Both the position numbers and the translations under genes were made by a program. The notes under the pieces were generated by a model. The model was not told where the DNA came from. It saw only the letters and a program-made list of their open reading frames with translations, and did no database searches. A DNA stretch of 64,000 bases from Planctomycetes bacterium syqfu (lineage in GTDB: Bacteria > Planctomycetota > Phycisphaerae > Phycisphaerales > Phycisphaeraceae): contig CP087563.1 in the NCBI GenBank assembly GCA_020974905.1, positions 6,758,001-6,822,000 on the forward strand. Direction: 5' to 3'. Positions 1-64,000 of the stretch are shown here, piece after piece; position 1 is the first letter of the stretch; the number at the start of each line of letters is the position of its first letter.

Positions 1-194
1 CCTTCGACGGTCCATGAGGTCCAGCCTCTGCCACTTTGACCAGCAATGGCATAGCCATCGTTTTGAAACGTTGCCTGTTCGTTTTGACATGTCATCAGCC
101 CAAGCACCGGTTGGTCGGCAGATACGGCGTTGGACTCAGTCAAAGCAATGCTGGCCATGGCAAATAACATCCCAAGTAATAGTCTATGAATCAC
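1..194 (-). CDS. Secreted protein, N-terminal part only (cut by window edge)
   Basis: The reading frame opens with GTG at 194-192, preceded by an AGGAA ribosome-binding sequence six bases upstream and by an in-frame TAG, so this start is well defined. The first 29 or so residues form a signal peptide: Ile-His-Arg, a hydrophobic stretch LLLGMLFAMASIAL, then a VSA-type cleavage site before Asp-Gln-Pro. About 64 codons are visible and no domain can be assigned. It starts 30 bases after the stop of the large secreted protein at 225-3716 on the same strand, so the two are probably co-transcribed. That suggests another exported protein of the same carbohydrate-degrading locus (inference). Confidence 0.7.
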   Translation of the reverse strand, partial: MIHRLLLGMLFAMASIALTESNAVSADQPVLGLMTCQNEQATFQNDGYAIAGQSGRGWTSWTVE

Positions 195-224
195 GACGTA
201 TTCCTATACACGACAAACGCTGAG

Positions 225-3200
225 TCAGGGTTGGATTAGCGGTTGATTGCCGTTGGTGAGGATGAGGTTTAAATAGTCATGTCGCGGGGCATGGACGAGA
301 ATCGTGCCATCGTCTTGCAAGAGGAAGTTGGCCTTGCTGCCCGGGTAAACGTTAAGTGCCTTACCGTCGACGAACTTTGCGTGTTCTGCAATGGCTTCGG
401 CATTGTAGAGGTACCAGTAGCGAGGGTGAGGCAGGTTGAGTTTTTCAGGGTCAAGCGTGATGGTCACTTCCTGTGGGTTGTCATTTTTCTGCATACCTAC
501 AACACATAGCAGGATAGAGCCGGGTTTACTCCAGGCACTGACTTTGACCTTGTCATCACTGACATGCACAGCCGGATCGTTTTCCCAGTAGCCGATAAAT
601 CGCATGGCCGGATCAGCCATCCCAAAGCGGCTGCGACCATGGAACCACGTTTCGGGCATACCATGACTGGACATGGGCAGATTGTCATGCAGTTGCATTG
701 CCGCAGCATAGGATCGCCAGACATCGTGGAAGGTGTATTTGCCCTCACTGTACCACCATCGTGGCGTATCGAACTCTGTTTTATAGGTGACGCGTACGCC
801 CAATGCGCGTGGGATGTCTGCCTGCAATCGTTCCAGTGGCCAGGCGTCGAGGTACGTGCGGTTTTGCTTGCCGGTGATGTGATGGTCTTCACCGTCCAGT
901 GCATAGTCGCAGGCTCCTAACCAGGGCATGACCATGTTGTGTGTCATGTGTGAGACGATCCAGCCGTCTTTGCCATGCTCGGAAAAGACCGCTCGCATTC
1001 GCAGGAAATAGCGACGTAGCCCGAACATGTTATAGCCCGGTTGCACGCGTCCATCCGGCAAGCGATAGGCTCGACCCGCTGCGACATTAAAGCAGACTGC
1101 CGGGTGGGTGTTGTCACTGTAATAGCCATCGATATCTGTCTTTTGAATCCATTGATCGAGTTGGTAAATCCAATAGTCGATAAGGCTGTCATCGTAGAAG
1201 ATGTGCCAACTTCCCTTGCTGTTCCACTGTTCGCCGAAGTAGGCAGCTTCGGGCATGTGTTTGGAAATCAATTCATTGTGACGACCATAGGGAATCACGG
1301 GTTGGCTGTAGGTGCTAAGCATGCGTGGCCTTTTTTTGTAGGCTTGCATGGCTTTACGCGCCTTGGGTACATCGAAGGACCAGGGAACCGGCGACAACAT
1401 TCTGCTGCTGCCTATGCTTGATGCGGTTTGCCAGTCTGCGAAGCTGTCACCGAAGCTGTAAACATGGTTGCGCCAGTCGACAGGCAGTGGTTTGACCGGA
1501 GTGGCCTGAAAGGCGAAGGTGATGGTGCGGGATTGATCCAGTATTGCTGCTTCGCTGACAAGGTTAAACACAAGGTCAGTACTGGCAGTGTCTTTGTCAC
1601 GACGCAGGACGATGGCAGGTGTCTGATCACTGGGTAACCAACCGCGGTCCGTGTCGGCAAACCAACACAATCCGCCATACGTATTGCCCACCCAAACGTA
1701 TGGAATAAATGACCCCTTGGCCATGCGTTGACCATCGACACTTTTACAGTTCCAAATCTCTCCCTGCTGATTGGGATCAATAATATGGTGGTTGTATCCC
1801 CAGCGAATGCCTTCACCACAGGCCGTCACATATTCTGCTGTTTGGTTGTTAAAGGGGACAACCATCTGCAAGGCTTTGATCTGAGTTGCTGCCTGCGGAT
1901 CAAGTGTCATGGAAATTTTGTACATGCCGTCAAAGGCAATTTCGATATTGCTGGTAATGGCAAGCGAGCCTAATTTGCTTGTGGCTTGAAGTTCGAGCTT
2001 GTGATCCTCTTTGGACACAACTTTGATATTCGTATCTTGAAGTTCGATAGGCTTGTCATCGTGTCCGATGGCTTGAAGGCGGATGGGGGCAGCGAGTAAT
2101 TCTCGACCAACTGCACTGATCCTGCCAGGAAGTCCAGCATGGCCAATCTCCATCGTGCGCCCCCAGGCGGATGCCTGCTGCTTGTTGCTGTCATAACCCA
2201 CCGGTTCCCAGGGCTGAATCACGCGGTCGATCCGTCCCTTGTCCGTCTTCCACCAGGCAAAGGCCTTAGCCGGATCTTTCTTTTCAAAAGGGGACGTTTC
2301 ATCAACGCGTATTTTTCCCTGGGCATCGGTACAAACCAGTCTGCTTGTATATTGGCCCGGCTTTAAATTGGGCAGTTCCAGGACATCCCTGACGTAGGCC
2401 ACCTCGTCAAGTGACAGTTCCCGCTTGGCTATGATTTGCTCATTCTCATCGGTGACAGACACAAGAAACGTTGCAATCGCTTCGCGGTTGTCATAGTTGA
2501 TAAAGTCACCTTTAATCCGTAGATAATCACAGACCGGATTAAACACCAGTGACAACTTGGCAACATCACCCTGATCGTCAGTAAATGTCTTGCCTTCCGG
2601 GTCGACACCTGCAAAAGCACGGAACGTGACCCAGTCAAAAAGCACCATGTCGTCCTTGAGATCCTTGATCTGGATGCGTGCGGATCCCAATTCAGAATAC
2701 CGTGCAGCAGGTGCTGTGGGGTTCGTCAGCTTTTCGATGGCAGGTAAATCCGGACCTGCCACCAGTTTCCCGTCAGCGACTTCGAGGATGCCTGATTTTG
2801 TGATGCCAGCATCGCTTTGATATTGCCATGCCAGTTGCGTTGAGCCATAACCAAAGGCATTAAAGGACAGGCCCAGTGTTCCGGCTTTGCGATCACCGAC
2901 GCGATTGACTTGAATTGCCGGCCGCGAATCGACCAGGTTCAGCTTGGTGTATTTGGCCGGGTCCCGGAAATTCTGCGTGCCTTCGACACTGTTTTGTTCC
3001 CATGGGCGTTTGTAGTTTCGCGCCAGCAGGGCCTTGATCTGGTCACCTGCCTGATAGGGCGCAGACTTGAGAATGCTTTTGTAGGGAACCGCGACTTCCA
3101 TTTCCCATGCCCGGCCGCGATCCGTTTCGACAATCCGATTGCGTGGCTCCCAGCCAGCTTCGTAACTCATCCGCCGGATACCAATGGTAGGCAGATGAGC

Positions 3201-3716
3201 CGTGTCGTATTTCATGCCTGCAAAGTTGCCGATGTACTGCGTAAAGGCAGGCAAATCGCCAGCCAGGGTTCCGCCTGAGTCAAAATAAAATTCGTAACTG
3301 TCATCAAAGACCACCGCCGGATCGCCATCCTCACCTCGAATTTTTTGGATCGGGCGTTCGCCTTGACGCAGCCATGACCGCATGGCGATGTACAGGTTTT
3401 GCTCATCCCATCCCAGCCAGTATTGCGTCTCTCGGTTGCTGATACCCGCCCGTTTGGTTTTCAGTGCATTGACACTGGATGCCCCAACCCATTCGTCGGG
3501 CGCAATATTGCCATCAATCACCGGCGGATTTTGCATGCGTGGCACAGCAATGACCGGGACATCGTAATTCAGGGCGACCGATGCAGCTCCATCGGATTCA
3601 GCCGACCGTGCAACCGGGGTGAGCGCAAACGCCAAGCAGAGGCATACTGTCATCAAAAGCAATTGGTTGATGTTCATATGTTGCAGTCTTCTCAAGAAGG
3701 AGGAATGTTGATTCAT
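225..3716 (-). CDS. Secreted CBM9-like / DUF6067-like glycoside-hydrolase-type protein
   Basis: A 1163-residue exported protein. A signal peptide (hydrophobic LLLMTVCLCLAFALTPV, cleavage near ARSA) is followed at about residues 52-265 by a domain resembling the family 9 carbohydrate-binding fold (PVIDGNIAPDEW, then YWLGWDEQNLYIAMR). The C-terminal half, about 540-1110, resembles the DUF6067 glycoside-hydrolase-like TIM barrel, with acidic and aromatic clusters such as DGYYSDNTHP and CDYALDGEDHH. It is paralogous to the protein at 6521-9673 over the C-terminal half (compare ISAVGRELLAAPIRLQ with ITAVGKPLLAKPIRLQ). The start at 3716 has no ribosome-binding sequence. An internal ATG at 3677 is preceded by AGAAG and would give a more usual signal peptide. 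Substrate and reaction are unknown. The neighbouring sulfatase and esterase suggest an algal or plant polysaccharide (inference). Confidence 0.8.
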   Translation of the reverse strand: MNQHSSFLRRLQHMNINQLLLMTVCLCLAFALTPVARSAESDGAASVALNYDVPVIAVPRMQNPPVIDGNIAPDEWVGASSVNALKTKRAGISNRETQYWLGWDEQNLYIAMRSWLRQGERPIQKIRGEDGDPAVVFDDSYEFYFDSGGTLAGDLPAFTQYIGNFAGMKYDTAHLPTIGIRRMSYEAGWEPRNRIVETDRGRAWEMEVAVPYKSILKSAPYQAGDQIKALLARNYKRPWEQNSVEGTQNFRDPAKYTKLNLVDSRPAIQVNRVGDRKAGTLGLSFNAFGYGSTQLAWQYQSDAGITKSGILEVADGKLVAGPDLPAIEKLTNPTAPAARYSELGSARIQIKDLKDDMVLFDWVTFRAFAGVDPEGKTFTDDQGDVAKLSLVFNPVCDYLRIKGDFINYDNREAIATFLVSVTDENEQIIAKRELSLDEVAYVRDVLELPNLKPGQYTSRLVCTDAQGKIRVDETSPFEKKDPAKAFAWWKTDKGRIDRVIQPWEPVGYDSNKQQASAWGRTMEIGHAGLPGRISAVGRELLAAPIRLQAIGHDDKPIELQDTNIKVVSKEDHKLELQATSKLGSLAITSNIEIAFDGMYKISMTLDPQAATQIKALQMVVPFNNQTAEYVTACGEGIRWGYNHHIIDPNQQGEIWNCKSVDGQRMAKGSFIPYVWVGNTYGGLCWFADTDRGWLPSDQTPAIVLRRDKDTASTDLVFNLVSEAAILDQSRTITFAFQATPVKPLPVDWRNHVYSFGDSFADWQTASSIGSSRMLSPVPWSFDVPKARKAMQAYKKRPRMLSTYSQPVIPYGRHNELISKHMPEAAYFGEQWNSKGSWHIFYDDSLIDYWIYQLDQWIQKTDIDGYYSDNTHPAVCFNVAAGRAYRLPDGRVQPGYNMFGLRRYFLRMRAVFSEHGKDGWIVSHMTHNMVMPWLGACDYALDGEDHHITGKQNRTYLDAWPLERLQADIPRALGVRVTYKTEFDTPRWWYSEGKYTFHDVWRSYAAAMQLHDNLPMSSHGMPETWFHGRSRFGMADPAMRFIGYWENDPAVHVSDDKVKVSAWSKPGSILLCVVGMQKNDNPQEVTITLDPEKLNLPHPRYWYLYNAEAIAEHAKFVDGKALNVYPGSKANFLLQDDGTILVHAPRHDYLNLILTNGNQPLIQP

Positions 3717-3839
3717 TTTTTGTAAAACCGTGTTGCTGGAAAATCTGGACCGTGTTGTTCAGTTGACATGGGACAGCCGTGACACTGTATGTTTGGTGCA
3801 GTGATGTAATGCAAGCGGATAGTGTTGAAGCCGTCAGGC

Positions 3840-5300
3840 TCAGGCTGAGACCATGACGTTTTGTGTGCGAACTTTTACGAATTCCTGGTGTTTGATTGAA
3901 TTACGGATCAATGTGGTGCCTCTGCGATGAATCCGTTGGACACATTCGGCCACTTCGGTTTCACCACGCAGGCAACGTTCGATTTCATGATTGAGGATGG
4001 TGATTTTAAAGACGTTGAGCACTTCCTGTGACACCGTTTGAGTAGACGATGTCTCGTCATCGTGAGATTCGTCGTTGAGTGCTGCCACGGGTGCAAATCT
4101 TGGCAGGATCGCTTGGCCAGTGGTGGCATAAAGCGGGAACTCCTGGCCGCTGGACTGGATCACTTCCTGGCCTTGCGGTGCACAGATAAAGTCGATAAAC
4201 GAGGCAGCCAATTCGGGATATCTGCTGTACTGATAGATTCCCAGGTAGTTAATCAGGGCTGCCGTGGGGCGTCCGATTTGGGTATCAGGCAATGGCCACA
4301 TCCCCAGAGGTTCAACTCCCATGTCTTCAAGCCTGGTTTTCCAGGGGGTTCTCCCGATGCACATCGCTGGGCTGGAGCTGCGCAGCGTCTTGACGATCGT
4401 GGGTAAGTCCAATTCACTGCACAATGGGAACGCATGCAGGTCCCGGTACAATCGCACCAATACCTCGACAGTACGCTCGGCACGCTTGCCCTTAAACAGG
4501 ACTTCATGGGATGCATGATCCACGAGCGGACCGGCCCATCGTCGGCAGAACGGTGCGTACTCATCGATCAGCAAAAACGGTTTGTTACCCGAAACTTCGC
4601 CACGCAATCGAACACAAAGTTCTTCGAAGTCCGACCAACTCCACCCTTCGGAAAAGTCAATGCCAAGTGATGCCATTTGTTGCTGAGCATAAAGCACAAC
4701 GCGTGCAGTGAACGAATAGGGGACCACGTGCTTTTTTTGCTTGTGAGTCAATTCCAACGCTGCGTATTTCGTTACATCAGAATTGAGCATATCACTTTCA
4801 GTAAGATCCATCAGTAAGTTTTCTTTGATGGCTGCATCAATCCCACCCGGAGGGCAGTACACCAAATCGATAGGCATGCCTTTTTCTGTAATGGCGTTCC
4901 ATGGTGATTTTTTCGGTTCGACATAAATGATCTTCACGTCGCATCCCGGTGCAGTCTGACGATAGGCCTGTACCAGGTTCTCCCACATCGGATGGCTGTT
5001 GTCAGACAAACCGCAAACCGCCAAATGGATGACCGGCATGGCAACCTGGCCTGCACGCTGAACTTCCCATGCCAACGGGTCGGTTGAATCAGCCATGTCT
5101 GCTGTAAAACAGCCGACACCCGGCTCGCGACTGATAAGCCCCTCAGCTTCCAGAAGTCCCAGCGCACGATCGACCGTGGCTTGTGAGACTTTACGTGTCC
5201 GCATGATCGCAGAAACCGATGGTAAAGGGTTTCGGCCCGAAACACCATCGATGTAGTTGGATCGTAAATAGTCAGCCAGTCTTTCGTACTTCGTTACCAT
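3840..5300 (-). CDS. GntR-type regulator fused to a solute-binding-protein-like domain
   Basis: A 486-residue protein with no signal peptide. Residues 1-68 form a GntR winged helix-turn-helix: LPSVSAIMRTRKVSQATVDR, then LGLLEAEGLISREPGVGCF. From about 80 to 425 it resembles an ABC-transporter family 1 extracellular sugar-binding protein, with typical segments such as WSWSDFEELC, a MWPLPD stretch and the late helix SFIDFICAPQGQEVI. This protein therefore probably senses a sugar or oligosaccharide in the cytoplasm with a fold normally used outside the membrane. It is divergent from the prepilin-like gene at 5655 and next to the DUF6067-like genes, which it likely controls. Fusions of this general kind are known in related phyla. 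The ligand is unknown. Confidence 0.82.
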   Translation of the reverse strand: MVTKYERLADYLRSNYIDGVSGRNPLPSVSAIMRTRKVSQATVDRALGLLEAEGLISREPGVGCFTADMADSTDPLAWEVQRAGQVAMPVIHLAVCGLSDNSHPMWENLVQAYRQTAPGCDVKIIYVEPKKSPWNAITEKGMPIDLVYCPPGGIDAAIKENLLMDLTESDMLNSDVTKYAALELTHKQKKHVVPYSFTARVVLYAQQQMASLGIDFSEGWSWSDFEELCVRLRGEVSGNKPFLLIDEYAPFCRRWAGPLVDHASHEVLFKGKRAERTVEVLVRLYRDLHAFPLCSELDLPTIVKTLRSSSPAMCIGRTPWKTRLEDMGVEPLGMWPLPDTQIGRPTAALINYLGIYQYSRYPELAASFIDFICAPQGQEVIQSSGQEFPLYATTGQAILPRFAPVAALNDESHDDETSSTQTVSQEVLNVFKITILNHEIERCLRGETEVAECVQRIHRRGTTLIRNSIKHQEFVKVRTQNVMVSA

Positions 5301-5350
5301 GGCCCGTCATACTTTCTGCTTGCAATGAGTGTCCGGCGGCTTGCCTTACA

Positions 5351-5482
5351 ATATCGATATGATAGGCAATGGCTATATGATTCACAACTGATTGAGCATT
5401 ATTTTTGTTGAAAAAAAATCAAATTTTCACAAGTTTTCTTTGCTTTTGGAAAATGACATGGATAGGATTGTCCATATCGATA
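5351..5482. promoter_or_regulatory. Possible operator sites between divergent regulator and prepilin gene
   Basis: The gap 5301-5654 contains no convincing gene. It holds a perfect 10-base palindrome ATATCGATAT at 5351-5360 and a second ATATCGATA at 5474-5482, next to an inverted pair ATGGA/TCCAT at 5457-5475. Placement between a GntR-type regulator and the genes facing it makes operator function plausible. No clear -35/-10 pair was identified, so this is a weak call. Confidence 0.3.
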
Positions 5483-5654
5483 GGGTTGGTGAGTGGCATC
5501 GCTTTTGGTTATGCCTGTCGAAAATGACATTCTGTATTGTGTTGGATTTTTGGGGGCTGCATTTTTCAATTAAATGTTTGCTGCACCTTTTTACCCAGCG
5601 GGCCTTGGCACTGTTTGATCACTGGTTTAAACACTGAAGCATAAAGGTGGTTCA

Positions 5655-6512
5655 ATGCGAAAAGCTCAATATCGTGACATTTCAATGCAACATCAACAGC
5701 AGACTCAAAGCGCGAAGGATGGTCTTGCCTGCAATCGATGCCGGGCGTTTACGTTGATCGAATTGTTGGTGGTGATTTCCATTGTTTCATTGCTGATTGC
5801 GATTCTATTGCCGGCTTTGGCGGGGGCTCGCGTGGCAGCTCAACGCGTGGCATGCTTGAGCAATCTGAGGCAAATCGGTATTGGGGTCAAAGTATATTTA
5901 AATAACTTTGACAATCATTTGCCGGTTCAATATCCAATGCCCGGTAATACGCCAGGCAATTACCTTCGGCATAAAAATGCAGTGCATAACGGCAGCCGTG
6001 TGGTCGGGCTTGGGATTCTGGAAGTCAACCTGGAAATGACACGTGAAGTCTTTCGTTGCCCGGGTCGCGATGAGCATGGTAAGGTGGGCTCCACTGTGGT
6101 GTTTGCCGACTATGTGACCGGTTGGCCTTTTTTGGCTTTGGATGAATCGGATTCAAGATTTGAACAGTTTTCCAGTCCTGATTTTGATGACTTTGTATTA
6201 AATGCGCATGTACGGTCAAGGGGCGGGGCACTGGGTTCTGCATGGCGTGATGGTCGGAAAATTCTCGTCGCCGATGTGTGTGCGCAAGACGGATTCAATT
6301 ACTCGCCAAGCGATAGCTATCCGCATAGGGGCGACGCTAATGTTCTGATTTACGACGGCCATGCCAAGACACTTGGTAAAGCTTTCGGGCCTGATGCGAC
6401 AGTGCAGTCGTTGTCGACACGTTCACCTGATGCGGATTGGAATGATAACCCCTCTCACGATTATTCAGTTGACTGGTGGTATTGGGCTGAGAGTGAAGTA
6501 CAGGGATTTTGA
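5655..6512 (+). CDS. Prepilin-like protein with H-X9-DG motif (type II pseudopilin family)
   Basis: A 285-residue protein. After about 30 polar residues comes a prepilin peptidase site and the hydrophobic N-helix, [20 protein letters not shown], followed by the usual [17 protein letters not shown] segment follows. Near the C-terminus the sequence [12 protein letters not shown] fits the H-X9-DG signature of prepilin-processing-associated proteins exactly. A good ribosome-binding sequence (AAGGTGG) precedes the ATG at 5655. Such proteins are greatly expanded in planctomycetes. They are presumed to be processed by a prepilin peptidase and inserted in the inner membrane, but their function is not known. 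Its stop lies beside the first codons of the next secreted protein, so the two are likely one transcript. Confidence 0.88.
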
Positions 6513-6520
6513 GACACATC

Positions 6521-9500
6521 ATGCAGTATTTTTATCGTCGGGATGATTCCGTGCAGATTAAGATGATTATCGTTTGCTTTTTGATGGTCGCAGGCAATGC
6601 GTTTGCCGCTGATTCATCAAATCGTAAAGCATTACCTACACACGCCACCCCCGTTCTCCAGGCAGCTTTAGATGACGGTGTTCAACAAGTGACCGCAGGC
6701 AAAGTCAAGGACTTATCTGCGACCTACACGTCTCCCCAAGCCAAAGCTGTCAGTGCAAAGCATCAAAATAACGCAGCACAATCCAATGGCCTGATGCTTT
6801 CGACCCATGAGCAGGGCGTGGTTTATTCAGCTCCCCAACTCATTGACGGGCGCAGTGGCACAATCTCAATATGGTTCCGCCCGGATAACTGGGATAATCT
6901 TGGAAAACAGGGGTATAACCCCCGCGCGCCCCGTGTTCCATTGATCACACTGATGACCGAGACGGCCGGTGCCGACCGGAACAATCCGCCGTTGATCAGT
7001 GTCTCAATCACCCCTGAGCAGTTGCGCGATCGTCCCAAAGCCATCGAACTTGGTCCGGATCAGTGGAGACAACTTGTCGTGGTATGGATGCCAGATATCA
7101 ATACCGGTCTCTATCGCACGTCCAAGGATGACCTGCGCATTTACCTTGATGGTCAACGACTTGATCAGCAGGTCCGTGACTACGGCCAGACCATTTTCGC
7201 CACCCATGATGATCCGGGGCCTGATGCGCGGGTGACGCAGTTGATCATCGGCCCGACTCAATCCAGGAACAACCTGGAATTAAAAACCACTTTTGTCCGG
7301 GACATGCAGCTCTACGAGCGCGCGCTAAGCGACATCGAAGTTGCCAATCTTTATAAGAAGCAATCAGCTTCAACAGAGCAACTCCAGGCACCTGCTGATG
7401 TCCAGGTGACTTGCCAACTCAACCCGGCTTTGCAGCGTATTGATCTGCACACTTTGTTGCTTGCAGATGTCAAAGCCGAAACGATGGATTGGCAGTTAAC
7501 TTCTCATCGCGATGACAGTGAAAAGTCAATCGCCCAGCGTTTGAGCCTGCCTGTCACAAACCGATGGGCTGGTGGCCAGCAAGATCAAATACCCATTAAA
7601 TGGGGTAAAGCACATAAGCTCGAACTGACTTGGCGTGATGCGCAAGGCAAGATTGTTTTTCAACACAACGAAGATATCACAACACAGCCTGCGCCAGTTT
7701 GGCTCAATTCGTCATTCGGTGAACATCCCGGTAAAGCATTGCCTGGGTTTGAGCCGGTGAAACTGGCACCCAATGGTGACTTGATGCTCTGGGAGCGTCG
7801 GATTGCATTTGCATCCAGTGGTATGCCTGAGCAGATTACCGCGGTGGGCAAGCCGTTGTTGGCAAAGCCAATCCGACTGCAACTTCAAACCACTGCCGGT
7901 CCGGTGTCTTTGCAATCCCAAGGTAGCGCCCGCGTGCTTTCGCACGACGATGAACAGGCCACCGTCGAAGGTGTCATGGCTGCGAATGGCTGGCAGGTGA
8001 CCACGCAAAGCCGCACTGAGTTCGATGGCATGATCAAGTTCACCATGCGCCTTGAACCACCGAAAAACAATCGACAAAAAGTATCACAACTGAAGGTGAT
8101 CATTCCTGTTCACGCTGAAATTGCTGAACGCTACAGTCTGGGGACCGGACGCGGCTTTGGTTTCCGCGCGGGCAATGGCCATGAGGTGCTTCCGGGAAAA
8201 GATGGCATATTCTTTGACTCAAGCAAACATGATTATGCCACAGCGCGCAAACACCGTGGGGCATTCATTCCCTTTTTTATGTTCAACGATACGCATCGCG
8301 GACTTGCATGGTTTAGCGAAAGTGACAAGGGATGGACCGTCAATGACAAGTCGGCAGCAATCGCCGCACGACGCCAGGGCGATAAGGTGTTGCTTGAATT
8401 GAACATCATCCGTGAACCCACGGAGATGATTGAGCCGATTGAATATGTCTTTGGACTTCATGTGCTGCCGATCCGCACGCTTGCTGCGGACCATCGCACG
8501 TTTGGCAATTCGCTTGACCCATCAGCGGTGGATGCGTTCATGCCCCCATCATTTCGAACCAAGGTGCATCGCGCAGACAAAAATGCGCTCTGGCCGCATG
8601 ACGGTTGGGAAGAAGTCAAAAAGAGATTGGCGATACGTGATGCTAAGCTCAAGAAAGTCAGTGAACGATCCACGCGTCCGTTTGAAGGTTCATTGTTTTA
8701 CTTAAGTCGCCAATGGCCGGGGTTACCGCCTGAGTCATTGCTCTTTCAACCCAAATGGTATCTGCCCGGATTCATTCATCATACGGATAACTACATTGAC
8801 TGCTTTACGTATTGGGCTCAGCAGTGGCTTGAACAAACCAATATTCGAGGCTTTTATATCGACGATATCTGGCCCTCAGCCATGAACGATCCCTTGGAAG
8901 GCCCTGCGTATTATTTACCCGATGGTACGGTTCAGGCCGGGTACGACTTTTTCAATCAACGCGAACTGCTCAAGCGATTGCGCTGGACTTTTCATGACAC
9001 AGGACGTCGGCCGGTCATCTGGGTCCATTGCACGCAAACACTCTATCCCAATCTCATTGGATTTGCCGAAGCGTTTTACGATGGTGAAATGCATGGCATG
9101 GTCAAGGGCGATCACTTTGGTGAACGTTGGCCGATCCATCGATTAGAGTTTGATCGCGGCCGATTATGGGGTGTTTCGCCTGTCTTCATGAATATCAACA
9201 AGACCAAGGACAAAGTCAAACGTTACAAGGACATGCGGTCATTTGTCGGTGAGATGTTTTTGCAGGACCTGGGGTTCAGTTTTACAGCACCTTACCTGCG
9301 TGAGCATATTGACATGTTTCATTGGCGAACTGATGACTTGAAGTTTGTAGCGTATGACGATCCGGAGCCCTTAGCCAAAAGCAATCACGAATCAGTCTAT
9401 GTTAGTTCGTATTACCGGGGAACGTCTTCCAATCCATCACAAGCTTACCTGGTGCTTGTCAATCGCTCAGACAAACCTGTCCAGACACACATTGAGTTGG

Positions 9501-9673
9501 ACAAGACGATTGATCGTCATGGTGCAACGCAGTGGGTGGATATTGATACATGGTTCAATGATGAACTTGGCAAGGGTGCTTCAAAGCAAACACTTTCCAC
9601 AATTGAAGCCGGGAAATTGAAACTGACGATTCGTCCGTGGGATTTTCGGCTGATTACATGGAAGCGGCATTGA
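6521..9673 (+). CDS. Secreted LamG-like / DUF6067-like glycoside-hydrolase-type protein
   Basis: About 1050 residues. The signal peptide is MIIVCFLMVAGNAFA before Ala-Asp. Start choice is uncertain: ATG 6521 is given, TTG 6509 overlaps the previous stop, and GTG 6551 gives the most compact signal peptide with GGGA upstream. Residues about 75-275 resemble a concanavalin A-like (LamG) fold: LIDGRSGTISIWFRPDNW, then IYLDGQRLDQ and LIIGP with MQLYERALSDIEV. From about 415 onward it is homologous to the C-terminal half of the protein at 225-3716, including the FYIDDIWPSA and YDGEMHGM segments that correspond to the putative active-site face. The two paralogs thus share a barrel but carry different N-terminal binding modules. 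It is probably a periplasmic or extracellular polysaccharide hydrolase; the substrate is unknown. Confidence 0.8.
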   Translation: MQYFYRRDDSVQIKMIIVCFLMVAGNAFAADSSNRKALPTHATPVLQAALDDGVQQVTAGKVKDLSATYTSPQAKAVSAKHQNNAAQSNGLMLSTHEQGVVYSAPQLIDGRSGTISIWFRPDNWDNLGKQGYNPRAPRVPLITLMTETAGADRNNPPLISVSITPEQLRDRPKAIELGPDQWRQLVVVWMPDINTGLYRTSKDDLRIYLDGQRLDQQVRDYGQTIFATHDDPGPDARVTQLIIGPTQSRNNLELKTTFVRDMQLYERALSDIEVANLYKKQSASTEQLQAPADVQVTCQLNPALQRIDLHTLLLADVKAETMDWQLTSHRDDSEKSIAQRLSLPVTNRWAGGQQDQIPIKWGKAHKLELTWRDAQGKIVFQHNEDITTQPAPVWLNSSFGEHPGKALPGFEPVKLAPNGDLMLWERRIAFASSGMPEQITAVGKPLLAKPIRLQLQTTAGPVSLQSQGSARVLSHDDEQATVEGVMAANGWQVTTQSRTEFDGMIKFTMRLEPPKNNRQKVSQLKVIIPVHAEIAERYSLGTGRGFGFRAGNGHEVLPGKDGIFFDSSKHDYATARKHRGAFIPFFMFNDTHRGLAWFSESDKGWTVNDKSAAIAARRQGDKVLLELNIIREPTEMIEPIEYVFGLHVLPIRTLAADHRTFGNSLDPSAVDAFMPPSFRTKVHRADKNALWPHDGWEEVKKRLAIRDAKLKKVSERSTRPFEGSLFYLSRQWPGLPPESLLFQPKWYLPGFIHHTDNYIDCFTYWAQQWLEQTNIRGFYIDDIWPSAMNDPLEGPAYYLPDGTVQAGYDFFNQRELLKRLRWTFHDTGRRPVIWVHCTQTLYPNLIGFAEAFYDGEMHGMVKGDHFGERWPIHRLEFDRGRLWGVSPVFMNINKTKDKVKRYKDMRSFVGEMFLQDLGFSFTAPYLREHIDMFHWRTDDLKFVAYDDPEPLAKSNHESVYVSSYYRGTSSNPSQAYLVLVNRSDKPVQTHIELDKTIDRHGATQWVDIDTWFNDELGKGASKQTLSTIEAGKLKLTIRPWDFRLITWKRH

Positions 9674-9733
9674 TCTCTCAGACGCCTTGAGCTTGTTGTT
9701 TTCATGGGGCTATCTTTGCCGGAGAGTACTTGT

Positions 9734-11227
9734 ATGTCACTGAATGTGTTGATGATCCTGGCTGATGAGCATCATGCCAGCCTGTTGAGTTGCTGCGGTC
9801 ATCCCCAGGTCAAGACGCCAAACTTAGATCGCTTTGCTGCCAGCGGGATTCGATTTACCAATGCCTATACGCAAAATCCAATCTGCACGCCAAGCAGAAC
9901 ATCGATTTTATCGGGGCAGTATTGTCATAACCATTTGATTTATGGCTTAAGCGGTCCTTCTAATCAACTGCCTTCGAATCTGCTTCGTGAATTTCAACGC
10001 GCCGGTTATCGCACTGCTGCATTGGGTAAGACACATCTGCCCAACTATCCGCGGAACTGGATTGCCGATGACGTGGAACTTTTTGACGATGCCTATGCAG
10101 ATGAACATGGCAGATTGGGGCGTTCTGCGTTTCTTGAATATCTTGAGTCTATCGGGATGCGACATCTTGAGGACAGTTACTACAATCCCGATCACTATGG
10201 TCCGGGGCGGTCAATCAGTTTCGATGCAATGGTTTCGGAGTTGCCATATGAACACACGCACGAACGCTTTCATGCGCGCCGGGCATTGGGGTTTATCGAT
10301 CAGGAACCCGATCTGCCGTTTTGTATTCAGCTTAACTTCCAGAAACCGCATCATCCTTTGCTGCCTCAACAGCAGTTCTGGGACATGTATCCGGAAGATA
10401 TTGAGTTACCCGAAACATTCGATCTTCAGCCGACACATCGTCCACCGCATTTTCAGGTGATGTGGCAAAAGTATCGGGAGTATGCCTTCACTTACACCAA
10501 AGAAGGTGACAGCTTTGAAGACCGCGCCCGAAGAGCCTGGCGTGGGACATTGGCCTGTATCTCACAGATTGACGATGTGTTTGGCCACGTGATGGATCAT
10601 CTGGAGCATTCAGGTCGACTTGATAACACGATTGTGATTTATGGTTCGGATCACGGCTGTTATCACACCATTCACGGTCTTCAGGAAAAGACGCCGGGTA
10701 TTTGCTCTGACGCCGTCTGTCGTGTGCCGATGATCTGGCGTGTACCGGGACTCAAACCGCAGGTGTCCGACGCATTGGTTGAAAATGTTGACATAACGCC
10801 GACGTTGCTTTCGGTATGCGGCCTTAAACCGTTGCTGTCGGCTGACGGCATGGACCTCTCAGCATTACTGCGAGGCGAAGTCCAATCAATCAAAGAGGAA
10901 GCTGTCACTGAGAACGCTTTAGCCAAGTCCATTCGTTGGGATAAGTATCGCTATGTGCATTATCCCAATGTCATGTTCTCCGGGCAGGATCATGGTGAAC
11001 TTTACGATTTGGATGCCGACCCACTGGAGAAGGTCAATCTCTACCATCAACCTGACTGCCAACACCTTGTCGAGCAGGGTCGCGGGCGCTTACTTGACTG
11101 GCTGATTCGTACCACACAAGTTCGACATCGGTCACCCCTGAAGATGCCTGATGTGGATGTGGACTGGAATTCGGGTGGGGCATTTTCTGCAACTAATGAC
11201 TGCCCTGAACAACTGCTTTACCTGTAG
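9734..11227 (+). CDS. Sulfatase (formylglycine-dependent), apparently cytoplasmic
   Basis: A 497-residue type I sulfatase. The N-terminal metal-binding segment (MILADEHHASLL) and the CTPSR motif at Cys51 are present. In this family the cysteine is converted to formylglycine, the catalytic nucleophile. Later motifs include FQKPHHP and YGSDHG with a second metal ligand. ATG 9734 is chosen because GGAGAG lies seven bases upstream; a frame start at 9704 has no such signal. With that start there is no signal peptide, unlike the Tat-exported sulfatase at 56410, so it may desulfate imported oligosaccharides (inference). It lies 60 bases after the DUF6067-like gene in the same direction. No maturase gene (anaerobic or FGE type) was seen in the window. 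Confidence 0.9.
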   Translation: MSLNVLMILADEHHASLLSCCGHPQVKTPNLDRFAASGIRFTNAYTQNPICTPSRTSILSGQYCHNHLIYGLSGPSNQLPSNLLREFQRAGYRTAALGKTHLPNYPRNWIADDVELFDDAYADEHGRLGRSAFLEYLESIGMRHLEDSYYNPDHYGPGRSISFDAMVSELPYEHTHERFHARRALGFIDQEPDLPFCIQLNFQKPHHPLLPQQQFWDMYPEDIELPETFDLQPTHRPPHFQVMWQKYREYAFTYTKEGDSFEDRARRAWRGTLACISQIDDVFGHVMDHLEHSGRLDNTIVIYGSDHGCYHTIHGLQEKTPGICSDAVCRVPMIWRVPGLKPQVSDALVENVDITPTLLSVCGLKPLLSADGMDLSALLRGEVQSIKEEAVTENALAKSIRWDKYRYVHYPNVMFSGQDHGELYDLDADPLEKVNLYHQPDCQHLVEQGRGRLLDWLIRTTQVRHRSPLKMPDVDVDWNSGGAFSATNDCPEQLLYL

Positions 11228-11295
11228 ATTTTTTCTCCCAACGCTGAATCAAAGAAGATTCAAGCATTGGTGTTTTAAGTATTGAGGATTTTTTG

Positions 11296-13251
11296 ATGAA
11301 TAGCTCAACATGGCAACTTGCCGACCAGTCACTTTCTATTGAAATTACCCATGGCGAATCGTCACTTGAAGCTGTGGTTACCGACAAGACAAGCGGTCGC
11401 ATCTGGGGGCCGGTGCCGCTTCTTGAGTTGGAGATATACAGCAAGGCCGAGTTCCGCGCCAACCTTGTCAAGCAATATCGCATTGACCTGGTTGAGCAGG
11501 AAGAACACGGGCTTCATGTGTCGATTGGTCATAACTATTGGGGAGTGCGGGTTGGTTTATGGCTGTCGGTTTTGGATGGCGAGCTTGTGGTCAAGATGCC
11601 TGTTGCCGAGGTGTATGAGGATCAGATCAAGACCAAGCGTCTTCTTGGCGTTCACGTGTTGCCGGGTTTGCTCGACGCCGATCCGGATGACCAGATGTTA
11701 CTGCCGTTAAACACCGGCTGTCTTTGTTCGCCGCGGGATAAGCCTGCATTGTCTGATCGTTTTATGTTTTATGGTGAGCAGAACCGCTGGGAGTTGATGC
11801 CGATGTTGCCAGTGGCTGCTGTGCATGGCAAGAACGGCGGGATGATGGTGTTGGCTTCCGAGGCCGCAGCGGAAGTTGAGTGTCACGTTGCCACCGATGG
11901 ACGTGGGCATGGGCATTTCACAATGGGATTGACGCTGCGTCAGGATTGGCCGGATCCCGTTGATTGGCCGACGCGCGAGTTGCGTTACCGATTCATCCCA
12001 TCGGAGGATCATCTGCTTGAACATGTTGCCAACCGCCTGCGAAAACATCTGACAGAGGATCTGCACAAGCCGACCATTGAGCAGCGAATCAAAGAGTCAC
12101 CTGAACTGGCCTACATGGTTGATGGTTACACGATGAAGCTGTTTTTCGGTGTCGAGCATTGTGGGATCATGATGCTCAACGAGGAAAAGAAGGGGACGGT
12201 TTCCTTTCAACGTGCGATGACATTCGCCCAGGCCCAGGCAGGTTTACGCCGACTTCACGAAGCAGGAATCGACCGGATTTACACGCAATCAGTCGGGTGG
12301 AACCCCAATGGTCATGACGGACTTTATCCAACGGTTTGGCCGATCGAGGAAAGACTTGGAGGTGAACGTGGCTTTCGCCAGCTGATCCAGGCTGGCAAAG
12401 ACATGGGCTATCGGATGCATGTGCATGATGACCGGGTGTTTTCCGTTGAGCGAAGTCCGGACCATCAAGTCGATCAATTGATTTTTGACATGTGGGGCCA
12501 ACCCATGGGGCTTGGCGAATGGGGCGGGGGGACAGCATTTACGCCCAACACGCTACTGCAAACGGATGAACAATTGCTTGCACATTATGACAAGCTCAAA
12601 TCACTGGGGCTTGATGGCATGGGGTATCTCGATGCCATGGGCAGTCCGCTGTATCGCAATTACCATCCCAACGCCCGGTTCGGCCGGAGCACTTATGCAA
12701 CGATGATCAACCGACTCATTGAGCTTGCACGTCGTTCTTATGGTTCGGCTGGAACCGAGTGTGGGTTCTTTTATTGTGCAGCGGTGGCAGACAGTGTCTG
12801 TACTGGCGGAGAACAATTCCACTGGGATGCCTGTTGGCCGCAATGGGACATCACGCAAATGATGGACCAACGCGTCCCGCTTTATCGCATGGTGTTCAGC
12901 GGTTTTGTCTTTGAAGAGCGGCAGGGAATTGCATGGGAAGATGTGATGCATGCGGTCCTGTTTGGTAAACATCTTCGCGATGAGTGGAGTATGGAGCCGG
13001 GTGTGATGCCGATTCTCACGGATGATCGCGTGGCCAAACTCAAAGCTTGTTATGACGTTGCCTACAAACAATTCGGACATCTCCAGCTTCAACCAATCAC
13101 AAAATGGTCCGAAGAGGGCGCGACCCAACGCACCCAATTTGCCGATGGCACGGAAGTGACCGCGGACTTTGAAGCCGGGCGACTTTTTGTAAATGGTCAA
13201 GAGATTGACTGTCCGGTTGCGCTTCAGGAAAAAGCCTGTCAGCCTTGTTGA
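11296..13251 (+). CDS. Glycoside-hydrolase-like protein (tentatively DUF5696-type)
   Basis: A 651-residue protein without a signal peptide. ATG 11296 follows a GAGGA ribosome-binding sequence. The N-terminal half is beta-rich. The second half looks like a TIM-barrel glycosidase: a GIDRIYTQSVGWNPNGHDG strand, a MHVHDDRV segment with paired histidines, GLDGMGYLDAMG with conserved acids, and GTECGFF. The closest match by eye is to the DUF5696 proteins found beside carbohydrate-degrading genes. I do not recognise it beyond that, and the reaction is not known. Being cytoplasmic and following the cytoplasmic sulfatase, it may act on the desulfated oligosaccharide (inference). The operon continues into a broken GH42-like gene. 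Confidence 0.65.
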   Translation: MNSSTWQLADQSLSIEITHGESSLEAVVTDKTSGRIWGPVPLLELEIYSKAEFRANLVKQYRIDLVEQEEHGLHVSIGHNYWGVRVGLWLSVLDGELVVKMPVAEVYEDQIKTKRLLGVHVLPGLLDADPDDQMLLPLNTGCLCSPRDKPALSDRFMFYGEQNRWELMPMLPVAAVHGKNGGMMVLASEAAAEVECHVATDGRGHGHFTMGLTLRQDWPDPVDWPTRELRYRFIPSEDHLLEHVANRLRKHLTEDLHKPTIEQRIKESPELAYMVDGYTMKLFFGVEHCGIMMLNEEKKGTVSFQRAMTFAQAQAGLRRLHEAGIDRIYTQSVGWNPNGHDGLYPTVWPIEERLGGERGFRQLIQAGKDMGYRMHVHDDRVFSVERSPDHQVDQLIFDMWGQPMGLGEWGGGTAFTPNTLLQTDEQLLAHYDKLKSLGLDGMGYLDAMGSPLYRNYHPNARFGRSTYATMINRLIELARRSYGSAGTECGFFYCAAVADSVCTGGEQFHWDACWPQWDITQMMDQRVPLYRMVFSGFVFEERQGIAWEDVMHAVLFGKHLRDEWSMEPGVMPILTDDRVAKLKACYDVAYKQFGHLQLQPITKWSEEGATQRTQFADGTEVTADFEAGRLFVNGQEIDCPVALQEKACQPC

Positions 13252-13297
13252 GAAGTTGAAAGTGAATTCCGATAGATCGAGAGAAAGATCGTTCGCA

Positions 13298-13642
13298 ATG
13301 CTGATCGGCACTCAATATTTCCGACCACCAAATCCTGAGCCCGACGTTTAGGAGACAGATTTAAAGCAGATTGCAGAGCTTGGAATGTTACTGGTGCGCT
13401 GCTGGATTTATTGGCGACATGTTCAACCTCAGCAAGGGCAGTGGTATTGGGGTGACTTCGATCGCTTCATGGATTTATCCCACCACAATGGGTTGAAGGT
13501 TGTTATCCAGCTGTTGCCTGAATGCCAACCCAATTGGTTTTTGCAGCAACATCGTGAGCTTTGGCCCCGTGATGAAAACGGTCGGGAGATGGGGCAGGAA
13601 GGTTATGGTGGCGCTAATACGCCTTTGTCTTGTATTTTTTGA
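13298..13642 (+). pseudogene. Truncated GH42-like beta-galactosidase remnant
   Basis: From ATG 13298 the sequence reads MLIGTQYFRPPNPEPDV, then an in-frame TAG at 13349-13351. It continues in the same frame with ETDLKQIAELGMLLVR, W-IYWRHVQPQQGQWYWGDF, FMDLSHHNGLKVVIQLLPE and a LWPRDENGREMGQEG segment, ending at TGA 13640-13642. This is the first strand-helix portion of a GH42-type beta-galactosidase, normally about 650 residues or more. Only about 115 codons remain and the catalytic glutamates are gone. The nonsense codon and the missing 550 or so residues show a decayed gene. The next gene starts 11 bases after its end, so the deletion probably removed the 3' part before that gene. Confidence 0.75.
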
Positions 13643-13652
13643 AAGTAGATTG

Positions 13653-15485
13653 ATGATCAACTCCAGAATTTTAAGAAATGTTTCTTTGACGCCTGTTTTA
13701 CTCGCATTGCTTTGTGTCGGAACTGCCAAGGCTGATCCGCAAATTACCCAGGACAATGCAGGGCGTGTCACTGTCAAAGCTCAGCGTTACAGTGCTGCTG
13801 TGACCCCTGAGGGCATGCTTGCTGACGTGTTGGTTGATGGTTCACCAACCGTTAAAGGTGGGTTTCCCGAACCTGAACAAGGGGCGTTAACTTCGGTGAA
13901 TCTGACGGGCAACCTGGTTGCTGTCCGACGTGGGACGCAGCGGGTGGAGTACACATTTTTTGATACCCACATCCATGTGGAAAGCGAAGGCTACGCTTAC
14001 AATCTGATCTATGAACTGGAATCCTGTGCAGCCGTGGTCGCAGAAGGTGGCAAAGGTGGACCGGTCAAGCAACATGTTCCCTATGGAAACAGTAAAGCAA
14101 TCGTGTTGAAAAACGGCAAGATGATTGCCTACTCCCAACCGTTTCATTTTCAACGTCCCAAGCAAGGACGACTTGTCTTCTCAAATTATCTGAATCGTTC
14201 CGTCAAACGCGGTGCGTTGATTAAGTTTGACCTTGAACTGGGACTCTCAGCCCAGGCAGTGGATCAGCTTAGTGGTCTGAAAATCAACACACCCACTTCC
14301 GATTACGGTCCACTTCATGAAGACGGAAATCTCGGCCAGGGGATGTGTCATTTTCCTGATGGCAACAAGGTCATGTTTCAATCCGTTCAGACCAATGCAT
14401 CGGATACGCAACTCGATGGCATTGTCTATCAATTAACCGTCCTGGATCATTACCTTGAAGGTCAAGCGGTTGTCACGAAGGAAAAGAAAGTCGATCTGCC
14501 TGCCAATGAGCAGTGTCAGATCGACTGGGAATTACCCAAACTCAAACCCGGCTTTTACTATGCAACGATTCTCTGCCAACGGCAGGGGGAAGTGCTTACT
14601 CAGGCCCGACAGGATTTTGCAGTCAATCTCTCTGACTACAATCATCCACTGACTCGACCCGATGACTTTGAGTCATTCTGGGAAGCACAACTTGCTAAAA
14701 TTCGTGCGATTCCATTCGACGAAAAGTCGGTTAAAAATTCCACGAAGTCCACTAACGATTTTACGATTTACGATGTGCAGATTACCGGGCATGATGGTCA
14801 ACCCGTGACATTTGAATTGAGTGTGCCTGCTTCAAGTGGACCGCATTATTTTGTCTGGAATACAAAGCAGCTTCAGAATCATGCGCGATTTCATTTTCCA
14901 CAAAAACGCCATTTTCCCGAGCAGGCAACCTACCGCCGATGGGATTCAAAGGAAGAGAATAATCTGCTTGATGTCATTCTCTATTTTCGTCGACTCATCG
15001 ATTACCTGGTCCAGCGTCCGGACATCGACAAGATCTATTTGACCGGTGCCAGTCGCACAGGACCCGTGCAGTTTATCTGTGCAGCACTTGATCCCACGCA
15101 AATCATCGGTCTGGATATTCACGTACCCTGCCCGGTGGGAATGAGTTGGAAGCAACCTCCGTTTCGCGGTTGGGGTGGTAAGCCTGGTAACCTATCCTGG
15201 GAGCAATACCTGGAGATGGCATCCTATGTCGATGCAATGAATCACGCACCGGATATCAAAGTGCCGTTTGTTGTCATGTATGGCATACTTGATGATTTGG
15301 CTCCGCCCCAGGGAGTTGAAGCCATGTTCAAACATGCGATCCAGTCACCCTGGAAGCGAATCAGCCGTGATGGTGCTGGTCATCAAACCAGTAATGGGTT
15401 TAAAGAGTTGCGTACGCAACTGCGTGAAAAACTGGGAATCAGTGGTGATGTTGAATCCGACGAGGATATTCTCAAAGCTCATTGA
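13653..15485 (+). CDS. Secreted acetyl-xylan-esterase-like alpha/beta hydrolase
   Basis: A 610-residue protein with a clear signal peptide from ATG 13653 (SLTPVLLALLCVGTAKA before Asp-Pro). The N-terminal 330 residues are beta-rich and unassigned. The C-terminal part resembles the AXE1 acetyl xylan esterase family: an entry helix PDDFESFWEAQLAKI, a nucleophile elbow GASRTG with Ser467, an acid segment MYGILDDLAPPQG and a terminal His in GAGHQTS. The stretch between the entry strand and the nucleophile is unusually short, and I see no HG-type oxyanion-hole motif, so activity is not certain. It presumably removes acetyl or other ester groups from a polysaccharide in the periplasm. Upstream in-frame sequence belongs to the GH42-like remnant in another frame, so longer start choices are rejected. 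Confidence 0.75.
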   Translation: MINSRILRNVSLTPVLLALLCVGTAKADPQITQDNAGRVTVKAQRYSAAVTPEGMLADVLVDGSPTVKGGFPEPEQGALTSVNLTGNLVAVRRGTQRVEYTFFDTHIHVESEGYAYNLIYELESCAAVVAEGGKGGPVKQHVPYGNSKAIVLKNGKMIAYSQPFHFQRPKQGRLVFSNYLNRSVKRGALIKFDLELGLSAQAVDQLSGLKINTPTSDYGPLHEDGNLGQGMCHFPDGNKVMFQSVQTNASDTQLDGIVYQLTVLDHYLEGQAVVTKEKKVDLPANEQCQIDWELPKLKPGFYYATILCQRQGEVLTQARQDFAVNLSDYNHPLTRPDDFESFWEAQLAKIRAIPFDEKSVKNSTKSTNDFTIYDVQITGHDGQPVTFELSVPASSGPHYFVWNTKQLQNHARFHFPQKRHFPEQATYRRWDSKEENNLLDVILYFRRLIDYLVQRPDIDKIYLTGASRTGPVQFICAALDPTQIIGLDIHVPCPVGMSWKQPPFRGWGGKPGNLSWEQYLEMASYVDAMNHAPDIKVPFVVMYGILDDLAPPQGVEAMFKHAIQSPWKRISRDGAGHQTSNGFKELRTQLREKLGISGDVESDEDILKAH

Positions 15486-15524
15486 ATCGAACAGACACAT
15501 TGAGCCGTGAAATTGATCGACAAT

Positions 15525-15578
15525 TGAGTCCCTCCCGGTCTTCGTACCAGTCACTGTGAGAGAATCGGGAGGGTCTCA
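15525..15578. terminator. Long hairpin after the esterase gene
   Basis: TGAG-T-CCCTCCCG at the left pairs with CGGGAGGG-T-CTCA at the right across a 28-base loop; only one position is mismatched. There is no uridine run on either side, so it may be an RNA-processing or attenuating structure rather than a classic intrinsic terminator. The remainder of 15486-15822 holds no recognisable gene. Confidence 0.4.
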
Positions 15579-15822
15579 AGGTGCATTCCCTTCTAAAGCT
15601 TATAATTTTCGGTTGTTACTTTAAGCAACGATAGAAGGACGGTAATTGTCTAACCACATAATAATTATGTGTTGCTAGTGTTTGGGATAGTGTATTGAGT
15701 GTAAGTAATTCCAAGCGTTGTCGATATCAAAATTTTCTGATCCGTGCCCCAATGAACGCAAAAAAAATCAGATAGATAAATGTCGTGCTTTTCAACAATT
15801 TTATCTGATACATGTTCTTCTA

Positions 15823-16177
15823 GAGCCCCTTGCGCGATTGACTGCCTCCCCTGATAATGTGTTATCTACATTGAAGGAGGCTGTCGATGGCATTATCAAT
15901 GGACATTCGCAAACACATCATCGCACAAGCAGCAGGGCGTGATTGATGCGATTGAAGCCAAGGGATGTGATGTATGGTTTTTGCCACCGTACTCGCCGGA
16001 CTTGAATCCGATTGAGATGCTCTGGTCGAAGGTCAATCGCATCTGCGCGCGACTGCTGCCCGAACGTTTGAGGGCTTGGTCCAAGCCGTCTGCGAAGCGA
16101 TCAAACATGTCGAACCAAACGAGTGTCAACACTATTTTGAAGTAGCTGGGTACAGTAGATAAATACGCAAAACGCTC
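15823..16177 (+). mobile_element. Internally deleted IS630-type element (355 bp)
   Basis: The ends are imperfect inverted repeats, GAGCCCCTTGCG at the left and, read on the other strand, GAGCGTTTTGCG at the right (9 of 12 matching). Each end is directly bordered by TA (15821-15822 and 16178-16179), the target duplication typical of the IS630/Tc1 group. Inside are the first residues and the last third of an IS630 transposase. A full element would be about 1.1 kb, so roughly two thirds is missing. It is non-autonomous but could still be mobilised in trans if the ends are intact (inference). Confidence 0.75.
15887..16162 (+). pseudogene. IS630-family transposase remnant
   Basis: A strong ribosome-binding sequence (GAAGGAGG) precedes ATG 15887, which encodes MALSMDIRKHIIAQAAGRD before a stop. 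This matches the start of IS630 transposases. After an internal deletion, a second frame from about 15939 encodes the DDE C-terminal signature FLPPYSPDLNPIEMLWSKV. A further frame change is needed to read the true C-terminus: RTFEGLVQAVCEAIKHV, then HYFEVAGYSR and TAA at 16160-16162. The early catalytic aspartates are absent, so the protein cannot be active. Confidence 0.8.
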
Positions 16178-16305
16178 TAGCTGCCACTAACTCTGGGCTG
16201 AAGGATGCAAAAGCATTCCGATTGAATGTGAACACAGTAGATCCTTTCCAGCGTTGTTCTGAATCTGCAATTCATATTTGAGACGCATACAATTTTCTTG
16301 TTTCC

Positions 16306-16367
16306 GATACACCTTTTTGTGAGATAACCCCGGTTAAGTGTGCTAAAAACTGTCGAAATGCTGTTTT
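16306..16367. repeat. 62-bp direct repeat, left copy
   Basis: Starts GATACACCTTTTTG and contains the dyad TAACC-CC-GGTTA. It matches the copy at 23743-23804 at 58 of 62 positions, in the same orientation and 7437 bases apart. It ends two bases before the stop codon of the E2-like gene. Bases 16178-16305, between the IS630 relic and this repeat, hold no gene that I can see. Confidence 0.85.
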
Positions 16368-16368
16368 T

Positions 16369-16836
16369 TTACTTTATGTTGTGAACAAGATCGTCATGTT
16401 GCAATGGGAATTCGTGCCCATGTTCGATCGCCCATGCTGCTGCCTTTGCGTTGAGCGGGCTTTGTGTGTTGTAGCTTTGATAGCAGAGCATCTCGCCAAT
16501 ACGAACAATCAGATCGACCAAACGTTGACCAGCACTCCAGTGATCGCCGATGCAGATTTTCTGCTCATCAATATTGGGATGAAACACCGGCGTGAGCATT
16601 CGGCAAAACGGTGGGCGGCGGGGGTAGTCCAGTGACAGAAAAATTTCGGCTGTATAGCCAATGTGAAGCATGGGGCTATCTGTTGCATCGAGCACCATTG
16701 AACGCACTTTATACAACACGTTGTACTTTTCCGGCGGTGTTCCTTCAGTTTGAACGATTTCAATGAAGGGATGATCCGCGAAGGTATCGGTGACTTGTTG
16801 GGCGTCGGCAGCTAAACGTCTTAAGCGTGGGTGCAT
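16369..16836 (-). CDS. Ubiquitin-conjugating E2-like protein
   Basis: A 155-residue protein with the full landmark series of the UBC fold: YPRRPP at 71-76, the HPN signature at 86-88 (FHPNID), the candidate catalytic Cys95 in KICIGDHW seven residues after HPN, a following Trp100, and a C-terminal PLNAKAA segment at 127-133. These match the order and spacing of eukaryotic E2 enzymes, so thioester transfer from the E1-like protein at 20002-21207 is expected. It is the last gene of the nine-gene operon, 20 bases after the RING-like gene. Sequence context supports the role; activity is inferred. Confidence 0.88.
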   Translation of the reverse strand: MHPRLRRLAADAQQVTDTFADHPFIEIVQTEGTPPEKYNVLYKVRSMVLDATDSPMLHIGYTAEIFLSLDYPRRPPFCRMLTPVFHPNIDEQKICIGDHWSAGQRLVDLIVRIGEMLCYQSYNTQSPLNAKAAAWAIEHGHEFPLQHDDLVHNIK

Positions 16837-16856
16837 GATGAATCTCGTTAACTTGA

Positions 16857-17462
16857 TCAGGAACCAAAGATACTGTGAAGCAGGACGACAAGCAGCATGA
16901 TCAGGCTTTGAAACCAGGCAATGCCCAGGGCAATTTTACAGATAGCCGAATACATGGCGGGTAGTTTTGCGATGACCTGGCGATTGGATCGATACCAGAA
17001 CAAACCGACGATGGCGGCAAGGGGAGCGGTACATGAAATGATGCTGAAAACAAAGAGCCATATCCCTTGCAGACGAACTTGGGGAATGCGTTTCTTGAGT
17101 TGTGTATCTGATTGAAACGTGTTGACATCCTGCGGTTTGGCCGAGTCGAATATCGTGCCACAGAAGCGACAACGTATGGCAGCAGCTTGAATGGTTTTGT
17201 TGCATGACGGACAGGGTTTTTCTTCACAGCCCCAATATGATGCCGGGATTTCCACGTCCGTGAATTTTTCTGTAGGTGGACATTGGGAACAGCCATATTG
17301 AGCGCATCCGCCGTTGTACTCCCAGCATTCAGTGTGGTAAACGCTATGGCAATCCGTGCAGTCGACGGTTGGTTCGCCGGGCAAGATCGGTGCCTGGCAG
17401 ATTGGGCACTGATCCTGCTGAGTGTTGACAGTCGCATCGGGTTGGTGTTCGTTGGATGACAT
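16857..17462 (-). CDS. RING-like zinc-finger membrane protein (candidate E3)
   Basis: A 201-residue protein. Residues 19-61 hold a RING-like treble-clef pattern: C19xxC22, C35xxC38, H43xxC46, then C53, C58 and C61. A second zinc pair set follows, C84xxC87 and C98xxC101, like a zinc ribbon. Two hydrophobic segments (about 128-155 and 170-198) predict membrane anchoring with the zinc domains in the cytoplasm. RING-type domains recruit charged E2 proteins, and the E2-like gene lies directly downstream, so an E3 role is a reasonable inference. The ligand spacing is not the canonical eukaryotic one; it resembles the prokaryotic RING families. It begins two bases after the stop of the FHA gene, indicating tight co-translation. 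Confidence 0.75.
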   Translation of the reverse strand: MSSNEHQPDATVNTQQDQCPICQAPILPGEPTVDCTDCHSVYHTECWEYNGGCAQYGCSQCPPTEKFTDVEIPASYWGCEEKPCPSCNKTIQAAAIRCRFCGTIFDSAKPQDVNTFQSDTQLKKRIPQVRLQGIWLFVFSIISCTAPLAAIVGLFWYRSNRQVIAKLPAMYSAICKIALGIAWFQSLIMLLVVLLHSIFGS

Positions 17463-17464
17463 GA

Positions 17465-18832
17465 TCAGTTATTGTTGGCCTTGCAATTGAAGGTAAAAAG
17501 AGTGCTGCCCAGTCCGACCTGGTCGCCGTGACGCAGGCGTGACCGCTTGATGACACGCCCGTTGACGGTTATGGGGTATGTTGGATCCATGCCTTCAATT
17601 TCATAGGAACCACCATTGGCACGAAGGATGGCATGATGATCGGTGACTCCGGGATCGTTAAATAGATAGATGTCGGATCGCGGGGAACATCCCATGCGCA
17701 TGGTGTTTTTGAACACGAGAAATTCTTTACCTGCCAGTGGCCCCTTGGTCATGCAGAACCATGCGTCACGGCCGAGTAATTCGACAATGCCGATCATCGC
17801 GCCAACTGTCAGGCCGATAATGGTAAAGCCGATCATGCGTGACCAATGAGCTGAGGGATTGTGTTCACTGACGATCAGGAAGTGCACCGGATCAAAGAGC
17901 AACCCACCGATGAGTCCACCAAGGATGCCGCCGATCAGCCCGTAAAGTGCGAGTTTGCTCGAGCGCATGGCCATACCTTGTCCCAACCCCATTGCCACAC
18001 CTGCAAAAGCCCACGCCAGGGAGCGGCCTCCCATTTGTACAAGGAAGCCGCTGGTGGAGAAACTGCCAATGGCGTCACCGGATTGTCTTGAAGCTAACTC
18101 AGTTAACGGTGTGTAGACGATATTCGCAATGACAGACGAAACAAAGCCACCAAGTAACCCGATGATCAAGCCAACGGCGCCGGCAAGCAATGCACGACGT
18201 ACAAGGCGGCAGGCGATCCCATCAGTTGCGCCAATCCCCAGGCCGATCATGGCTGCAACCAATGGGAAGATGAACATGCTGATGGCTTGGTGTCTTGCAG
18301 AGATTGCATTTAATGATTGGTCGGCATCAGCAGGTGTTTGTGCAGGTGGATTAAGTTCCACGTTAACTGCGTAAGATATTTTTTCACCGAGCTCTGGCAA
18401 CCATTCGACATAGAACCCTGCTTGCTGCTCGATGCGCAGGTCATCAACTGTACTCTCTTTTTGGGTGGTCGGCGTTTGGGCCGAAAGCATAATAACCTGC
18501 CCGTTATCCAGGTGTACTTCTCGGAAGTCCGAGTCTTCTGCATCATTGGGGGCAGCGACGATTTTAGTGACTGTGCCCTGGATATAGATATGATCATCAT
18601 AGAACGGTTCCATGATCGCCCATGCAATAAAGGCGAAGAGTCCGCCTACGAGCATGAAGGTAAACCAGTTTTGCATATACCAATGGCCGTTGCTTTCACG
18701 GGCAATGCCCAATTCGCCGCGCAGGGACATCTGACGTTTGAGCAGATCGTCGACGTGCGAACTATTGGCTTGTTCTTTGGTGATGCGCAGGACCGGCCTT
18801 TGCGTTCCGGAATTGAGGTCGGGCTGGTTCAT
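17465..18832 (-). CDS. Multi-pass membrane protein with C-terminal FHA domain
   Basis: A 455-residue protein. One transmembrane helix lies near 57-75 (WFTFMLVGGLFAFIAWAI), followed by a soluble beta-rich segment at about 78-175. A glycine-rich multi-helix membrane region covers about 185-350. The C-terminus (about 368-450) is an FHA domain, with MRMGCSPRSDIYLF, VTDHHAIL and a VNGR turn. FHA domains bind phosphothreonine peptides, so this protein could place the conjugation machinery at phosphorylated membrane targets (inference). It sits inside the ubiquitin-like operon, 49 bases after the JAMM gene and two bases before the RING-like gene. Confidence 0.85.
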   Translation of the reverse strand: MNQPDLNSGTQRPVLRITKEQANSSHVDDLLKRQMSLRGELGIARESNGHWYMQNWFTFMLVGGLFAFIAWAIMEPFYDDHIYIQGTVTKIVAAPNDAEDSDFREVHLDNGQVIMLSAQTPTTQKESTVDDLRIEQQAGFYVEWLPELGEKISYAVNVELNPPAQTPADADQSLNAISARHQAISMFIFPLVAAMIGLGIGATDGIACRLVRRALLAGAVGLIIGLLGGFVSSVIANIVYTPLTELASRQSGDAIGSFSTSGFLVQMGGRSLAWAFAGVAMGLGQGMAMRSSKLALYGLIGGILGGLIGGLLFDPVHFLIVSEHNPSAHWSRMIGFTIIGLTVGAMIGIVELLGRDAWFCMTKGPLAGKEFLVFKNTMRMGCSPRSDIYLFNDPGVTDHHAILRANGGSYEIEGMDPTYPITVNGRVIKRSRLRHGDQVGLGSTLFTFNCKANNN

Positions 18833-18881
18833 AATTGAAATTCCTGTTTATTGAGCGGGCGTCGTGCTGGGGGCTTGACTG

Positions 18882-20000
18882 CTATCGGGGGGGAGTTGTT
18901 GGTGGGGTTTCCTTTTGGGCTTCTTTTTCCAACGCTTCTTTTTCGTCTGCTTCGATCTGCTTGATTTTTTCAAGGATCGCCTCGCGGTGGGTCGGATCTT
19001 TGAGTTGCTCGATGAGCATGTTCTCCAGAACCATAAGCGTCCGTTCGGGAGGGATGCCATGCCAATAGGCCTTGATACCCACGAAGCCCAGGTTATTGCC
19101 TTCGGTATCGGCGAGCGGCATGGGGGCGACCTCGCCGATTTCCTTGGGGGGTATGTATGGGTTGAGTATCCCATCGACGATCTGGTAGCCAATCCAACCG
19201 ATGATGCACACTGCCACGAACATCATCAGGAAAGTATTGGCGCGGTGGTTGCTGTTTTGCGTCTCTTCGATGAACTGCATCAGTTGGCTGATGCGTTGTT
19301 CGAGTTGGTTGATGGAGTCTTTGATTTCTGGCGAATGGATGTTGGCAGTTGTCAGGCTGTCGGTGTTTTCTTCTTCCTGGGGTTCGGTGTTGCGACAGCG
19401 ACGTTCTCTGCCATTGACCCAGAACCGGCTGATGGGTTTGATCTGACCTTCATGGTTTGCACAGATGGCTTCGTCACCGCTTAACGGGTCGGTCACCAGG
19501 GCGAATTGTGCGGGGTCAGAGAAGAAATTCTGCTGGATGAATTTATCCATGTCCGAGAAGTTCACGCCAAAGCCCGGGTGCGAATGATACCAGCCGACGA
19601 TGCTGAGTTTGGGATATTCGCTTTCGCGGACCTTGTGGATTTCGTCCCATGTTTCCTGGGTGTAGGTGACGTGTGTCCCACCACTGCGCGAAGTGCTACC
19701 TCGGATGGCACCTTTGACGTCGACGTACAAGCCGTGATCATCTTGGCAGAGATCGCCGACCATTACACCGCATATTTCGGCATCCAATGATTCACGAGCA
19801 TGGCCAAGAATGTCCGCGTAGGCTTGGCTGTCAAAACTGATGCGCAGCCATTGACTGGCACTGGCGGGGCCTGGGAATTTGCGGTAGTGCACTTTACTCA
19901 TGTCGTCAGACCAACCGGAGACCTTTACGTCGTCGTTTTTTTGGGGGGCTTGTGGGTTGGTCTTGTCGCTGTTGTTTGAATTTTTCTTTTGCTTGGACAT
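18882..20000 (-). CDS. JAB/MPN-domain (JAMM) metalloprotease with transmembrane anchor
   Basis: A 372-residue protein. Residues about 50-200 form a JAB domain with a complete JAMM zinc site: Glu75 in AEICGV, His139 and His141 in WYHSHPG, Ser149 and Asp152 in FSDMD (H-x-H-x7-S-x2-D). All catalytic residues are present, so it should be an active isopeptidase that removes or matures a ubiquitin-like protein. A coiled segment leads to a single transmembrane helix at about 255-274, then a charged C-terminal domain ending in a Glu/Lys-rich coiled coil. It starts one base after the E1 stop. Membrane-tethered deconjugation is the likely role. Confidence 0.9.
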   Translation of the reverse strand: MSKQKKNSNNSDKTNPQAPQKNDDVKVSGWSDDMSKVHYRKFPGPASASQWLRISFDSQAYADILGHARESLDAEICGVMVGDLCQDDHGLYVDVKGAIRGSTSRSGGTHVTYTQETWDEIHKVRESEYPKLSIVGWYHSHPGFGVNFSDMDKFIQQNFFSDPAQFALVTDPLSGDEAICANHEGQIKPISRFWVNGRERRCRNTEPQEEENTDSLTTANIHSPEIKDSINQLEQRISQLMQFIEETQNSNHRANTFLMMFVAVCIIGWIGYQIVDGILNPYIPPKEIGEVAPMPLADTEGNNLGFVGIKAYWHGIPPERTLMVLENMLIEQLKDPTHREAILEKIKQIEADEKEALEKEAQKETPPTTPPR

Positions 20001-20001
20001 G

Positions 20002-21207
20002 TCAATCCTCCCGGTTTACTGCATGCACCCGACTTGTTTTTAGCTGTGTTTCCAGATCGCCTGCCAGTTCAATGCCAATGCCGTTCATACCGTTGCGTGC
20101 CCAGAGTACGTCCCATGCAGGCAATCCTAGCTGGCTTGCAGACATCTGCATCAACTCTGAGTTCAGCTCAACGCTATGGACGAATGCAGGGATACATTCC
20201 TGTTGACAATTTTCACAAACAAGCTCAGATGGCTTGAGTCGATCCACAGGTATAAACATGGTGCGTGTGTTTTTGCAGTTGGGGCATGTGAGAGTGTGCA
20301 CTAACTCACGCGAAAAGTCGATGGCATCAAGGCCGCCGAGTTTTTGGCTGGCCCATTGGCTGATGGTGTGCAATGGCGTGTCGGAGTTGAACTGCTCCAT
20401 GACTTCGATGGCAACGGGTTGTTCATGCCACGGGCAGTTTTTGCCATGGGTGTACTGGATTGGGTAGGAGGTGTGTCGCAAACCTTCATAGACGAAGCCA
20501 CCGCCGTCGAGACATTCGAGATTGTGCAGTCGCTTGACGACTTCCTGTGCCTGCATGGCACCGATGACCGATGCTGTGGTGATGGTGGTGGGGACTCCGC
20601 CTGCATCAAAAGCCTGCCTGGCAAGTAGGGAACAGGAACGACGCTGGTTGACCAGTTGCCAGTCGGCATTGCCCATGGTGCATTCGTAACAGGGGGTTCT
20701 CGGGGCATCGAAACCGCGGACAATACCGTTGAGTACGTCCAAGCCGCCATCGACCCAGGGGCGTTGTGTCTGGACGCAGGATTGATTGACGTAAAGCCTC
20801 GCTTCACGATTATCAAGTGCGCCGACGACCACGTTTGCCCAACGAAACCAACCAAGCCCAAGGTCTGCAAGCACGTTGCCTTCGATCACATGCACATCCA
20901 AGGTCGGGTAGAGTTCCAGAGCTGCCATGGCTGCGGTGCGTGTTTTGGGATGCCCCTCATCCGACTCGCGAAACAAAACCGAACGACTCAGATTACTGGC
21001 TTCGATTTTGTCCATGTCCGCAATCGCAAGATGCCCGATCCCCAGCAGGGCGAGGTTCTTGATCACCTCGTTACCCAGGGCACCGGCACCGATCACCAGC
21101 ACGCGGGCGTTGGCCAGTTTCTGTTGGTCCCACCACTTGATGCTTTGGTGTCGCGTAAAACGGTCCTCCTTGAGGACCATGGATTGGCCGGGCGTCGGCT
21201 CGGTCAT
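20002..21207 (-). CDS. ThiF/E1-like ubiquitin-activating protein
   Basis: A 401-residue protein. The nucleotide-binding motif GAGALG is at 40-45, followed by Asp64/Asp66, the conserved Arg75 in SNLSRS, Lys88 and the DNREAR adenylation motif at 132-137. A C173xxC176 pair and Cys192 (RRSCSLL) follow; Cys192 aligns with the crossover-loop cysteine of MoeB/E1 proteins before the VIGAMQAQE helix. A C-terminal zinc module has C308xxC311 and C331xxC334. It should adenylate the C-terminus of the ubiquitin-like protein encoded immediately upstream, with which it shares an ATGA start/stop overlap. This gene pairing argues for E1 function rather than thiamine or molybdopterin synthesis. Confidence 0.88.
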   Translation of the reverse strand: MTEPTPGQSMVLKEDRFTRHQSIKWWDQQKLANARVLVIGAGALGNEVIKNLALLGIGHLAIADMDKIEASNLSRSVLFRESDEGHPKTRTAAMAALELYPTLDVHVIEGNVLADLGLGWFRWANVVVGALDNREARLYVNQSCVQTQRPWVDGGLDVLNGIVRGFDAPRTPCYECTMGNADWQLVNQRRSCSLLARQAFDAGGVPTTITTASVIGAMQAQEVVKRLHNLECLDGGGFVYEGLRHTSYPIQYTHGKNCPWHEQPVAIEVMEQFNSDTPLHTISQWASQKLGGLDAIDFSRELVHTLTCPNCKNTRTMFIPVDRLKPSELVCENCQQECIPAFVHSVELNSELMQMSASQLGLPAWDVLWARNGMNGIGIELAGDLETQLKTSRVHAVNRED

Positions 21208-21500
21208 GGACGATCCTTTGCTTCGATGACAGCGCCGGCAGTGATTTCCGGCTGCAGACGCAGGTCATCGCCATTGCACACACCCGATTCAATGAGCGTT
21301 TGGTCATCATGCAATTGCTTACCACTTCGCCGGTGATGGAGCTTATAGCTCATGATCTGGCCATCGGGGCTGTTCAAAGGCAGGTTCATCTGTTCGACAA
21401 GAATGACCAGCAGGCGTGCGATTTCCACGTCGTCTGGTGCTTCGACTTCCTGGTGACGCGAGCCGGTGATGTCCCAGATTCGCATGTTAATATTGGCCAT
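21204..21500 (-). CDS. YukD/EsaB-type ubiquitin-like protein
   Basis: A 98-residue beta-grasp protein. The pattern is strand (NINMRIWDITGSR), strand (HQEVEAP), helix (EIARLLVILVEQ), strand (YKLHHRRSGKQL), DDQTLIESGVCNGDDL, then the final strand LRLQPE. This is the YukD/EsaB layout. The C-terminus is ITAGAVIEAKDRP: there is no Gly-Gly. The last small-residue pair is Ala88-Gly89, with nine residues after it. It overlaps the E1 gene by four bases, so the two are almost certainly partners. Whether it is processed at Gly89, conjugated in another way or acts non-covalently is open. Confidence 0.82.
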   Translation of the reverse strand: MANINMRIWDITGSRHQEVEAPDDVEIARLLVILVEQMNLPLNSPDGQIMSYKLHHRRSGKQLHDDQTLIESGVCNGDDLRLQPEITAGAVIEAKDRP

Positions 21501-21536
21501 GAGTCAAACTCCGGTTCATGATGTATGTTCGATGGA

Positions 21537-21833
21537 TTAAAGCATGTTCGCTTCGGGCATGCGATGCCTGACAGTGGCCAACGCTTTTTGAACCAGGATG
21601 CGAACGGCTTGCATGTGGGTTTCGTTTTTGGGGTTGATGCCGAGGGTGTAGCGGGTGGTACCCACGCCGATAGTTAACTGGTTGGCGTCTGAGAGGACAA
21701 TGTAGTCGATCTGACTATACTCAATCTTTCGAGTCGATGCGAAAGCCACGCCTTCACTGAAACTGGCACTGAATTCACCGACATTGAGCTTGCGGACTTC
21801 AAGGAAGCTTGAGTCATTAATGAGAAAATTCAT
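21537..21833 (-). CDS. Small PH-like-fold protein of the ubiquitin-like operon
   Basis: A 98-residue protein that I do not recognise by name. Several alternating hydrophobic strands (GVAFASTRKIEYSQI, DYIVLSDANQLTIGV, TRYTLGI) are followed by one long C-terminal helix (HMQAVRILVQKAL). That order is what a pleckstrin-homology-like domain shows, but this is a fold guess from pattern only. No cysteines or catalytic signature are seen. It lies 36 bases before the ubiquitin-like gene and 15 bases after the two-finger membrane protein, inside the operon. A scaffold or adaptor role is possible. Confidence 0.6.
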   Translation of the reverse strand: MNFLINDSSFLEVRKLNVGEFSASFSEGVAFASTRKIEYSQIDYIVLSDANQLTIGVGTTRYTLGINPKNETHMQAVRILVQKALATVRHRMPEANML

Positions 21834-21848
21834 AGTTAAACTCCTTGC

Positions 21849-22709
21849 TCAGTTCCCCAGCAAACCGACGATTATCAGAAAAATCCAAAGGCAAAGGACA
21901 ATGGCGTTGCTGATGATGCCAACCCAGAGAATGCCGGAATTACTACGGTTTTTCTCCCGCGCTGACACCCCCAGGCCGATTCCGATCACGGATGGAATGA
22001 TCACAATCAACATCAGGAAAACACCGAAGGCATCCTCGCCCTTTTCTGCCATGGATTGCAATAGACCTGCAAAAACCGCAGCCGTCAGGACGATTGACCA
22101 CATCCCCAGAGCAATGGAGAAAAGTGCCAACATCTTGCGCGATTTTGACATCTTTGTGACAGGATTGGTTGCACACGAAGGACACAGATGCAGGTTGCCC
22201 GGGTAGGTGAAAACGCATGTGCTGCATACCGGTGTTCCGCACTGTGAACATTCGGCAACGGCAAGAACGTCGGGGTGGCTAACGCAAAACGAATCAAGCT
22301 CTCGGGTGGGAATCACACTGCCTGATGTATCTGTGCTCGGACCTGCTGCACAATCCGGGCACAGGTGACTGCCATCGGCATAGGCAAAGTCGCATGTATT
22401 GCACACAGCTGCTCTGCATTGTCGGCAGTGGGCGACCGCCGGCATGTCTGGGTGTCGCTTGCACAAGGCTTCACAAACCGGACTGGTGGGTGGTGCCTGC
22501 GTATTGGCCAGTTCGTATGTGTCATCGCCTGACGTTTGCTGGATATATTGAGGTTCGGGGGACAATGGTGTTTCGTTGCTGCGAACCGGGAGAATGGACG
22601 GATCGCGGACGTACAGCAGCCGATGGTGATTCCCGTGATTAGGACAAATCGCCCGACCATCGAAGGTCGGGGTCATACTTTTCATACATAACGGACAGTA
22701 TAAAGCCAC
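21849..22709 (-). CDS. Membrane protein with two B-box-like zinc fingers
   Basis: A 286-residue protein. An N-terminal zinc ribbon (CPLC, then CPNHGNHH) is followed by two similar modules. Module one runs from CKRHPDMPAVAHCRQC to CPDC; module two from CVSHPDVLAVAECSQC to CPSC. Each has the C-x2-H, CxxC, CxxC, CxxC spacing of bacterial B-box-type fingers. Three hydrophobic segments occupy the C-terminal 90 residues, resembling the DUF4190-like membrane hairpin. It is the second gene of the ubiquitin-like operon and shares its architecture with the first gene at 22779-23192. B-box-type fingers in eukaryotes often accompany RING domains; here a substrate- or partner-binding role is inferred. Confidence 0.75.
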   Translation of the reverse strand: MALYCPLCMKSMTPTFDGRAICPNHGNHHRLLYVRDPSILPVRSNETPLSPEPQYIQQTSGDDTYELANTQAPPTSPVCEALCKRHPDMPAVAHCRQCRAAVCNTCDFAYADGSHLCPDCAAGPSTDTSGSVIPTRELDSFCVSHPDVLAVAECSQCGTPVCSTCVFTYPGNLHLCPSCATNPVTKMSKSRKMLALFSIALGMWSIVLTAAVFAGLLQSMAEKGEDAFGVFLMLIVIIPSVIGIGLGVSAREKNRSNSGILWVGIISNAIVLCLWIFLIIVGLLGN

Positions 22710-22778
22710 GTTCGCGTTCTCCCCCAGCAGAACCAGTAGTCAATTGTGATAAAGACTAATTCACAGGATTGGATTAAA

Positions 22779-23192
22779 TCAGTGAGTGCCTTGTGACAGG
22801 GCAACAATTCGGCTAATAGTTCCCAATAACCACAGGATCAAGCCGATGACACCAATAATGGTGGCGGCGGTGGCTTTACCCGATCCTGTCATTGCAGGGT
22901 TCTCCGCAATCATTTTCTTGGCTTTGGATGCCTTGATCAATGCCAATGGCTCGAGAATGATACCGAAGCAGAATATCCCGATGATAGCCATGATCAATGC
23001 GTCATTGGCTTCTTTGCAGGGGATGGTTGCTTCGTCTGGGATGACAGCTGCTGCCGGACTTGCGGCCATGGTTTTACAGGCACCGCAGTACTGTTTACCA
23101 CCGATTTCTACTAGACAATTTGAACAAAACGATTCGGCGCAGCCTTCACAGCGACCTACAGCATTAACACCTGGATGATTTTTACATTCCAC
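22779..23192 (-). CDS. B-box-like zinc finger plus DUF4190-like membrane protein
   Basis: A 137-residue protein. Residues 1-42 hold one B-box-type finger: CKNHPGVNAVGRCEGC, then CSNC and CGAC. Two hydrophobic helices follow with a Lys-rich loop (IKASKAKKMIAENP), the layout of DUF4190-like membrane hairpins. It is the first gene of the operon and is divergent from the DUF2752 gene, with a 95-base gap that probably holds both promoters. Function is not known. It looks like a short version of the neighbouring two-finger protein. Confidence 0.75.
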   Translation of the reverse strand: MECKNHPGVNAVGRCEGCAESFCSNCLVEIGGKQYCGACKTMAASPAAAVIPDEATIPCKEANDALIMAIIGIFCFGIILEPLALIKASKAKKMIAENPAMTGSGKATAATIIGVIGLILWLLGTISRIVALSQGTH

Positions 23193-23287
23193 TTATTGAA
23201 TCCCCCAATGAAGTTAAGATGGGCATAAATAATAACCTATATACAATGATACGGTAGAAATAATAACTCCAGTTGATCTGATGTGCA

Positions 23288-23701
23288 ATGTCAAAAAAAA
23301 CGCGTTATCACGTGATGATTTTGGTTGGTAGCCTGGTTGTGCTGCTGTTGAGTTTCCTGTTGAATTTCAATCAGCACACGGTGCATATTCGTGGCTTGAA
23401 CCATATGGCTTTACCGGATGTCTGTTTTTTTAAAATGGCAACCGGGTGGGATTGTCCGTTCTGCGGATTAACGCGTAGCTTCGTTGCTATTGCCCATGGG
23501 CAACCGCATGAAGCTTTTAAATATCATCGATTATGTTTTTTGGCATTATTCATTGTTGTCGGCCAGTTGCCATATCGTGTCGCACTGATCTGTCACCCCG
23601 GAATTGCTGACTTGATTGTGATGCGTTGGCTTAAGCAGTGGACCGTTCCAATATTCATCTGGTTGGCTGCGATCAATTGGATTGCTGGTGTTTGGATCTA
23701 G
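23288..23701 (+). CDS. DUF2752 membrane protein
   Basis: A 137-residue protein. An N-terminal transmembrane helix is followed by the DUF2752 signature (GWDCPFCGLTRSF), a conserved histidine-rich turn (AFKYHRLC) and two more hydrophobic helices. The function of the family is unknown. Start ATG 23288. It is the only plus-strand gene between the two 62-bp repeats and is divergent from the ubiquitin-like operon, so it may belong to the same unit. Confidence 0.8.
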   Translation: MSKKTRYHVMILVGSLVVLLLSFLLNFNQHTVHIRGLNHMALPDVCFFKMATGWDCPFCGLTRSFVAIAHGQPHEAFKYHRLCFLALFIVVGQLPYRVALICHPGIADLIVMRWLKQWTVPIFIWLAAINWIAGVWI

Positions 23702-23742
23702 CGATTATCCATATGATTCAGGAGCATATTGGGGGCTTGTTT

Positions 23743-23804
23743 GATACACCTTTTTGCGAGATAACCCCGGTTAAGTGTGCTAAAAACTGTCAAAACACTG
23801 TTTT
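23743..23804. repeat. 62-bp direct repeat, right copy
   Basis: Same orientation as the copy at 16306-16367, with four substitutions. It lies 41 bases after the DUF2752 stop. Bases 23805-23987 between this copy and the tRNA terminator hold nothing recognisable; the short minus-strand frame there has no family resemblance. Confidence 0.85.
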
Positions 23805-23987
23805 GATAGATGGCTAATTTTAAGCATGTTACATCGTGTGGTTGTAAAATCGACCGCCACTTGATTGTGAGACTTTAAGACGTTTGGGACCAATTTCGGA
23901 GAAAAAATTTGAGAGCGGCAACCACTCGGTCGGGCGATATCTCTGGATTTTAATTGACGCAAAGGTCTTTATTTGCCAAACCTATAC

Positions 23988-24016
23988 AAAAAGACGGCTA
24001 TCGGACGATAGCCGTC
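23988..24016 (-). terminator. Intrinsic terminator of the tRNA-Ala gene
   Basis: On the minus strand, a perfect 10-base stem GACGGCTATC/GATAGCCGTC with a four-base loop is followed by TTTTT. It lies 39 bases downstream of the tRNA 3' end. Confidence 0.9.
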
Positions 24017-24054
24017 AAATCTTCTGAAAGATCGTCCCTTATATTTGAGGGGAA

Positions 24055-24127
24055 TGGAGCTGATGGGGATCGAACCCACAACCTCTGCATTGCGAACGCA
24101 GCACTCTCCCAATTGAGCTACAGCCCC
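24055..24127 (-). tRNA. tRNA-Ala (anticodon CGC)
   Basis: Read on the minus strand it folds as a cloverleaf of 73 bases: acceptor GGGGCTG pairing with CAGCTCC, including the G3-U70 pair that identifies alanine tRNAs. The D arm starts TAGCTCAATTGGGAGAG, the anticodon stem is CTGCG/TGCAG with loop TTCGCAA (anticodon CGC), and the T arm is GTGGG-TTCGATC-CCCAT. The discriminator is A and CCA is not encoded. Confidence 0.93.
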
Positions 24128-24141
24128 GTAGCAAGTCCAAG

Positions 24142-24170
24142 AGTGTATCTGATTGCATCTTTTTTGGCAA
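24142..24170 (-). promoter_or_regulatory. Sigma-70-like promoter of tRNA-Ala
   Basis: On the minus strand TTGCCA (-35) and TACACT (-10) are separated by exactly 17 bases. The -10 ends 14 bases before the tRNA 5' end. The rest of 24171-24533, ahead of pilM, holds no gene that I can support. Confidence 0.65.
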
Positions 24171-24533
24171 CTGAGGGTAGATATCACTGGCCCCGATAAC
24201 AGCTTCAGAGACGGGCTTAAATTCACAAAAGAAAAGCGGTTGCAGTAGACCGGCTTGACCTGACGGACATACCCGTGTTTAATGCTGTTACCAGAATGCT
24301 CAGAAGCAGCTGTGCAGAGAGGTTTGTACCTGCCCAAAATGGCCTGCAACGGGTACCTGCTAATGCCACGCAAGGCTGTTGTAAACCAATTAAAAGTCAC
24401 GGAAAATGAACTGTTTTTAAGAACAGGTGAAAGCCGAAGACGACTTTGCCTTATGCGTTATAGCAGACTGGTTTTTTGTGTGTGAATGGAAGAGACTTGC
24501 CCGCCGAGTTGGTGGCAGGCAAAGGAGCAGCCG

Positions 24534-26963
24534 ATGGGCAAACGCAATGATTGCTGGGGTATCGAAGTCGGAGCCAATGCGATCAAGGCGATCCGGCTAC
24601 AGCGTCAAAAGGATCAGGTGATCCTTGCGGACTTCGAGGTTCTGCCTTTCAAGAAACCGCTGACGACCCCGGATCTGAATGTTAACGAAGCCATTCAGGT
24701 CAACCTGGATCAGTTCTTATCCAAGCATTCGGTCAATCGCAGCACGGTGGTCACATCCGTGCCGGGACACATGGCCTTTGCGCGATTTGCCAAACTGCCA
24801 CCCGTCGATCCCAAGCGTATTCCAGACATCGTTCGATTTGAAGCCGTGCAGCAGATCCCGTTCCCGATCGAACAGGTCGAATGGGATTACCAGGTCTTCC
24901 AGGAACCCGACTCTCCCGATGTGGAAGTAGGGATTTTTGCGATCACCAAGGACCGCGTGACGGACTTTCTTGAAAACTACAATGCGGTTGGCCTGCGCGT
25001 TGATGGCATTACGCTTTCACCACTGGCCGTCTACAACGCTTTGGCCTACGACATGGAACTCGATGAAGAGTCCCCAGGCGTGGTATTCATGGACATTGGT
25101 TCGACCAGCACCGACGTGATCATCGTCGAGGAAGGCCATCTCTGGCTGCGTACGCTACCCGTGGGAGGCAACAACTTCACCGATGCACTGGTGCGTGCGT
25201 TTAAGCTCAGTGTCCCCAAAGCTGAGAAACTCAAGAAAGAAGCAAGTACCAGCAAGTACGCACGCCAGATTTTCCAGGCCATGCGTCCGGTCTTTGCTGA
25301 CCTGGTTCAGGAAATGCAGCGGTCGCTGGGTTTTTACCAGTCATTGAATCGCGACGCCAAACTCTCCAAGCTTATCGGTGTCGGTTCGACATTCCGCCTG
25401 CCGGGCATGAGCAAGTTCCTCAAGCAACAGTTACAGATGGATGTCGTCCGTCTGGACAGCCTGCAGAATGTGCAGATGGAAGGGCGTTTGGAGACCGACT
25501 TTGCTGAACACACCATGAATATGGCCACGGCATACGGTCTTGCCTTGCAGGGTCTGGAACTCGAACGCGTCAGCGCCAACGTGTTGACCAAGGAAATCCA
25601 GAAGACGCGATTCTGGCGTGCCAAGCAGCCGATGATGGGTGCTGCGGCATTGTTGATGGTGGCAGCGTCACTGGGTGCGGTTGGCAAACTGGTGACCGAC
25701 AAGGCCAGTTTCCATAGCGATCTTGGCGATAGTGAACAAAAAATTCAGGCAATTATTCGACGTGCGGACAAGTATAAGCAGGACTGGTTTAAGATTCAGG
25801 ACTCAAGTGACCCGCGTCAGATCATTGAAAACCTGCGTCGCGTGCTGGACTACCGTGACATCTGGCCCAAACTCATCTGGGACCTGGAACAGGTGGCTCA
25901 GGACATGAAGGCCAACCCCGCGCTGTGGGACAATGACTATGATGCCATCAGCAAGATTCCACGCCAGGAACGTCGTCGCCTGGTCTTTGACACGCTCAAT
26001 GCCGAGTATGTCTTTAATCCCGGTGCTGACATTGACGTGGCCCAGATGAGTACAGACGAAATCTGGAAACTCGGTTCCGATGGCAGCGCACCCCCGAAAG
26101 TCGAACAACCCGCCAATCAGGATCCATACGGTGGGATGGGTGGTCCGGGTATGGAACCTGGGATGGGCATGGAAGGTGGCGGTGGTGGTTTTGGGATGCC
26201 CCAACCCGGCGGATTCGGCATGCCTACCGCTGGCAGCTACACCTCGACGAGCAATGCCGCGACCATTGCACCACCACGATTTCGAATCACCGTTTCCGGG
26301 ACCACGTCCTTCCGCGGTGCTGCATCGTTTATCAACACCAACTTCATGGGCTGGCTGCGTGAACATGCTGATCGTAAGGATCGACCTTATCGCATCATCA
26401 AAGAGTCACCTGACCTCACGCACCTGGAGCAAATCCGTGGTTCGGGTACCGGCCCGCGGACCAGTGCCTCAGCCGATGCCGCAGGGGGATTCGGTGGGAT
26501 GCCTGCACCACCGCGTCGACCGATGAACACCGGCCGTCGCCGTTTTGGTGCAGGGATACAACCTGAAGCCACGTTGGGCGGCGTACGCACAGGCTCCAAT
26601 ACCCAGCAGATGGTGAATTTGTCTGAACTGTTGCCAGCTCGACCGTTGGCCAACGAAAGCAAGGATGACGATTACCGTTTCACCGTCATATGGACCATCG
26701 AGTTGACCCGACCTGATGATGCACGTCGTAGCGAAGACAAGATTCGTCGTGAACGAGCTGCCGAACGGGCACGCCAGGAAGAACTCGAACGCAAACGCCA
26801 GGAACTCGAAGCCAAGAAGGCAGCTGAAGCTGCTGCAGCCAATGGCGAACAGCCAACTGATGGTCAACCTGCGACCCCCGGAACCCCCGGAACCCCAACT
26901 ACCCCGGCTACACCAGCAACACCTGCGGTCGATCCCAACGCGACCACTGGAGGTGCTCAATGA
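24534..26963 (+). CDS. pilM: PilM-type actin-like protein with long C-terminal extension
   Basis: An 809-residue protein. ATG 24534 has AAGGAG seven bases upstream; an earlier ATG at 24486 lacks one. Residues 1-345 are a PilM/SHS2-ASKHA domain: GIEVGANAIKAIRL, FEAVQQIPFPIEQVEWDY and MDIGSTSTDVIIVEEG, with GVGSTFRLPG later. PilM normally ends near there (about 350 residues). Here a transmembrane helix follows (about 362-385), then a periplasmic-like coil. A Gly/Met-rich stretch lies near 533-570, a helical Arg/Glu-rich stretch near 735-770, and a Pro/Thr tail at the end. This looks like a PilM to PilN-type fusion with added linkers (inference). Its stop overlaps the next start (ATGA). It forms the inner-membrane platform of a type IV pilus or type II secretion-like machine. 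Confidence 0.88.
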   Translation: MGKRNDCWGIEVGANAIKAIRLQRQKDQVILADFEVLPFKKPLTTPDLNVNEAIQVNLDQFLSKHSVNRSTVVTSVPGHMAFARFAKLPPVDPKRIPDIVRFEAVQQIPFPIEQVEWDYQVFQEPDSPDVEVGIFAITKDRVTDFLENYNAVGLRVDGITLSPLAVYNALAYDMELDEESPGVVFMDIGSTSTDVIIVEEGHLWLRTLPVGGNNFTDALVRAFKLSVPKAEKLKKEASTSKYARQIFQAMRPVFADLVQEMQRSLGFYQSLNRDAKLSKLIGVGSTFRLPGMSKFLKQQLQMDVVRLDSLQNVQMEGRLETDFAEHTMNMATAYGLALQGLELERVSANVLTKEIQKTRFWRAKQPMMGAAALLMVAASLGAVGKLVTDKASFHSDLGDSEQKIQAIIRRADKYKQDWFKIQDSSDPRQIIENLRRVLDYRDIWPKLIWDLEQVAQDMKANPALWDNDYDAISKIPRQERRRLVFDTLNAEYVFNPGADIDVAQMSTDEIWKLGSDGSAPPKVEQPANQDPYGGMGGPGMEPGMGMEGGGGGFGMPQPGGFGMPTAGSYTSTSNAATIAPPRFRITVSGTTSFRGAASFINTNFMGWLREHADRKDRPYRIIKESPDLTHLEQIRGSGTGPRTSASADAAGGFGGMPAPPRRPMNTGRRRFGAGIQPEATLGGVRTGSNTQQMVNLSELLPARPLANESKDDDYRFTVIWTIELTRPDDARRSEDKIRRERAAERARQEELERKRQELEAKKAAEAAAANGEQPTDGQPATPGTPGTPTTPATPATPAVDPNATTGGAQ

Positions 26964-28270
26964 AAGCTGCATTGGTTTGGATGAAGCATAACCCCATCGC
27001 CGTGGTTGCAGCACTTTTGAGTGTCTGTTCACTGGTGGGCTTGGCCGTGGTCTATCTGCAAGGCAACAGCTTTGTTCAAGAGATGGAACAGCGCAACAAG
27101 GTGGTCCAGCGGATCAAAACACTCAAGACCACACGCGTGAAAATTCCATCACCGGACCTGGATAACCCGGTTGAACAACGTGATATCACCATCAACGAAG
27201 CAGCGATCGATTCGCTCAAAGAGGTGTATCACAAGATGGGCATTGAATACACCAACATCTTTGCCCTGGCAGTGAATCAGAACCGCAAGGGACACGATCC
27301 GCTACTCGATGGCTTGTTCCCGTCATTTGATCGACGTGTGGACAAAGTCTATGACGCCCAGGTGCAGTATCTCAACGCGTTTGAAGCCATGCTCCTGGAT
27401 TATTCACCCACGGACATCTACCCGCGCCTGGATGCAGGGGGCAGTGTGGACCTCGGGCAGGTCACCGCTGAAGTGAACCTGGCGCAGAAAAACTTCATGC
27501 TCCGACTGGGCATGCCTGAGGACTCAGTCGGCCAGTTGTCCGCCGAACAGCAACAACAATTGGTTGATGAGCGACGTGGTGCTGCAATCCGCGTGATGAC
27601 GCAGCATGCCGAGCGATATCACATCTACGTCGATGATCCAACCTTACCCTCAGCAGTCTTCCGGATTGGTGAGTGGAGCAGTGCCGCTTTCAAGCCGGAT
27701 ATCTCCGTCATCTGGCAGGGGCAGTTGGAACTTTGGGTCCAACAGGATATTGTTCAGGCCATTGGCTCAACCAATCAGGTCTGGAGTCCCAAGGCCAATG
27801 TGTTGACCAACCCGGTCAAGAAATTAATTAAGATGGATGTCGCTCCCGGTTATGTCGGGATCGATACCACGGGGGCCCTGACCCAATCGGGACGTTTAAC
27901 ACCCGGTGCAGCTCCTAGTGGTAGTGCCCGTTTGCCCAATGGTTTTAGAATGACACCTACCGGCCGTCGCAGCAACACCATCTATGACGTGGTCCATGCC
28001 AGGGTATCCTTGATTGTGGACTACCAACAGATTGCCAAAGTGTTTGAAGCATTCGGCAAAACAAACTTCATGACGGTCCTCAAGGCTGATCTGACTGATG
28101 TTGACGAGTACGAAGCTTTACGCAGTGGTTTTATGTATGGCGACAGTGATTGTGTTCAACTGGACATGATTATTGAAACCCTGTGGTTGCGTGATTGGAC
28201 AACACGCTTGATGCCCCAAGCGATCAAAGAACGTTTGTCCATCGAAACCAAAGACGCGTCAGGTCGTTGA
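26960..28270 (+). CDS. Membrane-anchored pilus platform protein (PilN/PilO-like, tentative)
   Basis: A 436-residue protein. One transmembrane helix near residues 11-33 (IAVVAALLSVCSLVGLAVVY) is followed by a coiled segment (FVQEMEQRNKVVQRIKTLK) and a mainly alpha/beta periplasmic region, the layout of PilN/PilO proteins. It overlaps pilM by four bases. Near the end, VHARVSLIVDYQQIAKVFEA resembles the ferredoxin-like fold of PilO-type proteins. Identity rests on context and topology more than on sequence, so PilO or an unnamed planctomycete component are alternatives. Confidence 0.65.
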   Translation: MKAALVWMKHNPIAVVAALLSVCSLVGLAVVYLQGNSFVQEMEQRNKVVQRIKTLKTTRVKIPSPDLDNPVEQRDITINEAAIDSLKEVYHKMGIEYTNIFALAVNQNRKGHDPLLDGLFPSFDRRVDKVYDAQVQYLNAFEAMLLDYSPTDIYPRLDAGGSVDLGQVTAEVNLAQKNFMLRLGMPEDSVGQLSAEQQQQLVDERRGAAIRVMTQHAERYHIYVDDPTLPSAVFRIGEWSSAAFKPDISVIWQGQLELWVQQDIVQAIGSTNQVWSPKANVLTNPVKKLIKMDVAPGYVGIDTTGALTQSGRLTPGAAPSGSARLPNGFRMTPTGRRSNTIYDVVHARVSLIVDYQQIAKVFEAFGKTNFMTVLKADLTDVDEYEALRSGFMYGDSDCVQLDMIIETLWLRDWTTRLMPQAIKERLSIETKDASGR

Positions 28271-28350
28271 TAAATGGCCTGTGATTTGACGGGACAGATG
28301 ATTTGCTGGCCCTGACGAAAACGATTGACCCCTTGGCGAGGCAGTAACGC

Positions 28351-30156
28351 ATGAGGCTCAAAAACCTCAACCTGTTTGAGAAATACATTGAAAAAGCCGT
28401 CCTGGCGCTCGGTGGCCTGTACGCGCTGGTGGTCTTGTGGTTCTTTGTCATTGGTTCACCCTATGCCATTGAACTCAAAGCCCTTCATGCCGAATACAAA
28501 CCCGGTGACATTGAAGAAGCGATTCTCAAGGAAGCCAACGATCTGGATCGCCGAATCTCCACCAAGGAAAGTCCATTTGAAGTCCTGCAGGTACCACCGT
28601 ATACCGACGAATTTCGTGGTCGTCTGACCCGACCGTTGATCCCGGTGGATAAGTTCGTGACTTACTTTGGGCGTCCAGGATTGGATATCAGTCCAATTGT
28701 TCTTGATATTGTGCCTTTCTTTGTGCCCACTCCCAAAGAACCGACTGCTTTGATCTGGGATACTGGCTTTGGTGTGCTTTCAGAACCGAATGATCCGTTG
28801 TTGGTTCAGAAGTTTGAGCAGCTTATTGGTGATCAGAAACCGCGCGACTTCCGCTGGGTAAGTGTCAGCGCCCAGTTCAATCTCAAAGACTATAGAGCTC
28901 AACTGGAAGCCAAGCAGGATCCCAAACAGTATCAGCAGATTCCCAAGACCTGGTGGCGTGATCGTTTGATTATCACCGATGTCATGCTTCAGCGTCAGGT
29001 ACAGAATCCGGAAACCGGAGAGTGGGGTGAGATTCAAACACTCCCGACCGTACCCGGTAATGACAGTTTTGATTTCCTGAACAACACACAATTTTCTTTC
29101 CGAACCGAACGGGACAACTGGGCACCGCCGGAAGCTGAACGTGCTTTGGAAATTGCTGCCATTGAGGAAAAGCGTCTGGCTCGTCCACTGTTTCCAGAAC
29201 TCATAGAAGGTCTGTGGTTGCCCCCCGATGCAAACGATCAGAACCTCCCCCCGGCTATGGCTGAACAGGTGCGCGATTTAGTCAAACGCATCAAGGAAAC
29301 CCAGAAACAGATCAAGGACCTCAAGCAACGTATTGCCGATGGCACTGGTCCGATCACGGCTGCACCCACTGCAACGCCCGGGAATCAACCCGATGGTACC
29401 GCCCAACCTGTTGTACTCGACCTGCCCACACTTGAGTCCCGGCGGCTTAAACTGCGTGAGGATCTCTACATCCTTCTGGGCATCATTGAGCCGATTGAAG
29501 TCAACACGGATACCATCAACACCAACCGTCGTACCGGCATTCTTGATCGCAATCCACGCACCATTACCGACACACGTGATGAAGAGGAATACGCCACACC
29601 TGACACCATCCGTGTCTGGCAGCACGATATCAGCGTCAAAGATGGTCAAAGTGTGCGTTATCGCATCATGATCAAGATTCTCAATCCGCTGTTTTTCCGA
29701 GATCAGGTACCCAATGAACAGCGTGAAGAATTCTATGGCAAGCTCACCCTGACCTCCGCAGCCAGCGCGTGGACCGAGCCGGTGCAGGTGCTCAGCGAAC
29801 ACCACTTCTTCCTCTCCGGTGCTTCCAAGAACACCCAGACCGCTACCGTCGAAGTTTACTGCATCTTCAACGGTCAGTGGCAGCGACGCGAGTTTGATGT
29901 CAAGCCCGGTGATCCCATCGGACAGGTCGTTCAGTTCCAACTCGACGGTGAAACCAAGAACGTCAATATGAACGTCGGCGGTGTCGTCGTGGACATCGAC
30001 TATGATGCACCATCAGCCGAATCACCCAACCAGCGGACCACGCGTTTGATCTACTTCGACGGTCGCACCAACACCTTGCAGACCCGTACACTCGAAGAAG
30101 ATCAGGCCAGTCCCAAACGTGATGAACTCCGCCGCAATCTCAAGCCCGGCAGTTAA
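28351..30156 (+). CDS. Membrane-anchored pilus platform protein, unassigned
   Basis: A 601-residue protein. A single N-terminal transmembrane helix (AVLALGGLYALVVLWFFVIG) is followed by a long soluble region, with a coiled coil near 308-330 (KRIKETQKQIKDLKQRI) and a Pro/Thr linker. I do not recognise a domain. It is third in the pilM operon, 80 bases after the second gene, and the operon ends at a strong terminator at 30183-30217. By position it could replace PilO/PilP, linking the platform to an outer-membrane secretin. No secretin gene is in the window. Confidence 0.7.
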   Translation: MRLKNLNLFEKYIEKAVLALGGLYALVVLWFFVIGSPYAIELKALHAEYKPGDIEEAILKEANDLDRRISTKESPFEVLQVPPYTDEFRGRLTRPLIPVDKFVTYFGRPGLDISPIVLDIVPFFVPTPKEPTALIWDTGFGVLSEPNDPLLVQKFEQLIGDQKPRDFRWVSVSAQFNLKDYRAQLEAKQDPKQYQQIPKTWWRDRLIITDVMLQRQVQNPETGEWGEIQTLPTVPGNDSFDFLNNTQFSFRTERDNWAPPEAERALEIAAIEEKRLARPLFPELIEGLWLPPDANDQNLPPAMAEQVRDLVKRIKETQKQIKDLKQRIADGTGPITAAPTATPGNQPDGTAQPVVLDLPTLESRRLKLREDLYILLGIIEPIEVNTDTINTNRRTGILDRNPRTITDTRDEEEYATPDTIRVWQHDISVKDGQSVRYRIMIKILNPLFFRDQVPNEQREEFYGKLTLTSAASAWTEPVQVLSEHHFFLSGASKNTQTATVEVYCIFNGQWQRREFDVKPGDPIGQVVQFQLDGETKNVNMNVGGVVVDIDYDAPSAESPNQRTTRLIYFDGRTNTLQTRTLEEDQASPKRDELRRNLKPGS

Positions 30157-30182
30157 TCACTGACAACATCCCAAAGCATCAC

Positions 30183-30217
30183 ACAGGAGATCAAGTCCAC
30201 TTGGTCTCCTGTTTTTT
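30183..30217 (+). terminator. Intrinsic terminator of the pilM operon
   Basis: ACAGGAGATCAAG and CTTGGTCTCCTGT pair over 13 bases (one G-U) with a four-base loop, followed by a run of T on the plus strand. Confidence 0.92.
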
Positions 30218-30248
30218 ATATGTGTCAGATCTTGATGCATCTTCTGAC

Positions 30249-32297
30249 TTACACCTGCAGATTCTCCGTTGGCCAGTCTTTCCAGACATCACGGTGGAGT
30301 GTTGTCAGGGCTTTGGGATCTCGAATGAGTTGGCATTTCTCGTCATGACTTAAACGCGTGGTTCCACCTGCGGTGACGATGCGCATCAGTCGAACACGAT
30401 TCTCTGCTTCCCTGGCAGTTGTGCCAACGCCTTCATTCAGCAGTGTGCAATGCAGGTCATTCAAAGCCGGGTCCACGAGTAAGACTGCAAATGGGCGAAC
30501 GGCAATTGGAGATGATGAATCAACCTGGTTTAACTGCTGATGTTGGTATTTGAGAATTTCAGGCGTGTTCGATTCTTCGGGAATTTGCAATAGATGCCAA
30601 CGTCGAAGGAACTGTCCCACCCGCTGGCTACTCAGAAAAACCGACATGGGGATAGAGATAATCATCCCAAACAGCACCGGCATCGCCCAGGGAAGCAACA
30701 CTGGAATATACAGATCAAGCAGCACGGTCATCCCCAGGCCAAAGATCGTGTGACTGGCATGCGCTTCAGCAGCCTGCGCCCAACTGATGCCCGACTCATT
30801 GCGGTTTTGCGCATTCCATTGCACACGATGACCAAGCAGTGTGCCGATGACAAACGTGCTGTGAAAGAGCATTTGGATCGGGGCAATGATGATCGAAACC
30901 AGTGTCTCAATGAGAATACCGATTGACAATCTAACGCCACCGCCAAGGTAATGCAGCTTGACCGGTTGCCCGACGGTGACCAGAAACGCCCAGAACTTTG
31001 GTAAGAGTAACAAGATCATGGTCACCACGAATAATCCCAATGGCGCATGATCCAGCCATGATAATTCGCTATTTGCCAACGCGCCTGTCATACCCACATG
31101 ATGGGGGCTTCCGATGCAGGCTTGGATGATCGACAGAATCATGAAAATCAACCACAGCGGTGAAGCCACATAGGACATCACACCCATCGCCAGATGCACA
31201 CGGCTAAGTGGTCTTAAACCACCTGCAACTGTCAGTCGCAGATGCTGCAGGTTGCCCTGACACCAGCGTTGATCTCGCTTGGCAAAGTCGATGAGATTCG
31301 TCGGCGACTCTTCATAGCTGCCTTCAAGGTCCGATGCCAGGACCACCTTCCAGCCGGCACGTTGCATCAATGCCGCTTCGACAAAGTCATGACTGAGAAT
31401 CACGCCACCCAAAGGCGGTTGTCCCGGGAGCATCGGCAAGCCGCAGTGTTCGATAAACGGCTTGATGCGAATAATGGCATTATGTCCCCAGTAGTTACCC
31501 GAAGTCTGCGTCCAGATTGCATAGCCACTGGTGAACATCTCCCCATAGACATTGGCAGCAAATTGCTGGAGACGCGCAAAGAAGGAATCCCGATTCACCG
31601 GTGCCGGCGGAACCTGCAGGATGCCGATCTTCGGATCATCAATCATACGACTGACCATTTTGAGCATGGTCTGGCCGGTGATGATACTGTCTGCGTCGAG
31701 CACGATCATGTGTTCGTAGTGACTGCCCCAGTTTTCGCAGAAGTCTTCGACGTTGCCACTTTTTTTGCCCCGATTGTTTTCACGATGTCGGTAATACAAA
31801 CCCATCGGGCCATCGACTTGCTGGCGCATCTTTGCCCAGGCATGTTCCTCCTGCACCCAGATGTCCGGATCGGTGGTGTCACTGAGTACAAAGAAATCAA
31901 ACGTATCCGCGCCCGGTATCGATTCAAGGGATTGATACATCGCTGCCAATCCTGCAAAGACGCGATGCACGTCTTCGTTGTAAATCGGCATGATAATGGC
32001 GGTCCGCTGATTGTTATCAGGGACATGCTGATCCTTGGGCAGATCAATCGGGTCTTTGATCAGTTGTTCGTTGATCATGATTTTCTTGGTAAAGCCGAAT
32101 GTGGCAGTCCAGAAACCCAAAGTGATCCATAGAAACAGGAAGACAAACAACAGGAAAATAGGGATGTCCAATACGTTGATGCCGTCACGGGCAAGCAATT
32201 GGTACATGACATAGCTTGCACCTGATGTCGTCAGAACACTGAGGAAAAACAGCAGAAACGTGTAACGTTTTTTATGTCTGCTGGTGGGATTACTCAT
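30249..32297 (-). CDS. opgH: Glucan biosynthesis glucosyltransferase OpgH (MdoH)
   Basis: A 682-residue GT2-family membrane enzyme. N-terminal helices (FLLFFLSVLTTSGASYVMY and the next pair) precede a cytoplasmic catalytic domain with IIMPIYNEDVHRVFAGL, the VLSDTTDP stretch, the DADS metal site and the QRWCQGNLQHL acceptor motif. Several C-terminal helices follow. It makes the beta-glucan backbone of osmoregulated periplasmic glucans from UDP-glucose. ATG 32297 is chosen because it sits in ATGAGTAA, overlapping the upstream gene's stop; an ATG at 32315 is also possible. It is the last gene of the opg operon. Confidence 0.9.
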   Translation of the reverse strand: MSNPTSRHKKRYTFLLFFLSVLTTSGASYVMYQLLARDGINVLDIPIFLLFVFLFLWITLGFWTATFGFTKKIMINEQLIKDPIDLPKDQHVPDNNQRTAIIMPIYNEDVHRVFAGLAAMYQSLESIPGADTFDFFVLSDTTDPDIWVQEEHAWAKMRQQVDGPMGLYYRHRENNRGKKSGNVEDFCENWGSHYEHMIVLDADSIITGQTMLKMVSRMIDDPKIGILQVPPAPVNRDSFFARLQQFAANVYGEMFTSGYAIWTQTSGNYWGHNAIIRIKPFIEHCGLPMLPGQPPLGGVILSHDFVEAALMQRAGWKVVLASDLEGSYEESPTNLIDFAKRDQRWCQGNLQHLRLTVAGGLRPLSRVHLAMGVMSYVASPLWLIFMILSIIQACIGSPHHVGMTGALANSELSWLDHAPLGLFVVTMILLLLPKFWAFLVTVGQPVKLHYLGGGVRLSIGILIETLVSIIIAPIQMLFHSTFVIGTLLGHRVQWNAQNRNESGISWAQAAEAHASHTIFGLGMTVLLDLYIPVLLPWAMPVLFGMIISIPMSVFLSSQRVGQFLRRWHLLQIPEESNTPEILKYQHQQLNQVDSSSPIAVRPFAVLLVDPALNDLHCTLLNEGVGTTAREAENRVRLMRIVTAGGTTRLSHDEKCQLIRDPKALTTLHRDVWKDWPTENLQV

Positions 32298-32808
32298 GCG
32301 GTACTTTCTTTGCATTTATCTGTGCTGACTGCGATTTACACTTCTGTCGCAGGCGACGCCAAAGTAACTTCCAGAAAGTCAGTCTAATCGGACCGGGTAA
32401 CGGTCCAAAGGATTGGCGTGGCATGTCCACGGACTTTAACGGCGGAGTTGCCGGATACGCCTGTTGCGTCACCGCAGTGCATTGCGCTGCAGTGGGGGGA
32501 TGCGGAGAAACCGTCAGTTGTTCATCTCGGATCGTGCGCTGTAACGCATATCGAGCCAACGCCCATTGCCCCAGTCCTTTTGCAGGCAGCGATTGTGGTG
32601 CGTGCATCTGAATGACATCATCGAGCAAGCCTTGTTGCCATTGCTCAATGTATATCATTGCCAGATCAAGTCGCTTTTGATCATCCCCCTCAGCCTGTTC
32701 ATCACAGGCATCAAGCACCTGCAGCGCAGAAGACTTGGCCAACTCGGAAGCTATGCCACAAGTCTGTAAATACAGGCTCAAACGCTCGACGATCGCCGGA
32801 TCAATCAT
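32290..32808 (-). CDS. Hypothetical protein between opgG and opgH
   Basis: A 172-residue protein that I do not recognise. It starts at ATG 32808, which forms an ATGA overlap with the opgG stop, and ends overlapping the opgH start, so it is translationally coupled on both sides. The N-terminal half is helical and acidic (IVERLSLYLQTCGIASELAK, AMIYIEQWQQGLLDD). The C-terminal half is Pro-rich, then strongly basic (KLLWRRLRQKCKSQ). There is no signal peptide or membrane helix. Coupling suggests an accessory subunit of the glucan synthase, perhaps contacting the cytoplasmic part of OpgH (inference). Confidence 0.75.
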   Translation of the reverse strand: MIDPAIVERLSLYLQTCGIASELAKSSALQVLDACDEQAEGDDQKRLDLAMIYIEQWQQGLLDDVIQMHAPQSLPAKGLGQWALARYALQRTIRDEQLTVSPHPPTAAQCTAVTQQAYPATPPLKSVDMPRQSFGPLPGPIRLTFWKLLWRRLRQKCKSQSAQINAKKVPHE

Positions 32809-34421
32809 GGTTTGGACTTGGCTTTGGGGCATGTGAAACTCCATATCTCACTGATCGCTACAGGCGTGCCACGTGACGTGAACAATTGAGCTTGCAATTT
32901 TTTTGCATTCTGCTCGCTTGGCATAATCGCAAACGCGACAGTCACAACGCCAGTGTTTTTGTCGTGCAGGACCTGGGATTCAACAGGCTGGTTCAAGACG
33001 GACACATGTGCAGTGATGTCTTGATAACGGTTTTTGATGTGTTGCGAATTGGGGGTGAAGGTGATGGTGTAACGGATCTTGCCATCATCTTGATGGACGT
33101 ATTGCGTGTCCTGAACGTTGAACTTATTGATGGGGGACAGGGGTAAATGCGTGAAGCTCAGTTTGTAAGCAAATTCGATTTCAGAACCAGGCTCAACTGG
33201 TTGGTTAAGAACCCAATACGCGCCGATGTTGTCCATGCCTTCGCCATCGCTGGCAATTTCCAACAGTTCCAGATGGCCATTGAAATTGGCAAACAGGCGT
33301 TCGTTGTGTCCATTTCCATACGGTGAAACAAGAATACTCGGTCGAACATGTTGATTGGTTTCAAAGTCGTTGTAATGCTTGACGTGTTTGTCCCGTTGTA
33401 TCAGACCGAAGCTGCGGATGTTTTTGTGATGGAAGATCGTTGTGCGATGTTCCTTGGGATTCTCCAATGGATGCCAAATGGCCTGTTTGTCATCAAGGTT
33501 AATCAACAAGCCATCGGCATCATGGACTTCCGGACGGTGATCCACATGGACATTCGCTTTGGCACCGGCTTCGCCATAGAGAAACATACTCGTCAGCGGC
33601 GCGATCCCGAGCTTGTCGATTTTCTTGCGTGGATAGAGTTTTAAACACACACTTACCGTCGTCGGTGATCCGGGCTTGATGGCAAAGAGATAAAAGCCAG
33701 TGATGCTCGGACTCTCAAGTAAGGCAGCAACACGTTTGCCCAAGTTTCCATTCCGTGCGTCGGGCAATAGCCAGAACTTCGTAAAGACCGGGAATTCTTC
33801 GTTGCGGTCGAAAATGCCGATGTTTACCGCCAGGCCACGTGCCGAACTCCCATAAGCTCCGCCGCGATCCACTGCCCGGAAGTAGGAAGAGCCTAGGAAG
33901 CTGATTACCTCGTCATATCCCTTGGTGTGAGGATTCAATGGGTAGAGTAAACGGAAACCTGCAAAACCAAGGTCCTCACTGAACCCTGTCAGCTGACCAC
34001 CATGGTAGGTGAACAATTCCGGACTGTAGGGGATCGGTTTGAATTGTGGTTGGCGACCTTCTAATTTCTGGTAAAAATCGTGCCAACGGGTTCTATGGAT
34101 TTGTACACGATTAGGGAACAGGTAGCCGCGATGAAACATTTCCAGCCGATAGGGAGATAAATCGATGGCCTTATCACGATTGAAAACAATTTTTCGGTAC
34201 TCGTCGTAATCCAGCTTTTGAAGTGCTTCAGGCAGATCGGTATCCAACGGACTGTATGGACGCTGGGCAACTTCCTTGATCTCTTGCATGATGTCGCGAA
34301 TGATCAAGCTGGCAGCACTGTCATTCAGTGGAGGCGTGGCATGGGCTACGGTCGGTAGGATCGCAATCGATACGCCGATCAAGATCAAGGAAAAACAACA
34401 CGTTGCTAATTTGCGTGCCAT
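32805..34421 (-). CDS. opgG: Glucan biosynthesis protein OpgG (MdoG)
   Basis: A 538-residue periplasmic protein. ATG 34421 gives a typical signal peptide (LATCCFSLILIGVSIAILPTV, cleaved after AHA). A GTG at 34430 is a less likely start. The body has OpgG family segments: LDYDEYRKIVFNRDKAI, the HRGYLFPNRV turn, FLGSSYFRAVDRGGAYGSSA and the FYLFAIKPG strand. The C-terminal immunoglobulin-like domain follows. OpgG acts with OpgH in periplasmic glucan backbone synthesis or branching. It is the first gene of the operon opgG, small gene, opgH. Confidence 0.92.
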   Translation of the reverse strand: MARKLATCCFSLILIGVSIAILPTVAHATPPLNDSAASLIIRDIMQEIKEVAQRPYSPLDTDLPEALQKLDYDEYRKIVFNRDKAIDLSPYRLEMFHRGYLFPNRVQIHRTRWHDFYQKLEGRQPQFKPIPYSPELFTYHGGQLTGFSEDLGFAGFRLLYPLNPHTKGYDEVISFLGSSYFRAVDRGGAYGSSARGLAVNIGIFDRNEEFPVFTKFWLLPDARNGNLGKRVAALLESPSITGFYLFAIKPGSPTTVSVCLKLYPRKKIDKLGIAPLTSMFLYGEAGAKANVHVDHRPEVHDADGLLINLDDKQAIWHPLENPKEHRTTIFHHKNIRSFGLIQRDKHVKHYNDFETNQHVRPSILVSPYGNGHNERLFANFNGHLELLEIASDGEGMDNIGAYWVLNQPVEPGSEIEFAYKLSFTHLPLSPINKFNVQDTQYVHQDDGKIRYTITFTPNSQHIKNRYQDITAHVSVLNQPVESQVLHDKNTGVVTVAFAIMPSEQNAKKLQAQLFTSRGTPVAISEIWSFTCPKAKSKP

Positions 34422-34560
34422 ACTGTCCACTTGATGTTGGTTGCTTCTCGTGCGTAGGCTGGATGCCTGTTGTGGTTGGTGCCATTATATCATAAGTATT
34501 GGAAAACTAATGGATGTGAGATGTTAATCAAAAGGCTCTAACATGTTAATATGAGCATTA

Positions 34561-34938
34561 TCATCGGTTGTCGGTGGGGGCGTTGACATTGCCGACAACA
34601 AGTTTGACTCGGTTTAGAGATGCAGGGCGAGACGCTTGGGCGATCTGTTTCTGAAGTCCACTTCGTAACTCGCGGTCCAGGGCATAGAGCGTTGCACTCG
34701 AATCAACCGTCACCGTCAATGTCCCACGGTAAAACCGCTCCAGCCGGGACTTGGCCAGTAACTCCGTGGGGACAAGCTCGGCCCATGCCTGACCGATGTT
34801 GCCCATCTGCTTGAAGGGTTTTCCGACCTCGGCTTTGAACCACTTGTCCAGAAATCCCATGCTCACGTCGCGGCCTTTGAAGTTGCGCCACTGACGGAGA
34901 TTCTCCAGGTGTTTTTGTTGACTGTCCATATCGTCCAT
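34561..34938 (-). CDS. DUF721 (DciA-like) protein
   Basis: A 125-residue protein. The C-terminal 80 residues match the DUF721 pattern: a leading Trp-Ala-Glu-Leu-Val-Pro, then SRLERFYRGTLTVTVDSSA, LDRELRSGLQKQIA and a final strand VKLVVGN. Members related to DciA help load the replicative helicase in bacteria without DnaC. ATG 34938 is given, but an in-frame ATG at 34929 is equally possible. It is divergent from aroK, only 20 bases apart, so the two promoters must overlap each other's leader or coding start. Confidence 0.8.
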   Translation of the reverse strand: MDDMDSQQKHLENLRQWRNFKGRDVSMGFLDKWFKAEVGKPFKQMGNIGQAWAELVPTELLAKSRLERFYRGTLTVTVDSSATLYALDRELRSGLQKQIAQASRPASLNRVKLVVGNVNAPTDNR

Positions 34939-34958
34939 TGCCTACTATCATACCACGC

Positions 34959-35489
34959 ATGAAGTTGATCATGATCGGATATCGGGGATGTGGCAAAACA
35001 TCCGTTGGCAAACGTGTCGCCGAAGCACGCGGCATGCAATATCTGGACGTCGATGATGTGACCTGCGACCGCATCGGCTGTGATTCCATTGCGAAAATCT
35101 GGGAAGACCACGGCGAACCCTACTGGCGAGCAAACGAAGTCGCAGTCACCGAGGACCTCTGCAAACAGGACAACCTGGTCATTGGGCTGGGGGGCGGGAC
35201 ACTCATGCAGGACGGCGCCCGCAAGGCTGTCGAAGCTGCAACGGATACGCTGCGCATTTATCTCAAGGGTTCACCGGAGTTACTCTACCAACGCATCACA
35301 GGCGATGTTCGTTCCAGCGAAACACGCCCGAGTTTAACCGCGATGGGTGGCGGGTTGGACGAAGTGATCCACATGCTCGAAAAGCGCGAACCGACTTACA
35401 AGGCTGTCGCCGACGTCGTGATCGAGATTGATGGCATGGGCCTGGATCAGGTGACAAATGCGGTGATGGATGTTTGCAAGCACGATTGA
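34959..35489 (+). CDS. aroK: Shikimate kinase
   Basis: A 176-residue enzyme from ATG 34959; an upstream TTG frame extension is not needed. The P-loop GYRGCGKTS is at the N-terminus, followed by a LDVDDVTCDRIG substrate-binding region with Asp-Asp, the conserved GLGGGTLMQ loop and a short C-terminal lid with TRPSL. It phosphorylates shikimate in aromatic amino acid synthesis, in the cytoplasm. It stands alone, divergent from the DUF721 gene. Confidence 0.9.
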   Translation: MKLIMIGYRGCGKTSVGKRVAEARGMQYLDVDDVTCDRIGCDSIAKIWEDHGEPYWRANEVAVTEDLCKQDNLVIGLGGGTLMQDGARKAVEAATDTLRIYLKGSPELLYQRITGDVRSSETRPSLTAMGGGLDEVIHMLEKREPTYKAVADVVIEIDGMGLDQVTNAVMDVCKHD

Positions 35490-35566
35490 ATAACACCAAT
35501 GGATGCAAATGACGTTTGATTCAGGATTGGCAGTCAAACTTGATGCCATAGACGGTTAACTGATCG

Positions 35567-36805
35567 TCAGACACGGCTTTCAACGGATGACGCATCGGAT
35601 GCTTGTTTCAATTCGCCCGCATCGACGCCCAATCTCCGGTTGGCAAAGTCTTCAAGGATGTTCATATAATTGATGTAGGCATCGTACGGTGAATCGAAGG
35701 GTGAGAAGTACGCATGGACCTGGCCGTCATTCATGTGCTTGGTACACATGTAATAGAAGTGATCACTGATGGTCAATTGACGCCAGGCTTCGAGTAGTTT
35801 TTCGTCACCGCTGGCCAGGACGTGCGGATACATGCCGTACAGTCGGCCCAGGGCTTCGGATTGCATGCGGTTACCTGCCCAGGCGGTGATGTCACGTTGG
35901 GTGTCCGCCCAGGAAATCATATCCGGCACGCTGAGTGTCGAGCGCGTGTGATGCTTGGCAATGGCCTGACTTGGTGTGTGACACCGCAGGTTCTCCTGAG
36001 CCATCAAAGCCAAAGGCAACTCGCGCAGGAAGCTGTGAATGTTGGTCGTGTATTTGTGGTGTTCACCAAACGTTTCAAAGTCCATCCCAAGCAAAATCAC
36101 ATCAGCATGCTCAGCCTGAGCTTGAAGTCGATCAATAAATTTCTCCGCAGTCAAAGGCCAACTGACCCATTGTTTATTCGAGAAGCGAAAGGCAATGTCG
36201 TCACTGAGATGATAATGACGTGTCAGCAGTTTGAGTTGTTCACCTGCAACGGAGTTGAATACCTGCGTGCTGGGACGATTGCCCAGTACCTGTTCAAAGC
36301 CTTCGAGCAACATGCCATCGAAGCGGTCCCATGATGCGACGGTATTGGCGATGCTGTCGGAGTAAATCAGTTCTGTGTTGCGGAAGAAGCGGGGTGTCTG
36401 ATCAAAGAGTTCTTCGATGCGCTGAGTATGCAAATCGACCTGCGCTTTAAACTCGCTTTCACTGGTCATGCATGCCAGCGAGTGGTAATACGTTTCACCG
36501 AGAAACTCCACGCAGCCGGTGTGCGAAAGTTCACGCAGTTGGATGATTACTTCCGGGCAGTGTCGCTGGAGTTGATCCAGAAGACAGCCGGTGATGGACA
36601 GGGCGAACTTGAAGGGTTTGCGTTTGAATCGGGCATATCGCAGCAGGGTATGCAAAGCCGGGACGTAGCAGTTCCTTGCTACCCGCAAAAGGATGTCGCG
36701 GTTTAAGGCATGGTCAATGTAGTTGTCATCCTGATCAAAAACACTGCAGGGTTTAAGGCGCATCGGCTGATGCATTTGAAAGTACAGACAGACACTGGTC
36801 GACAT
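35567..36805 (-). CDS. Glycoside hydrolase family 57 protein (alpha-amylase type)
   Basis: A 412-residue cytoplasmic protein. ATG 36805 is chosen because AAGGA lies eight bases upstream; the frame extends further upstream without support. GH57 landmarks are seen in order: YFQMHQPMRL at the start, GETYYHSLA, the nucleophile Glu145 in FRNTELIYSD, and the acid/base Asp242 in GMDFETFGEHH. It is likely to cleave or transfer alpha-glucans such as glycogen or maltodextrin. The gene is monocistronic; an NhaP-type antiporter gene lies upstream on the same strand. Confidence 0.9.
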   Translation of the reverse strand: MSTSVCLYFQMHQPMRLKPCSVFDQDDNYIDHALNRDILLRVARNCYVPALHTLLRYARFKRKPFKFALSITGCLLDQLQRHCPEVIIQLRELSHTGCVEFLGETYYHSLACMTSESEFKAQVDLHTQRIEELFDQTPRFFRNTELIYSDSIANTVASWDRFDGMLLEGFEQVLGNRPSTQVFNSVAGEQLKLLTRHYHLSDDIAFRFSNKQWVSWPLTAEKFIDRLQAQAEHADVILLGMDFETFGEHHKYTTNIHSFLRELPLALMAQENLRCHTPSQAIAKHHTRSTLSVPDMISWADTQRDITAWAGNRMQSEALGRLYGMYPHVLASGDEKLLEAWRQLTISDHFYYMCTKHMNDGQVHAYFSPFDSPYDAYINYMNILEDFANRRLGVDAGELKQASDASSVESRV

Positions 36806-36950
36806 GCGTTGTTCCTTCCGTGGTTCAACTTGGTCAGAAAGAGTAGACATGCCAAGACCCTGATCGTTCCCCTGTTTGTATTCTCGCATTCATGCTCAGT
36901 TTCACAAGTGTAAAATCATGAGAAAATGACAAAAATGTATTGAAAGTGGT

Positions 36951-38228
36951 TCATTGTGTGCTTAGCCCCAGTTTGCGCATCAGGGGACCCAACGTCAAGC
37001 CCTGCCCGATGATTGAGAAGATCACCACGATGTAGGTCATCATCAGGATCGCCTGATAGCTTTCCTGTGATGCCTGGCCCATGGAGTTCCGCAGACTCAA
37101 AGCTAGCGCAACGGAGATCCCGCCACGCAGTCCGGCCCAGGTCATGACCTTGGTCGCATGGGGGGTAAATTCGCGGACCGACTTAAGCCCTGCAATCGGC
37201 AAGCCCACCGCAATGAACCGGGACAGCAGCGTGATGACGATGGCAATGATGCCGGCAAGAACATACTTGCCATCCCATGTCAGCACCAACACCTCAAGGC
37301 CGATGAGCACGAACAGTACCGCGTTTAAAATCTCATCCACCAACTCCCAGAACATATCCAGATGATGACGCGTCTCGTTACTCATGGCAAAGGACCGCCC
37401 GTGATTGCCGATAAATAGACCCGCAATGACCATCGCGATCGGCCCGGAGACATGCAGGCGGCTGGCCATCGCATACCCACCCATGACCAAGGCCAATGAG
37501 AGCAGGATTTCGACCTGGTAGTTGTCCACGCTTCGCAAAAGGATGTAACAGATCAACCCCAGTAACAAGCCCCATGCCGCACCGCCCAACGCTTCCTGTG
37601 CAAAGAGGATGGCAATGTCGCTGATCTCCGTGTGTGCCTCACCATCATGTCCCGTGGCTAATCCAGCGATCCCCAGCAAAGCCAGGAATACCACCACGCC
37701 AACGCCGTCGTTAAACAGTGACTCACCGGTAATCTTGGTTTCCAGTGACTTGGGGGCGCCAAGACTTTTGAGGATGCCCAGTACCGCAATCGGATCGGTG
37801 GGGGAGATCAATGCGCCGAAGATCAGGCAGTACTTGTAATTTACCGGCAACTGGATCAAGTCCAGCATGTAATAGGTCAGCGTCCCCGTGATAAACGTGC
37901 TGGCAACGACACCCACGGTCGCAAGAATGCCGATGACAAATTTCTGTTTGCTCAGATCATTGATGTTCACATGCAACGCGCCGGCAAAGAGCAGAAAGCC
38001 CAGCATACCCTGCATCAACGTCTGGTTAAAGTCGATGCTGAACACCAGGTCATGGGCCACCTGGTCAATCGTCGGATGCTGCTTACCCACCAGCACCACC
38101 ACCAATGACAACACCAGCGACATGACCATCAGGCCAATCGTCGTCGGTAAGCGAATGAGTTTGTGGTTCAGATAGCTGAACACCGCAGCAAGCGTGATGA
38201 GGATGGCAATGATGTCGAATATGCCCAT
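36951..38228 (-). CDS. Na+/H+ antiporter, NhaP/CPA1 type
   Basis: A 425-residue protein with about 12 hydrophobic helices. CPA1 motifs are present: [16 protein letters not shown] in helix 4 and [14 protein letters not shown] with the ion-binding Asp of the ND pair. Later [14 protein letters not shown] matches the helix 10-11 region. It exchanges Na+ or K+ for H+ across the inner membrane. A short N-terminus and no long cytoplasmic tail are consistent with NhaP rather than eukaryotic-type NHE. The start at ATG 38228 fits the first helix. Confidence 0.9.
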
Positions 38229-38410
38229 GCGTCTTGGCCCCTTGAATCATCCATTTGATCCGTTAGCCATATGGTACCGTAAAACCGATTCCCACAATTG
38301 AGGACAGACACAACATAGACAGCAAACCTGTGAGCCTGATATCCAACCCCCAAAGACCAATTTCATAAATCTAAACAAACTCGCCTTCAGTCAACGACAT
38401 GGAACTCAAG

Positions 38411-38432
38411 CCCGGGGGTTTTAACCCCCGGG
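38411..38432. repeat. Perfect GC-rich inverted repeat
   Basis: CCCGGGGGTT and AACCCCCGGG, separated by TT. It lies in the 404-base gap between two divergent genes and has no T run, so it is not a terminator for either. It may be a dispersed REP-like hairpin. The rest of 38229-38632 holds no gene. Confidence 0.6.
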
Positions 38433-38569
38433 ACGTTACGGTACCACACGCACCAAAACATCAAATAATAACAGCCCGATAACATTCTCTGCACGGACCA
38501 GCAATCAAAATCTCACATGTCAATGACCGATAACAACACAACATGTTTAAGACCGATATTAGCTGGTCA

Positions 38570-38600
38570 CAGTTCAATTCATTAACCGATGATTGAACTG
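38570..38600 (+). promoter_or_regulatory. Inverted repeat in the leader of the coiled-coil gene
   Basis: CAGTTCAAT (38570-38578) and ATTGAACTG (38592-38600) form a perfect nine-base dyad with a 13-base spacer. It ends 32 bases before the ATG, so it may be an operator or an RNA hairpin. The motif ACCGAT also occurs three times between 38525 and 38590. Confidence 0.4.
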
Positions 38601-38632
38601 GGTCCGGCTTGGTAACAGGCAGGTGTCATCTA

Positions 38633-41600
38633 ATGTCCCATTCAGACCAGGATCATCCCATGTCGCAAGATCCCAACAATCAGAGCAAGAGCACACGTTC
38701 TCAGCAGGCTGCACAGTCCCTGAATCACCTGCTGGATCAGTGTGAAACCCAACGCAGCCAGCTTGATGCTTTTCTGGCAGGCTTTGAAAAGAAGATGACG
38801 GGCAAGACCATTATTGGTGAACCTGTCAAAACCAAGGCCCAACCTGCAACAGAAGCACCGGCCGTTGCAGTGGAGGAATCTGTTGTGTCCGATAAGTCTC
38901 AAACGCAAAATCAGCCTCAAGTTTCCATCCCCACCGAATCTCAGATTCAGGCAGAGCTTTCGCCGGTGAACATTCAAACGCCCCAGATCGAAAGCTGGCT
39001 CAAGGGATCGGTTTCACGTCTGCAGACACTTGATACATCGCTGAGTCGTCGTGAACAACGCCTTGCGACATTGGAAGGGCGTCTTAAGGATGTCGTCACA
39101 ACACTGACCGACAAGATTCAGCAGGCACAGGTTAACAAGCAGTCTCTGGAACAGATCGCTGCCAACTTTGATGACCAATGCAAAGCCGCTGCCACGCAGG
39201 CCAATGCGGACTTGGCGCAAATCGAATCTAATTTTGAACAACTTGCCTCAGACCTGACCAATCAACAACAGGTCATCACCCGAAGCATCAGCCAACTGCT
39301 CAAGCAGATCACCACAGCCGTCGGCCCCATCGAACAGGGCATGGCTCAGCAGATCAACAACCTTCAGCAGCAGGCATCCCAGATTCAGCAGACCATCGAT
39401 CAGGCCTTTGTCGATCGCAAGAAAGAAATCCAGTCCCAACTCGATCGTTTCCCCGACCTTATCCGCAAGCACGTTCAGCAGTCTGTTGAAAGCTCCGTGG
39501 ACCAATCCCGCCAAATGCTTGCTGAAGCAGCCAAGCCGATGCAGGACTTGGTCAATCGTGCGGTTGAATCCATGGAACATCGCGTGGAATCCTCCGTCCG
39601 CAGTGCCCGTGACAAGGTGATCGAAAAGACACGTCAGATGACCGACGAAGCAGAGCAGGGCCTTGAACCCGTCCGCCAACGCCTCGATGACAAGGTCAAG
39701 CAGATCAAGTCCACCGTCGAAAAACAGGCTCAGCAACTGGATGAGCAGCTTAAGACCACGCAGAAAGCCATCGACGAAAATCTCGAAAATTCCAAGCTTG
39801 CCATCCAGAAACAGTCTCACCTGGCTGGTGAAACCATGGTCAGCAAGTTTGATGAGTTGGCCCAGAAACTCGATCAGGCTGACAGCTTGGTCAAGCAATC
39901 CGTGAGCACCGTCAGCCAATCCATCCAACTGCAACTCGATCAGGCTTCCAGGCAACTTGATGAGAAGGTAGTCCAGGTCTCCGATGCAGCAGAAGCATCA
40001 CGGCAGACCATCACCGATCATACGCGTCAGTCCACGCAGCAGTTGGGTATGGTCGTCGAAGACAGTCGTAACCATCTCGAAGAAGCCTGGCAACGCATCC
40101 GTAAGTCCGCGGACGTCACCGTGGAGCAAATGGAACAACGCACGCAGGCCATGCGTGAAGATGCCCAGCATCTGGTTGAAAACGCCTTTAACGAACTCAA
40201 GAACCAACAGCAGCAGTTCAGTGATGACGGTGAGAAAATCCTTCAGTCTCTACGCGATCGCGCAGCCGGATTCCAACAACGTATCCTCCGCCTGGTCGAA
40301 CCCGTTGAGCAACGCATTGAAGCATCAACTGAAAAACTCAACAAGGCTGTCGATCAAACCGAATCCCAACTGAAGTTGCGTGTTCAGGCGATCGAGCAAG
40401 CCATCGCCCAATTGGTCGAACCCGCTGAAAAACGTATCTCGCACGCAGCTGACAGCATCAACCAGACCATCTCCGACAGTGAGCAGCGTCTGGCTGAGCA
40501 GGCGGATCAGGTGCAGCAAACCATGCAGCAGATCATCGAACCTGCAACTGAACATGTGCAGTCACAGATTCAGGAACTCGAAGCTGCAGGCAAGGTTCTG
40601 GACGAGCGCATTGATGATAAACTCGATCGCTTTAACCAGCAGGTCGCGATCTCCGAACAGCATATGGATCAGAAAGCCCAGGATTTCAAGGCAACACTCG
40701 ATGCCTTTGTCGAACCTGCTGCTGAACATGTCCGCGCTTTGGCTGATCACATCAAGGCCACCAGCCTGCAGTTCGAAGAACAACTCCAGGATAAGAGCAA
40801 GCAACTTCAGGCTGAAATCAATCAGGCTATGGAACCGGCTCGCGCCAAGGCCCAGCAAATCGCACAGTCACTCTTTGACAAGGCACAGCATGCTGGACAA
40901 GTTCTCGAAGAACGCATCGCTGCCAACCGTCAACGTTTTGACGAAAACACCCAGCAGATGGATCAGCAGCTTTCAGATACCCTTGAGAGTATCAGTCAGC
41001 AGGCCAATGCCATTGAATCTCGCATCGACAATGCGGGTAAGGCAGCCCAGTCCCGCGTGGAAGATCAACTCAAGGATGCCATCGAGCAACTCAACGAGCG
41101 CGCTACCACCAGCCAGAAGCTCATCGCATCCTTCCAGGAAACACTGGATCGTGCCCGTGCCGAGGCCAAGGACCTTGTGGAAGTTCAGACTGCACAACTT
41201 CGTGAACAGGCTCAGCGTTTGCTCGCTCCGTCTGTTGAACGTATCAACACCATGCAGTCTCAGTTGACCCAGCTTGAAGAGATGACCGGCAAGCTTGACG
41301 AGCGCGTTGATAAGACACGTGAACAGGCTGCAAGCATCCTCGGACCCGCACGTGAGCAGATCACCCAACTACGCGAGCAACTCCAGGAAACTGCCGTCAA
41401 AGCCGGTCAGAAAATTCAGCAGCGAATCAGTGAAATTGACGGGAAAACCAAGGCGATTCTCGATCCGGCACAGGAACAGATTGATCGCTTTGCCACCAAA
41501 CTCAGTGAGACTTCCAACCGTGGTAATGCCATGCTCAATGCGTGGGTCAGCCAGGTTGAACAGATGACGCAGCAGCGCATGAGTCAACTGAACGTGCAGA

Positions 41601-42571
41601 TTCAGACGGTCGATCACAAGATTGCCCAGATGACGCAGAATGCTGCAAGCTCACTTGAAAAACAACTCGAAGAATTCACCCACTTGGCTTCACAGTCGCT
41701 GCAACCTGCCCATGAACAGGTTGTCGAACTGCAGCAACAGATGATTGAGTCTGTCGAAGACGCTTCGGAAGCCTTGAAGAATCAACTCAACAAGTTCCAG
41801 GATCAGGTGGATGAAATCCGCGAACCTGCCACGAAACAGATCGAAAACTTTGAGCAGGGTTTACTCGAAATCGCCAACGGCATTCAGGAAGAAATGGCGG
41901 ATCAATGTCGTAACCTGTTAACGCCGACCGAGCAGCAGATTCACCGACTCCGCGAGCAGGCCACACGCCTTGTGGAACTCACCGAGAGGGAACTCAATGC
42001 CCGTGCTGCTTCGTTTGAAGCTGACATTGAAGAACGACTTGAACCGGTGATGACTTCGGGCAAGGAAAAGCTCGAAGCCCTGAAAAAGGAAATTCAAGGC
42101 TTTGCTGACAAGATCACTGAACTTGCCCAGGAACGCAAAGAGCAGGTCCTTGCGAGCATCGAAGAGGACATGCAGCCGAGTAACGAACGTTTCAAAGACA
42201 TGATGCAGAATCAGGCCAAGGCCGTCATTGAGTCGCTGGACTTCCAATGTCAACAAATGTCCACGGAAGTCGTTGAACAGATCACCAAGCAGATCGACCC
42301 GGTCCTCTCTGCGATTAACCGTCGCGTGGATCGTATTGGGCCGGATGGCGAACTGATGGCCTTGCAGGTCTTGGCTGATTTGCGTGATCGCATGGTTGCT
42401 CTCTTTAACAAGTCCGTTAAAGCGGTCAACGATGCTGAATTGACCATTGATGAAAATTACTCAGGTGCCCCGGATGAAATCTCAGATTCGACATTCCGCG
42501 ATGCCATGAACAACTTTGCTGACCAGATCAAACAGATGGACAGCGAGGATACCAATCACGAGGCGGCGTGA
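38633..42571 (+). CDS. Giant coiled-coil protein with 40-residue repeat
   Basis: A 1312-residue protein, rich in Gln, Glu and Ala, with no signal peptide or transmembrane helix. ATG 38633 follows AGGTG. After about 120 disordered residues it is nearly all amphipathic helix. From residue 557 to 1138, prolines in the context Glu/Asp-Pro-Ala recur at 557, 597, 637, 695, 735, 866, 905, 945, 1025, 1065, 1098 and 1138; most gaps are 40 residues or a multiple. Each unit begins like VEPAEKRI or IEPATEHV. It resembles large filament-forming or apolipoprotein-like helical proteins, but I do not recognise a family. A cytoplasmic scaffold is one possibility. It is followed by a strong terminator. Confidence 0.85.
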   Translation: MSHSDQDHPMSQDPNNQSKSTRSQQAAQSLNHLLDQCETQRSQLDAFLAGFEKKMTGKTIIGEPVKTKAQPATEAPAVAVEESVVSDKSQTQNQPQVSIPTESQIQAELSPVNIQTPQIESWLKGSVSRLQTLDTSLSRREQRLATLEGRLKDVVTTLTDKIQQAQVNKQSLEQIAANFDDQCKAAATQANADLAQIESNFEQLASDLTNQQQVITRSISQLLKQITTAVGPIEQGMAQQINNLQQQASQIQQTIDQAFVDRKKEIQSQLDRFPDLIRKHVQQSVESSVDQSRQMLAEAAKPMQDLVNRAVESMEHRVESSVRSARDKVIEKTRQMTDEAEQGLEPVRQRLDDKVKQIKSTVEKQAQQLDEQLKTTQKAIDENLENSKLAIQKQSHLAGETMVSKFDELAQKLDQADSLVKQSVSTVSQSIQLQLDQASRQLDEKVVQVSDAAEASRQTITDHTRQSTQQLGMVVEDSRNHLEEAWQRIRKSADVTVEQMEQRTQAMREDAQHLVENAFNELKNQQQQFSDDGEKILQSLRDRAAGFQQRILRLVEPVEQRIEASTEKLNKAVDQTESQLKLRVQAIEQAIAQLVEPAEKRISHAADSINQTISDSEQRLAEQADQVQQTMQQIIEPATEHVQSQIQELEAAGKVLDERIDDKLDRFNQQVAISEQHMDQKAQDFKATLDAFVEPAAEHVRALADHIKATSLQFEEQLQDKSKQLQAEINQAMEPARAKAQQIAQSLFDKAQHAGQVLEERIAANRQRFDENTQQMDQQLSDTLESISQQANAIESRIDNAGKAAQSRVEDQLKDAIEQLNERATTSQKLIASFQETLDRARAEAKDLVEVQTAQLREQAQRLLAPSVERINTMQSQLTQLEEMTGKLDERVDKTREQAASILGPAREQITQLREQLQETAVKAGQKIQQRISEIDGKTKAILDPAQEQIDRFATKLSETSNRGNAMLNAWVSQVEQMTQQRMSQLNVQIQTVDHKIAQMTQNAASSLEKQLEEFTHLASQSLQPAHEQVVELQQQMIESVEDASEALKNQLNKFQDQVDEIREPATKQIENFEQGLLEIANGIQEEMADQCRNLLTPTEQQIHRLREQATRLVELTERELNARAASFEADIEERLEPVMTSGKEKLEALKKEIQGFADKITELAQERKEQVLASIEEDMQPSNERFKDMMQNQAKAVIESLDFQCQQMSTEVVEQITKQIDPVLSAINRRVDRIGPDGELMALQVLADLRDRMVALFNKSVKAVNDAELTIDENYSGAPDEISDSTFRDAMNNFADQIKQMDSEDTNHEAA

Positions 42572-42600
42572 CCGGATCTCCTACGGTCACGATGAATTCA

Positions 42601-42638
42601 AGACGATCCAGTCGGAGGGAGACTGGATCGTCTTTTTG
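42601..42638 (+). terminator. Intrinsic terminator of the coiled-coil gene
   Basis: A perfect 14-base stem AAGACGATCCAGTC/GACTGGATCGTCTT with a seven-base loop, followed by a T run on the plus strand. Confidence 0.93.
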
Positions 42639-42681
42639 ATGCGCTGGTGTCACGTCTTTAAAACATGGTTATCATCATGCC

Positions 42682-43695
42682 ATGAAGCTTGATTATGCAT
42701 CACGTCAAACGCTTGCCTTGGACATCGGCGGGGCGAATGTCAAAGCCTGTTACAGCGATCGTGCGGGCGTTTTACATGCATTTTCCCAGTCCTTTTTGCT
42801 TACTCGTCATGTCGATGAGTTGGTTGATGTTTTAAGGCATGTCGTTGATCAATGCCCGGAAACTCCGAAGCAGTGGCTTGTGACAATGACCGGTGAGTTG
42901 TGCGATTGTTTTGAGAACCGCAAGCAGGGGGTGCATGCCATTCTGGATGCCGTGTCGAATGTAGCAGGCGATTGGCCCGTGCACATCTGGTCGACAACAG
43001 ACGGTTTTGTTGACATGGACAATGCACGTGACAAGCCAATCACCGTCGCTTCTGCGAATTGGCATGCCTTGGCAAGTTGTCTTGGCCAGTTACATGCCGA
43101 TCAACGTTTGATTCTCATCGACACCGGATCGACGACGACGGATATCATTCCCGTGATTCAAGGCCATGTCGTTACCCAAGGCAAGACCGATGCAATGCGC
43201 TTAGTCCATCATGAGTTGGTTTATCTGGGTGGTTCCTTGACACCGTTGATGGCTTTGTCTGGTCAAATGCAAGGGCGATTGATGCATGAGTTCTTTGCCA
43301 CCATGCATGACCTTGCTGTGGTGATCGGGGCTTACCCTCAATCGCTTGATTGCGTTGATTCACCTGATGGGATGCCATATGACAAGGCTTCATGTTTGCG
43401 TCGCATTCTACGGATGTATGGTCAAGATTTGAATGGCAATGGGCAGTTGTCAGATCATTCGCAAGCGATTGAGCGTCTGCTCGATGCTGCTGTCGGGATG
43501 ATTCATTTTGCGTTTACCCATATCGTGAATCGTCATCAACCCATTGATGCTGTTCTGCTCAGTGGCAGTGGGAGTTGGCTGCCTTCTCGGATGCTTGAGC
43601 GGATGGGAAATCCGTATGAGGTGCGAATGCTTGAGACCTTGTGGGGACAGGAAATGTCAACATGTGCCTGTGCTCGGGCGTTAATTGGCTTGTGA
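42682..43695 (+). CDS. H4MPT-linked C1-transfer pathway protein (hydantoinase/oxoprolinase-like)
   Basis: A 337-residue ASKHA-fold protein: LALDIGGANVKACY as first phosphate loop, LIDTGSTTTDIIPV as second, and VLLSGSGSW near the C-terminus. This matches the family of one-carbon tetrahydromethanopterin-linked proteins that occur beside H4MPT genes in methylotrophs, planctomycetes and methanogens. One archaeal member is thought to act in methanofuran synthesis. Here it stands alone between the coiled-coil gene and a convergent cheY, with no other C1 genes in the window. The exact reaction cannot be stated from this sequence. Confidence 0.75.
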   Translation: MKLDYASRQTLALDIGGANVKACYSDRAGVLHAFSQSFLLTRHVDELVDVLRHVVDQCPETPKQWLVTMTGELCDCFENRKQGVHAILDAVSNVAGDWPVHIWSTTDGFVDMDNARDKPITVASANWHALASCLGQLHADQRLILIDTGSTTTDIIPVIQGHVVTQGKTDAMRLVHHELVYLGGSLTPLMALSGQMQGRLMHEFFATMHDLAVVIGAYPQSLDCVDSPDGMPYDKASCLRRILRMYGQDLNGNGQLSDHSQAIERLLDAAVGMIHFAFTHIVNRHQPIDAVLLSGSGSWLPSRMLERMGNPYEVRMLETLWGQEMSTCACARALIGL

Positions 43696-43699
43696 GTCG

Positions 43700-43741
43700 A
43701 ATGAAAAAGAAAACGAACCTGCCATATAAATGACAGGTTCG
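43700..43741 (-). terminator. Intrinsic terminator of the chemotaxis operon
   Basis: CGAACCTG/CAGGTTCG, an eight-base stem (43714-43721 with 43734-43741). On the minus strand it is followed by TTTTCTTTTTC. It lies downstream of cheY. Confidence 0.8.
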
Positions 43742-43791
43742 CTTGTTGGTCAAGTTAATCAATGAATAGCCGAATTGCGGGAGTCGCGCAA

Positions 43792-44157
43792 TTATGCAGC
43801 TTTGTTCATGGTTTCTTCGATACGTGTCTTCAGTTCATCCGGTGTGAACGGTTTGACCACGTAGTTGTTGACGCCGGCTTTGATGGCTTCGATCACGCGA
43901 CGGCGTTCGGCCTCGGTGGTGACCATGATGACCGGGGTGCTCATGTCATTCTGGCGGAATGCCTTGAGGAAAGACAAACCGTCCATATTTGGCATGTTCC
44001 AATCCAGAAGAATCAAATCCGGATTCTCTGCGCCGACGCGGCTTAACGCGTCCTGCCCGTTCACCGCTTCGATGATGTCGGTGATCTGAAGCTGTGCGAG
44101 AACTTGCTTCTGGATGTTACGCATTGTTTTCGAATCGTCGACCAACATGACTTTCAT
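43792..44157 (-). CDS. cheY: CheY chemotaxis response regulator
   Basis: A 121-residue single receiver domain. The acidic pocket is Asp-Asp in MLVDDSKTMR, the phospho-acceptor Asp is in LILLDWNMP, and Thr/Lys switch residues lie in MVTTEAE and VVKPF. It lacks an output domain, so it acts by binding a motor or other target. It is the last gene of the che operon, 47 bases after cheA. There are no flagellar genes nearby; the target could be the pilus machinery (inference). Confidence 0.93.
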   Translation of the reverse strand: MKVMLVDDSKTMRNIQKQVLAQLQITDIIEAVNGQDALSRVGAENPDLILLDWNMPNMDGLSFLKAFRQNDMSTPVIMVTTEAERRRVIEAIKAGVNNYVVKPFTPDELKTRIEETMNKAA

Positions 44158-44204
44158 GATTATTCACTCCTGCAAGGCATTGCCGGAAAATAGAGTTTTA
44201 TTCT

Positions 44205-46433
44205 TTAGGCAGCTCTACGGCTATCGTTATTGATTTCTACACTTTTGACCAAGGCAGCAACGTCGAGAATCAAACTCACGCCACCGTCCTCACGCACTGT
44301 TGCACCGCTGACCGCATTGGAACCGTCGAACAGATCGTCCAGTGGTTTGATGACCACTTCCTGTTGTCCGATCAGTTCATTGACCAGCAGGCCAACGCTG
44401 TTTTCATCCGCCGTTCCCACCACCAAAGCGAAGGGAGCCAGCTTCCCGTTATTGGCTTTTCCAAACCGCTGATTCAGATCAACCAGTGGCAGAACGCGAT
44501 CACGCAGACGCATCACCGGTTGTCCCTGAATCGTGCTCAATTCCGTTTCTTCAGGACGCACGATTTCGAGCAGGTTCGGCAGGGGCACTGCATAGGTTTC
44601 ATCGGCCACACCGACGATCATGGCATGCATGATAGCAACGGTCAGCGGAATCTTGATCGAAACGGTTGTTCCCTTGTCGACTTCAGAGAAGACATCGACA
44701 AAACCGCCGAGTTTGGCAATGTTGGAGTTGACCACATCCATACCCACACCGCGACCTGACAGGTCTGAGACCTGCTCGGCGGTGGAGAAACCCGGTGCAA
44801 AGACCAGACGTTGGATGGCCTGCTCGCTCATGCCTTCGAGTTCTTCCTGAGTCACAAGACCTTTTTCCATGGCCTTGACGCCGATGCGTTTGGCATCAAG
44901 TCCCTTACCATCGTCCTTGATCTCAATGAGCACGTGATCACCTTCGTGACAGGCACGAATCAGGATATTGCCATCAGCCTGTTTGCCCTTGGCCAAACGA
45001 TCCTGGGGTGTTTCAACACCATGGTCAGCACTGTTACGCAGGATATGCACCAACGGATCAGCAAGGCCTTCAAGAACGGTCTTGTCCACTTCCGTGTCGC
45101 CACCTTCCATCTGAAGGTTGATCGACTTGCTGGTGGCTTTAGCCAGATCACGAATAACGCGCGGGTATCGTGAGAAGAGCTTGCTCATTGACTGCATGCG
45201 TGTCTTCATGACACTGATCTGCAGGTCGGTGGTGACGCGATCCAGGTCGGATGCAATCTGGGTGGCTTCTTCACAGAGACCTTGATCCGCTGATTCACTT
45301 TTCACACGTCGTGTCAGAGAGTGTACGCGGTTTTTCTGGAGAACCAGTTCGCCGACCAGGTTAAGTAACGCTTCAAGACGGGAAACGTCCACGCGAATGG
45401 TTTGTTCGGCGACATTACTTCCTGTGGATTTTTCTGCTCTGGCAGCACCGGTGTTACCACTGGCTCCACTTGTCGCGTCACTGTCTTTGGCTGTGCCGAC
45501 GGTTTGATTGGCAACGCCGTCAAAGAACAAGACCTGGTCAATGTTGGCCGATGTCGGGATACACTGTTCAGAAGGCAGTTCTTCACCGTTACACGCCCGG
45601 TTCAGTCGATCAATCAGATTTTTCGTTGGGATGCTGAGCATTCGCTCGCGACCAAGGGCTTCTGCACGCTTAAAGAGTTGGCTGATCAATGCCAGGCATC
45701 TCGGCTGGGATTGACCAAAGCAATGGTCGTCCAGGTCCGTGAGTTTATGGGCAAAGTTTTCCAGGCAACGGACTTCGTTGGTGATTTGATCAATGTTGTA
45801 AAAGTCAACCGAGCGGACAAGGCCTTCGGTCAAATCAACAAGCTGTGAAGCAAGATTACCCGTGTTATCTGAAGACGCCGACTGTTGAACAAGTTCCTGA
45901 ATCTGTTGCAGTGATTCCTTGAAATCTTCAACCATGAAAGGCAAAAGGTCTTTCTTGGAGGCACTGAATTCCAACGGCGTTTCGCCTTCTTCGGCTTGTT
46001 CCTCAGTGTTTTGTGCTTCGGGCTGCTCAGTCTGGTCGGGCTGTTGTGTGGTGATCTTTTTGAGTTTTTCAATCAACGCATCGGAAGCTGGGGAGCACAT
46101 ATTGCCTTCACGCAGTTCATCAATCTGAGAACGCAGGACATCGGCTGATTCAAGCAGCGCGTCCATGGTCTGGCTGGTGACAACGATCTGTCCCTTACGC
46201 AGCAGGTTCAGCGCGTCTTCAGCGACATGCGCCAGCTTGGTCAGGTTATCCAGACTCAGGAAGGACGCAGAACCCTTGATGGTATGGATACCACGGAAGA
46301 TCTGGTTGAGTAGATCCAGGTTTTGTGCTTCGGATTCAAGGCGAACCAAGTCCTGATCCAATTGGTCGATCAGTTCACCGGATTCGGTGATGAAGTCAAG
46401 CAGAATTTCAGCGTTGATATGGTCAAGCGACAC
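44205..46433 (-). CDS. cheA: CheA chemotaxis histidine kinase
   Basis: A 742-residue protein. GTG 46433 is chosen because GAGGGAG lies seven bases upstream; a TTG at 46439 is too close to it. Domains run in order: Hpt with the phospho-accepting His in IFRGIHTIKGSASFL, a long variable linker with a Gln/Glu-rich stretch, a dimerisation helix pair, the HATPase with VHILRNSADHGVE and DLSGRGVGMDVV, and a C-terminal CheW-like domain. Key catalytic residues are present. It overlaps cheR by 11 bases. It receives signals from chemoreceptors and phosphorylates CheY and CheB. Confidence 0.95.
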   Translation of the reverse strand: MSLDHINAEILLDFITESGELIDQLDQDLVRLESEAQNLDLLNQIFRGIHTIKGSASFLSLDNLTKLAHVAEDALNLLRKGQIVVTSQTMDALLESADVLRSQIDELREGNMCSPASDALIEKLKKITTQQPDQTEQPEAQNTEEQAEEGETPLEFSASKKDLLPFMVEDFKESLQQIQELVQQSASSDNTGNLASQLVDLTEGLVRSVDFYNIDQITNEVRCLENFAHKLTDLDDHCFGQSQPRCLALISQLFKRAEALGRERMLSIPTKNLIDRLNRACNGEELPSEQCIPTSANIDQVLFFDGVANQTVGTAKDSDATSGASGNTGAARAEKSTGSNVAEQTIRVDVSRLEALLNLVGELVLQKNRVHSLTRRVKSESADQGLCEEATQIASDLDRVTTDLQISVMKTRMQSMSKLFSRYPRVIRDLAKATSKSINLQMEGGDTEVDKTVLEGLADPLVHILRNSADHGVETPQDRLAKGKQADGNILIRACHEGDHVLIEIKDDGKGLDAKRIGVKAMEKGLVTQEELEGMSEQAIQRLVFAPGFSTAEQVSDLSGRGVGMDVVNSNIAKLGGFVDVFSEVDKGTTVSIKIPLTVAIMHAMIVGVADETYAVPLPNLLEIVRPEETELSTIQGQPVMRLRDRVLPLVDLNQRFGKANNGKLAPFALVVGTADENSVGLLVNELIGQQEVVIKPLDDLFDGSNAVSGATVREDGGVSLILDVAALVKSVEINNDSRRAA

Positions 46434-47286
46434 GTCCAAACTCCCTCTGTGATTTCACATAAGCAAAAGATTGCGGCTCTGCACGTGGCGTGAACAAGTC
46501 ACGGTTGATGATGGTTTCGCTGTGCCCGATAAACAACGTCCCGTCATCGGCCAACTGCTTACTGAAAATATCCAGGCATTGCTTACGCATTTCATCGTCA
46601 AAATAGATCATCACATTTCGACAAAAGATGACATCAAATTTGCCATGTCGGCCGGTCGCAAGGCGATCCTTGAGATTGACCTTGTCAAAATGAACCATGT
46701 CACGAATGTCAGGTTTGATCTTGTATTCGTCACCTTCGTGATCGAAGTATTTGGAAGTAATGTCAAATGAGAGATTGCCGATAGCCGACTTGGGATACAA
46801 AGCGGACTTGGCAATTTTCAGCACACGATCAGAAATGTCAGTGCCCACGATTTCCACGGACCAGTCCATTGCACGAATGCCCAGTGTCCGACGGACCATC
46901 ATGGCTAAAGTGTAGGGTTCCTGCCCACTACTGCATGCAGCAGACCAGATACGAAGGACCTTGCGATCACGACGCGATTCAATGAGCCCCGGCAGGACGT
47001 TCTTTTCAAAGACGTCCAGTTGCGGTTGATTGCGGAAGAAGCTCGTTTCATTGATGGTGATCTTGGAAAACATCACCTGGAACTCATCTTCGCGATACGG
47101 GCCCATGGTCAGGAATACAATGTATTGATCGTAGTCCTCAATTTCAAGCTCGTTGAGACGATCACCCAATCTGCTTTCCAGCAGGTATTTTTTGCTGTCA
47201 GCAAACCAGATGCCGCTTCGATCATAGATGATCTTTCGCAGTGAGGCATATTGCTGATCGCTCATTGTTTGTGTTGTTAGTGGCAT
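46423..47286 (-). CDS. cheR: CheR chemoreceptor methyltransferase
   Basis: About 287 residues from ATG 47286. A GTG at 47298 and an ATG at 47265 are alternatives. An N-terminal helical CheR domain (YLLESRLGDRLNELEI) is followed by a SAM-binding Rossmann domain with KVLRIWSAACSSGQEPYT, VGTDISDRVL and VIFCRNVMIYFDDEMR. It methylates glutamates of chemoreceptors for adaptation, opposed by CheB in the same operon. It lies between cheW and cheA. Confidence 0.94.
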   Translation of the reverse strand: MPLTTQTMSDQQYASLRKIIYDRSGIWFADSKKYLLESRLGDRLNELEIEDYDQYIVFLTMGPYREDEFQVMFSKITINETSFFRNQPQLDVFEKNVLPGLIESRRDRKVLRIWSAACSSGQEPYTLAMMVRRTLGIRAMDWSVEIVGTDISDRVLKIAKSALYPKSAIGNLSFDITSKYFDHEGDEYKIKPDIRDMVHFDKVNLKDRLATGRHGKFDVIFCRNVMIYFDDEMRKQCLDIFSKQLADDGTLFIGHSETIINRDLFTPRAEPQSFAYVKSQREFGRVA

Positions 47287-47331
47287 GAACCTTCTCACTC
47301 ATACATGAACACCGGATCAGTCAACAGCACA

Positions 47332-47877
47332 TCAAGCTGCGTTACGAGCGGCACCATGCTTGACGGTGCTTTCGATGGCACGAAGTTCTTCAAGGTTAAA
47401 CAACCGTGACAGATCAAGGAGAATCAAGAGGCGATCTTCAAGTTTGCCAATCCCCATGATGTATGAGCTGTCTACGGAAGATGAGGTGATTGAAGGTGTG
47501 GCTTCGACGATGTTGCGGTCAATGCGAAGCACTTCATGCACACAGTCGACAATAAAGCCAAGCACACGACCGTCAACTTCCACGACGATGATCCGGCTGG
47601 ATTCGACGTGCTCGGTCAGTTCCATGTCAAAACGCTTGCGAAGATCGACAACTGGGATAATCCTGCCACGCAGGTTGATGACGCCTTCCACACAATCAGG
47701 GCTTTCGGGCACCTTGGTGATGGTCATCATGCGGTTGATTTCCTGAACCTGCAGAATGTTGACAGCAAATTCTTCGCTACCCACACCAAATGAAACCAAC
47801 TGTAATTGGCTTTCATCGGTCATGTTGTCTGCGATGTCGGATGTTTTTGCCTGTGATTCATTGTTGACTTGAGACAT
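47332..47877 (-). CDS. cheW: CheW chemotaxis coupling protein
   Basis: A 181-residue protein. The CheW fold is shown by LQLVSFGVGSEEFAVNILQV at the start, then CVEGVINLRGRIIPVVDLRK and LGFIVDCVHEVLRI, with RLLILLDLSRL near the end. AGAGGA lies seven bases before ATG 47877. It links chemoreceptors to CheA. The gene immediately upstream in the operon is a decayed chemoreceptor. Confidence 0.95.
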   Translation of the reverse strand: MSQVNNESQAKTSDIADNMTDESQLQLVSFGVGSEEFAVNILQVQEINRMMTITKVPESPDCVEGVINLRGRIIPVVDLRKRFDMELTEHVESSRIIVVEVDGRVLGFIVDCVHEVLRIDRNIVEATPSITSSSVDSSYIMGIGKLEDRLLILLDLSRLFNLEELRAIESTVKHGAARNAA

Positions 47878-47930
47878 GGTTGTATCCTCTGGTATCCGTG
47901 TTTTATCGGTCCAACCTACTGAATGACTTA

Positions 47931-48387
47931 TTACGTCTTGAAACGATTGATGAGGTTTTGCAGTTGTTCAGACTTGCAGTTTCATTGTGATGCTGCAGTG
48001 ACTGCCTGGCTGGCCCCTTTCGGTTGTTTGACGCGTTACTGTACTTATGCTTTCTACATTTCGGGCAATTTCACCTGCCGCTTGAGATTGTTGTGCCGAT
48101 GCAGCAGCAATTGATTCAATTAATGTGACGACTTTTCCAGTATCCTCGACGATGAGATTCAATACCTGCCCGTTTCCTTCGCCAGACTGACACCTTTGAT
48201 GACGCATTACGTGACTTATTCATGCGGTCAACTCCCTGTTCGGTCTGCGTTTGAATGGCGACGATCAATTCGTCAACATCCTTGGTGGGCTGGGTGAGCG
48301 TCCTTGCAGGTTCCACTGGACATTCGCCTGCACGGGCGTGACGGAAAGTGGAGATTGATTCTTTTAACTGCTTTGGCTGATCATGTT
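47931..48387 (-). pseudogene. Decayed methyl-accepting chemotaxis protein, C-terminal part
   Basis: The gap between cheB and cheW reads as an MCP signalling domain broken into frames. One frame holds RTLTQPTKDVDELIVAIQTQ up to about 48200. A second holds VLNLIVEDTGKVVTLIESIA, then AAASAQQSQAAGEIARNVES. A third holds ASQAVTAASQ, a TGA stop, then KSEQLQNLINRFKT ending at TAA 47931-47933. At least two frameshifts and one nonsense codon are needed. The ligand-binding and membrane parts are missing altogether; cheB's stop lies directly at the upstream edge. The gene was probably the cognate receptor of this operon. Confidence 0.82.
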
Positions 48388-49476
48388 TCAGGCAGCCCAT
48401 GTCCGTGCCTGAGCCTGGCTGAGGAGTTGTGCGATCTGGTCGGGATTCATGCTTGCAACGATCAGTCCGGCTTGTGTGACAGCTTTGGGCATGCCGTAGA
48501 CAACACAGCTTTCGTGATCCTGTGCGATGATCGGAGCACCGACTTCGTGAAGCAGTCGTCCGCCTTCCAGCCCGTCGCAACCCATACCGGTGAGGACGAT
48601 GGAAAGCACATTGGCACCAAAGACTTTTGCAGCTGATGAGAACAATTCATCGACGCAGGGTTTGTAGAGTGCGTCCGCCGGTTCGGTTGCCGCTTCGAGT
48701 TGGATGGCAGATGTCCCGATGGTTTTACGGACGCGCAGATGTTTACCACCTTGAGCCAGATACACTTTGCCGTTTTCCATGGGCATATGTCGATCAACGT
48801 GAATCACGGGCACCTTGGCCATGTCATTCATACGCTCGACGAGGCTGGCTGTGAACGTCGCAGGCATATGCTGAGCAATGAGGACCGGATATGGGAATCG
48901 TTCGGGCAATGCGGTGATGAGCTTTTCAAGAACGGGCGGACCACCGGTGCTTGATCCAATGAGAATGGCACGCGGGGGTTTCTTGGTTAATAGCTGCTTG
49001 ACATCAACATGATGATGATCATGGGCGATCGCAGGTTTGGGGGCCGAGACGCCCGAACGCTTGGACTCAACCAACGCGTGAACCTTGGCAAGCAGATCAT
49101 CTCGAATATGCTTGATATCCAGCGAAATCTGAGATTGGTCTTTGGCAATGAAATCGTCAGCACCATAGCGCAACGCTTGCAACGTGACATGCGAGCCTTC
49201 GGTGGTCAGACTTGAGACCATCAGGATACGCGTGTCCGGGCAAAGCCGTTTGATCTGACGACAGGCGGTCAGTCCGTCCATCTCCGGCATCTCGATATCC
49301 AGCGTGATGATGTCCGGCTGGAACTGCTGCGTGAGTTTGATGGCATCAAGACCGTTGCGACCCGTCGCCATCACGCGGACGGACGTGTCGCTTTCAAGCA
49401 TTGAACGAATCGCGTTACGCATGAACGCAGAATCATCAACGACCAATGCATTGATTGTGGGTTTTGGTTCGAGCAC
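48388..49476 (-). CDS. cheB: CheB receptor methylesterase/deamidase
   Basis: A 362-residue protein starting at GTG 49476, with GGAGGG just upstream. The N-terminal receiver has the Asp pair in ALVVDDSAFMRN and the acceptor Asp in IITLDIEMP. The C-terminal esterase domain has the Ser nucleophile in LIGSSTGGP, the catalytic His in LIAQHMPATFTAS and the Asp in VLTGMGCDG. It removes methyl groups from chemoreceptors when phosphorylated by CheA. It is the first gene of the operon. Confidence 0.95.
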   Translation of the reverse strand: MLEPKPTINALVVDDSAFMRNAIRSMLESDTSVRVMATGRNGLDAIKLTQQFQPDIITLDIEMPEMDGLTACRQIKRLCPDTRILMVSSLTTEGSHVTLQALRYGADDFIAKDQSQISLDIKHIRDDLLAKVHALVESKRSGVSAPKPAIAHDHHHVDVKQLLTKKPPRAILIGSSTGGPPVLEKLITALPERFPYPVLIAQHMPATFTASLVERMNDMAKVPVIHVDRHMPMENGKVYLAQGGKHLRVRKTIGTSAIQLEAATEPADALYKPCVDELFSSAAKVFGANVLSIVLTGMGCDGLEGGRLLHEVGAPIIAQDHESCVVYGMPKAVTQAGLIVASMNPDQIAQLLSQAQARTWAA

Positions 49477-49618
49477 TTCGCCCTCCCAATTCAGGTATCA
49501 CTTCACCTGGACCGCAGGTAATGGATACGGACATGGCAAGACATCGGCCAAAAGCGATGTAAGCTTAAGTAAAATTCAATCGGGAATTAGACAAGATTTT
49601 TTTGGGTTATCAATGCAA

Positions 49619-50455
49619 TTAAACCGCATTGGCTGCAGATCTCAGGCTTTCTCGTGCATCAGCAATAGGCACTTGCTGACGTTTACGATTCAGAAAGAAG
49701 CTGACATTCTCATAACCACATGCGTCCAATAAATCCAAGGCTGCAATGTAACCATCACCCACACGTTCCGGACAATGCGCATCAGCACCGATCACGCATG
49801 GGATGTCCCGTTCATGCATTTGCTTGAGAATCGCTGGCGCTGGATTGAACTCCTCAATCACCTTGAGAATGCCCGAGGTGTTGAGTTCCATCGCCATGCC
49901 GGTCTTGGCAATGGCATCTAAACAATGACAGATGTGATCCATCATCGCATCAATATCCCAACGGGCGGCATAGCAGTTTTTTACCAGGTCAGGGTGTGAT
50001 AACGTGTCATACAAACCCGTCTGCGCCACCTTGACCAGGTTGGAGAAGTAGTCCTTGTGATACTGGACCGCATCGTCTTTCCAGAAAATGTCGCGGTACT
50101 CAGGAATCTGTGGGTGCACCGATCCGAGCACATGATTCAGCGGCGCGGAGGCCAATTGCTTTTCGACATAGCTTTCAATGCCCGGCAGCCAATCCGCTTC
50201 GATCCCTAATCGCACGTCGACTTTGCCTGCCCATTCTTCTCGAGTCTGAGCGACAAGGTCCTGATACTCCTGCCACTGGTCTTCACCCATACGGACTGAC
50301 GCAGAGATACCATCAGGCAGGGGGTTATGACAGGTGACGACGATGCCTTTGAGACCGACCTTCTCCGCACGCGCTGCATACTCCGTGGGCATGCCCTTGG
50401 CATGTTTACACAACGGCGTATGCATATGCTGTTCGTAGAGAATCGGCTCGGTCAT
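49619..50455 (-). CDS. PHP-domain phosphatase, histidinol-phosphatase (HisJ) type
   Basis: A 278-residue protein from ATG 50455; a TTG at 50470 is less likely. PHP motifs are present: EQHMHTPLCKHAKG with the first two His, TCHNPLPDG, LGIEADW, LGSVH and TLSHPDLVK. The C-terminus holds VIGADAHCPERVG. These supply the metal ligands of the trinuclear site. By family resemblance it hydrolyses L-histidinol phosphate in histidine synthesis, but other PHP phosphoesterases look alike and there are no his genes next to it. Confidence 0.82.
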   Translation of the reverse strand: MTEPILYEQHMHTPLCKHAKGMPTEYAARAEKVGLKGIVVTCHNPLPDGISASVRMGEDQWQEYQDLVAQTREEWAGKVDVRLGIEADWLPGIESYVEKQLASAPLNHVLGSVHPQIPEYRDIFWKDDAVQYHKDYFSNLVKVAQTGLYDTLSHPDLVKNCYAARWDIDAMMDHICHCLDAIAKTGMAMELNTSGILKVIEEFNPAPAILKQMHERDIPCVIGADAHCPERVGDGYIAALDLLDACGYENVSFFLNRKRQQVPIADARESLRSAANAV

Positions 50456-50561
50456 CACACAAGGCTCCAATATCGGACGTCAAACGTAAAGAGGCAGTTT
50501 AGCTTTTGTCGGCCGATTTGTCGCGTGAGGTGAGACCTTCTGGCAATTCAAGAGAACCGGA

Positions 50562-51524
50562 TCACGAGGTCAACGTCGTCTGTTCCTTGATGCCACGTCC
50601 GTATAACCGCCGGGTGGCAAAGGTCAGAAATGCCAGCAATGCGTAGGTGGGATAGACGATGTATGTAGGCAATTTGGTAACGATACTGTGAAAAGTTGAA
50701 GTTCCAGTAACAGGCAACCAGAGCACTGAAAACAGCAGCACATATGTTGGAAGCCATAGAAAAATCAAAATCTGCATCACGATGCATGTTCGTCTGAAAA
50801 AACCGGGTTTAACCCAGTGAATCAATTGGCCAAGTCGCATCCTGTAAGACAGCAACGCCAGCCAGAGAAAGCTTAGGAAGGCGATTGAGAAGTAACGAGC
50901 ATACAAATGCAGTGGGATATCGATTTTTTGCTGAATGATTACATGCAGATGCATCAGTAGCGATGACAAACACATCATTGTTGAAAAGATTTTTAAACCA
51001 TAAGTTGTAAACCAATGTTTAGGAAATTGATCTATACGTGGGTTAGACTTTGAAATAAGAATCAATCCGATCATCATCAAGATGTTCGGCGACATACGGA
51101 TGAATCGTGCGAATGGGAACCAGGGAGAAAGTAAGAACCGAAAGGCAATAATCAGACAGGAAGCAACCAGGAAGTACGTCATACCGCGTCGGATGTTTTT
51201 AACCCACTTGGGATGACTCAGGAAAATGTTGCTGTTGATGATCGACTTGACGATCTCACTGCCACACTCGGGGCATTGGTTTTGATAATGCTGCGTCCGC
51301 AGATTGTATTGGCAGGTTTCGCAGGCCAGGTCATCATCAACATGTCCCCGGTCATCAAGTTTCACCAGCGTGCGCAGGATCGCTTCATTTGCTGGTCTTT
51401 GACAAGTCGGACATGACGCATTGATGCTGTGACCTCGCAGGCTTTGACCACAGCGACAGGTTACGTGTGTGAGAATGATGCCATCTTCATGATTGACACC
51501 CGGAAAGTTGATTGATGCTGGCAT
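50562..51524 (-). CDS. Zinc-ribbon membrane protein (paralog of next upstream gene)
   Basis: A 320-residue protein. The N-terminus has two zinc ribbons: CRCGQSL with CPTC, then CETCQYNLR with CPECG, a layout common in planctomycete membrane proteins of unknown function. About six transmembrane helices follow. It is paralogous to the protein at 51538-52557 (same ribbons, same YNLRT/CPECG spacing). It is third in the DUF3467 operon, 13 bases after the second gene. No function can be given. Confidence 0.75.
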   Translation of the reverse strand: MPASINFPGVNHEDGIILTHVTCRCGQSLRGHSINASCPTCQRPANEAILRTLVKLDDRGHVDDDLACETCQYNLRTQHYQNQCPECGSEIVKSIINSNIFLSHPKWVKNIRRGMTYFLVASCLIIAFRFLLSPWFPFARFIRMSPNILMMIGLILISKSNPRIDQFPKHWFTTYGLKIFSTMMCLSSLLMHLHVIIQQKIDIPLHLYARYFSIAFLSFLWLALLSYRMRLGQLIHWVKPGFFRRTCIVMQILIFLWLPTYVLLFSVLWLPVTGTSTFHSIVTKLPTYIVYPTYALLAFLTFATRRLYGRGIKEQTTLTS

Positions 51525-51537
51525 GATGGTGTTGCTT

Positions 51538-52557
51538 CTATGAGATACTTGAAGGCGGCTGTGTTGGTGGCGTTTGGCCCGGCGTTTGAGTTGGCTGTTT
51601 TCTCATGACGTTGATCTGTCGTGTGAGTTTGTCAAATTGCCAGTACATCCGAAACGCAACACCGGCGTTGGCTGCAAAGGTCGCGATCATCAGGCAAAGT
51701 AATGCAAGAGCCATGGCAACAGCCAGCAAGTCATTGGGGGTTGGCTGGATTTGGAACTGCGAAAAAACAAGCGTGTAGACGACTGTTAACAGATACAGTC
51801 CACGCGTAAAACCAATATCTCGTTTGAGTTTGGGATGATTCAAATGGGTTGCCAGTAATAGACAGCGTTTGTAGTAAAGCCAACCTGTCATAACCAGACT
51901 CCCTGTCAGCACAATCGACATCAGCAGACTAACGATGTTGAGTGATTCTTCAGAGATACTCAAGGTGGTATTGATCGCAACAATGACATACACAATCGCC
52001 AATATCACCCAGATCGCAGGGATGATCAGTGACAGTTGGCAACCGCGTTTAAGCCAGTAGCAAACCTTCTGGTTGATCGGCAATTGATCGGTAAAAACAT
52101 CCGGTGAAGAAACTTTCCAGACACCGACAAGAGCCATGATCAAGGTGACCACAAAACCTAATGGAATCACGATGGAGGGGAGGATAAACAAAATGCCAAG
52201 TCCGATGAGCAGGTAGGCCAACCGCATCTGTTTGATCCATTGGGCGTCTGCCATGAGCAGGCGATTCTGGATAATGGTTTGGTTGATTGGCATGCCACAT
52301 TCCGGGCATTGCTTGGCATAATGCATGGTCCGCAGGTTGTATGCACACGAACAGCAGGGCAGGTCGGATGTGAGACAGCCTTCATCGTCCAGTACGGTAA
52401 ATTGTTGGTAGATGCTTTGAATGACAGGTGTCTGACAAACCAAGCATGCATCAGTGTGATGAGCCTCAAAAAGGGATTCCTGGCAACGGCAACATTTCAA
52501 GGGTCGCAACAGCCGACCATCGACGCCAATTCCCGGAAGATTCAGGCCCAAAACCAT
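51538..52557 (-). CDS. Zinc-ribbon membrane protein
   Basis: A 339-residue protein starting at ATG 52557 in a TGATG overlap with the DUF3467 gene stop. The first 90 residues hold zinc ribbons: CCRCQESL with CLVC, then CCSCAYNLR with CPECG. Six or so hydrophobic helices follow, and a Pro/Thr/Gln tail ends the protein. Its paralog lies directly downstream. Function unknown. Confidence 0.75.
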   Translation of the reverse strand: MVLGLNLPGIGVDGRLLRPLKCCRCQESLFEAHHTDACLVCQTPVIQSIYQQFTVLDDEGCLTSDLPCCSCAYNLRTMHYAKQCPECGMPINQTIIQNRLLMADAQWIKQMRLAYLLIGLGILFILPSIVIPLGFVVTLIMALVGVWKVSSPDVFTDQLPINQKVCYWLKRGCQLSLIIPAIWVILAIVYVIVAINTTLSISEESLNIVSLLMSIVLTGSLVMTGWLYYKRCLLLATHLNHPKLKRDIGFTRGLYLLTVVYTLVFSQFQIQPTPNDLLAVAMALALLCLMIATFAANAGVAFRMYWQFDKLTRQINVMRKQPTQTPGQTPPTQPPSSIS

Positions 52558-53564
52558 CAATTCCCCTCGTCCGTCTCATTCTGATCTTCATCTTCTGGCG
52601 GCTTGTAGTAGGGATTCTTCGGATCGTAGTCAGGCATGTCGTGTTGCTGATTGAGTTGTTGAATCTGCTGACGACGGTTGGCGATGATGCGCTTCTGGAA
52701 TTCGTCGTAGGTGTTCTTGACCGCTTCGAGCATACGCACGACCTGCGGGGCGGAGATGAACACACGAGCGGTGACCACCGAACGCGGGAAGAAGTTACAG
52801 ATGAAGTCCAGATTGAACTCCGCTGCCGAGTGACTGATCATCACTGCATTGGCGTAGGCTGCGACCAAACCGTCTTCGGGCGTTTTCAGATCATCGTAAA
52901 TGTCTTCAATGCTCGGGTGATTGACGATCTTGGGCTTGACCGGTTCCGGTGGGGCGGATGACGTGGGTGGAGTGACTTCATCCTCTTCGCTGCTGTCTGA
53001 GAATTGATTGGCTGGGGATTGCGCAGATGATTGATTTTCGTCTTCCGATGCAGGGGTAACCTGATCCGGGAGGGCGGTCTGACCAGCAGCTTGGCCACTG
53101 CCTTCACCTTCGCCGGTGTCCAGATGTGGATTGGTTGACGATTCGGCTTGCGGTTGGTCTTGATCAGCCTTTGGCTTAAGTGGTTTTGTCTCTGGCATAC
53201 TCTCAAATGGCTGGGGTTTGTCGCCAGCATCGTCCTGATTCTGCTCCTTGGGCTTGGGCATCGTGGGGAGCATGCCAAAGCGTTCCTGGTATTTCTCCAG
53301 GTTTTTCTCAAGGGTGCTGATCATCTGAGGCAGGACGGCATGGGGGAGCACCACACGCTGGACCACCTGGTGTGGGCGCTGCATGCGGAGCACGAAGTCG
53401 AGAATGAATTCGGTATTACCCATGAGTACGATCGCGCCGGTGGAAAAGACACCACGGCTTACGGACTCGGGAATGCGGGCGCTGAGTTGGTTGTGGCGGA
53501 TCTGGCCGCGGATGAGGTGGTTGTTGTTATCGTCACCGGAAGGTTGCTGTGGCGTCGTGTTCAT
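52557..53564 (-). CDS. Tandem DUF3467 protein with acidic Pro-rich linker
   Basis: A 335-residue protein. Two DUF3467-like domains are seen, at about 22-105 and 235-300. Each has the pattern of a strand ending in EF-I/N-LDF, a basic strand with V-x-R-V, and a following helix. The linker is acidic and rich in Gln, Pro and Ser. DUF3467 proteins are usually single-domain of about 100 residues, so this is a duplication. There is no signal peptide. It is the first gene of a three-gene operon with two zinc-ribbon membrane proteins. Function unknown. Confidence 0.75.
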   Translation of the reverse strand: MNTTPQQPSGDDNNNHLIRGQIRHNQLSARIPESVSRGVFSTGAIVLMGNTEFILDFVLRMQRPHQVVQRVVLPHAVLPQMISTLEKNLEKYQERFGMLPTMPKPKEQNQDDAGDKPQPFESMPETKPLKPKADQDQPQAESSTNPHLDTGEGEGSGQAAGQTALPDQVTPASEDENQSSAQSPANQFSDSSEEDEVTPPTSSAPPEPVKPKIVNHPSIEDIYDDLKTPEDGLVAAYANAVMISHSAAEFNLDFICNFFPRSVVTARVFISAPQVVRMLEAVKNTYDEFQKRIIANRRQQIQQLNQQHDMPDYDPKNPYYKPPEDEDQNETDEGN

Positions 53565-53840
53565 AAATCATCAAACCTGTCAAAATTGAGAATCGGATGG
53601 CGGGAAGGTAGGTACGTCTAGCAGGTCATCCATTTTCCACGCTTTACCGCCAACGTCAATTTGGGACGCCATTATAATAACTTTTTTCCGCACAAACGTT
53701 ACAGACCCAACGCTGAATGTCGTGGATGACTTGTCTGAATAAAGTCGATTTCCCGGAACGTCGATTCATGTTATCACAGGTGCGTCTACCAGGTTCTGAC
53801 GCGTGATTCATGTTGGGGGTAGTGAAAGGTCCGTCACGCC

Positions 53841-55955
53841 ATGCAGCGTCCGTTATCCGGTGTCACCATACCCGGCAAGTGGCTGATTATCTGGACCATG
53901 ATGCTGGTCGGCTTGTGTTGTGCGCCAGCTTTACTGATGGTTGCGGGTGTTGATTTTGGCAACGCTCCCAGTCATTCGATTCTCAATCAAACTTTCGAAA
54001 CCGAGCACGCTGCTTCCGAAGCAATGTTCCATGCCATGAGCGGGAGTTTTCTGCATTCGATCGTGGAGTGGAGTGCGTTCTGCGTGGCGGTGGTCATTGC
54101 TTTGGCTGCCATCTTGCATTACAGCCTCAATGGTCAAAACAGCACGCCGATCATCAGTCTGGTTTTACTCTCTGCCGGGACGATGGATGCGTTTCACGTG
54201 TTGGCAGCAGATCGATTGATTCCCGCAGTAACGGACAACACGACGTTTATACCGTTCACCTGGGCTTTGAGTCGTTTTTTCAACGCTGCGATCACGATCA
54301 TCGGTGTGGGGCTTCTGGTGTTCACACATGAACGCAGGAACCAGCGACGTGTAGGGTTGATTCTGGTGACGAGTCTACTTTTTGCAGGCTGTGGCAGCAT
54401 GCTGGTTTGGGGTTGCGCTCGTTACGAGCACCTGCCGACATCCATTTATCCTGATCAATTCATCTCACGCCCGTGGGACATCCCGCCCTTGGTGTTGTTC
54501 ATCGTGGCGTCACTGGTGGTCATCCCTTCCGCATTACAGCGACATCGCAATGTGTTCCTGCTGGCGATCTGGATGAGTATGATCCCGCAGATCGCCACCC
54601 AGCTTTACATGGCATTAGGATCACGTGCCTTGTTTGACAGTGCCTTTAACGTGGCACATGTGATCAAGATTCTGGCATATGTCATGCCGTTGGGTGGACT
54701 GTGTGCGGACTATGTGCTTTTGCATCTGCAACTGGAACACAGTGTGCGACACATCTCCAGAAGCCGCGCCAAGCTCCGCAAGAAGCATGATCATCTCCAG
54801 GCCGTGCTGGTGAATATTGGGGATGCCATCATCACCGTCAGTCGGCAAGGCAGAATCAAGACGGCCAATCGAACCGCAACACAGCTTTTTGGTCAATCCA
54901 CCAATGCACTCCGAAAAATGCATGTCGAAGATGTGATTAAAGACATGCCCGTGAGTTTTGAAGGGGTCTGTCAACAACTCGATTATGGGCAAGCACAATG
55001 CCAGAGTGCCTACTATCTGGAAGCGACCGGCTGGCATGCAGATCAACATGGCTTTGATGCCGAGGTTGGCGTGAATCGGCTCAGTGACGCGCCGGAGACG
55101 GACTATGTCGTCTCGGTTCACGATTGCACGCAAATCCGTCATGTCACCCGTGAGTTGGCACATGCGCGTGATCAGGCACATCTGGCAGCAGAAGCACGTG
55201 ACCGTCTGCTCTCCAATGTCAGTTTTGAATTGCGCACACCACTTAATGCCATGATGGGGTTTGCGACGCTGCTCGAAGAACAGTTGCGCGACCTGCACAT
55301 GAATGAGTTACTAGAAGATGCTTCAGAGATTCGTCATGCCGGATATCACCTTCAGGAAATGATCAACGAAATTCTCGACCTGGCGACCATCAATCAAGGC
55401 AAGCTCGATATCACCATTGGGCCAGCCAATCTCAAAGAGCTTTGTCACCATGTCATGCAATCGTCTTTAGGCATCATCGAAGCCAGCAGCAACATCATTC
55501 ATCTGCATTGCACAGAGGATCACCTGGTCATTCAGACGGATGCGGATCGTCTGCATCAGATTCTTTTTAACCTGCTGACCAATGCTGCCAAGTTAACCCA
55601 GGACAGCCGGATTGATTTGCATGTCCAAACGCATGATTTTCAGCAGCGTCCGGGTGTGATGATTAATATCCACATTGACGGTTTGAACCTGCCTGATGCA
55701 CAGCAGCAACTGATCTTCGAGATCTTTGGCAACACGTCCGAACCCTCGCATCCGATCATGGGTAGTGGGACCGGCTTGTCCCTGTCTCAGCGTTTGGTGG
55801 ATTTACTGGGGGGGCAGATTCATCTTTCCTGTGATCCGGAATCCGGGACGACCTTCCATCTGCAACTGCCAATCGACGGGCCGGAGCTTGCACCCATTGA
55901 AGTCAAAGACGAATTGAGCACAGCCGAAGTGGAGGTCGTGATCAATGAGCGATGA
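53841..55955 (+). CDS. Membrane histidine-kinase-like protein lacking the phospho-accepting His
   Basis: A 704-residue protein. About seven hydrophobic helices (residues 15-300) resemble the MASE3-type sensor region. A PAS-like domain follows at about 317-430, then a HisKA-like dimerisation helix and an HATPase-like region (about 545-690). In the H-box the sequence is SNVSFELRTPLNAM: Phe462 stands where histidine is expected. The N-box is NLLTNAAKLT, and the second glycine loop GSGTGLSLS is recognisable, but the DxG motif is reduced to DGLNL. It therefore probably cannot autophosphorylate. It overlaps the receiver gene downstream by 11 bases. Confidence 0.85.
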   Translation: MQRPLSGVTIPGKWLIIWTMMLVGLCCAPALLMVAGVDFGNAPSHSILNQTFETEHAASEAMFHAMSGSFLHSIVEWSAFCVAVVIALAAILHYSLNGQNSTPIISLVLLSAGTMDAFHVLAADRLIPAVTDNTTFIPFTWALSRFFNAAITIIGVGLLVFTHERRNQRRVGLILVTSLLFAGCGSMLVWGCARYEHLPTSIYPDQFISRPWDIPPLVLFIVASLVVIPSALQRHRNVFLLAIWMSMIPQIATQLYMALGSRALFDSAFNVAHVIKILAYVMPLGGLCADYVLLHLQLEHSVRHISRSRAKLRKKHDHLQAVLVNIGDAIITVSRQGRIKTANRTATQLFGQSTNALRKMHVEDVIKDMPVSFEGVCQQLDYGQAQCQSAYYLEATGWHADQHGFDAEVGVNRLSDAPETDYVVSVHDCTQIRHVTRELAHARDQAHLAAEARDRLLSNVSFELRTPLNAMMGFATLLEEQLRDLHMNELLEDASEIRHAGYHLQEMINEILDLATINQGKLDITIGPANLKELCHHVMQSSLGIIEASSNIIHLHCTEDHLVIQTDADRLHQILFNLLTNAAKLTQDSRIDLHVQTHDFQQRPGVMINIHIDGLNLPDAQQQLIFEIFGNTSEPSHPIMGSGTGLSLSQRLVDLLGGQIHLSCDPESGTTFHLQLPIDGPELAPIEVKDELSTAEVEVVINER

Positions 55956-56361
55956 TTCAATGAAGCAATCACAGAACAGCATACTCATTGCCGATGCCAG
56001 TCGATCCAATCGTGTGATGTTGCGCAAGTGGCTTGAACGGTCCGGCTATCACTGCCAGACCGTGGAGACAGGTCGTCAGGCATTGGACGCGCTGCGTGAG
56101 TTCCCTGCACAGGTCTTGGTATTGGATATGAAATTTCCTGACATTGAAGGCTGGCAGGTCATTCGCATGCTCAAGCGTCAACCCGTTGGTCATCGCCCGA
56201 TGATCGTTGCTGTCACCGCCTGCGCCATGCCCGGTGATGAAGATCGGTTCCTGAATTGTGGATGTGATGCCTATCTAGCCAAACCAGTTGACCTGTATCG
56301 TCTGACGGAAGTGATTGATGAACTGGTGGTTTCAGGTGACCTGCGAAGCCTGATCGCATAA
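55945..56361 (+). CDS. Single-domain response regulator
   Basis: A 138-residue receiver. The phospho-acceptor Asp61 is in VLVLDMKFPD; the conserved Lys is in LAKPVDLY. The usual acidic pair is changed to Asp17-Ala18 (ILIADASRSNR). It overlaps the kinase-like gene upstream, so the two probably work together, although the partner lacks its histidine. No output domain is present. A different kinase may phosphorylate it, or the pair may signal by binding alone (inference). Confidence 0.85.
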   Translation: MSDDSMKQSQNSILIADASRSNRVMLRKWLERSGYHCQTVETGRQALDALREFPAQVLVLDMKFPDIEGWQVIRMLKRQPVGHRPMIVAVTACAMPGDEDRFLNCGCDAYLAKPVDLYRLTEVIDELVVSGDLRSLIA

Positions 56362-56409
56362 ACTGCACACGCGTATCAACCATCCATCACCAAGGCCATG
56401 GGGAGCATC

Positions 56410-57780
56410 ATGGACCGACGACGATTTCTTAAATGGACCGCTGGCACGGGGATCGCAGCTGCTGCAACCACAGGTGGTTTGCTTTCCTGGCGTGGACTTT
56501 CCAAACGCGACCCACGCCCAAACGTGATCATCTTCAATGCTGACGATTGGTCTTGGGAACATAGCTCGTTTCTGGGATGCCCTGATGTTCAAACGCCCAA
56601 CTTCGATCGCATCTGTCGTGAAGGTGTCTGCTTTACCAATGCCTATGTTTCCTCCCCGTCATGCTCCCCGTCACGTGCTGCCTTACTCACCGGCAGGAAC
56701 TTTTGGGAACTGGGGACCGCAGCAGACTTGCGGGGCAATTTCCCCCGTGATTTACAGGTCTATCCCGATCTTCTCAAACAAGCAGGCTACCGCATCGGCT
56801 TGATGAAAAAGGGTTGGGGCCCCGGTGACTTCAAGGCAACGGGGTGGGAGGAGAATCCAGCAGGTCCACCGATCTCGTTTAAGCGGATGATGTATTACCG
56901 CTATGCCTCGCTGAACCCGACACAGCCGTTTTGCTACTGGTTTGGCAGCTTCAATCCACATCGCCCCTATGACGAAAATCGTTATGTCAATGCGGAAACC
57001 TTGAAAGTCCCCGACTTCCTGCCGGACATTCCCGAGGTGCGTAAGGATCTCGGACGGTACCTGGCTGAGGTGCAGGACTTTGATAGTGAAGTCGGTTACG
57101 TTCTGAACATTCTCGAAGAATTCGGTGAGTTGGATCACACGATCATCATCGTCACCGGCGATAACGGCATGCCGTTCCCGCGCGCCAAGACCAATCTCTA
57201 TGACCATGGCACACGTGTACCGCTGGCGATCCGTTGGCCTGAAGGTGTCAACGGCGGGCGCGTGGTCAGCGACTTTGTCAATCACACGGACCTCGCGCCG
57301 ACGATCCTTGCTGCAGCACGCATCAAGCAACCCGAAGCCATGACCGGTAACAGCCTCGCCAACGTACTCCAGTCGGAGAAGCAGGGGCGCATTGATCCGT
57401 ATCGCGACTTCGTTGTCACCGGTCGCGAGTCACATGAGACGCTCTATCCCATGCGTGCGATTCGCACGGATGAATATCTCTACATCCGCAACTTCGAACC
57501 CGACCGTTGGCCATCCCTGGCAGAGTCGGTTGATGATGACGGCGTTTCCTACGATGCAATCATGGCATGCAAAGCCAACCCCAACACCATGCACTTTTAC
57601 GAACAGGCACTCGGACGCCGACCCGCTGAAGAACTCTATGCCATCAAGGATGATCCGTACCAACTCAAGAATCTGGCAGACGATCCCAAGCTCTCGGTCA
57701 CCAAGGAACTGTTGCAGAAAAAGATGGTCAAGTATCTGACCAACACCAAAGACCCGCGCGTGGTTGGCAAAGTCTCCTGA
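56410..57780 (+). CDS. Tat-exported sulfatase
   Basis: A 456-residue sulfatase. ATG 56410 has GGGGAG just upstream and opens MDRRRFLKWTAGTGIAAAA, a twin-arginine signal with a hydrophobic Ala-rich core. The mature part has IIFNADDWSWE as metal-binding start, the CSPSR formylglycine motif with Cys85, and VTGDNGMPFPRAK with further metal ligands. Tat export implies folding, and probably oxidation of the cysteine, before transport. The enzyme hydrolyses sulfate esters in the periplasm. It is not linked to the other sulfatase gene, which lacks a signal. The family includes N-sulfoglucosamine sulfohydrolase-like enzymes. Confidence 0.9.
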   Translation: MDRRRFLKWTAGTGIAAAATTGGLLSWRGLSKRDPRPNVIIFNADDWSWEHSSFLGCPDVQTPNFDRICREGVCFTNAYVSSPSCSPSRAALLTGRNFWELGTAADLRGNFPRDLQVYPDLLKQAGYRIGLMKKGWGPGDFKATGWEENPAGPPISFKRMMYYRYASLNPTQPFCYWFGSFNPHRPYDENRYVNAETLKVPDFLPDIPEVRKDLGRYLAEVQDFDSEVGYVLNILEEFGELDHTIIIVTGDNGMPFPRAKTNLYDHGTRVPLAIRWPEGVNGGRVVSDFVNHTDLAPTILAAARIKQPEAMTGNSLANVLQSEKQGRIDPYRDFVVTGRESHETLYPMRAIRTDEYLYIRNFEPDRWPSLAESVDDDGVSYDAIMACKANPNTMHFYEQALGRRPAEELYAIKDDPYQLKNLADDPKLSVTKELLQKKMVKYLTNTKDPRVVGKVS

Positions 57781-57895
57781 TTCGTCCCAATTGATGTTCA
57801 AGTTACTTGCTCTTTTTTTGTCACTCACGCTATCCTGTACCTATTACAAGTTCATTTGACGATGACCACGTAAACCACTTGCAGGAAGACACCTC

Positions 57896-58966
57896 ATGGA
57901 TTACCGCACCATTCCCGGGACCGATCTGAATATCTCCATTTTTGGCTTTGGCAATTTCGTCTTTGGCACCAACTGGTGGGGCGATTACACTGACGAACAA
58001 GGCATCGCGATTCAGAACCATGCTTTCGACAAAGGCGTTAACTTCTTCGACACCGCGCCTGCCTATGGCAACGGTCGTGCTGAAAACCTGCTGGCTCAGA
58101 CCATCAAATATGCAGGACGCGATAACATCGTGGTCTCCACCAAATGTGGCTATGACTTCTACTCCGACCCCGGTGAAGAAGGCGGACACCGCGAACGTCG
58201 GCAGGACTTCTCTGCTGCGTTTCTTGAAAAGGACATTGAACATTCACTCAAGCGTCTGGACATTGATTGCATTGACCTATACCAATCGCATAACCTCAAG
58301 CTTGATCAGTTCGCAGATGAATATGTCGAAACGATGCACAAGTTTGTCGAGCAGGGCAAGATTCGTTACTGGGGCGTTGCGCTGGGCCCGGCGATCGGTT
58401 GGCGTGAAGAAGGCTACAAGGCATTTATCGAACATGATGCTGCGGTCGTCCAAACCGTGATGAACATGTACGAACAGGACCCAGGCCGTGAGTTCTGCGA
58501 AATCTGTGATGCCCGTGGACGCGGCGGCGTAATCAGTCGTGTGCCCACCAACTCCGGCATTTTGGATGAAGAATTCAAGTCCGCGGATCATACTTTCCCG
58601 CCCAATGACCATCGCAAATTCCGCGATAAAAACTGGCTGATTTACGGTCTGAAAAAGAACGAAGTCATTCGTCCCATCGCTGAAGAATACGGCTGCTCCA
58701 TTCGCCAGCTTTCCTTCAAGTGGCTTGCATCACAAAAAGCCATGGTCAGCGTCGAGCCCAACCTGCTCTCCATTGAAGACATCAATGAATACGCTCAAGC
58801 GGCTAACGGCAAGTATCTCCGAGATGAAACACTGGCTAGGATCACCGAACTCTACAACACCGACTTTGGCATGGGCGACGAGGCTCATCCCTGTGATTGG
58901 AAGTCCTCCGTCACCGAAGACGGCACCATCCGCAGCGGATACCAGAAGCCGCAGTTGGCGGTGTAA
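57896..58966 (+). CDS. Aldo/keto reductase
   Basis: A 356-residue protein. The catalytic tetrad is visible: Asp in FFDTAPAYGNGR, Tyr in the same segment, Lys in VVSTKCGYD and His in DLYQSHN. AGGAAG lies seven bases before the ATG. The fold and a GVALGP strand match NADPH-dependent AKRs of the sugar-dehydrogenase-like branch. The usual length is 320-340 residues; the C-terminal 25 residues extend it. Many planctomycete relatives act on sugars or their degradation products, but the substrate here is unknown. Confidence 0.85.
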   Translation: MDYRTIPGTDLNISIFGFGNFVFGTNWWGDYTDEQGIAIQNHAFDKGVNFFDTAPAYGNGRAENLLAQTIKYAGRDNIVVSTKCGYDFYSDPGEEGGHRERRQDFSAAFLEKDIEHSLKRLDIDCIDLYQSHNLKLDQFADEYVETMHKFVEQGKIRYWGVALGPAIGWREEGYKAFIEHDAAVVQTVMNMYEQDPGREFCEICDARGRGGVISRVPTNSGILDEEFKSADHTFPPNDHRKFRDKNWLIYGLKKNEVIRPIAEEYGCSIRQLSFKWLASQKAMVSVEPNLLSIEDINEYAQAANGKYLRDETLARITELYNTDFGMGDEAHPCDWKSSVTEDGTIRSGYQKPQLAV

Positions 58967-59008
58967 AGATTCATTAGCCACAAATGCAGAAAAGACATTA
59001 ACACTTTC

Positions 59009-59093
59009 CGTCATTCCCGCGCAGGCGGGAATCCAGTGGCATGCAGTTGACGCTTGCACATATCACTGGACTTCCGCCTTCGCGGGAGTGACG
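59009..59093. repeat. Imperfect 85-bp inverted repeat (MITE-like)
   Basis: The left arm begins CGTCATTCCCGCGCAGGCGG; the right arm reads on the other strand CGTCACTCCCGCGAAGGCGG. Each arm is itself palindromic (CCCGC/GCGGG). Elements with CGTCATTCCCGCG ends are widespread as dispersed repeats in bacterial genomes. It fills the gap after the aldo/keto reductase. Confidence 0.75.
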
Positions 59094-59172
59094 AAATGAG
59101 CGTATGAAAGTGTCTTTACAAACTCTGTGCTTCTGTGACACCGTGGTTCAGCCCGTTAAAATCTCACCTGAA

Positions 59173-60456
59173 ATGTACAACCAACCACCCATCCTGCTCA
59201 TGCCTCAAGGTTCAGCGGGAGATGTGCATCCATTTGTCGGGATCGGTTTGGAGTTGCAACGTCATGGTCATCACGTGACGCTGGCAACCAACGGACATTT
59301 CCAAACTTTGTCCGAGCGTGTGGGTTTGCCGTTCGTGGAAATCGGTACAGCAGAGCAGTTCAACGAAGTCGCAAAAAATCCTGATCTCTGGAAGCCATCC
59401 ATCAAGTCCACCCGCGTGGTCTTTGGTATGTCCGCCCAGGTTGTGCCCGACCAATACGCGCTGATTGAATCCTTGTATCAGCAGGATAATCGACTCATTG
59501 TCGTGGCGGGGCCACTGGCATTTGGCGCACGCATTGCTGCAGAGAAACTTGGCATTAAACATGTGACAATCCAGTTGGCGCCCGCTGTATTTCTCAGTGC
59601 AGTTGATCCGCCACGCATGCCGGGGGTAGCGATGCCCAAATGGTTACCGCTTTGGATCAGAAAGAGCGTTTGGAATCTGGCGATGTCGATGGTCGATCGC
59701 ATTGCCTGCCCGGATGTCAACGCGTTTCGTAGACAGGTTGGCTTGACCAAACCCATGAAGCAGATTATCCGATGGATGAACTCCGACCAGTTGACGATTG
59801 GCATGTTCCCCGAGTGGTTTGCCAAACCCGCAAGCGATTGGCCGGCATCGGTCCGACTGTCGAGTTTCGGACTTTACGATGAACGCACAGATCAAACGCT
59901 GGCGTCGGAAGTGAAGGCATTTCTCGATGCAGGCGACAAACCGGTGGTCTACACGCCGGGTTCTGCCAACTGTCATGGCAAGGCGTTTTTCGCAGAGTCC
60001 GTCAAAGTATGCAAATTATCCGGGCGTCGGGGGATTTTGCTTTCGCGGTATCCTGAGACGATCCCCGACGATTTGCCCGAAACGGTCAAGCATTTTGCGT
60101 ATGTCCCATTGAGTCTGCTTTTGCCACATTGCAGTGCGCTGGTCTATCACGGCGGGATCGGCACGCTCAGTCAGGCATGTCACGCCGGTGTCCCGCATCT
60201 GGTGATGAAGCTTTCCCACGACCAGTTTGATAATGCCTACCGACTGGAGCAACTTGGGATCGGCCGATCCTGTAAGCCGTCGGGCTACAAAGCTGGCCGC
60301 GTCGCGCGGATGCTTGATGCGTTGATTTTGTCTCCAAAGGTGATGCAGCGATGCGAGCAAATCCGTGATCAAATGCGTGGCGAAGACGGGATTGGGGCGA
60401 CGTGTGACCTGATTGAAAAATTGCATGCAAATGTGGAAACTTCGGATCAAATTTGA
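59173..60456 (+). CDS. GT1-family glycosyltransferase (UGT/MGT type)
   Basis: About 427 residues from ATG 59173; the frame could extend to ATG 59104. GT1 landmarks: LLMPQGSAGDVHPFVGIGLE at the N-terminus (acceptor side), VVYTPGSANCHG, then FAYVPLSLLLPHCSALVYHG with the following GGIGTLSQA nucleotide-sugar motif and SHDQFDNAYRLEQLG. It likely transfers a sugar from a UDP- or dTDP-sugar to a small hydrophobic acceptor such as a lipid or secondary metabolite. No biosynthetic cluster surrounds it, so the acceptor is unknown. Confidence 0.85.
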   Translation: MYNQPPILLMPQGSAGDVHPFVGIGLELQRHGHHVTLATNGHFQTLSERVGLPFVEIGTAEQFNEVAKNPDLWKPSIKSTRVVFGMSAQVVPDQYALIESLYQQDNRLIVVAGPLAFGARIAAEKLGIKHVTIQLAPAVFLSAVDPPRMPGVAMPKWLPLWIRKSVWNLAMSMVDRIACPDVNAFRRQVGLTKPMKQIIRWMNSDQLTIGMFPEWFAKPASDWPASVRLSSFGLYDERTDQTLASEVKAFLDAGDKPVVYTPGSANCHGKAFFAESVKVCKLSGRRGILLSRYPETIPDDLPETVKHFAYVPLSLLLPHCSALVYHGGIGTLSQACHAGVPHLVMKLSHDQFDNAYRLEQLGIGRSCKPSGYKAGRVARMLDALILSPKVMQRCEQIRDQMRGEDGIGATCDLIEKLHANVETSDQI

Positions 60457-60481
60457 AGCCGCTTTGAGCCGATGAGTCAAT

Positions 60482-61480
60482 ATGAAGTATGATGTTCTCA
60501 CCACAGACCCCGCTGGTATGGACGCCAGCCTTGCCCCAGCCGAAGATGGAACTTGTTCAATGACCGCATCGCAGCTTTTGACCGACCTTGGGATCGCCCA
60601 CAAAACCGACGTACCATTGGCACCAATGACCTGGTACGGCGTCGGGGGTAATGCGCAATGTCTGGCCAAACCGGCAGGCGAAGCAGAGCTTGCCAAGTTG
60701 ATGCAGGCGTGTAACGAACACAACATTCCCGTGCGGATTCTCGGCTCAGGTGCCAACCTGCTTGTCAGCGACGATGGTGTCGATGGCGTGGTGGTGAAAC
60801 TCGAACACGAAAGCTTCTCGCAGATGTCCGTTGAAGGCACGACGGTGACCGTGGGCGCAGGCTACGACCTGGCAAAGCTGGTGCTCGACACCGCTCGCGC
60901 CGGACTGGCAGGACTCGAAGTCCTCGCGGGCATCCCCGCAAGTGTCGGTGGTGCGGTCCGCATGAATGCGGGGGGCAAGTTCGGTGAGATCGGGCCGGTC
61001 GTCACCAAAGTCCGCGTGATGGATAGCAACGGTGAAATCTACGAACGCTACCGCGATGACCTGGTCTTCAAATACCGCAAGAGCAACATCAAGGCGCCGA
61101 TCATTCTCGATGTCGAATTCGACTTGTCTGAAGACGAACCCAACCAGCTGATGATGCAGGTCAAGGAAATCTTCATGTACAAGAAGAACACCCAACCGCT
61201 GGCAGAAGATTCAGCAGGTTGTGCATTCAAGAATCCGGTGAAAAAGGAAACCGACGCCAACCCGTATCTCGAACACTCCGCAGGCAAACTCATCGACATG
61301 GCAGACCTCAAAGGCTACATCGTCGGTGGGGCGTCGATCTCCGAGCGTCATGCCAACTTCATCGTCGCTGGCGAGGGCTGCACTGCGACGGACATCATCA
61401 ATCTGCTCAATCATGTCACGCATACCGTGCTCGAAAAATTCGGCGTCCGGCTTGAGCGTGAGATCATTATCTGGCCTTGA
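60482..61480 (+). CDS. murB: UDP-N-acetylenolpyruvoylglucosamine reductase
   Basis: A 332-residue FAD enzyme. Motifs: WYGVGGNAQ, ILGSGANLLVSDDG and EVLAGIPASVGGAVRMNAG in the FAD domain; Cys247 in SAGCAFKNP, standing where many MurB proteins have Ser; and a C-terminal Glu in RLEREIIIWP. It reduces the enolpyruvate group to form UDP-MurNAc, the committed step of peptidoglycan synthesis. Its presence shows the cell can make the peptidoglycan precursor. An internal ATG at 60560 could also be the start. Confidence 0.93.
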   Translation: MKYDVLTTDPAGMDASLAPAEDGTCSMTASQLLTDLGIAHKTDVPLAPMTWYGVGGNAQCLAKPAGEAELAKLMQACNEHNIPVRILGSGANLLVSDDGVDGVVVKLEHESFSQMSVEGTTVTVGAGYDLAKLVLDTARAGLAGLEVLAGIPASVGGAVRMNAGGKFGEIGPVVTKVRVMDSNGEIYERYRDDLVFKYRKSNIKAPIILDVEFDLSEDEPNQLMMQVKEIFMYKKNTQPLAEDSAGCAFKNPVKKETDANPYLEHSAGKLIDMADLKGYIVGGASISERHANFIVAGEGCTATDIINLLNHVTHTVLEKFGVRLEREIIIWP

Positions 61481-61657
61481 GTCATGATGCGATTGGGCTG
61501 GCGTTGTCATTCGGGCGATGCTTCATTGCTTTAAATTCCGATTCAACCGATCGGGGGAATTTTGTCCTGATGCTTCCATCTGCGCATTTACAGTGAGACA
61601 TTAATCCATCCCGGTGAGCCAAATTTGCGATTTTTACAATTTTAAGCTGATTTTGTC

Positions 61658-61710
61658 CTGACATATCAGTGCAATTCGATATGATAATTCTCTCGGTACA
61701 AGGTTGTACC
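61658..61710 (+). promoter_or_regulatory. Promoter with palindromic operator for the isomerase-like gene
   Basis: CTGACA (61658-61663) and TATGAT (61680-61685) are separated by 16 bases. Immediately after, GGTACAA-GG-TTGTACC (61695-61710) is a perfect 7+2+7 dyad, placed near the expected transcription start, where a bound repressor would block initiation. The nearest regulator gene is at 62766. Confidence 0.6.
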
Positions 61711-61771
61711 CCGGGAAGACCCCGGAACTTCCTCAGGAATTATTTACAGAACACACTGAAAGGTTTTTCAC

Positions 61772-62551
61772 ATGTCAGATTTCCGCATTGGCGCCCAGAT
61801 GTACACCTGCCATCAGCATCTGAAGACGATTGACGATATCAAAACCAGTTTCGAAAAAATCTCCAAGATCGGTTACACCTGTGCACAGGTCTCCGGCATT
61901 CCCCAGGGGACGATCGAAACGCCGGCTCTGGCTCAAATCCTCAAGGACAACGGCATTGAATGCTCCGTCACCCATGTTCCGCTGGACATGATGAAGGACA
62001 CCAACAAGTGTGTTGAATATCACCAAGCTCTGGGTTGCAAGTACACTGCCATCGGCGGCTTCTTCCCGCAGGAAAATCAGTACGATCCCCAACTCTGGAT
62101 CGACTTTGCCAAGGAATACAACGACATCGTTGCCAAGCTTGCTGAGCATGGCCTGACCGCCGGCTATCACAACCACAGCCACGAATGGATCAAGTGCACC
62201 AACGGCAAGACCCCGATCGAACTGATCCACGAAAACTCCAACGACAACGTCTGGTTTGAAATCGACGTGTACTGGGTCACCCACGGTGGTGGCGATCCCT
62301 GTCAGTGGCTTGAAAAAGTCGCCGGCCGTTGCCCCGTCCTGCACTACAAAGACATGGGGATCGATCACGAACGCAATCAGTTTATGTGTGAAGTCGGTGC
62401 TGGTAACCTCAACTGGGAACGCATCATCGAAACCACCAAGAAGATCGGCACCGAGTATGCCATGGTCGAACGCGACAGCGGTAAGCTCGATCCGTTTGAC
62501 TCCTTGGAAGTCAGCCTCAAGAACCTTCAGGCCATGGGCCTCAAGCCGTAA
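61772..62551 (+). CDS. Sugar phosphate isomerase/epimerase-like TIM-barrel protein
   Basis: A 259-residue protein of the AP-endonuclease-2-like barrel family: SDFRIGAQMYTCHQHLKTID at the start, YTCAQVSGIPQG, a metal-site NHSHEW segment, FEIDVYWVTHGG, VLHYKDMG and AMVERDSG near the C-terminus. The acidic and histidine residues needed for a divalent metal site are present. Relatives include xylose isomerase-like and inosose-type enzymes; the substrate is unknown. AAAGG lies eight bases before the ATG. The gene has its own promoter, operator-like dyad and terminator. Confidence 0.85.
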   Translation: MSDFRIGAQMYTCHQHLKTIDDIKTSFEKISKIGYTCAQVSGIPQGTIETPALAQILKDNGIECSVTHVPLDMMKDTNKCVEYHQALGCKYTAIGGFFPQENQYDPQLWIDFAKEYNDIVAKLAEHGLTAGYHNHSHEWIKCTNGKTPIELIHENSNDNVWFEIDVYWVTHGGGDPCQWLEKVAGRCPVLHYKDMGIDHERNQFMCEVGAGNLNWERIIETTKKIGTEYAMVERDSGKLDPFDSLEVSLKNLQAMGLKP

Positions 62552-62583
62552 TCTGATTGCGGTATAAAACAGATTCATCCTTG

Positions 62584-62623
62584 CCAAGGCCGTGTTCACA
62601 CCGAACGCGGCCTTGGTTTTTTT
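62584..62623 (+). terminator. Intrinsic terminator of the isomerase-like gene
   Basis: CCAAGGCCGTGTTC pairs with GAACGCGGCCTTGG, followed by a seven-base T run. Confidence 0.92.
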
Positions 62624-62765
62624 ATATTTATTTTCAGGCAGTAAATCGAATGAGAGTTTGTGTTTAGCGTGAATGGTGATTGCTCTTGAGATGACTTGTA
62701 ATTGATTATCAGATTCTTAAAAGTATAATATTAATGTTATAGTTTTTAGTTAAGTGTGTTATATT

Positions 62766-63815
62766 ATGGCAAAGCAACTTGAAGTCATCAATTTGGTGCG
62801 TTCGCGGATCCGGCATGGTGATTATCTGCTTAATGGGGTTCCCGGCGAAAGACGTTTAGCCGAGGAGGCTGGCGTGAGTCATATGACTGCCAGAAAAGCC
62901 GTTCAAACGCTCATTGACGAAGGCTTGTTGTCACGGAGCACGGGTGGTCGACTTCAAGTGGTCCGGCCTGAGGCGCATCGAGATATGTCGCCACGACAGT
63001 TGGCGGTGTTGATTCCAAATTTTCACTCGTCTGTTTTCGAGATGATGCTTGGGGAAATCAAGAATGCCTGCCAGGCTTACCGGATGAATGTCCGGCCGGT
63101 GCATTACGTTCATTGGAATGATCAGATTGTCCAGAATGCGTTGGATGCCTTTGACGGTGTGATGTTCATCCCGCTTGCTACACCGATGCCAGATCGTGTT
63201 TTGCGGCAGGTCTCCAACGCGAAATGTCCGGTGGTCTGTTTGATGCGGGATATGTCCGAGCATGGCATCCCCTCGCTGATTAAAACGCCGGTTCACTGGA
63301 TGGACCGACTGCTTGAGCATTTGCATGGCCTGGGGCATCAACGCATAGATTGTCTGAACACGCAACCTGTCGAGTCCGTTATCGAAGAACGGTTGGAGCA
63401 CTGGCAGAACTGGTGTCAAAAAAACAAGGTCGATGGGTTGATTTACAACCAGCCGGTTCAATCGTTTCAGATGCCCGCGGAACTGGCCTACGAAGTCGTT
63501 GACAGCATGATTCAAAGCAGGCAACCACTCATGTCGGCCTTGCTGTGTACCACGATGAATGTGGCCATGGGCGCGATTCGCGCCTTTGAAGACCATGGCA
63601 TCAAAGTCGGCAAAGATGTCGCGGTGGCAACCATCACCGGCGAAGGTTGGGAGCGATGGACCATTCCTCGTATCACGTCGTTGCAATGGGTTGATACCAC
63701 GCCACAGATGGCGCGATGTGTTGATTGGATCGTCAAGGGCGGTGGGGATTGGCCCGGTGATAAATGTCTCATGCCATCGGACCCGGTGTTGTTTATCGGT
63801 GATTCAACCGGATAA
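62766..63815 (+). CDS. GntR/LacI-type sugar-responsive transcriptional regulator
   Basis: A 349-residue protein from ATG 62766. Residues 1-65 form a GntR winged helix (GVPGERRLAEEAGVSHMTAR, then KAVQTLIDEGLLSRSTGG). Residues about 75-345 resemble the LacI/PBP-I effector domain: RQLAVLIPNFHSSVFEMML, FDGVMFIPLA, the CPVVCLMRD strand, a hinge-region Gln and the C-terminal VAVATITGEGWERWTIPRIT. It probably represses sugar-use genes and releases DNA on binding its sugar. It lies between the isomerase-like gene and a prepilin-like gene, either of which may be a target; the dyad at 61695 is a candidate site. Confidence 0.85.
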   Translation: MAKQLEVINLVRSRIRHGDYLLNGVPGERRLAEEAGVSHMTARKAVQTLIDEGLLSRSTGGRLQVVRPEAHRDMSPRQLAVLIPNFHSSVFEMMLGEIKNACQAYRMNVRPVHYVHWNDQIVQNALDAFDGVMFIPLATPMPDRVLRQVSNAKCPVVCLMRDMSEHGIPSLIKTPVHWMDRLLEHLHGLGHQRIDCLNTQPVESVIEERLEHWQNWCQKNKVDGLIYNQPVQSFQMPAELAYEVVDSMIQSRQPLMSALLCTTMNVAMGAIRAFEDHGIKVGKDVAVATITGEGWERWTIPRITSLQWVDTTPQMARCVDWIVKGGGDWPGDKCLMPSDPVLFIGDSTG

Positions 63816-63869
63816 GTCGGCTATATCGGTGGGGGGAATGAACGCGTTATATTCAAACAGGAGAGACGC

Positions 63870-64000
63870 ATGGGTCGTATGAACCGTCATTATTCAACGC
63901 GTAGTGCGTTTACCCTGATCGAACTGCTGGTGGTGATTTCGATTGTTGCATTACTCATTTCGATCCTGCTTCCCGCTTTGAAAGACGCGCGGCAAGCGGC
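63870..64000 (+). CDS. Prepilin-like protein, N-terminal part (cut by window edge)
   Basis: ATG 63870 has AGGAG upstream. The first 43 codons give a short basic leader ([12 protein letters not shown]) and then the prepilin helix [20 protein letters not shown] and LLPAL. This is the same leader and helix as the protein at 5655-6512. The end lies beyond the window. It follows the regulator gene by 54 bases, repeating the regulator-prepilin pairing at the other end of the window. Confidence 0.85.

Follow-up and report, generated by a model that had tools for sequence, protein, structure and literature searches.

We found that a 64,000-nucleotide stretch of DNA from Planctomycetes bacterium syqfu (the whole stretch analyzed, hereafter the window) carries nine collinear minus-strand genes, from 23192 to 16369, which are probably best explained as a predicted membrane-anchored, eukaryote-style ubiquitin-like (Ubl) conjugation pathway. 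The likeliest predicted function is reversible, RING-assisted Ubl conjugation at the inner membrane. For these genes and their relatives, we observed a common gene order, recognizable domains, and invariant residues, and the genes are inherited jointly and under purifying selection.

Operon layout and parts

An ORF check recovered all nine genes at the coordinates below, separated by -4 to +69 nt, and TM-like segments were seen in five of the nine proteins by hydropathy only. A divergent plus-strand gene next to the operon is a possible accessory part.

22779..23192, minus strand: membrane protein with a B-box-like zinc finger and DUF4190, 137 aa (Pfam DUF4190, 1.9e-9)
21849..22709, minus strand: two B-box-like zinc fingers followed by a membrane region, 286 aa (Pfam zf-B_box, 2.9e-5, two stretches)
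21537..21833, minus strand: PH-fold protein with no TM-like stretch, 98 aa (AlphaFold2 model and structure match)
21204..21500, minus strand: YukD-type ubiquitin-like modifier, 98 aa (Pfam YukD, 8.9e-11)
20002..21207, minus strand: E1-like activating enzyme, 401 aa (Pfam ThiF, 1.5e-49)
18882..20000, minus strand: JAMM/JAB isopeptidase, 372 aa, with a single TM-like stretch (Prok-JAB, 1.7e-9)
17465..18832, minus strand: polytopic membrane protein, 455 aa, whose C-terminal FHA-fold domain has no pThr-binding Arg (FHA, 1.4e-9)
16857..17462, minus strand: putative E3, 201 aa, with a Prok-RING (C4HC3), a zinc-ribbon-like stretch, and two TM-like stretches (Prok-RING_1, 1.2e-9)
16369..16836, minus strand: E2 ubiquitin-conjugating enzyme with HPN and Cys95, 155 aa (UQ_con, 6.4e-13)
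23288..23701, plus strand: divergent DUF2752 gene (DUF2752, 1.3e-16)

The original prediction described a tightly packed nine-gene Ubl-conjugation operon, which is borne out by the ORFs and by a core that is kept as a unit. It also proposed HMM searches of the parts, and these returned Pfam matches to ThiF, UQ_con, YukD, Prok-JAB/JAB, FHA, and Prok-RING_1. Purifying selection acts on each of the nine genes (pN/pS 0.11-0.43, in comparison with locus L004), and catalytic and zinc residues are invariant among aligned homologues, in agreement with a reading of the motifs.

Conserved residues of the core proteins

The YukD-type Ubl, the E1 with Cys192, the HPN/Cys95 E2, the JAMM with intact zinc residues, and the RING-like membrane protein that were originally proposed are all upheld by the profile matches above and the alignments described here. 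The Ubl gene overlaps the E1 gene by 4 nt. Its product is a YukD-like Ubl with a C-terminal Gly, ending in AG rather than GG, and the PEITAG motif is present in 17/17 aligned homologues. In seven of these the motif's Gly is exactly the C-terminus, while the rest carry a tail, including the operon's Ubl, where the Gly precedes 9 residues. A profile search of the PDB pairs the conserved Gly with Gly76 of ubiquitin, although weakly, as the strong E-values belong to polyubiquitin chains and no shorter ubiquitin chain does better than 0.05.

The E1 consists of a ThiF domain, a loop bearing Cys192, and a C-terminal domain bearing four near-invariant Cys. C192, C173, C176, C258, and H261 are invariant in 19/19 aligned E1s, and Cys192 is likewise invariant in another alignment (20/20). 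The AlphaFold2 model of the E1 (pLDDT 85.7) is closest by Z to MoeB (Z 30.8), ThiF and UBA3 scoring lower by about 1; many structural matches stop near residue 264, while some, in SAE2 (9dqb_B, Z 28.3, rmsd 3.5, 304 aligned) and UBA1, reach residue 384. For the E2, PDB E2s match from 2.5e-8, and the eukaryote-type active site (H86, P87, N88, and C95) is invariant in 27/27 proteins, a count from which L033-L035, large UBC-like proteins without the active Cys, were removed beforehand. The UBC-like proteins of L054 and L055 also lack this Cys.

The JAMM also matches Pfam JAB (2.8e-9), its TM-like stretch spans residues 254-272 by hydropathy, and E75, H139, H141, S149, and D152 are invariant in 21/21 homologues. 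Its best PDB match is PSMD14/Rpn11 (1.6e-9), and the Rpn11-like chain 6fjv, which we take to be a Caldiarchaeum protein, matches at 2.2e-8. The eight ligands of the RING protein (C19, C22, C35, C38, H43, C46, C53, and C58) are invariant in 23/23, a C4HC3 pattern that is also that of PHD/RING-CH fingers; hydropathy places its TM-like stretches at 131-149 and 177-195, and a match to Pfam UPF0547 (1.8e-5) is below the cut-off.

FHA, B-box-like, and PH-fold proteins

The FHA membrane protein, which has five TM-like stretches by hydropathy, was only partly as foreseen. The FHA fold stands, but the Gly-Arg, Ser, His, and Asn set of phosphothreonine-binding FHA domains is broken at the canonical Arg, which is S, A, or C in 20/20 membrane FHA proteins, and a reading of phosphothreonine by this domain is not supported.

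The two proposed B-box-type membrane proteins are supported as B-box-like, with zf-B_box above its cut-off only in the 286-aa protein, and there only just (24.5 bits against 24.1). This protein has three TM-like stretches by hydropathy, and homologues were found in L004, L010, and L052. The best B-box model for the 137-aa protein is ANCHR-like (4.8e-5, below its cut-off); it has two TM-like stretches by hydropathy, and its homologues adjoin the core in the same three loci. The 98-aa protein, said to be PH-like, had no significant match in a Pfam search, yet its AlphaFold2 model (pLDDT 81.2, from a 3-sequence alignment), with seven strands and a C-terminal helix, matches PH/FERM-PH folds, best of all the PH-type domain of neurofibromin (7mp5_A, Z 10.4, rmsd 2.8, 88 aligned). 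Homologues were found in L004 and L010 only.

The core is inherited as a unit

Conservation of the gene order, suggested as a check in the original prediction, was found in a profile-based survey, where six genes are collinear in 25 of the 52 loci examined; the profiles derive from class-level loci together with L004, so that only L042-L062 are independent of them. An active-type E2 lacks one or more core genes in five of the 52 loci (L014, L025, L030, L042, and L047) where a contig end is no explanation. FHA is absent from seven compact loci, and therefore FHA and RING are dispensable in some loci. Tree distances agree among five operon genes (r 0.68-0.86), with 0/999 permutations reaching the observed value for each of the 10 pairs, and species history may be part of the cause of this joint inheritance.

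A scan of the phylum with the E2 profile gave more than 20 matches spanning the UBC domain, of which 20 were taken for analysis. The raw tally of this profile, 246/392 genomes, was discarded as a phylum-wide prevalence because an N-terminal zinc ribbon in the profile inflated the matches. L036 is a different, E1/JAB/MBL-type locus, and L037, a weak match with an internal stop, was left out.

A second system and fusions in relatives

The same genome carries a second, diverged six-gene copy of the system. In this and other sister systems, an N-terminal FHA and a C-terminal RING share one chain, as in the eukaryotic E3s RNF8 and CHFR, whereas the operon's RING lacks FHA and has C4HC3 fingers. Such FHA-RING fusions, found among relatives, make up 16 of the 23 RING proteins, and 15 of these 16 keep the pThr-binding Arg. 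We identify the FHA-bearing proteins as RINGs because the eight ligands align; Pfam Prok-RING_1 matches the one in L003 at only 0.0069, below the cut-off, and the sole match listed for this model in the bacterium's own genome is the operon's RING protein. The RING-protein profile finds the FHA of RNF8 at 6.3e-5, ranking after many bacterial FHA domains, and the likeness to RNF8/CHFR is likely convergent.

Among 12 chosen proteins of relatives' clusters, 10 are RING-membrane-trypsin fusions, each with an intact catalytic triad. Searches of the open-access literature at the level of listings and abstract openings, a scope outside which the 2011 prediction falls, showed no paper on operons of this sort with bacterial FHA-RING or RING-trypsin proteins, and the available portion of PMC7203096 does not mention ubiquitin.

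Genomic neighborhood

The DUF2752 gene accompanies the window-type cluster in the related genome G686; G201, G687, and G297 lack any match to it. The operon lies 0.9 kb from tRNA-Ala; in G201 and G687, similarity to the window stops no more than 2 bases from where the tRNA ends, and in G686 it continues to 23737, just short of DUF2752. A mobile-island reading was nonetheless rejected and kept as a lead only, given that no tRNA-end repeat was found in the window, G+C is 52.3% in the operon against 51.3% in the window, and contig ends lie only 1.3 to 3.8 kb beyond the tRNA in the relatives. A promoter search found 10 against 9.2 expected by chance, which is no evidence for promoters.

Comparison with known systems

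Burroughs, Iyer, and Aravind reportedly described in 2011 prokaryotic operons of RING, E1, E2, JAB, and YukD-like Ubl genes with a RING-type E3. That description fits the operon in its part set and its YukD-like Ubl, and here the genes for E1, E2, the JAB peptidase, the Ubl, and the RING protein are adjacent. Since such operons were predicted in 2011, with Planctomycetes named, the operon is not a new kind, but this form and its relatives show parts and links worth testing. That surveys had described such operons was already mentioned in the original prediction, and the accessible part of PMC4197634 agrees, citing Burroughs et al. 2011 (doi 10.1039/c1mb05061c) for operons in Actinobacteria, Planctomycetes, and Acidobacteria related to that of Caldiarchaeum; the 2011 work is also cited in the part of PMC7159879 at hand. 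From the same portion of PMC4197634, the Caldiarchaeum subterraneum operon encodes Ub, E1, E2, RING, and an Rpn11-like protein; Ubl, E1, E2, RING, and JAMM share one operon in both. Unlike this archaeal operon, the one studied here has B-box-like, PH, and FHA-fold proteins along with membrane anchors, and its Ubl is of the YukD type and ends in AG.

With Bil (BilABCD), the operon has Ubl, E2, JAMM, and E1 in common. According to the section of PMC11354881 available, BilA has two consecutive Ubl domains and BilB a CEHH motif, whereas here we found a single 98-aa Ubl domain, an HPN-type E2 with the active-site motif HPN...CIGDHW, a RING, and membrane parts. The operon's E2 has no PADLOC match at E up to 1, and PADLOC BilD matches the E1 at 4e-8 over residues 33-139 only, with E1-E2 models scoring higher (up to 9.3e-15). 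The E1/E2/JAB logic is shared with Bub and with Cap2/Cap3 of type II CBASS. CBASS pairs a CD-NTase with an E1-E2 fusion, while E1 and E2 are separate genes here, and Pfam and PADLOC gave no CD-NTase match in the operon or ten large neighbors. To our knowledge, Bil, CBASS, and Bub, the best studied bacterial Ubl pathways, have no separate E3. In the part of PMC13373217 that was available, Bub operons often bear CapW, CapH+CapP, or CapK+CapS, and a phage-defense role is not shown for them; none of these Cap proteins was recognized among the scanned neighbors, without use of their own models.

Proposed mechanism and alternative explanations

We infer the catalysis, location, and substrates of the Ubl pathway as follows. 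The JAMM would cut off the tail after Gly89 of the Ubl, and the E1, judging from its invariant residues and fold, would adenylate the Ubl and load it via Cys192. Transfer of the Ubl to the E2 at Cys95 would then fall to the C-terminal domain of the E1, which appears to align where eukaryotic E1s have their ubiquitin-fold domain. E2~Ubl may be recruited to the inner membrane by the C4HC3 RING membrane protein, and membrane or envelope proteins would be modified there; the membrane-held JAMM could undo the modification, and the FHA-fold, B-box-like, and PH proteins may serve as scaffold or substrate adaptors. The pathway would probably regulate membrane proteins or control their quality rather than send them to proteasomal destruction, as the only match in a proteasome-family model search of the genome reads as HslV. 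Points against the conjugation reading are the AG rather than GG end of the Ubl, the C4HC3 type of the RING, and the loci in which core genes or FHA are missing.

The original prediction also raised a defense role, in which the Ubl would be conjugated to phage or host proteins on infection, as in Bil and CBASS, which serve phage defense. A patchy spread (the window-type RING gene occurs in 2/51 family genomes), different positions of the module in G000 and G686, a compact relative on a mobilizable Crinalium plasmid, and the published roles of Bil and CBASS (PMC12687455, in the portion available) all favor it. However, a scan of viral contigs for two short peptide patterns yielded no confirmed relative, PADLOC at 1e-6 had no match in ten large neighbors and only E1-core and weak JAB matches within the operon, a sister-type RING match is present in all four genus genomes examined, and an exopolysaccharide-type gene adjoins the cluster in nine loci of another family. 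We consider a defense role unlikely. Still less probable is that the Ubl is a degradation tag for an ATP-dependent protease (FtsH, Lon, Clp, or HslUV), analogous to the ubiquitin-proteasome system: the JAMM resembles Rpn11 and relatives carry RING-trypsin fusions, but neither the operon nor ten large neighbors encode an AAA+ protease, and, as noted above, the proteasome-family search of the genome gave only the HslV-like match.

The nearness of the E1 fold to MoeB, with ThiF and UBA3 close behind, would suit a ThiS/MoaD-like sulfur-carrier or cofactor pathway with the Ubl carrying sulfur, but a canonical E2 (HPN and Cys), a RING protein, membrane anchoring, and a YukD-type Ubl make this very improbable. 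The YukD match and the FHA fold in a membrane protein could point to part of a YukD-containing, T7SS-like secretion apparatus. With WXG100 and an FtsK-type ATPase absent from the operon and ten large neighbors, and the conjugation enzymes all present, we give this reading hardly any credence.

Implications

For membrane-anchored Ubl conjugation, a role at the envelope would take its basis from the neighbors and the relatives' fusions, not from the operon itself. More speculatively, Planctomycetota might possess a diversified inner-membrane ubiquitin network, with parallel Ubl systems per cell, B-box/PH-type and phosphothreonine-steered FHA-RING (RNF8/CHFR-like) E3 modules, and RING proteins crossing the membrane into an HtrA-like protease, amounting to ERAD-like envelope quality control, although we hold this picture to be doubtful. 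In the operon family, the RING is a separate protein, the JAMM resembles Rpn11, the E2 is of the HPN type, and membrane anchors are present; two parallel systems in one genome would make the specificity of Ubl pathways testable in a bacterium. Should the family carry out conjugation, its E1, E2, E3, and DUB could be separated and reconstituted as a ubiquitin-like system from a bacterium, which would also inform the question of whether phospho-steered ubiquitination assisted by a RING evolved repeatedly.

The packed operon encodes the parts of a ubiquitin-like conjugation system

As originally predicted, we found a tightly packed operon of nine ORFs.
23192-16369, minus strand: nine ORFs, intergenic gaps of -4 to +69 nt

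In gene order, Pfam assigned B-box-like plus DUF4190 (the 137-aa protein), two B-box-like fingers, no significant family, YukD, ThiF, JAB/Prok-JAB, FHA, Prok-RING_1, and UQ_con, and the proposed YukD-type ubiquitin-like protein (Ubl), E1-like, E2-like, RING-like, JAMM, and FHA genes each matched the corresponding family. The 98-aa protein without a family had been called PH-like, and its AlphaFold2 model (pLDDT 81.2, three-sequence alignment) has a PH domain fold with a Z of 10.4 to PH-type domains, where models without a clear match typically reach a best Z of 7-8. The other two had been described as B-box-type membrane proteins; both carry TM-like segments by hydropathy, as do the JAMM, FHA, and RING proteins, but the B-box evidence is modest, with one protein barely passing the Pfam cut-off and the other missing it. 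All nine genes are under purifying selection relative to the related locus L004, with pN/pS from 0.11 (Ubl) to 0.43 (PH), and a chance origin of the nine-gene arrangement is not credible.

The E1 AlphaFold2 model (pLDDT 85.7) gave Z scores of 30.8 to MoeB, 29.6 to UBA3, and about 28 to SAE2. Many of the alignments span the adenylation domain alone, and several (to SAE2, UBA1, UBA7) extend as far as residue 381-384 of the model, into the ubiquitin-fold-domain region. The closest solved structures to the JAMM were, in order, PSMD14/Rpn11 (1.6e-9), an Rpn11-like chain that we take to be archaeal, and CSN5, while those closest to the E2 were for the most part eukaryotic E2s.

Catalytic and zinc-binding residues are invariant among relatives

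Relatives were gathered by an E2 search, which returned a UBC match in 26 of 298 class genomes. The catalytic residues proved invariant among aligned homologues: H86-P87-N88 and C95 of the E2 (27/27, a count that excludes three UBC-like proteins without the Cys, removed beforehand); E75, H139, H141, S149, and D152 of the JAMM (21/21); and C192 with C173/C176/C258/H261 of the E1 (20/20 in one alignment and 19/19 in another), C192 lying in a low-confidence loop of the model (190-198). The eight RING ligands (C4HC3) are likewise invariant in 23/23 proteins. Pfam Prok-RING_1 was detected at 0.01 in 20 of these 23, and since the matches are often weak, the RING identity of some proteins rests on the eight aligned ligands.

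PEITAG is present in 17/17 Ubls, with the Gly as final residue in seven; the others, including that of the window, carry a tail of 3 to 21 residues. Fourteen further Ubls of the phylum all contain AG, which is terminal in three. The tailed Ubl genes of the window and of L004 each end in a stop codon that overlaps the start of the E1. Such a pattern is expected of a modifier whose C-terminus is processed, a step for which the JAMM would be a candidate enzyme.

The core genes keep their order, and the genome holds a second cluster

The genes were expected to stay together in relatives. Profiles of the six core genes were run on 52 loci, and 25 of these have the full set in the collinear order Ubl-E1-JAMM-FHA-RING-E2. 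The other 27 loci are as follows.

Eight loci: truncated by contig ends
L022: contig start inside the cluster
L014, L025, L030, L042, L047: core genes not found
L033-L035, L054, L055: E2-like protein without the Cys
L036: other E1/JAB/MBL type
L056-L062: compact, without FHA (L057 without a JAMM match, L062 without a Ubl-profile match)

In L036 (10858-13481), an E1-like gene precedes genes resembling JAB and metallo-beta-lactamase. L033, L034, and L035 encode UEV-like proteins of 840-927 aa with a UBC-like domain and a long C-terminal region without a Pfam match; this domain lacks the catalytic Cys in both sequences read (L034 and L035), and the three genomes also carry an active-type E2. In L059 (7522-13373), a single E1 and a single Ubl are accompanied by a pair of JAMMs and a pair of E2-like proteins, of which one E2-like protein lacks the active Cys.

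Across the 25 complete loci, the Ubl, E1, JAMM, FHA, and E2 have concordant tree distances (r 0.68-0.86), and 0/999 permutations reached the observed value for each of the ten gene pairs, although species history alone could explain part of this agreement.

A second UBC gene in the same genome (C1:6185384) led to a diverged cluster.
L003:3135-8681, within C1:6177000-6195000: Ubl, E1, JAMM, FHA-fold membrane protein, FHA-RING protein, and E2 with an N-terminal zinc ribbon

Its RING protein has a canonical N-terminal FHA domain (7e-16) and matches Prok-RING_1 at 0.0069 only. Trees of the E1 and the FHA protein place this copy beside L016 and L011, which come from its own family, close to loci from a different family of the class. 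The window copy falls together with L004, L009, L010, and L052. Of these, L004, L010, and L052 also have B-box-like genes, and L004 and L010 the PH gene as well; the L009 sequence stops at the Ubl. A full-length window-type RING was found in 2/51 family genomes. Short matches to the other type were found in 6/51, including the four genus genomes examined, and three of those six carry its complete six-gene locus (L003, L016, L011).

FHA and RING domains occur in distinct combinations

The FHA of the membrane protein keeps its Gly, His, and Asn, but the phosphate-binding Arg position is Ser, Ala, or Cys in 20/20 proteins, and phosphothreonine reading is therefore unlikely. The reverse holds for the separate N-terminal FHA in 16 of 23 RING proteins of relatives, where the Arg is kept in 15/16; the window RING has no FHA. 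RNF8 and CHFR share this order of FHA then RING, probably through convergence.

Relatives that lie mostly outside the class have a second RING protein that is extended by a trypsin-like domain; this holds for 10 of 12 proteins chosen for this question (alignment A6), with His-Asp-Ser in 10/10.
L049:10403-11713: RING-trypsin protein within a conjugation cluster
L043-L051 and L022:2151-3458: others of A6, likewise within clusters

DUF4190 joins the RING and trypsin-like domains in 4 of the 12 (Pfam), and a three-span reading of DUF4190 would place this RING-linked protease on the outer side of the membrane.

Genomic setting and possible function

The ten large neighbours of the operon include sulfatase, GH123-like, acetyl xylan esterase-like, PilM, and glycosyltransferase genes. 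The defence role that had been raised is a less likely reading and is unsupported here: PADLOC gave no match at 1e-6 among these neighbours, and no relative of the E2 was confirmed in a viral-contig scan. In a plasmid collection, the E1 matched six records at 1e-15, with E2 and JAMM adjoining it in one, from Crinalium. This locus (L062; NC_019754.1, Crinalium epipsammum, mobilizable cyanobacterial plasmid pCRI9333.03, 6010-9487) is a compact E1-two small ORFs-E2-JAMM cluster. The sole proteasome-family match in the window's genome is HslV by reading.

A Wzz/AAA_31 exopolysaccharide-type gene, identified by Pfam on one copy, accompanies 11 loci of one other family; it is divergent on the Ubl side in nine (L012, L015, L017, L019, L020, L024, L026, L027, L029), on the same strand in L014, and on the far side in L025, whereas two loci of this family, L030 and L032, lack the gene. 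Shared ancestry within the family may explain the association, and the nine-locus adjacency carries little weight in the odds of the readings.

A PilM-tRNA-Ala segment is common to the window and three congeners, where, as far as contigs reach, the operon does not adjoin it; in one relative's genome (G686), the operon and DUF2752 lie on a different contig from the segment. Accordingly, either the window module moved as a unit or the surroundings were rearranged. The tRNA-Ala(CGC) (window 24055-24127) is next to the operon, and the similarity that two congeners share with the window stops within 2 bases of the tRNA end; a repeat of this end was looked for in the window and not found.

The original prediction also pointed to surveys of bacterial operons with such genes and allowed that the class may not be wholly new, which is borne out by a passage of PMC4197634, citing Burroughs 2011, on Planctomycetes operons related to the Caldiarchaeum operon. 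Five types of E1/JAB operon, most of them including an E2-like domain, were described by Iyer et al. 2006 (PMC1779556), whose section on these types names a possible treble-clef zinc finger only, not a RING. PMC7159879 covers conflict systems that combine JAB and E1 with a RING-type E3 and a Ubl-E2 protein, and PMC12687455 and PMC13373217 treat Bil and Bub.

Altogether, the window holds a real, conserved Ubl-conjugation system. It belongs to a kind already predicted in 2011 and is distinct in its membrane-anchored architecture. Ubl conjugation as such is very likely, the system is probably active, its location is likely the membrane, and a role in the envelope is plausible.
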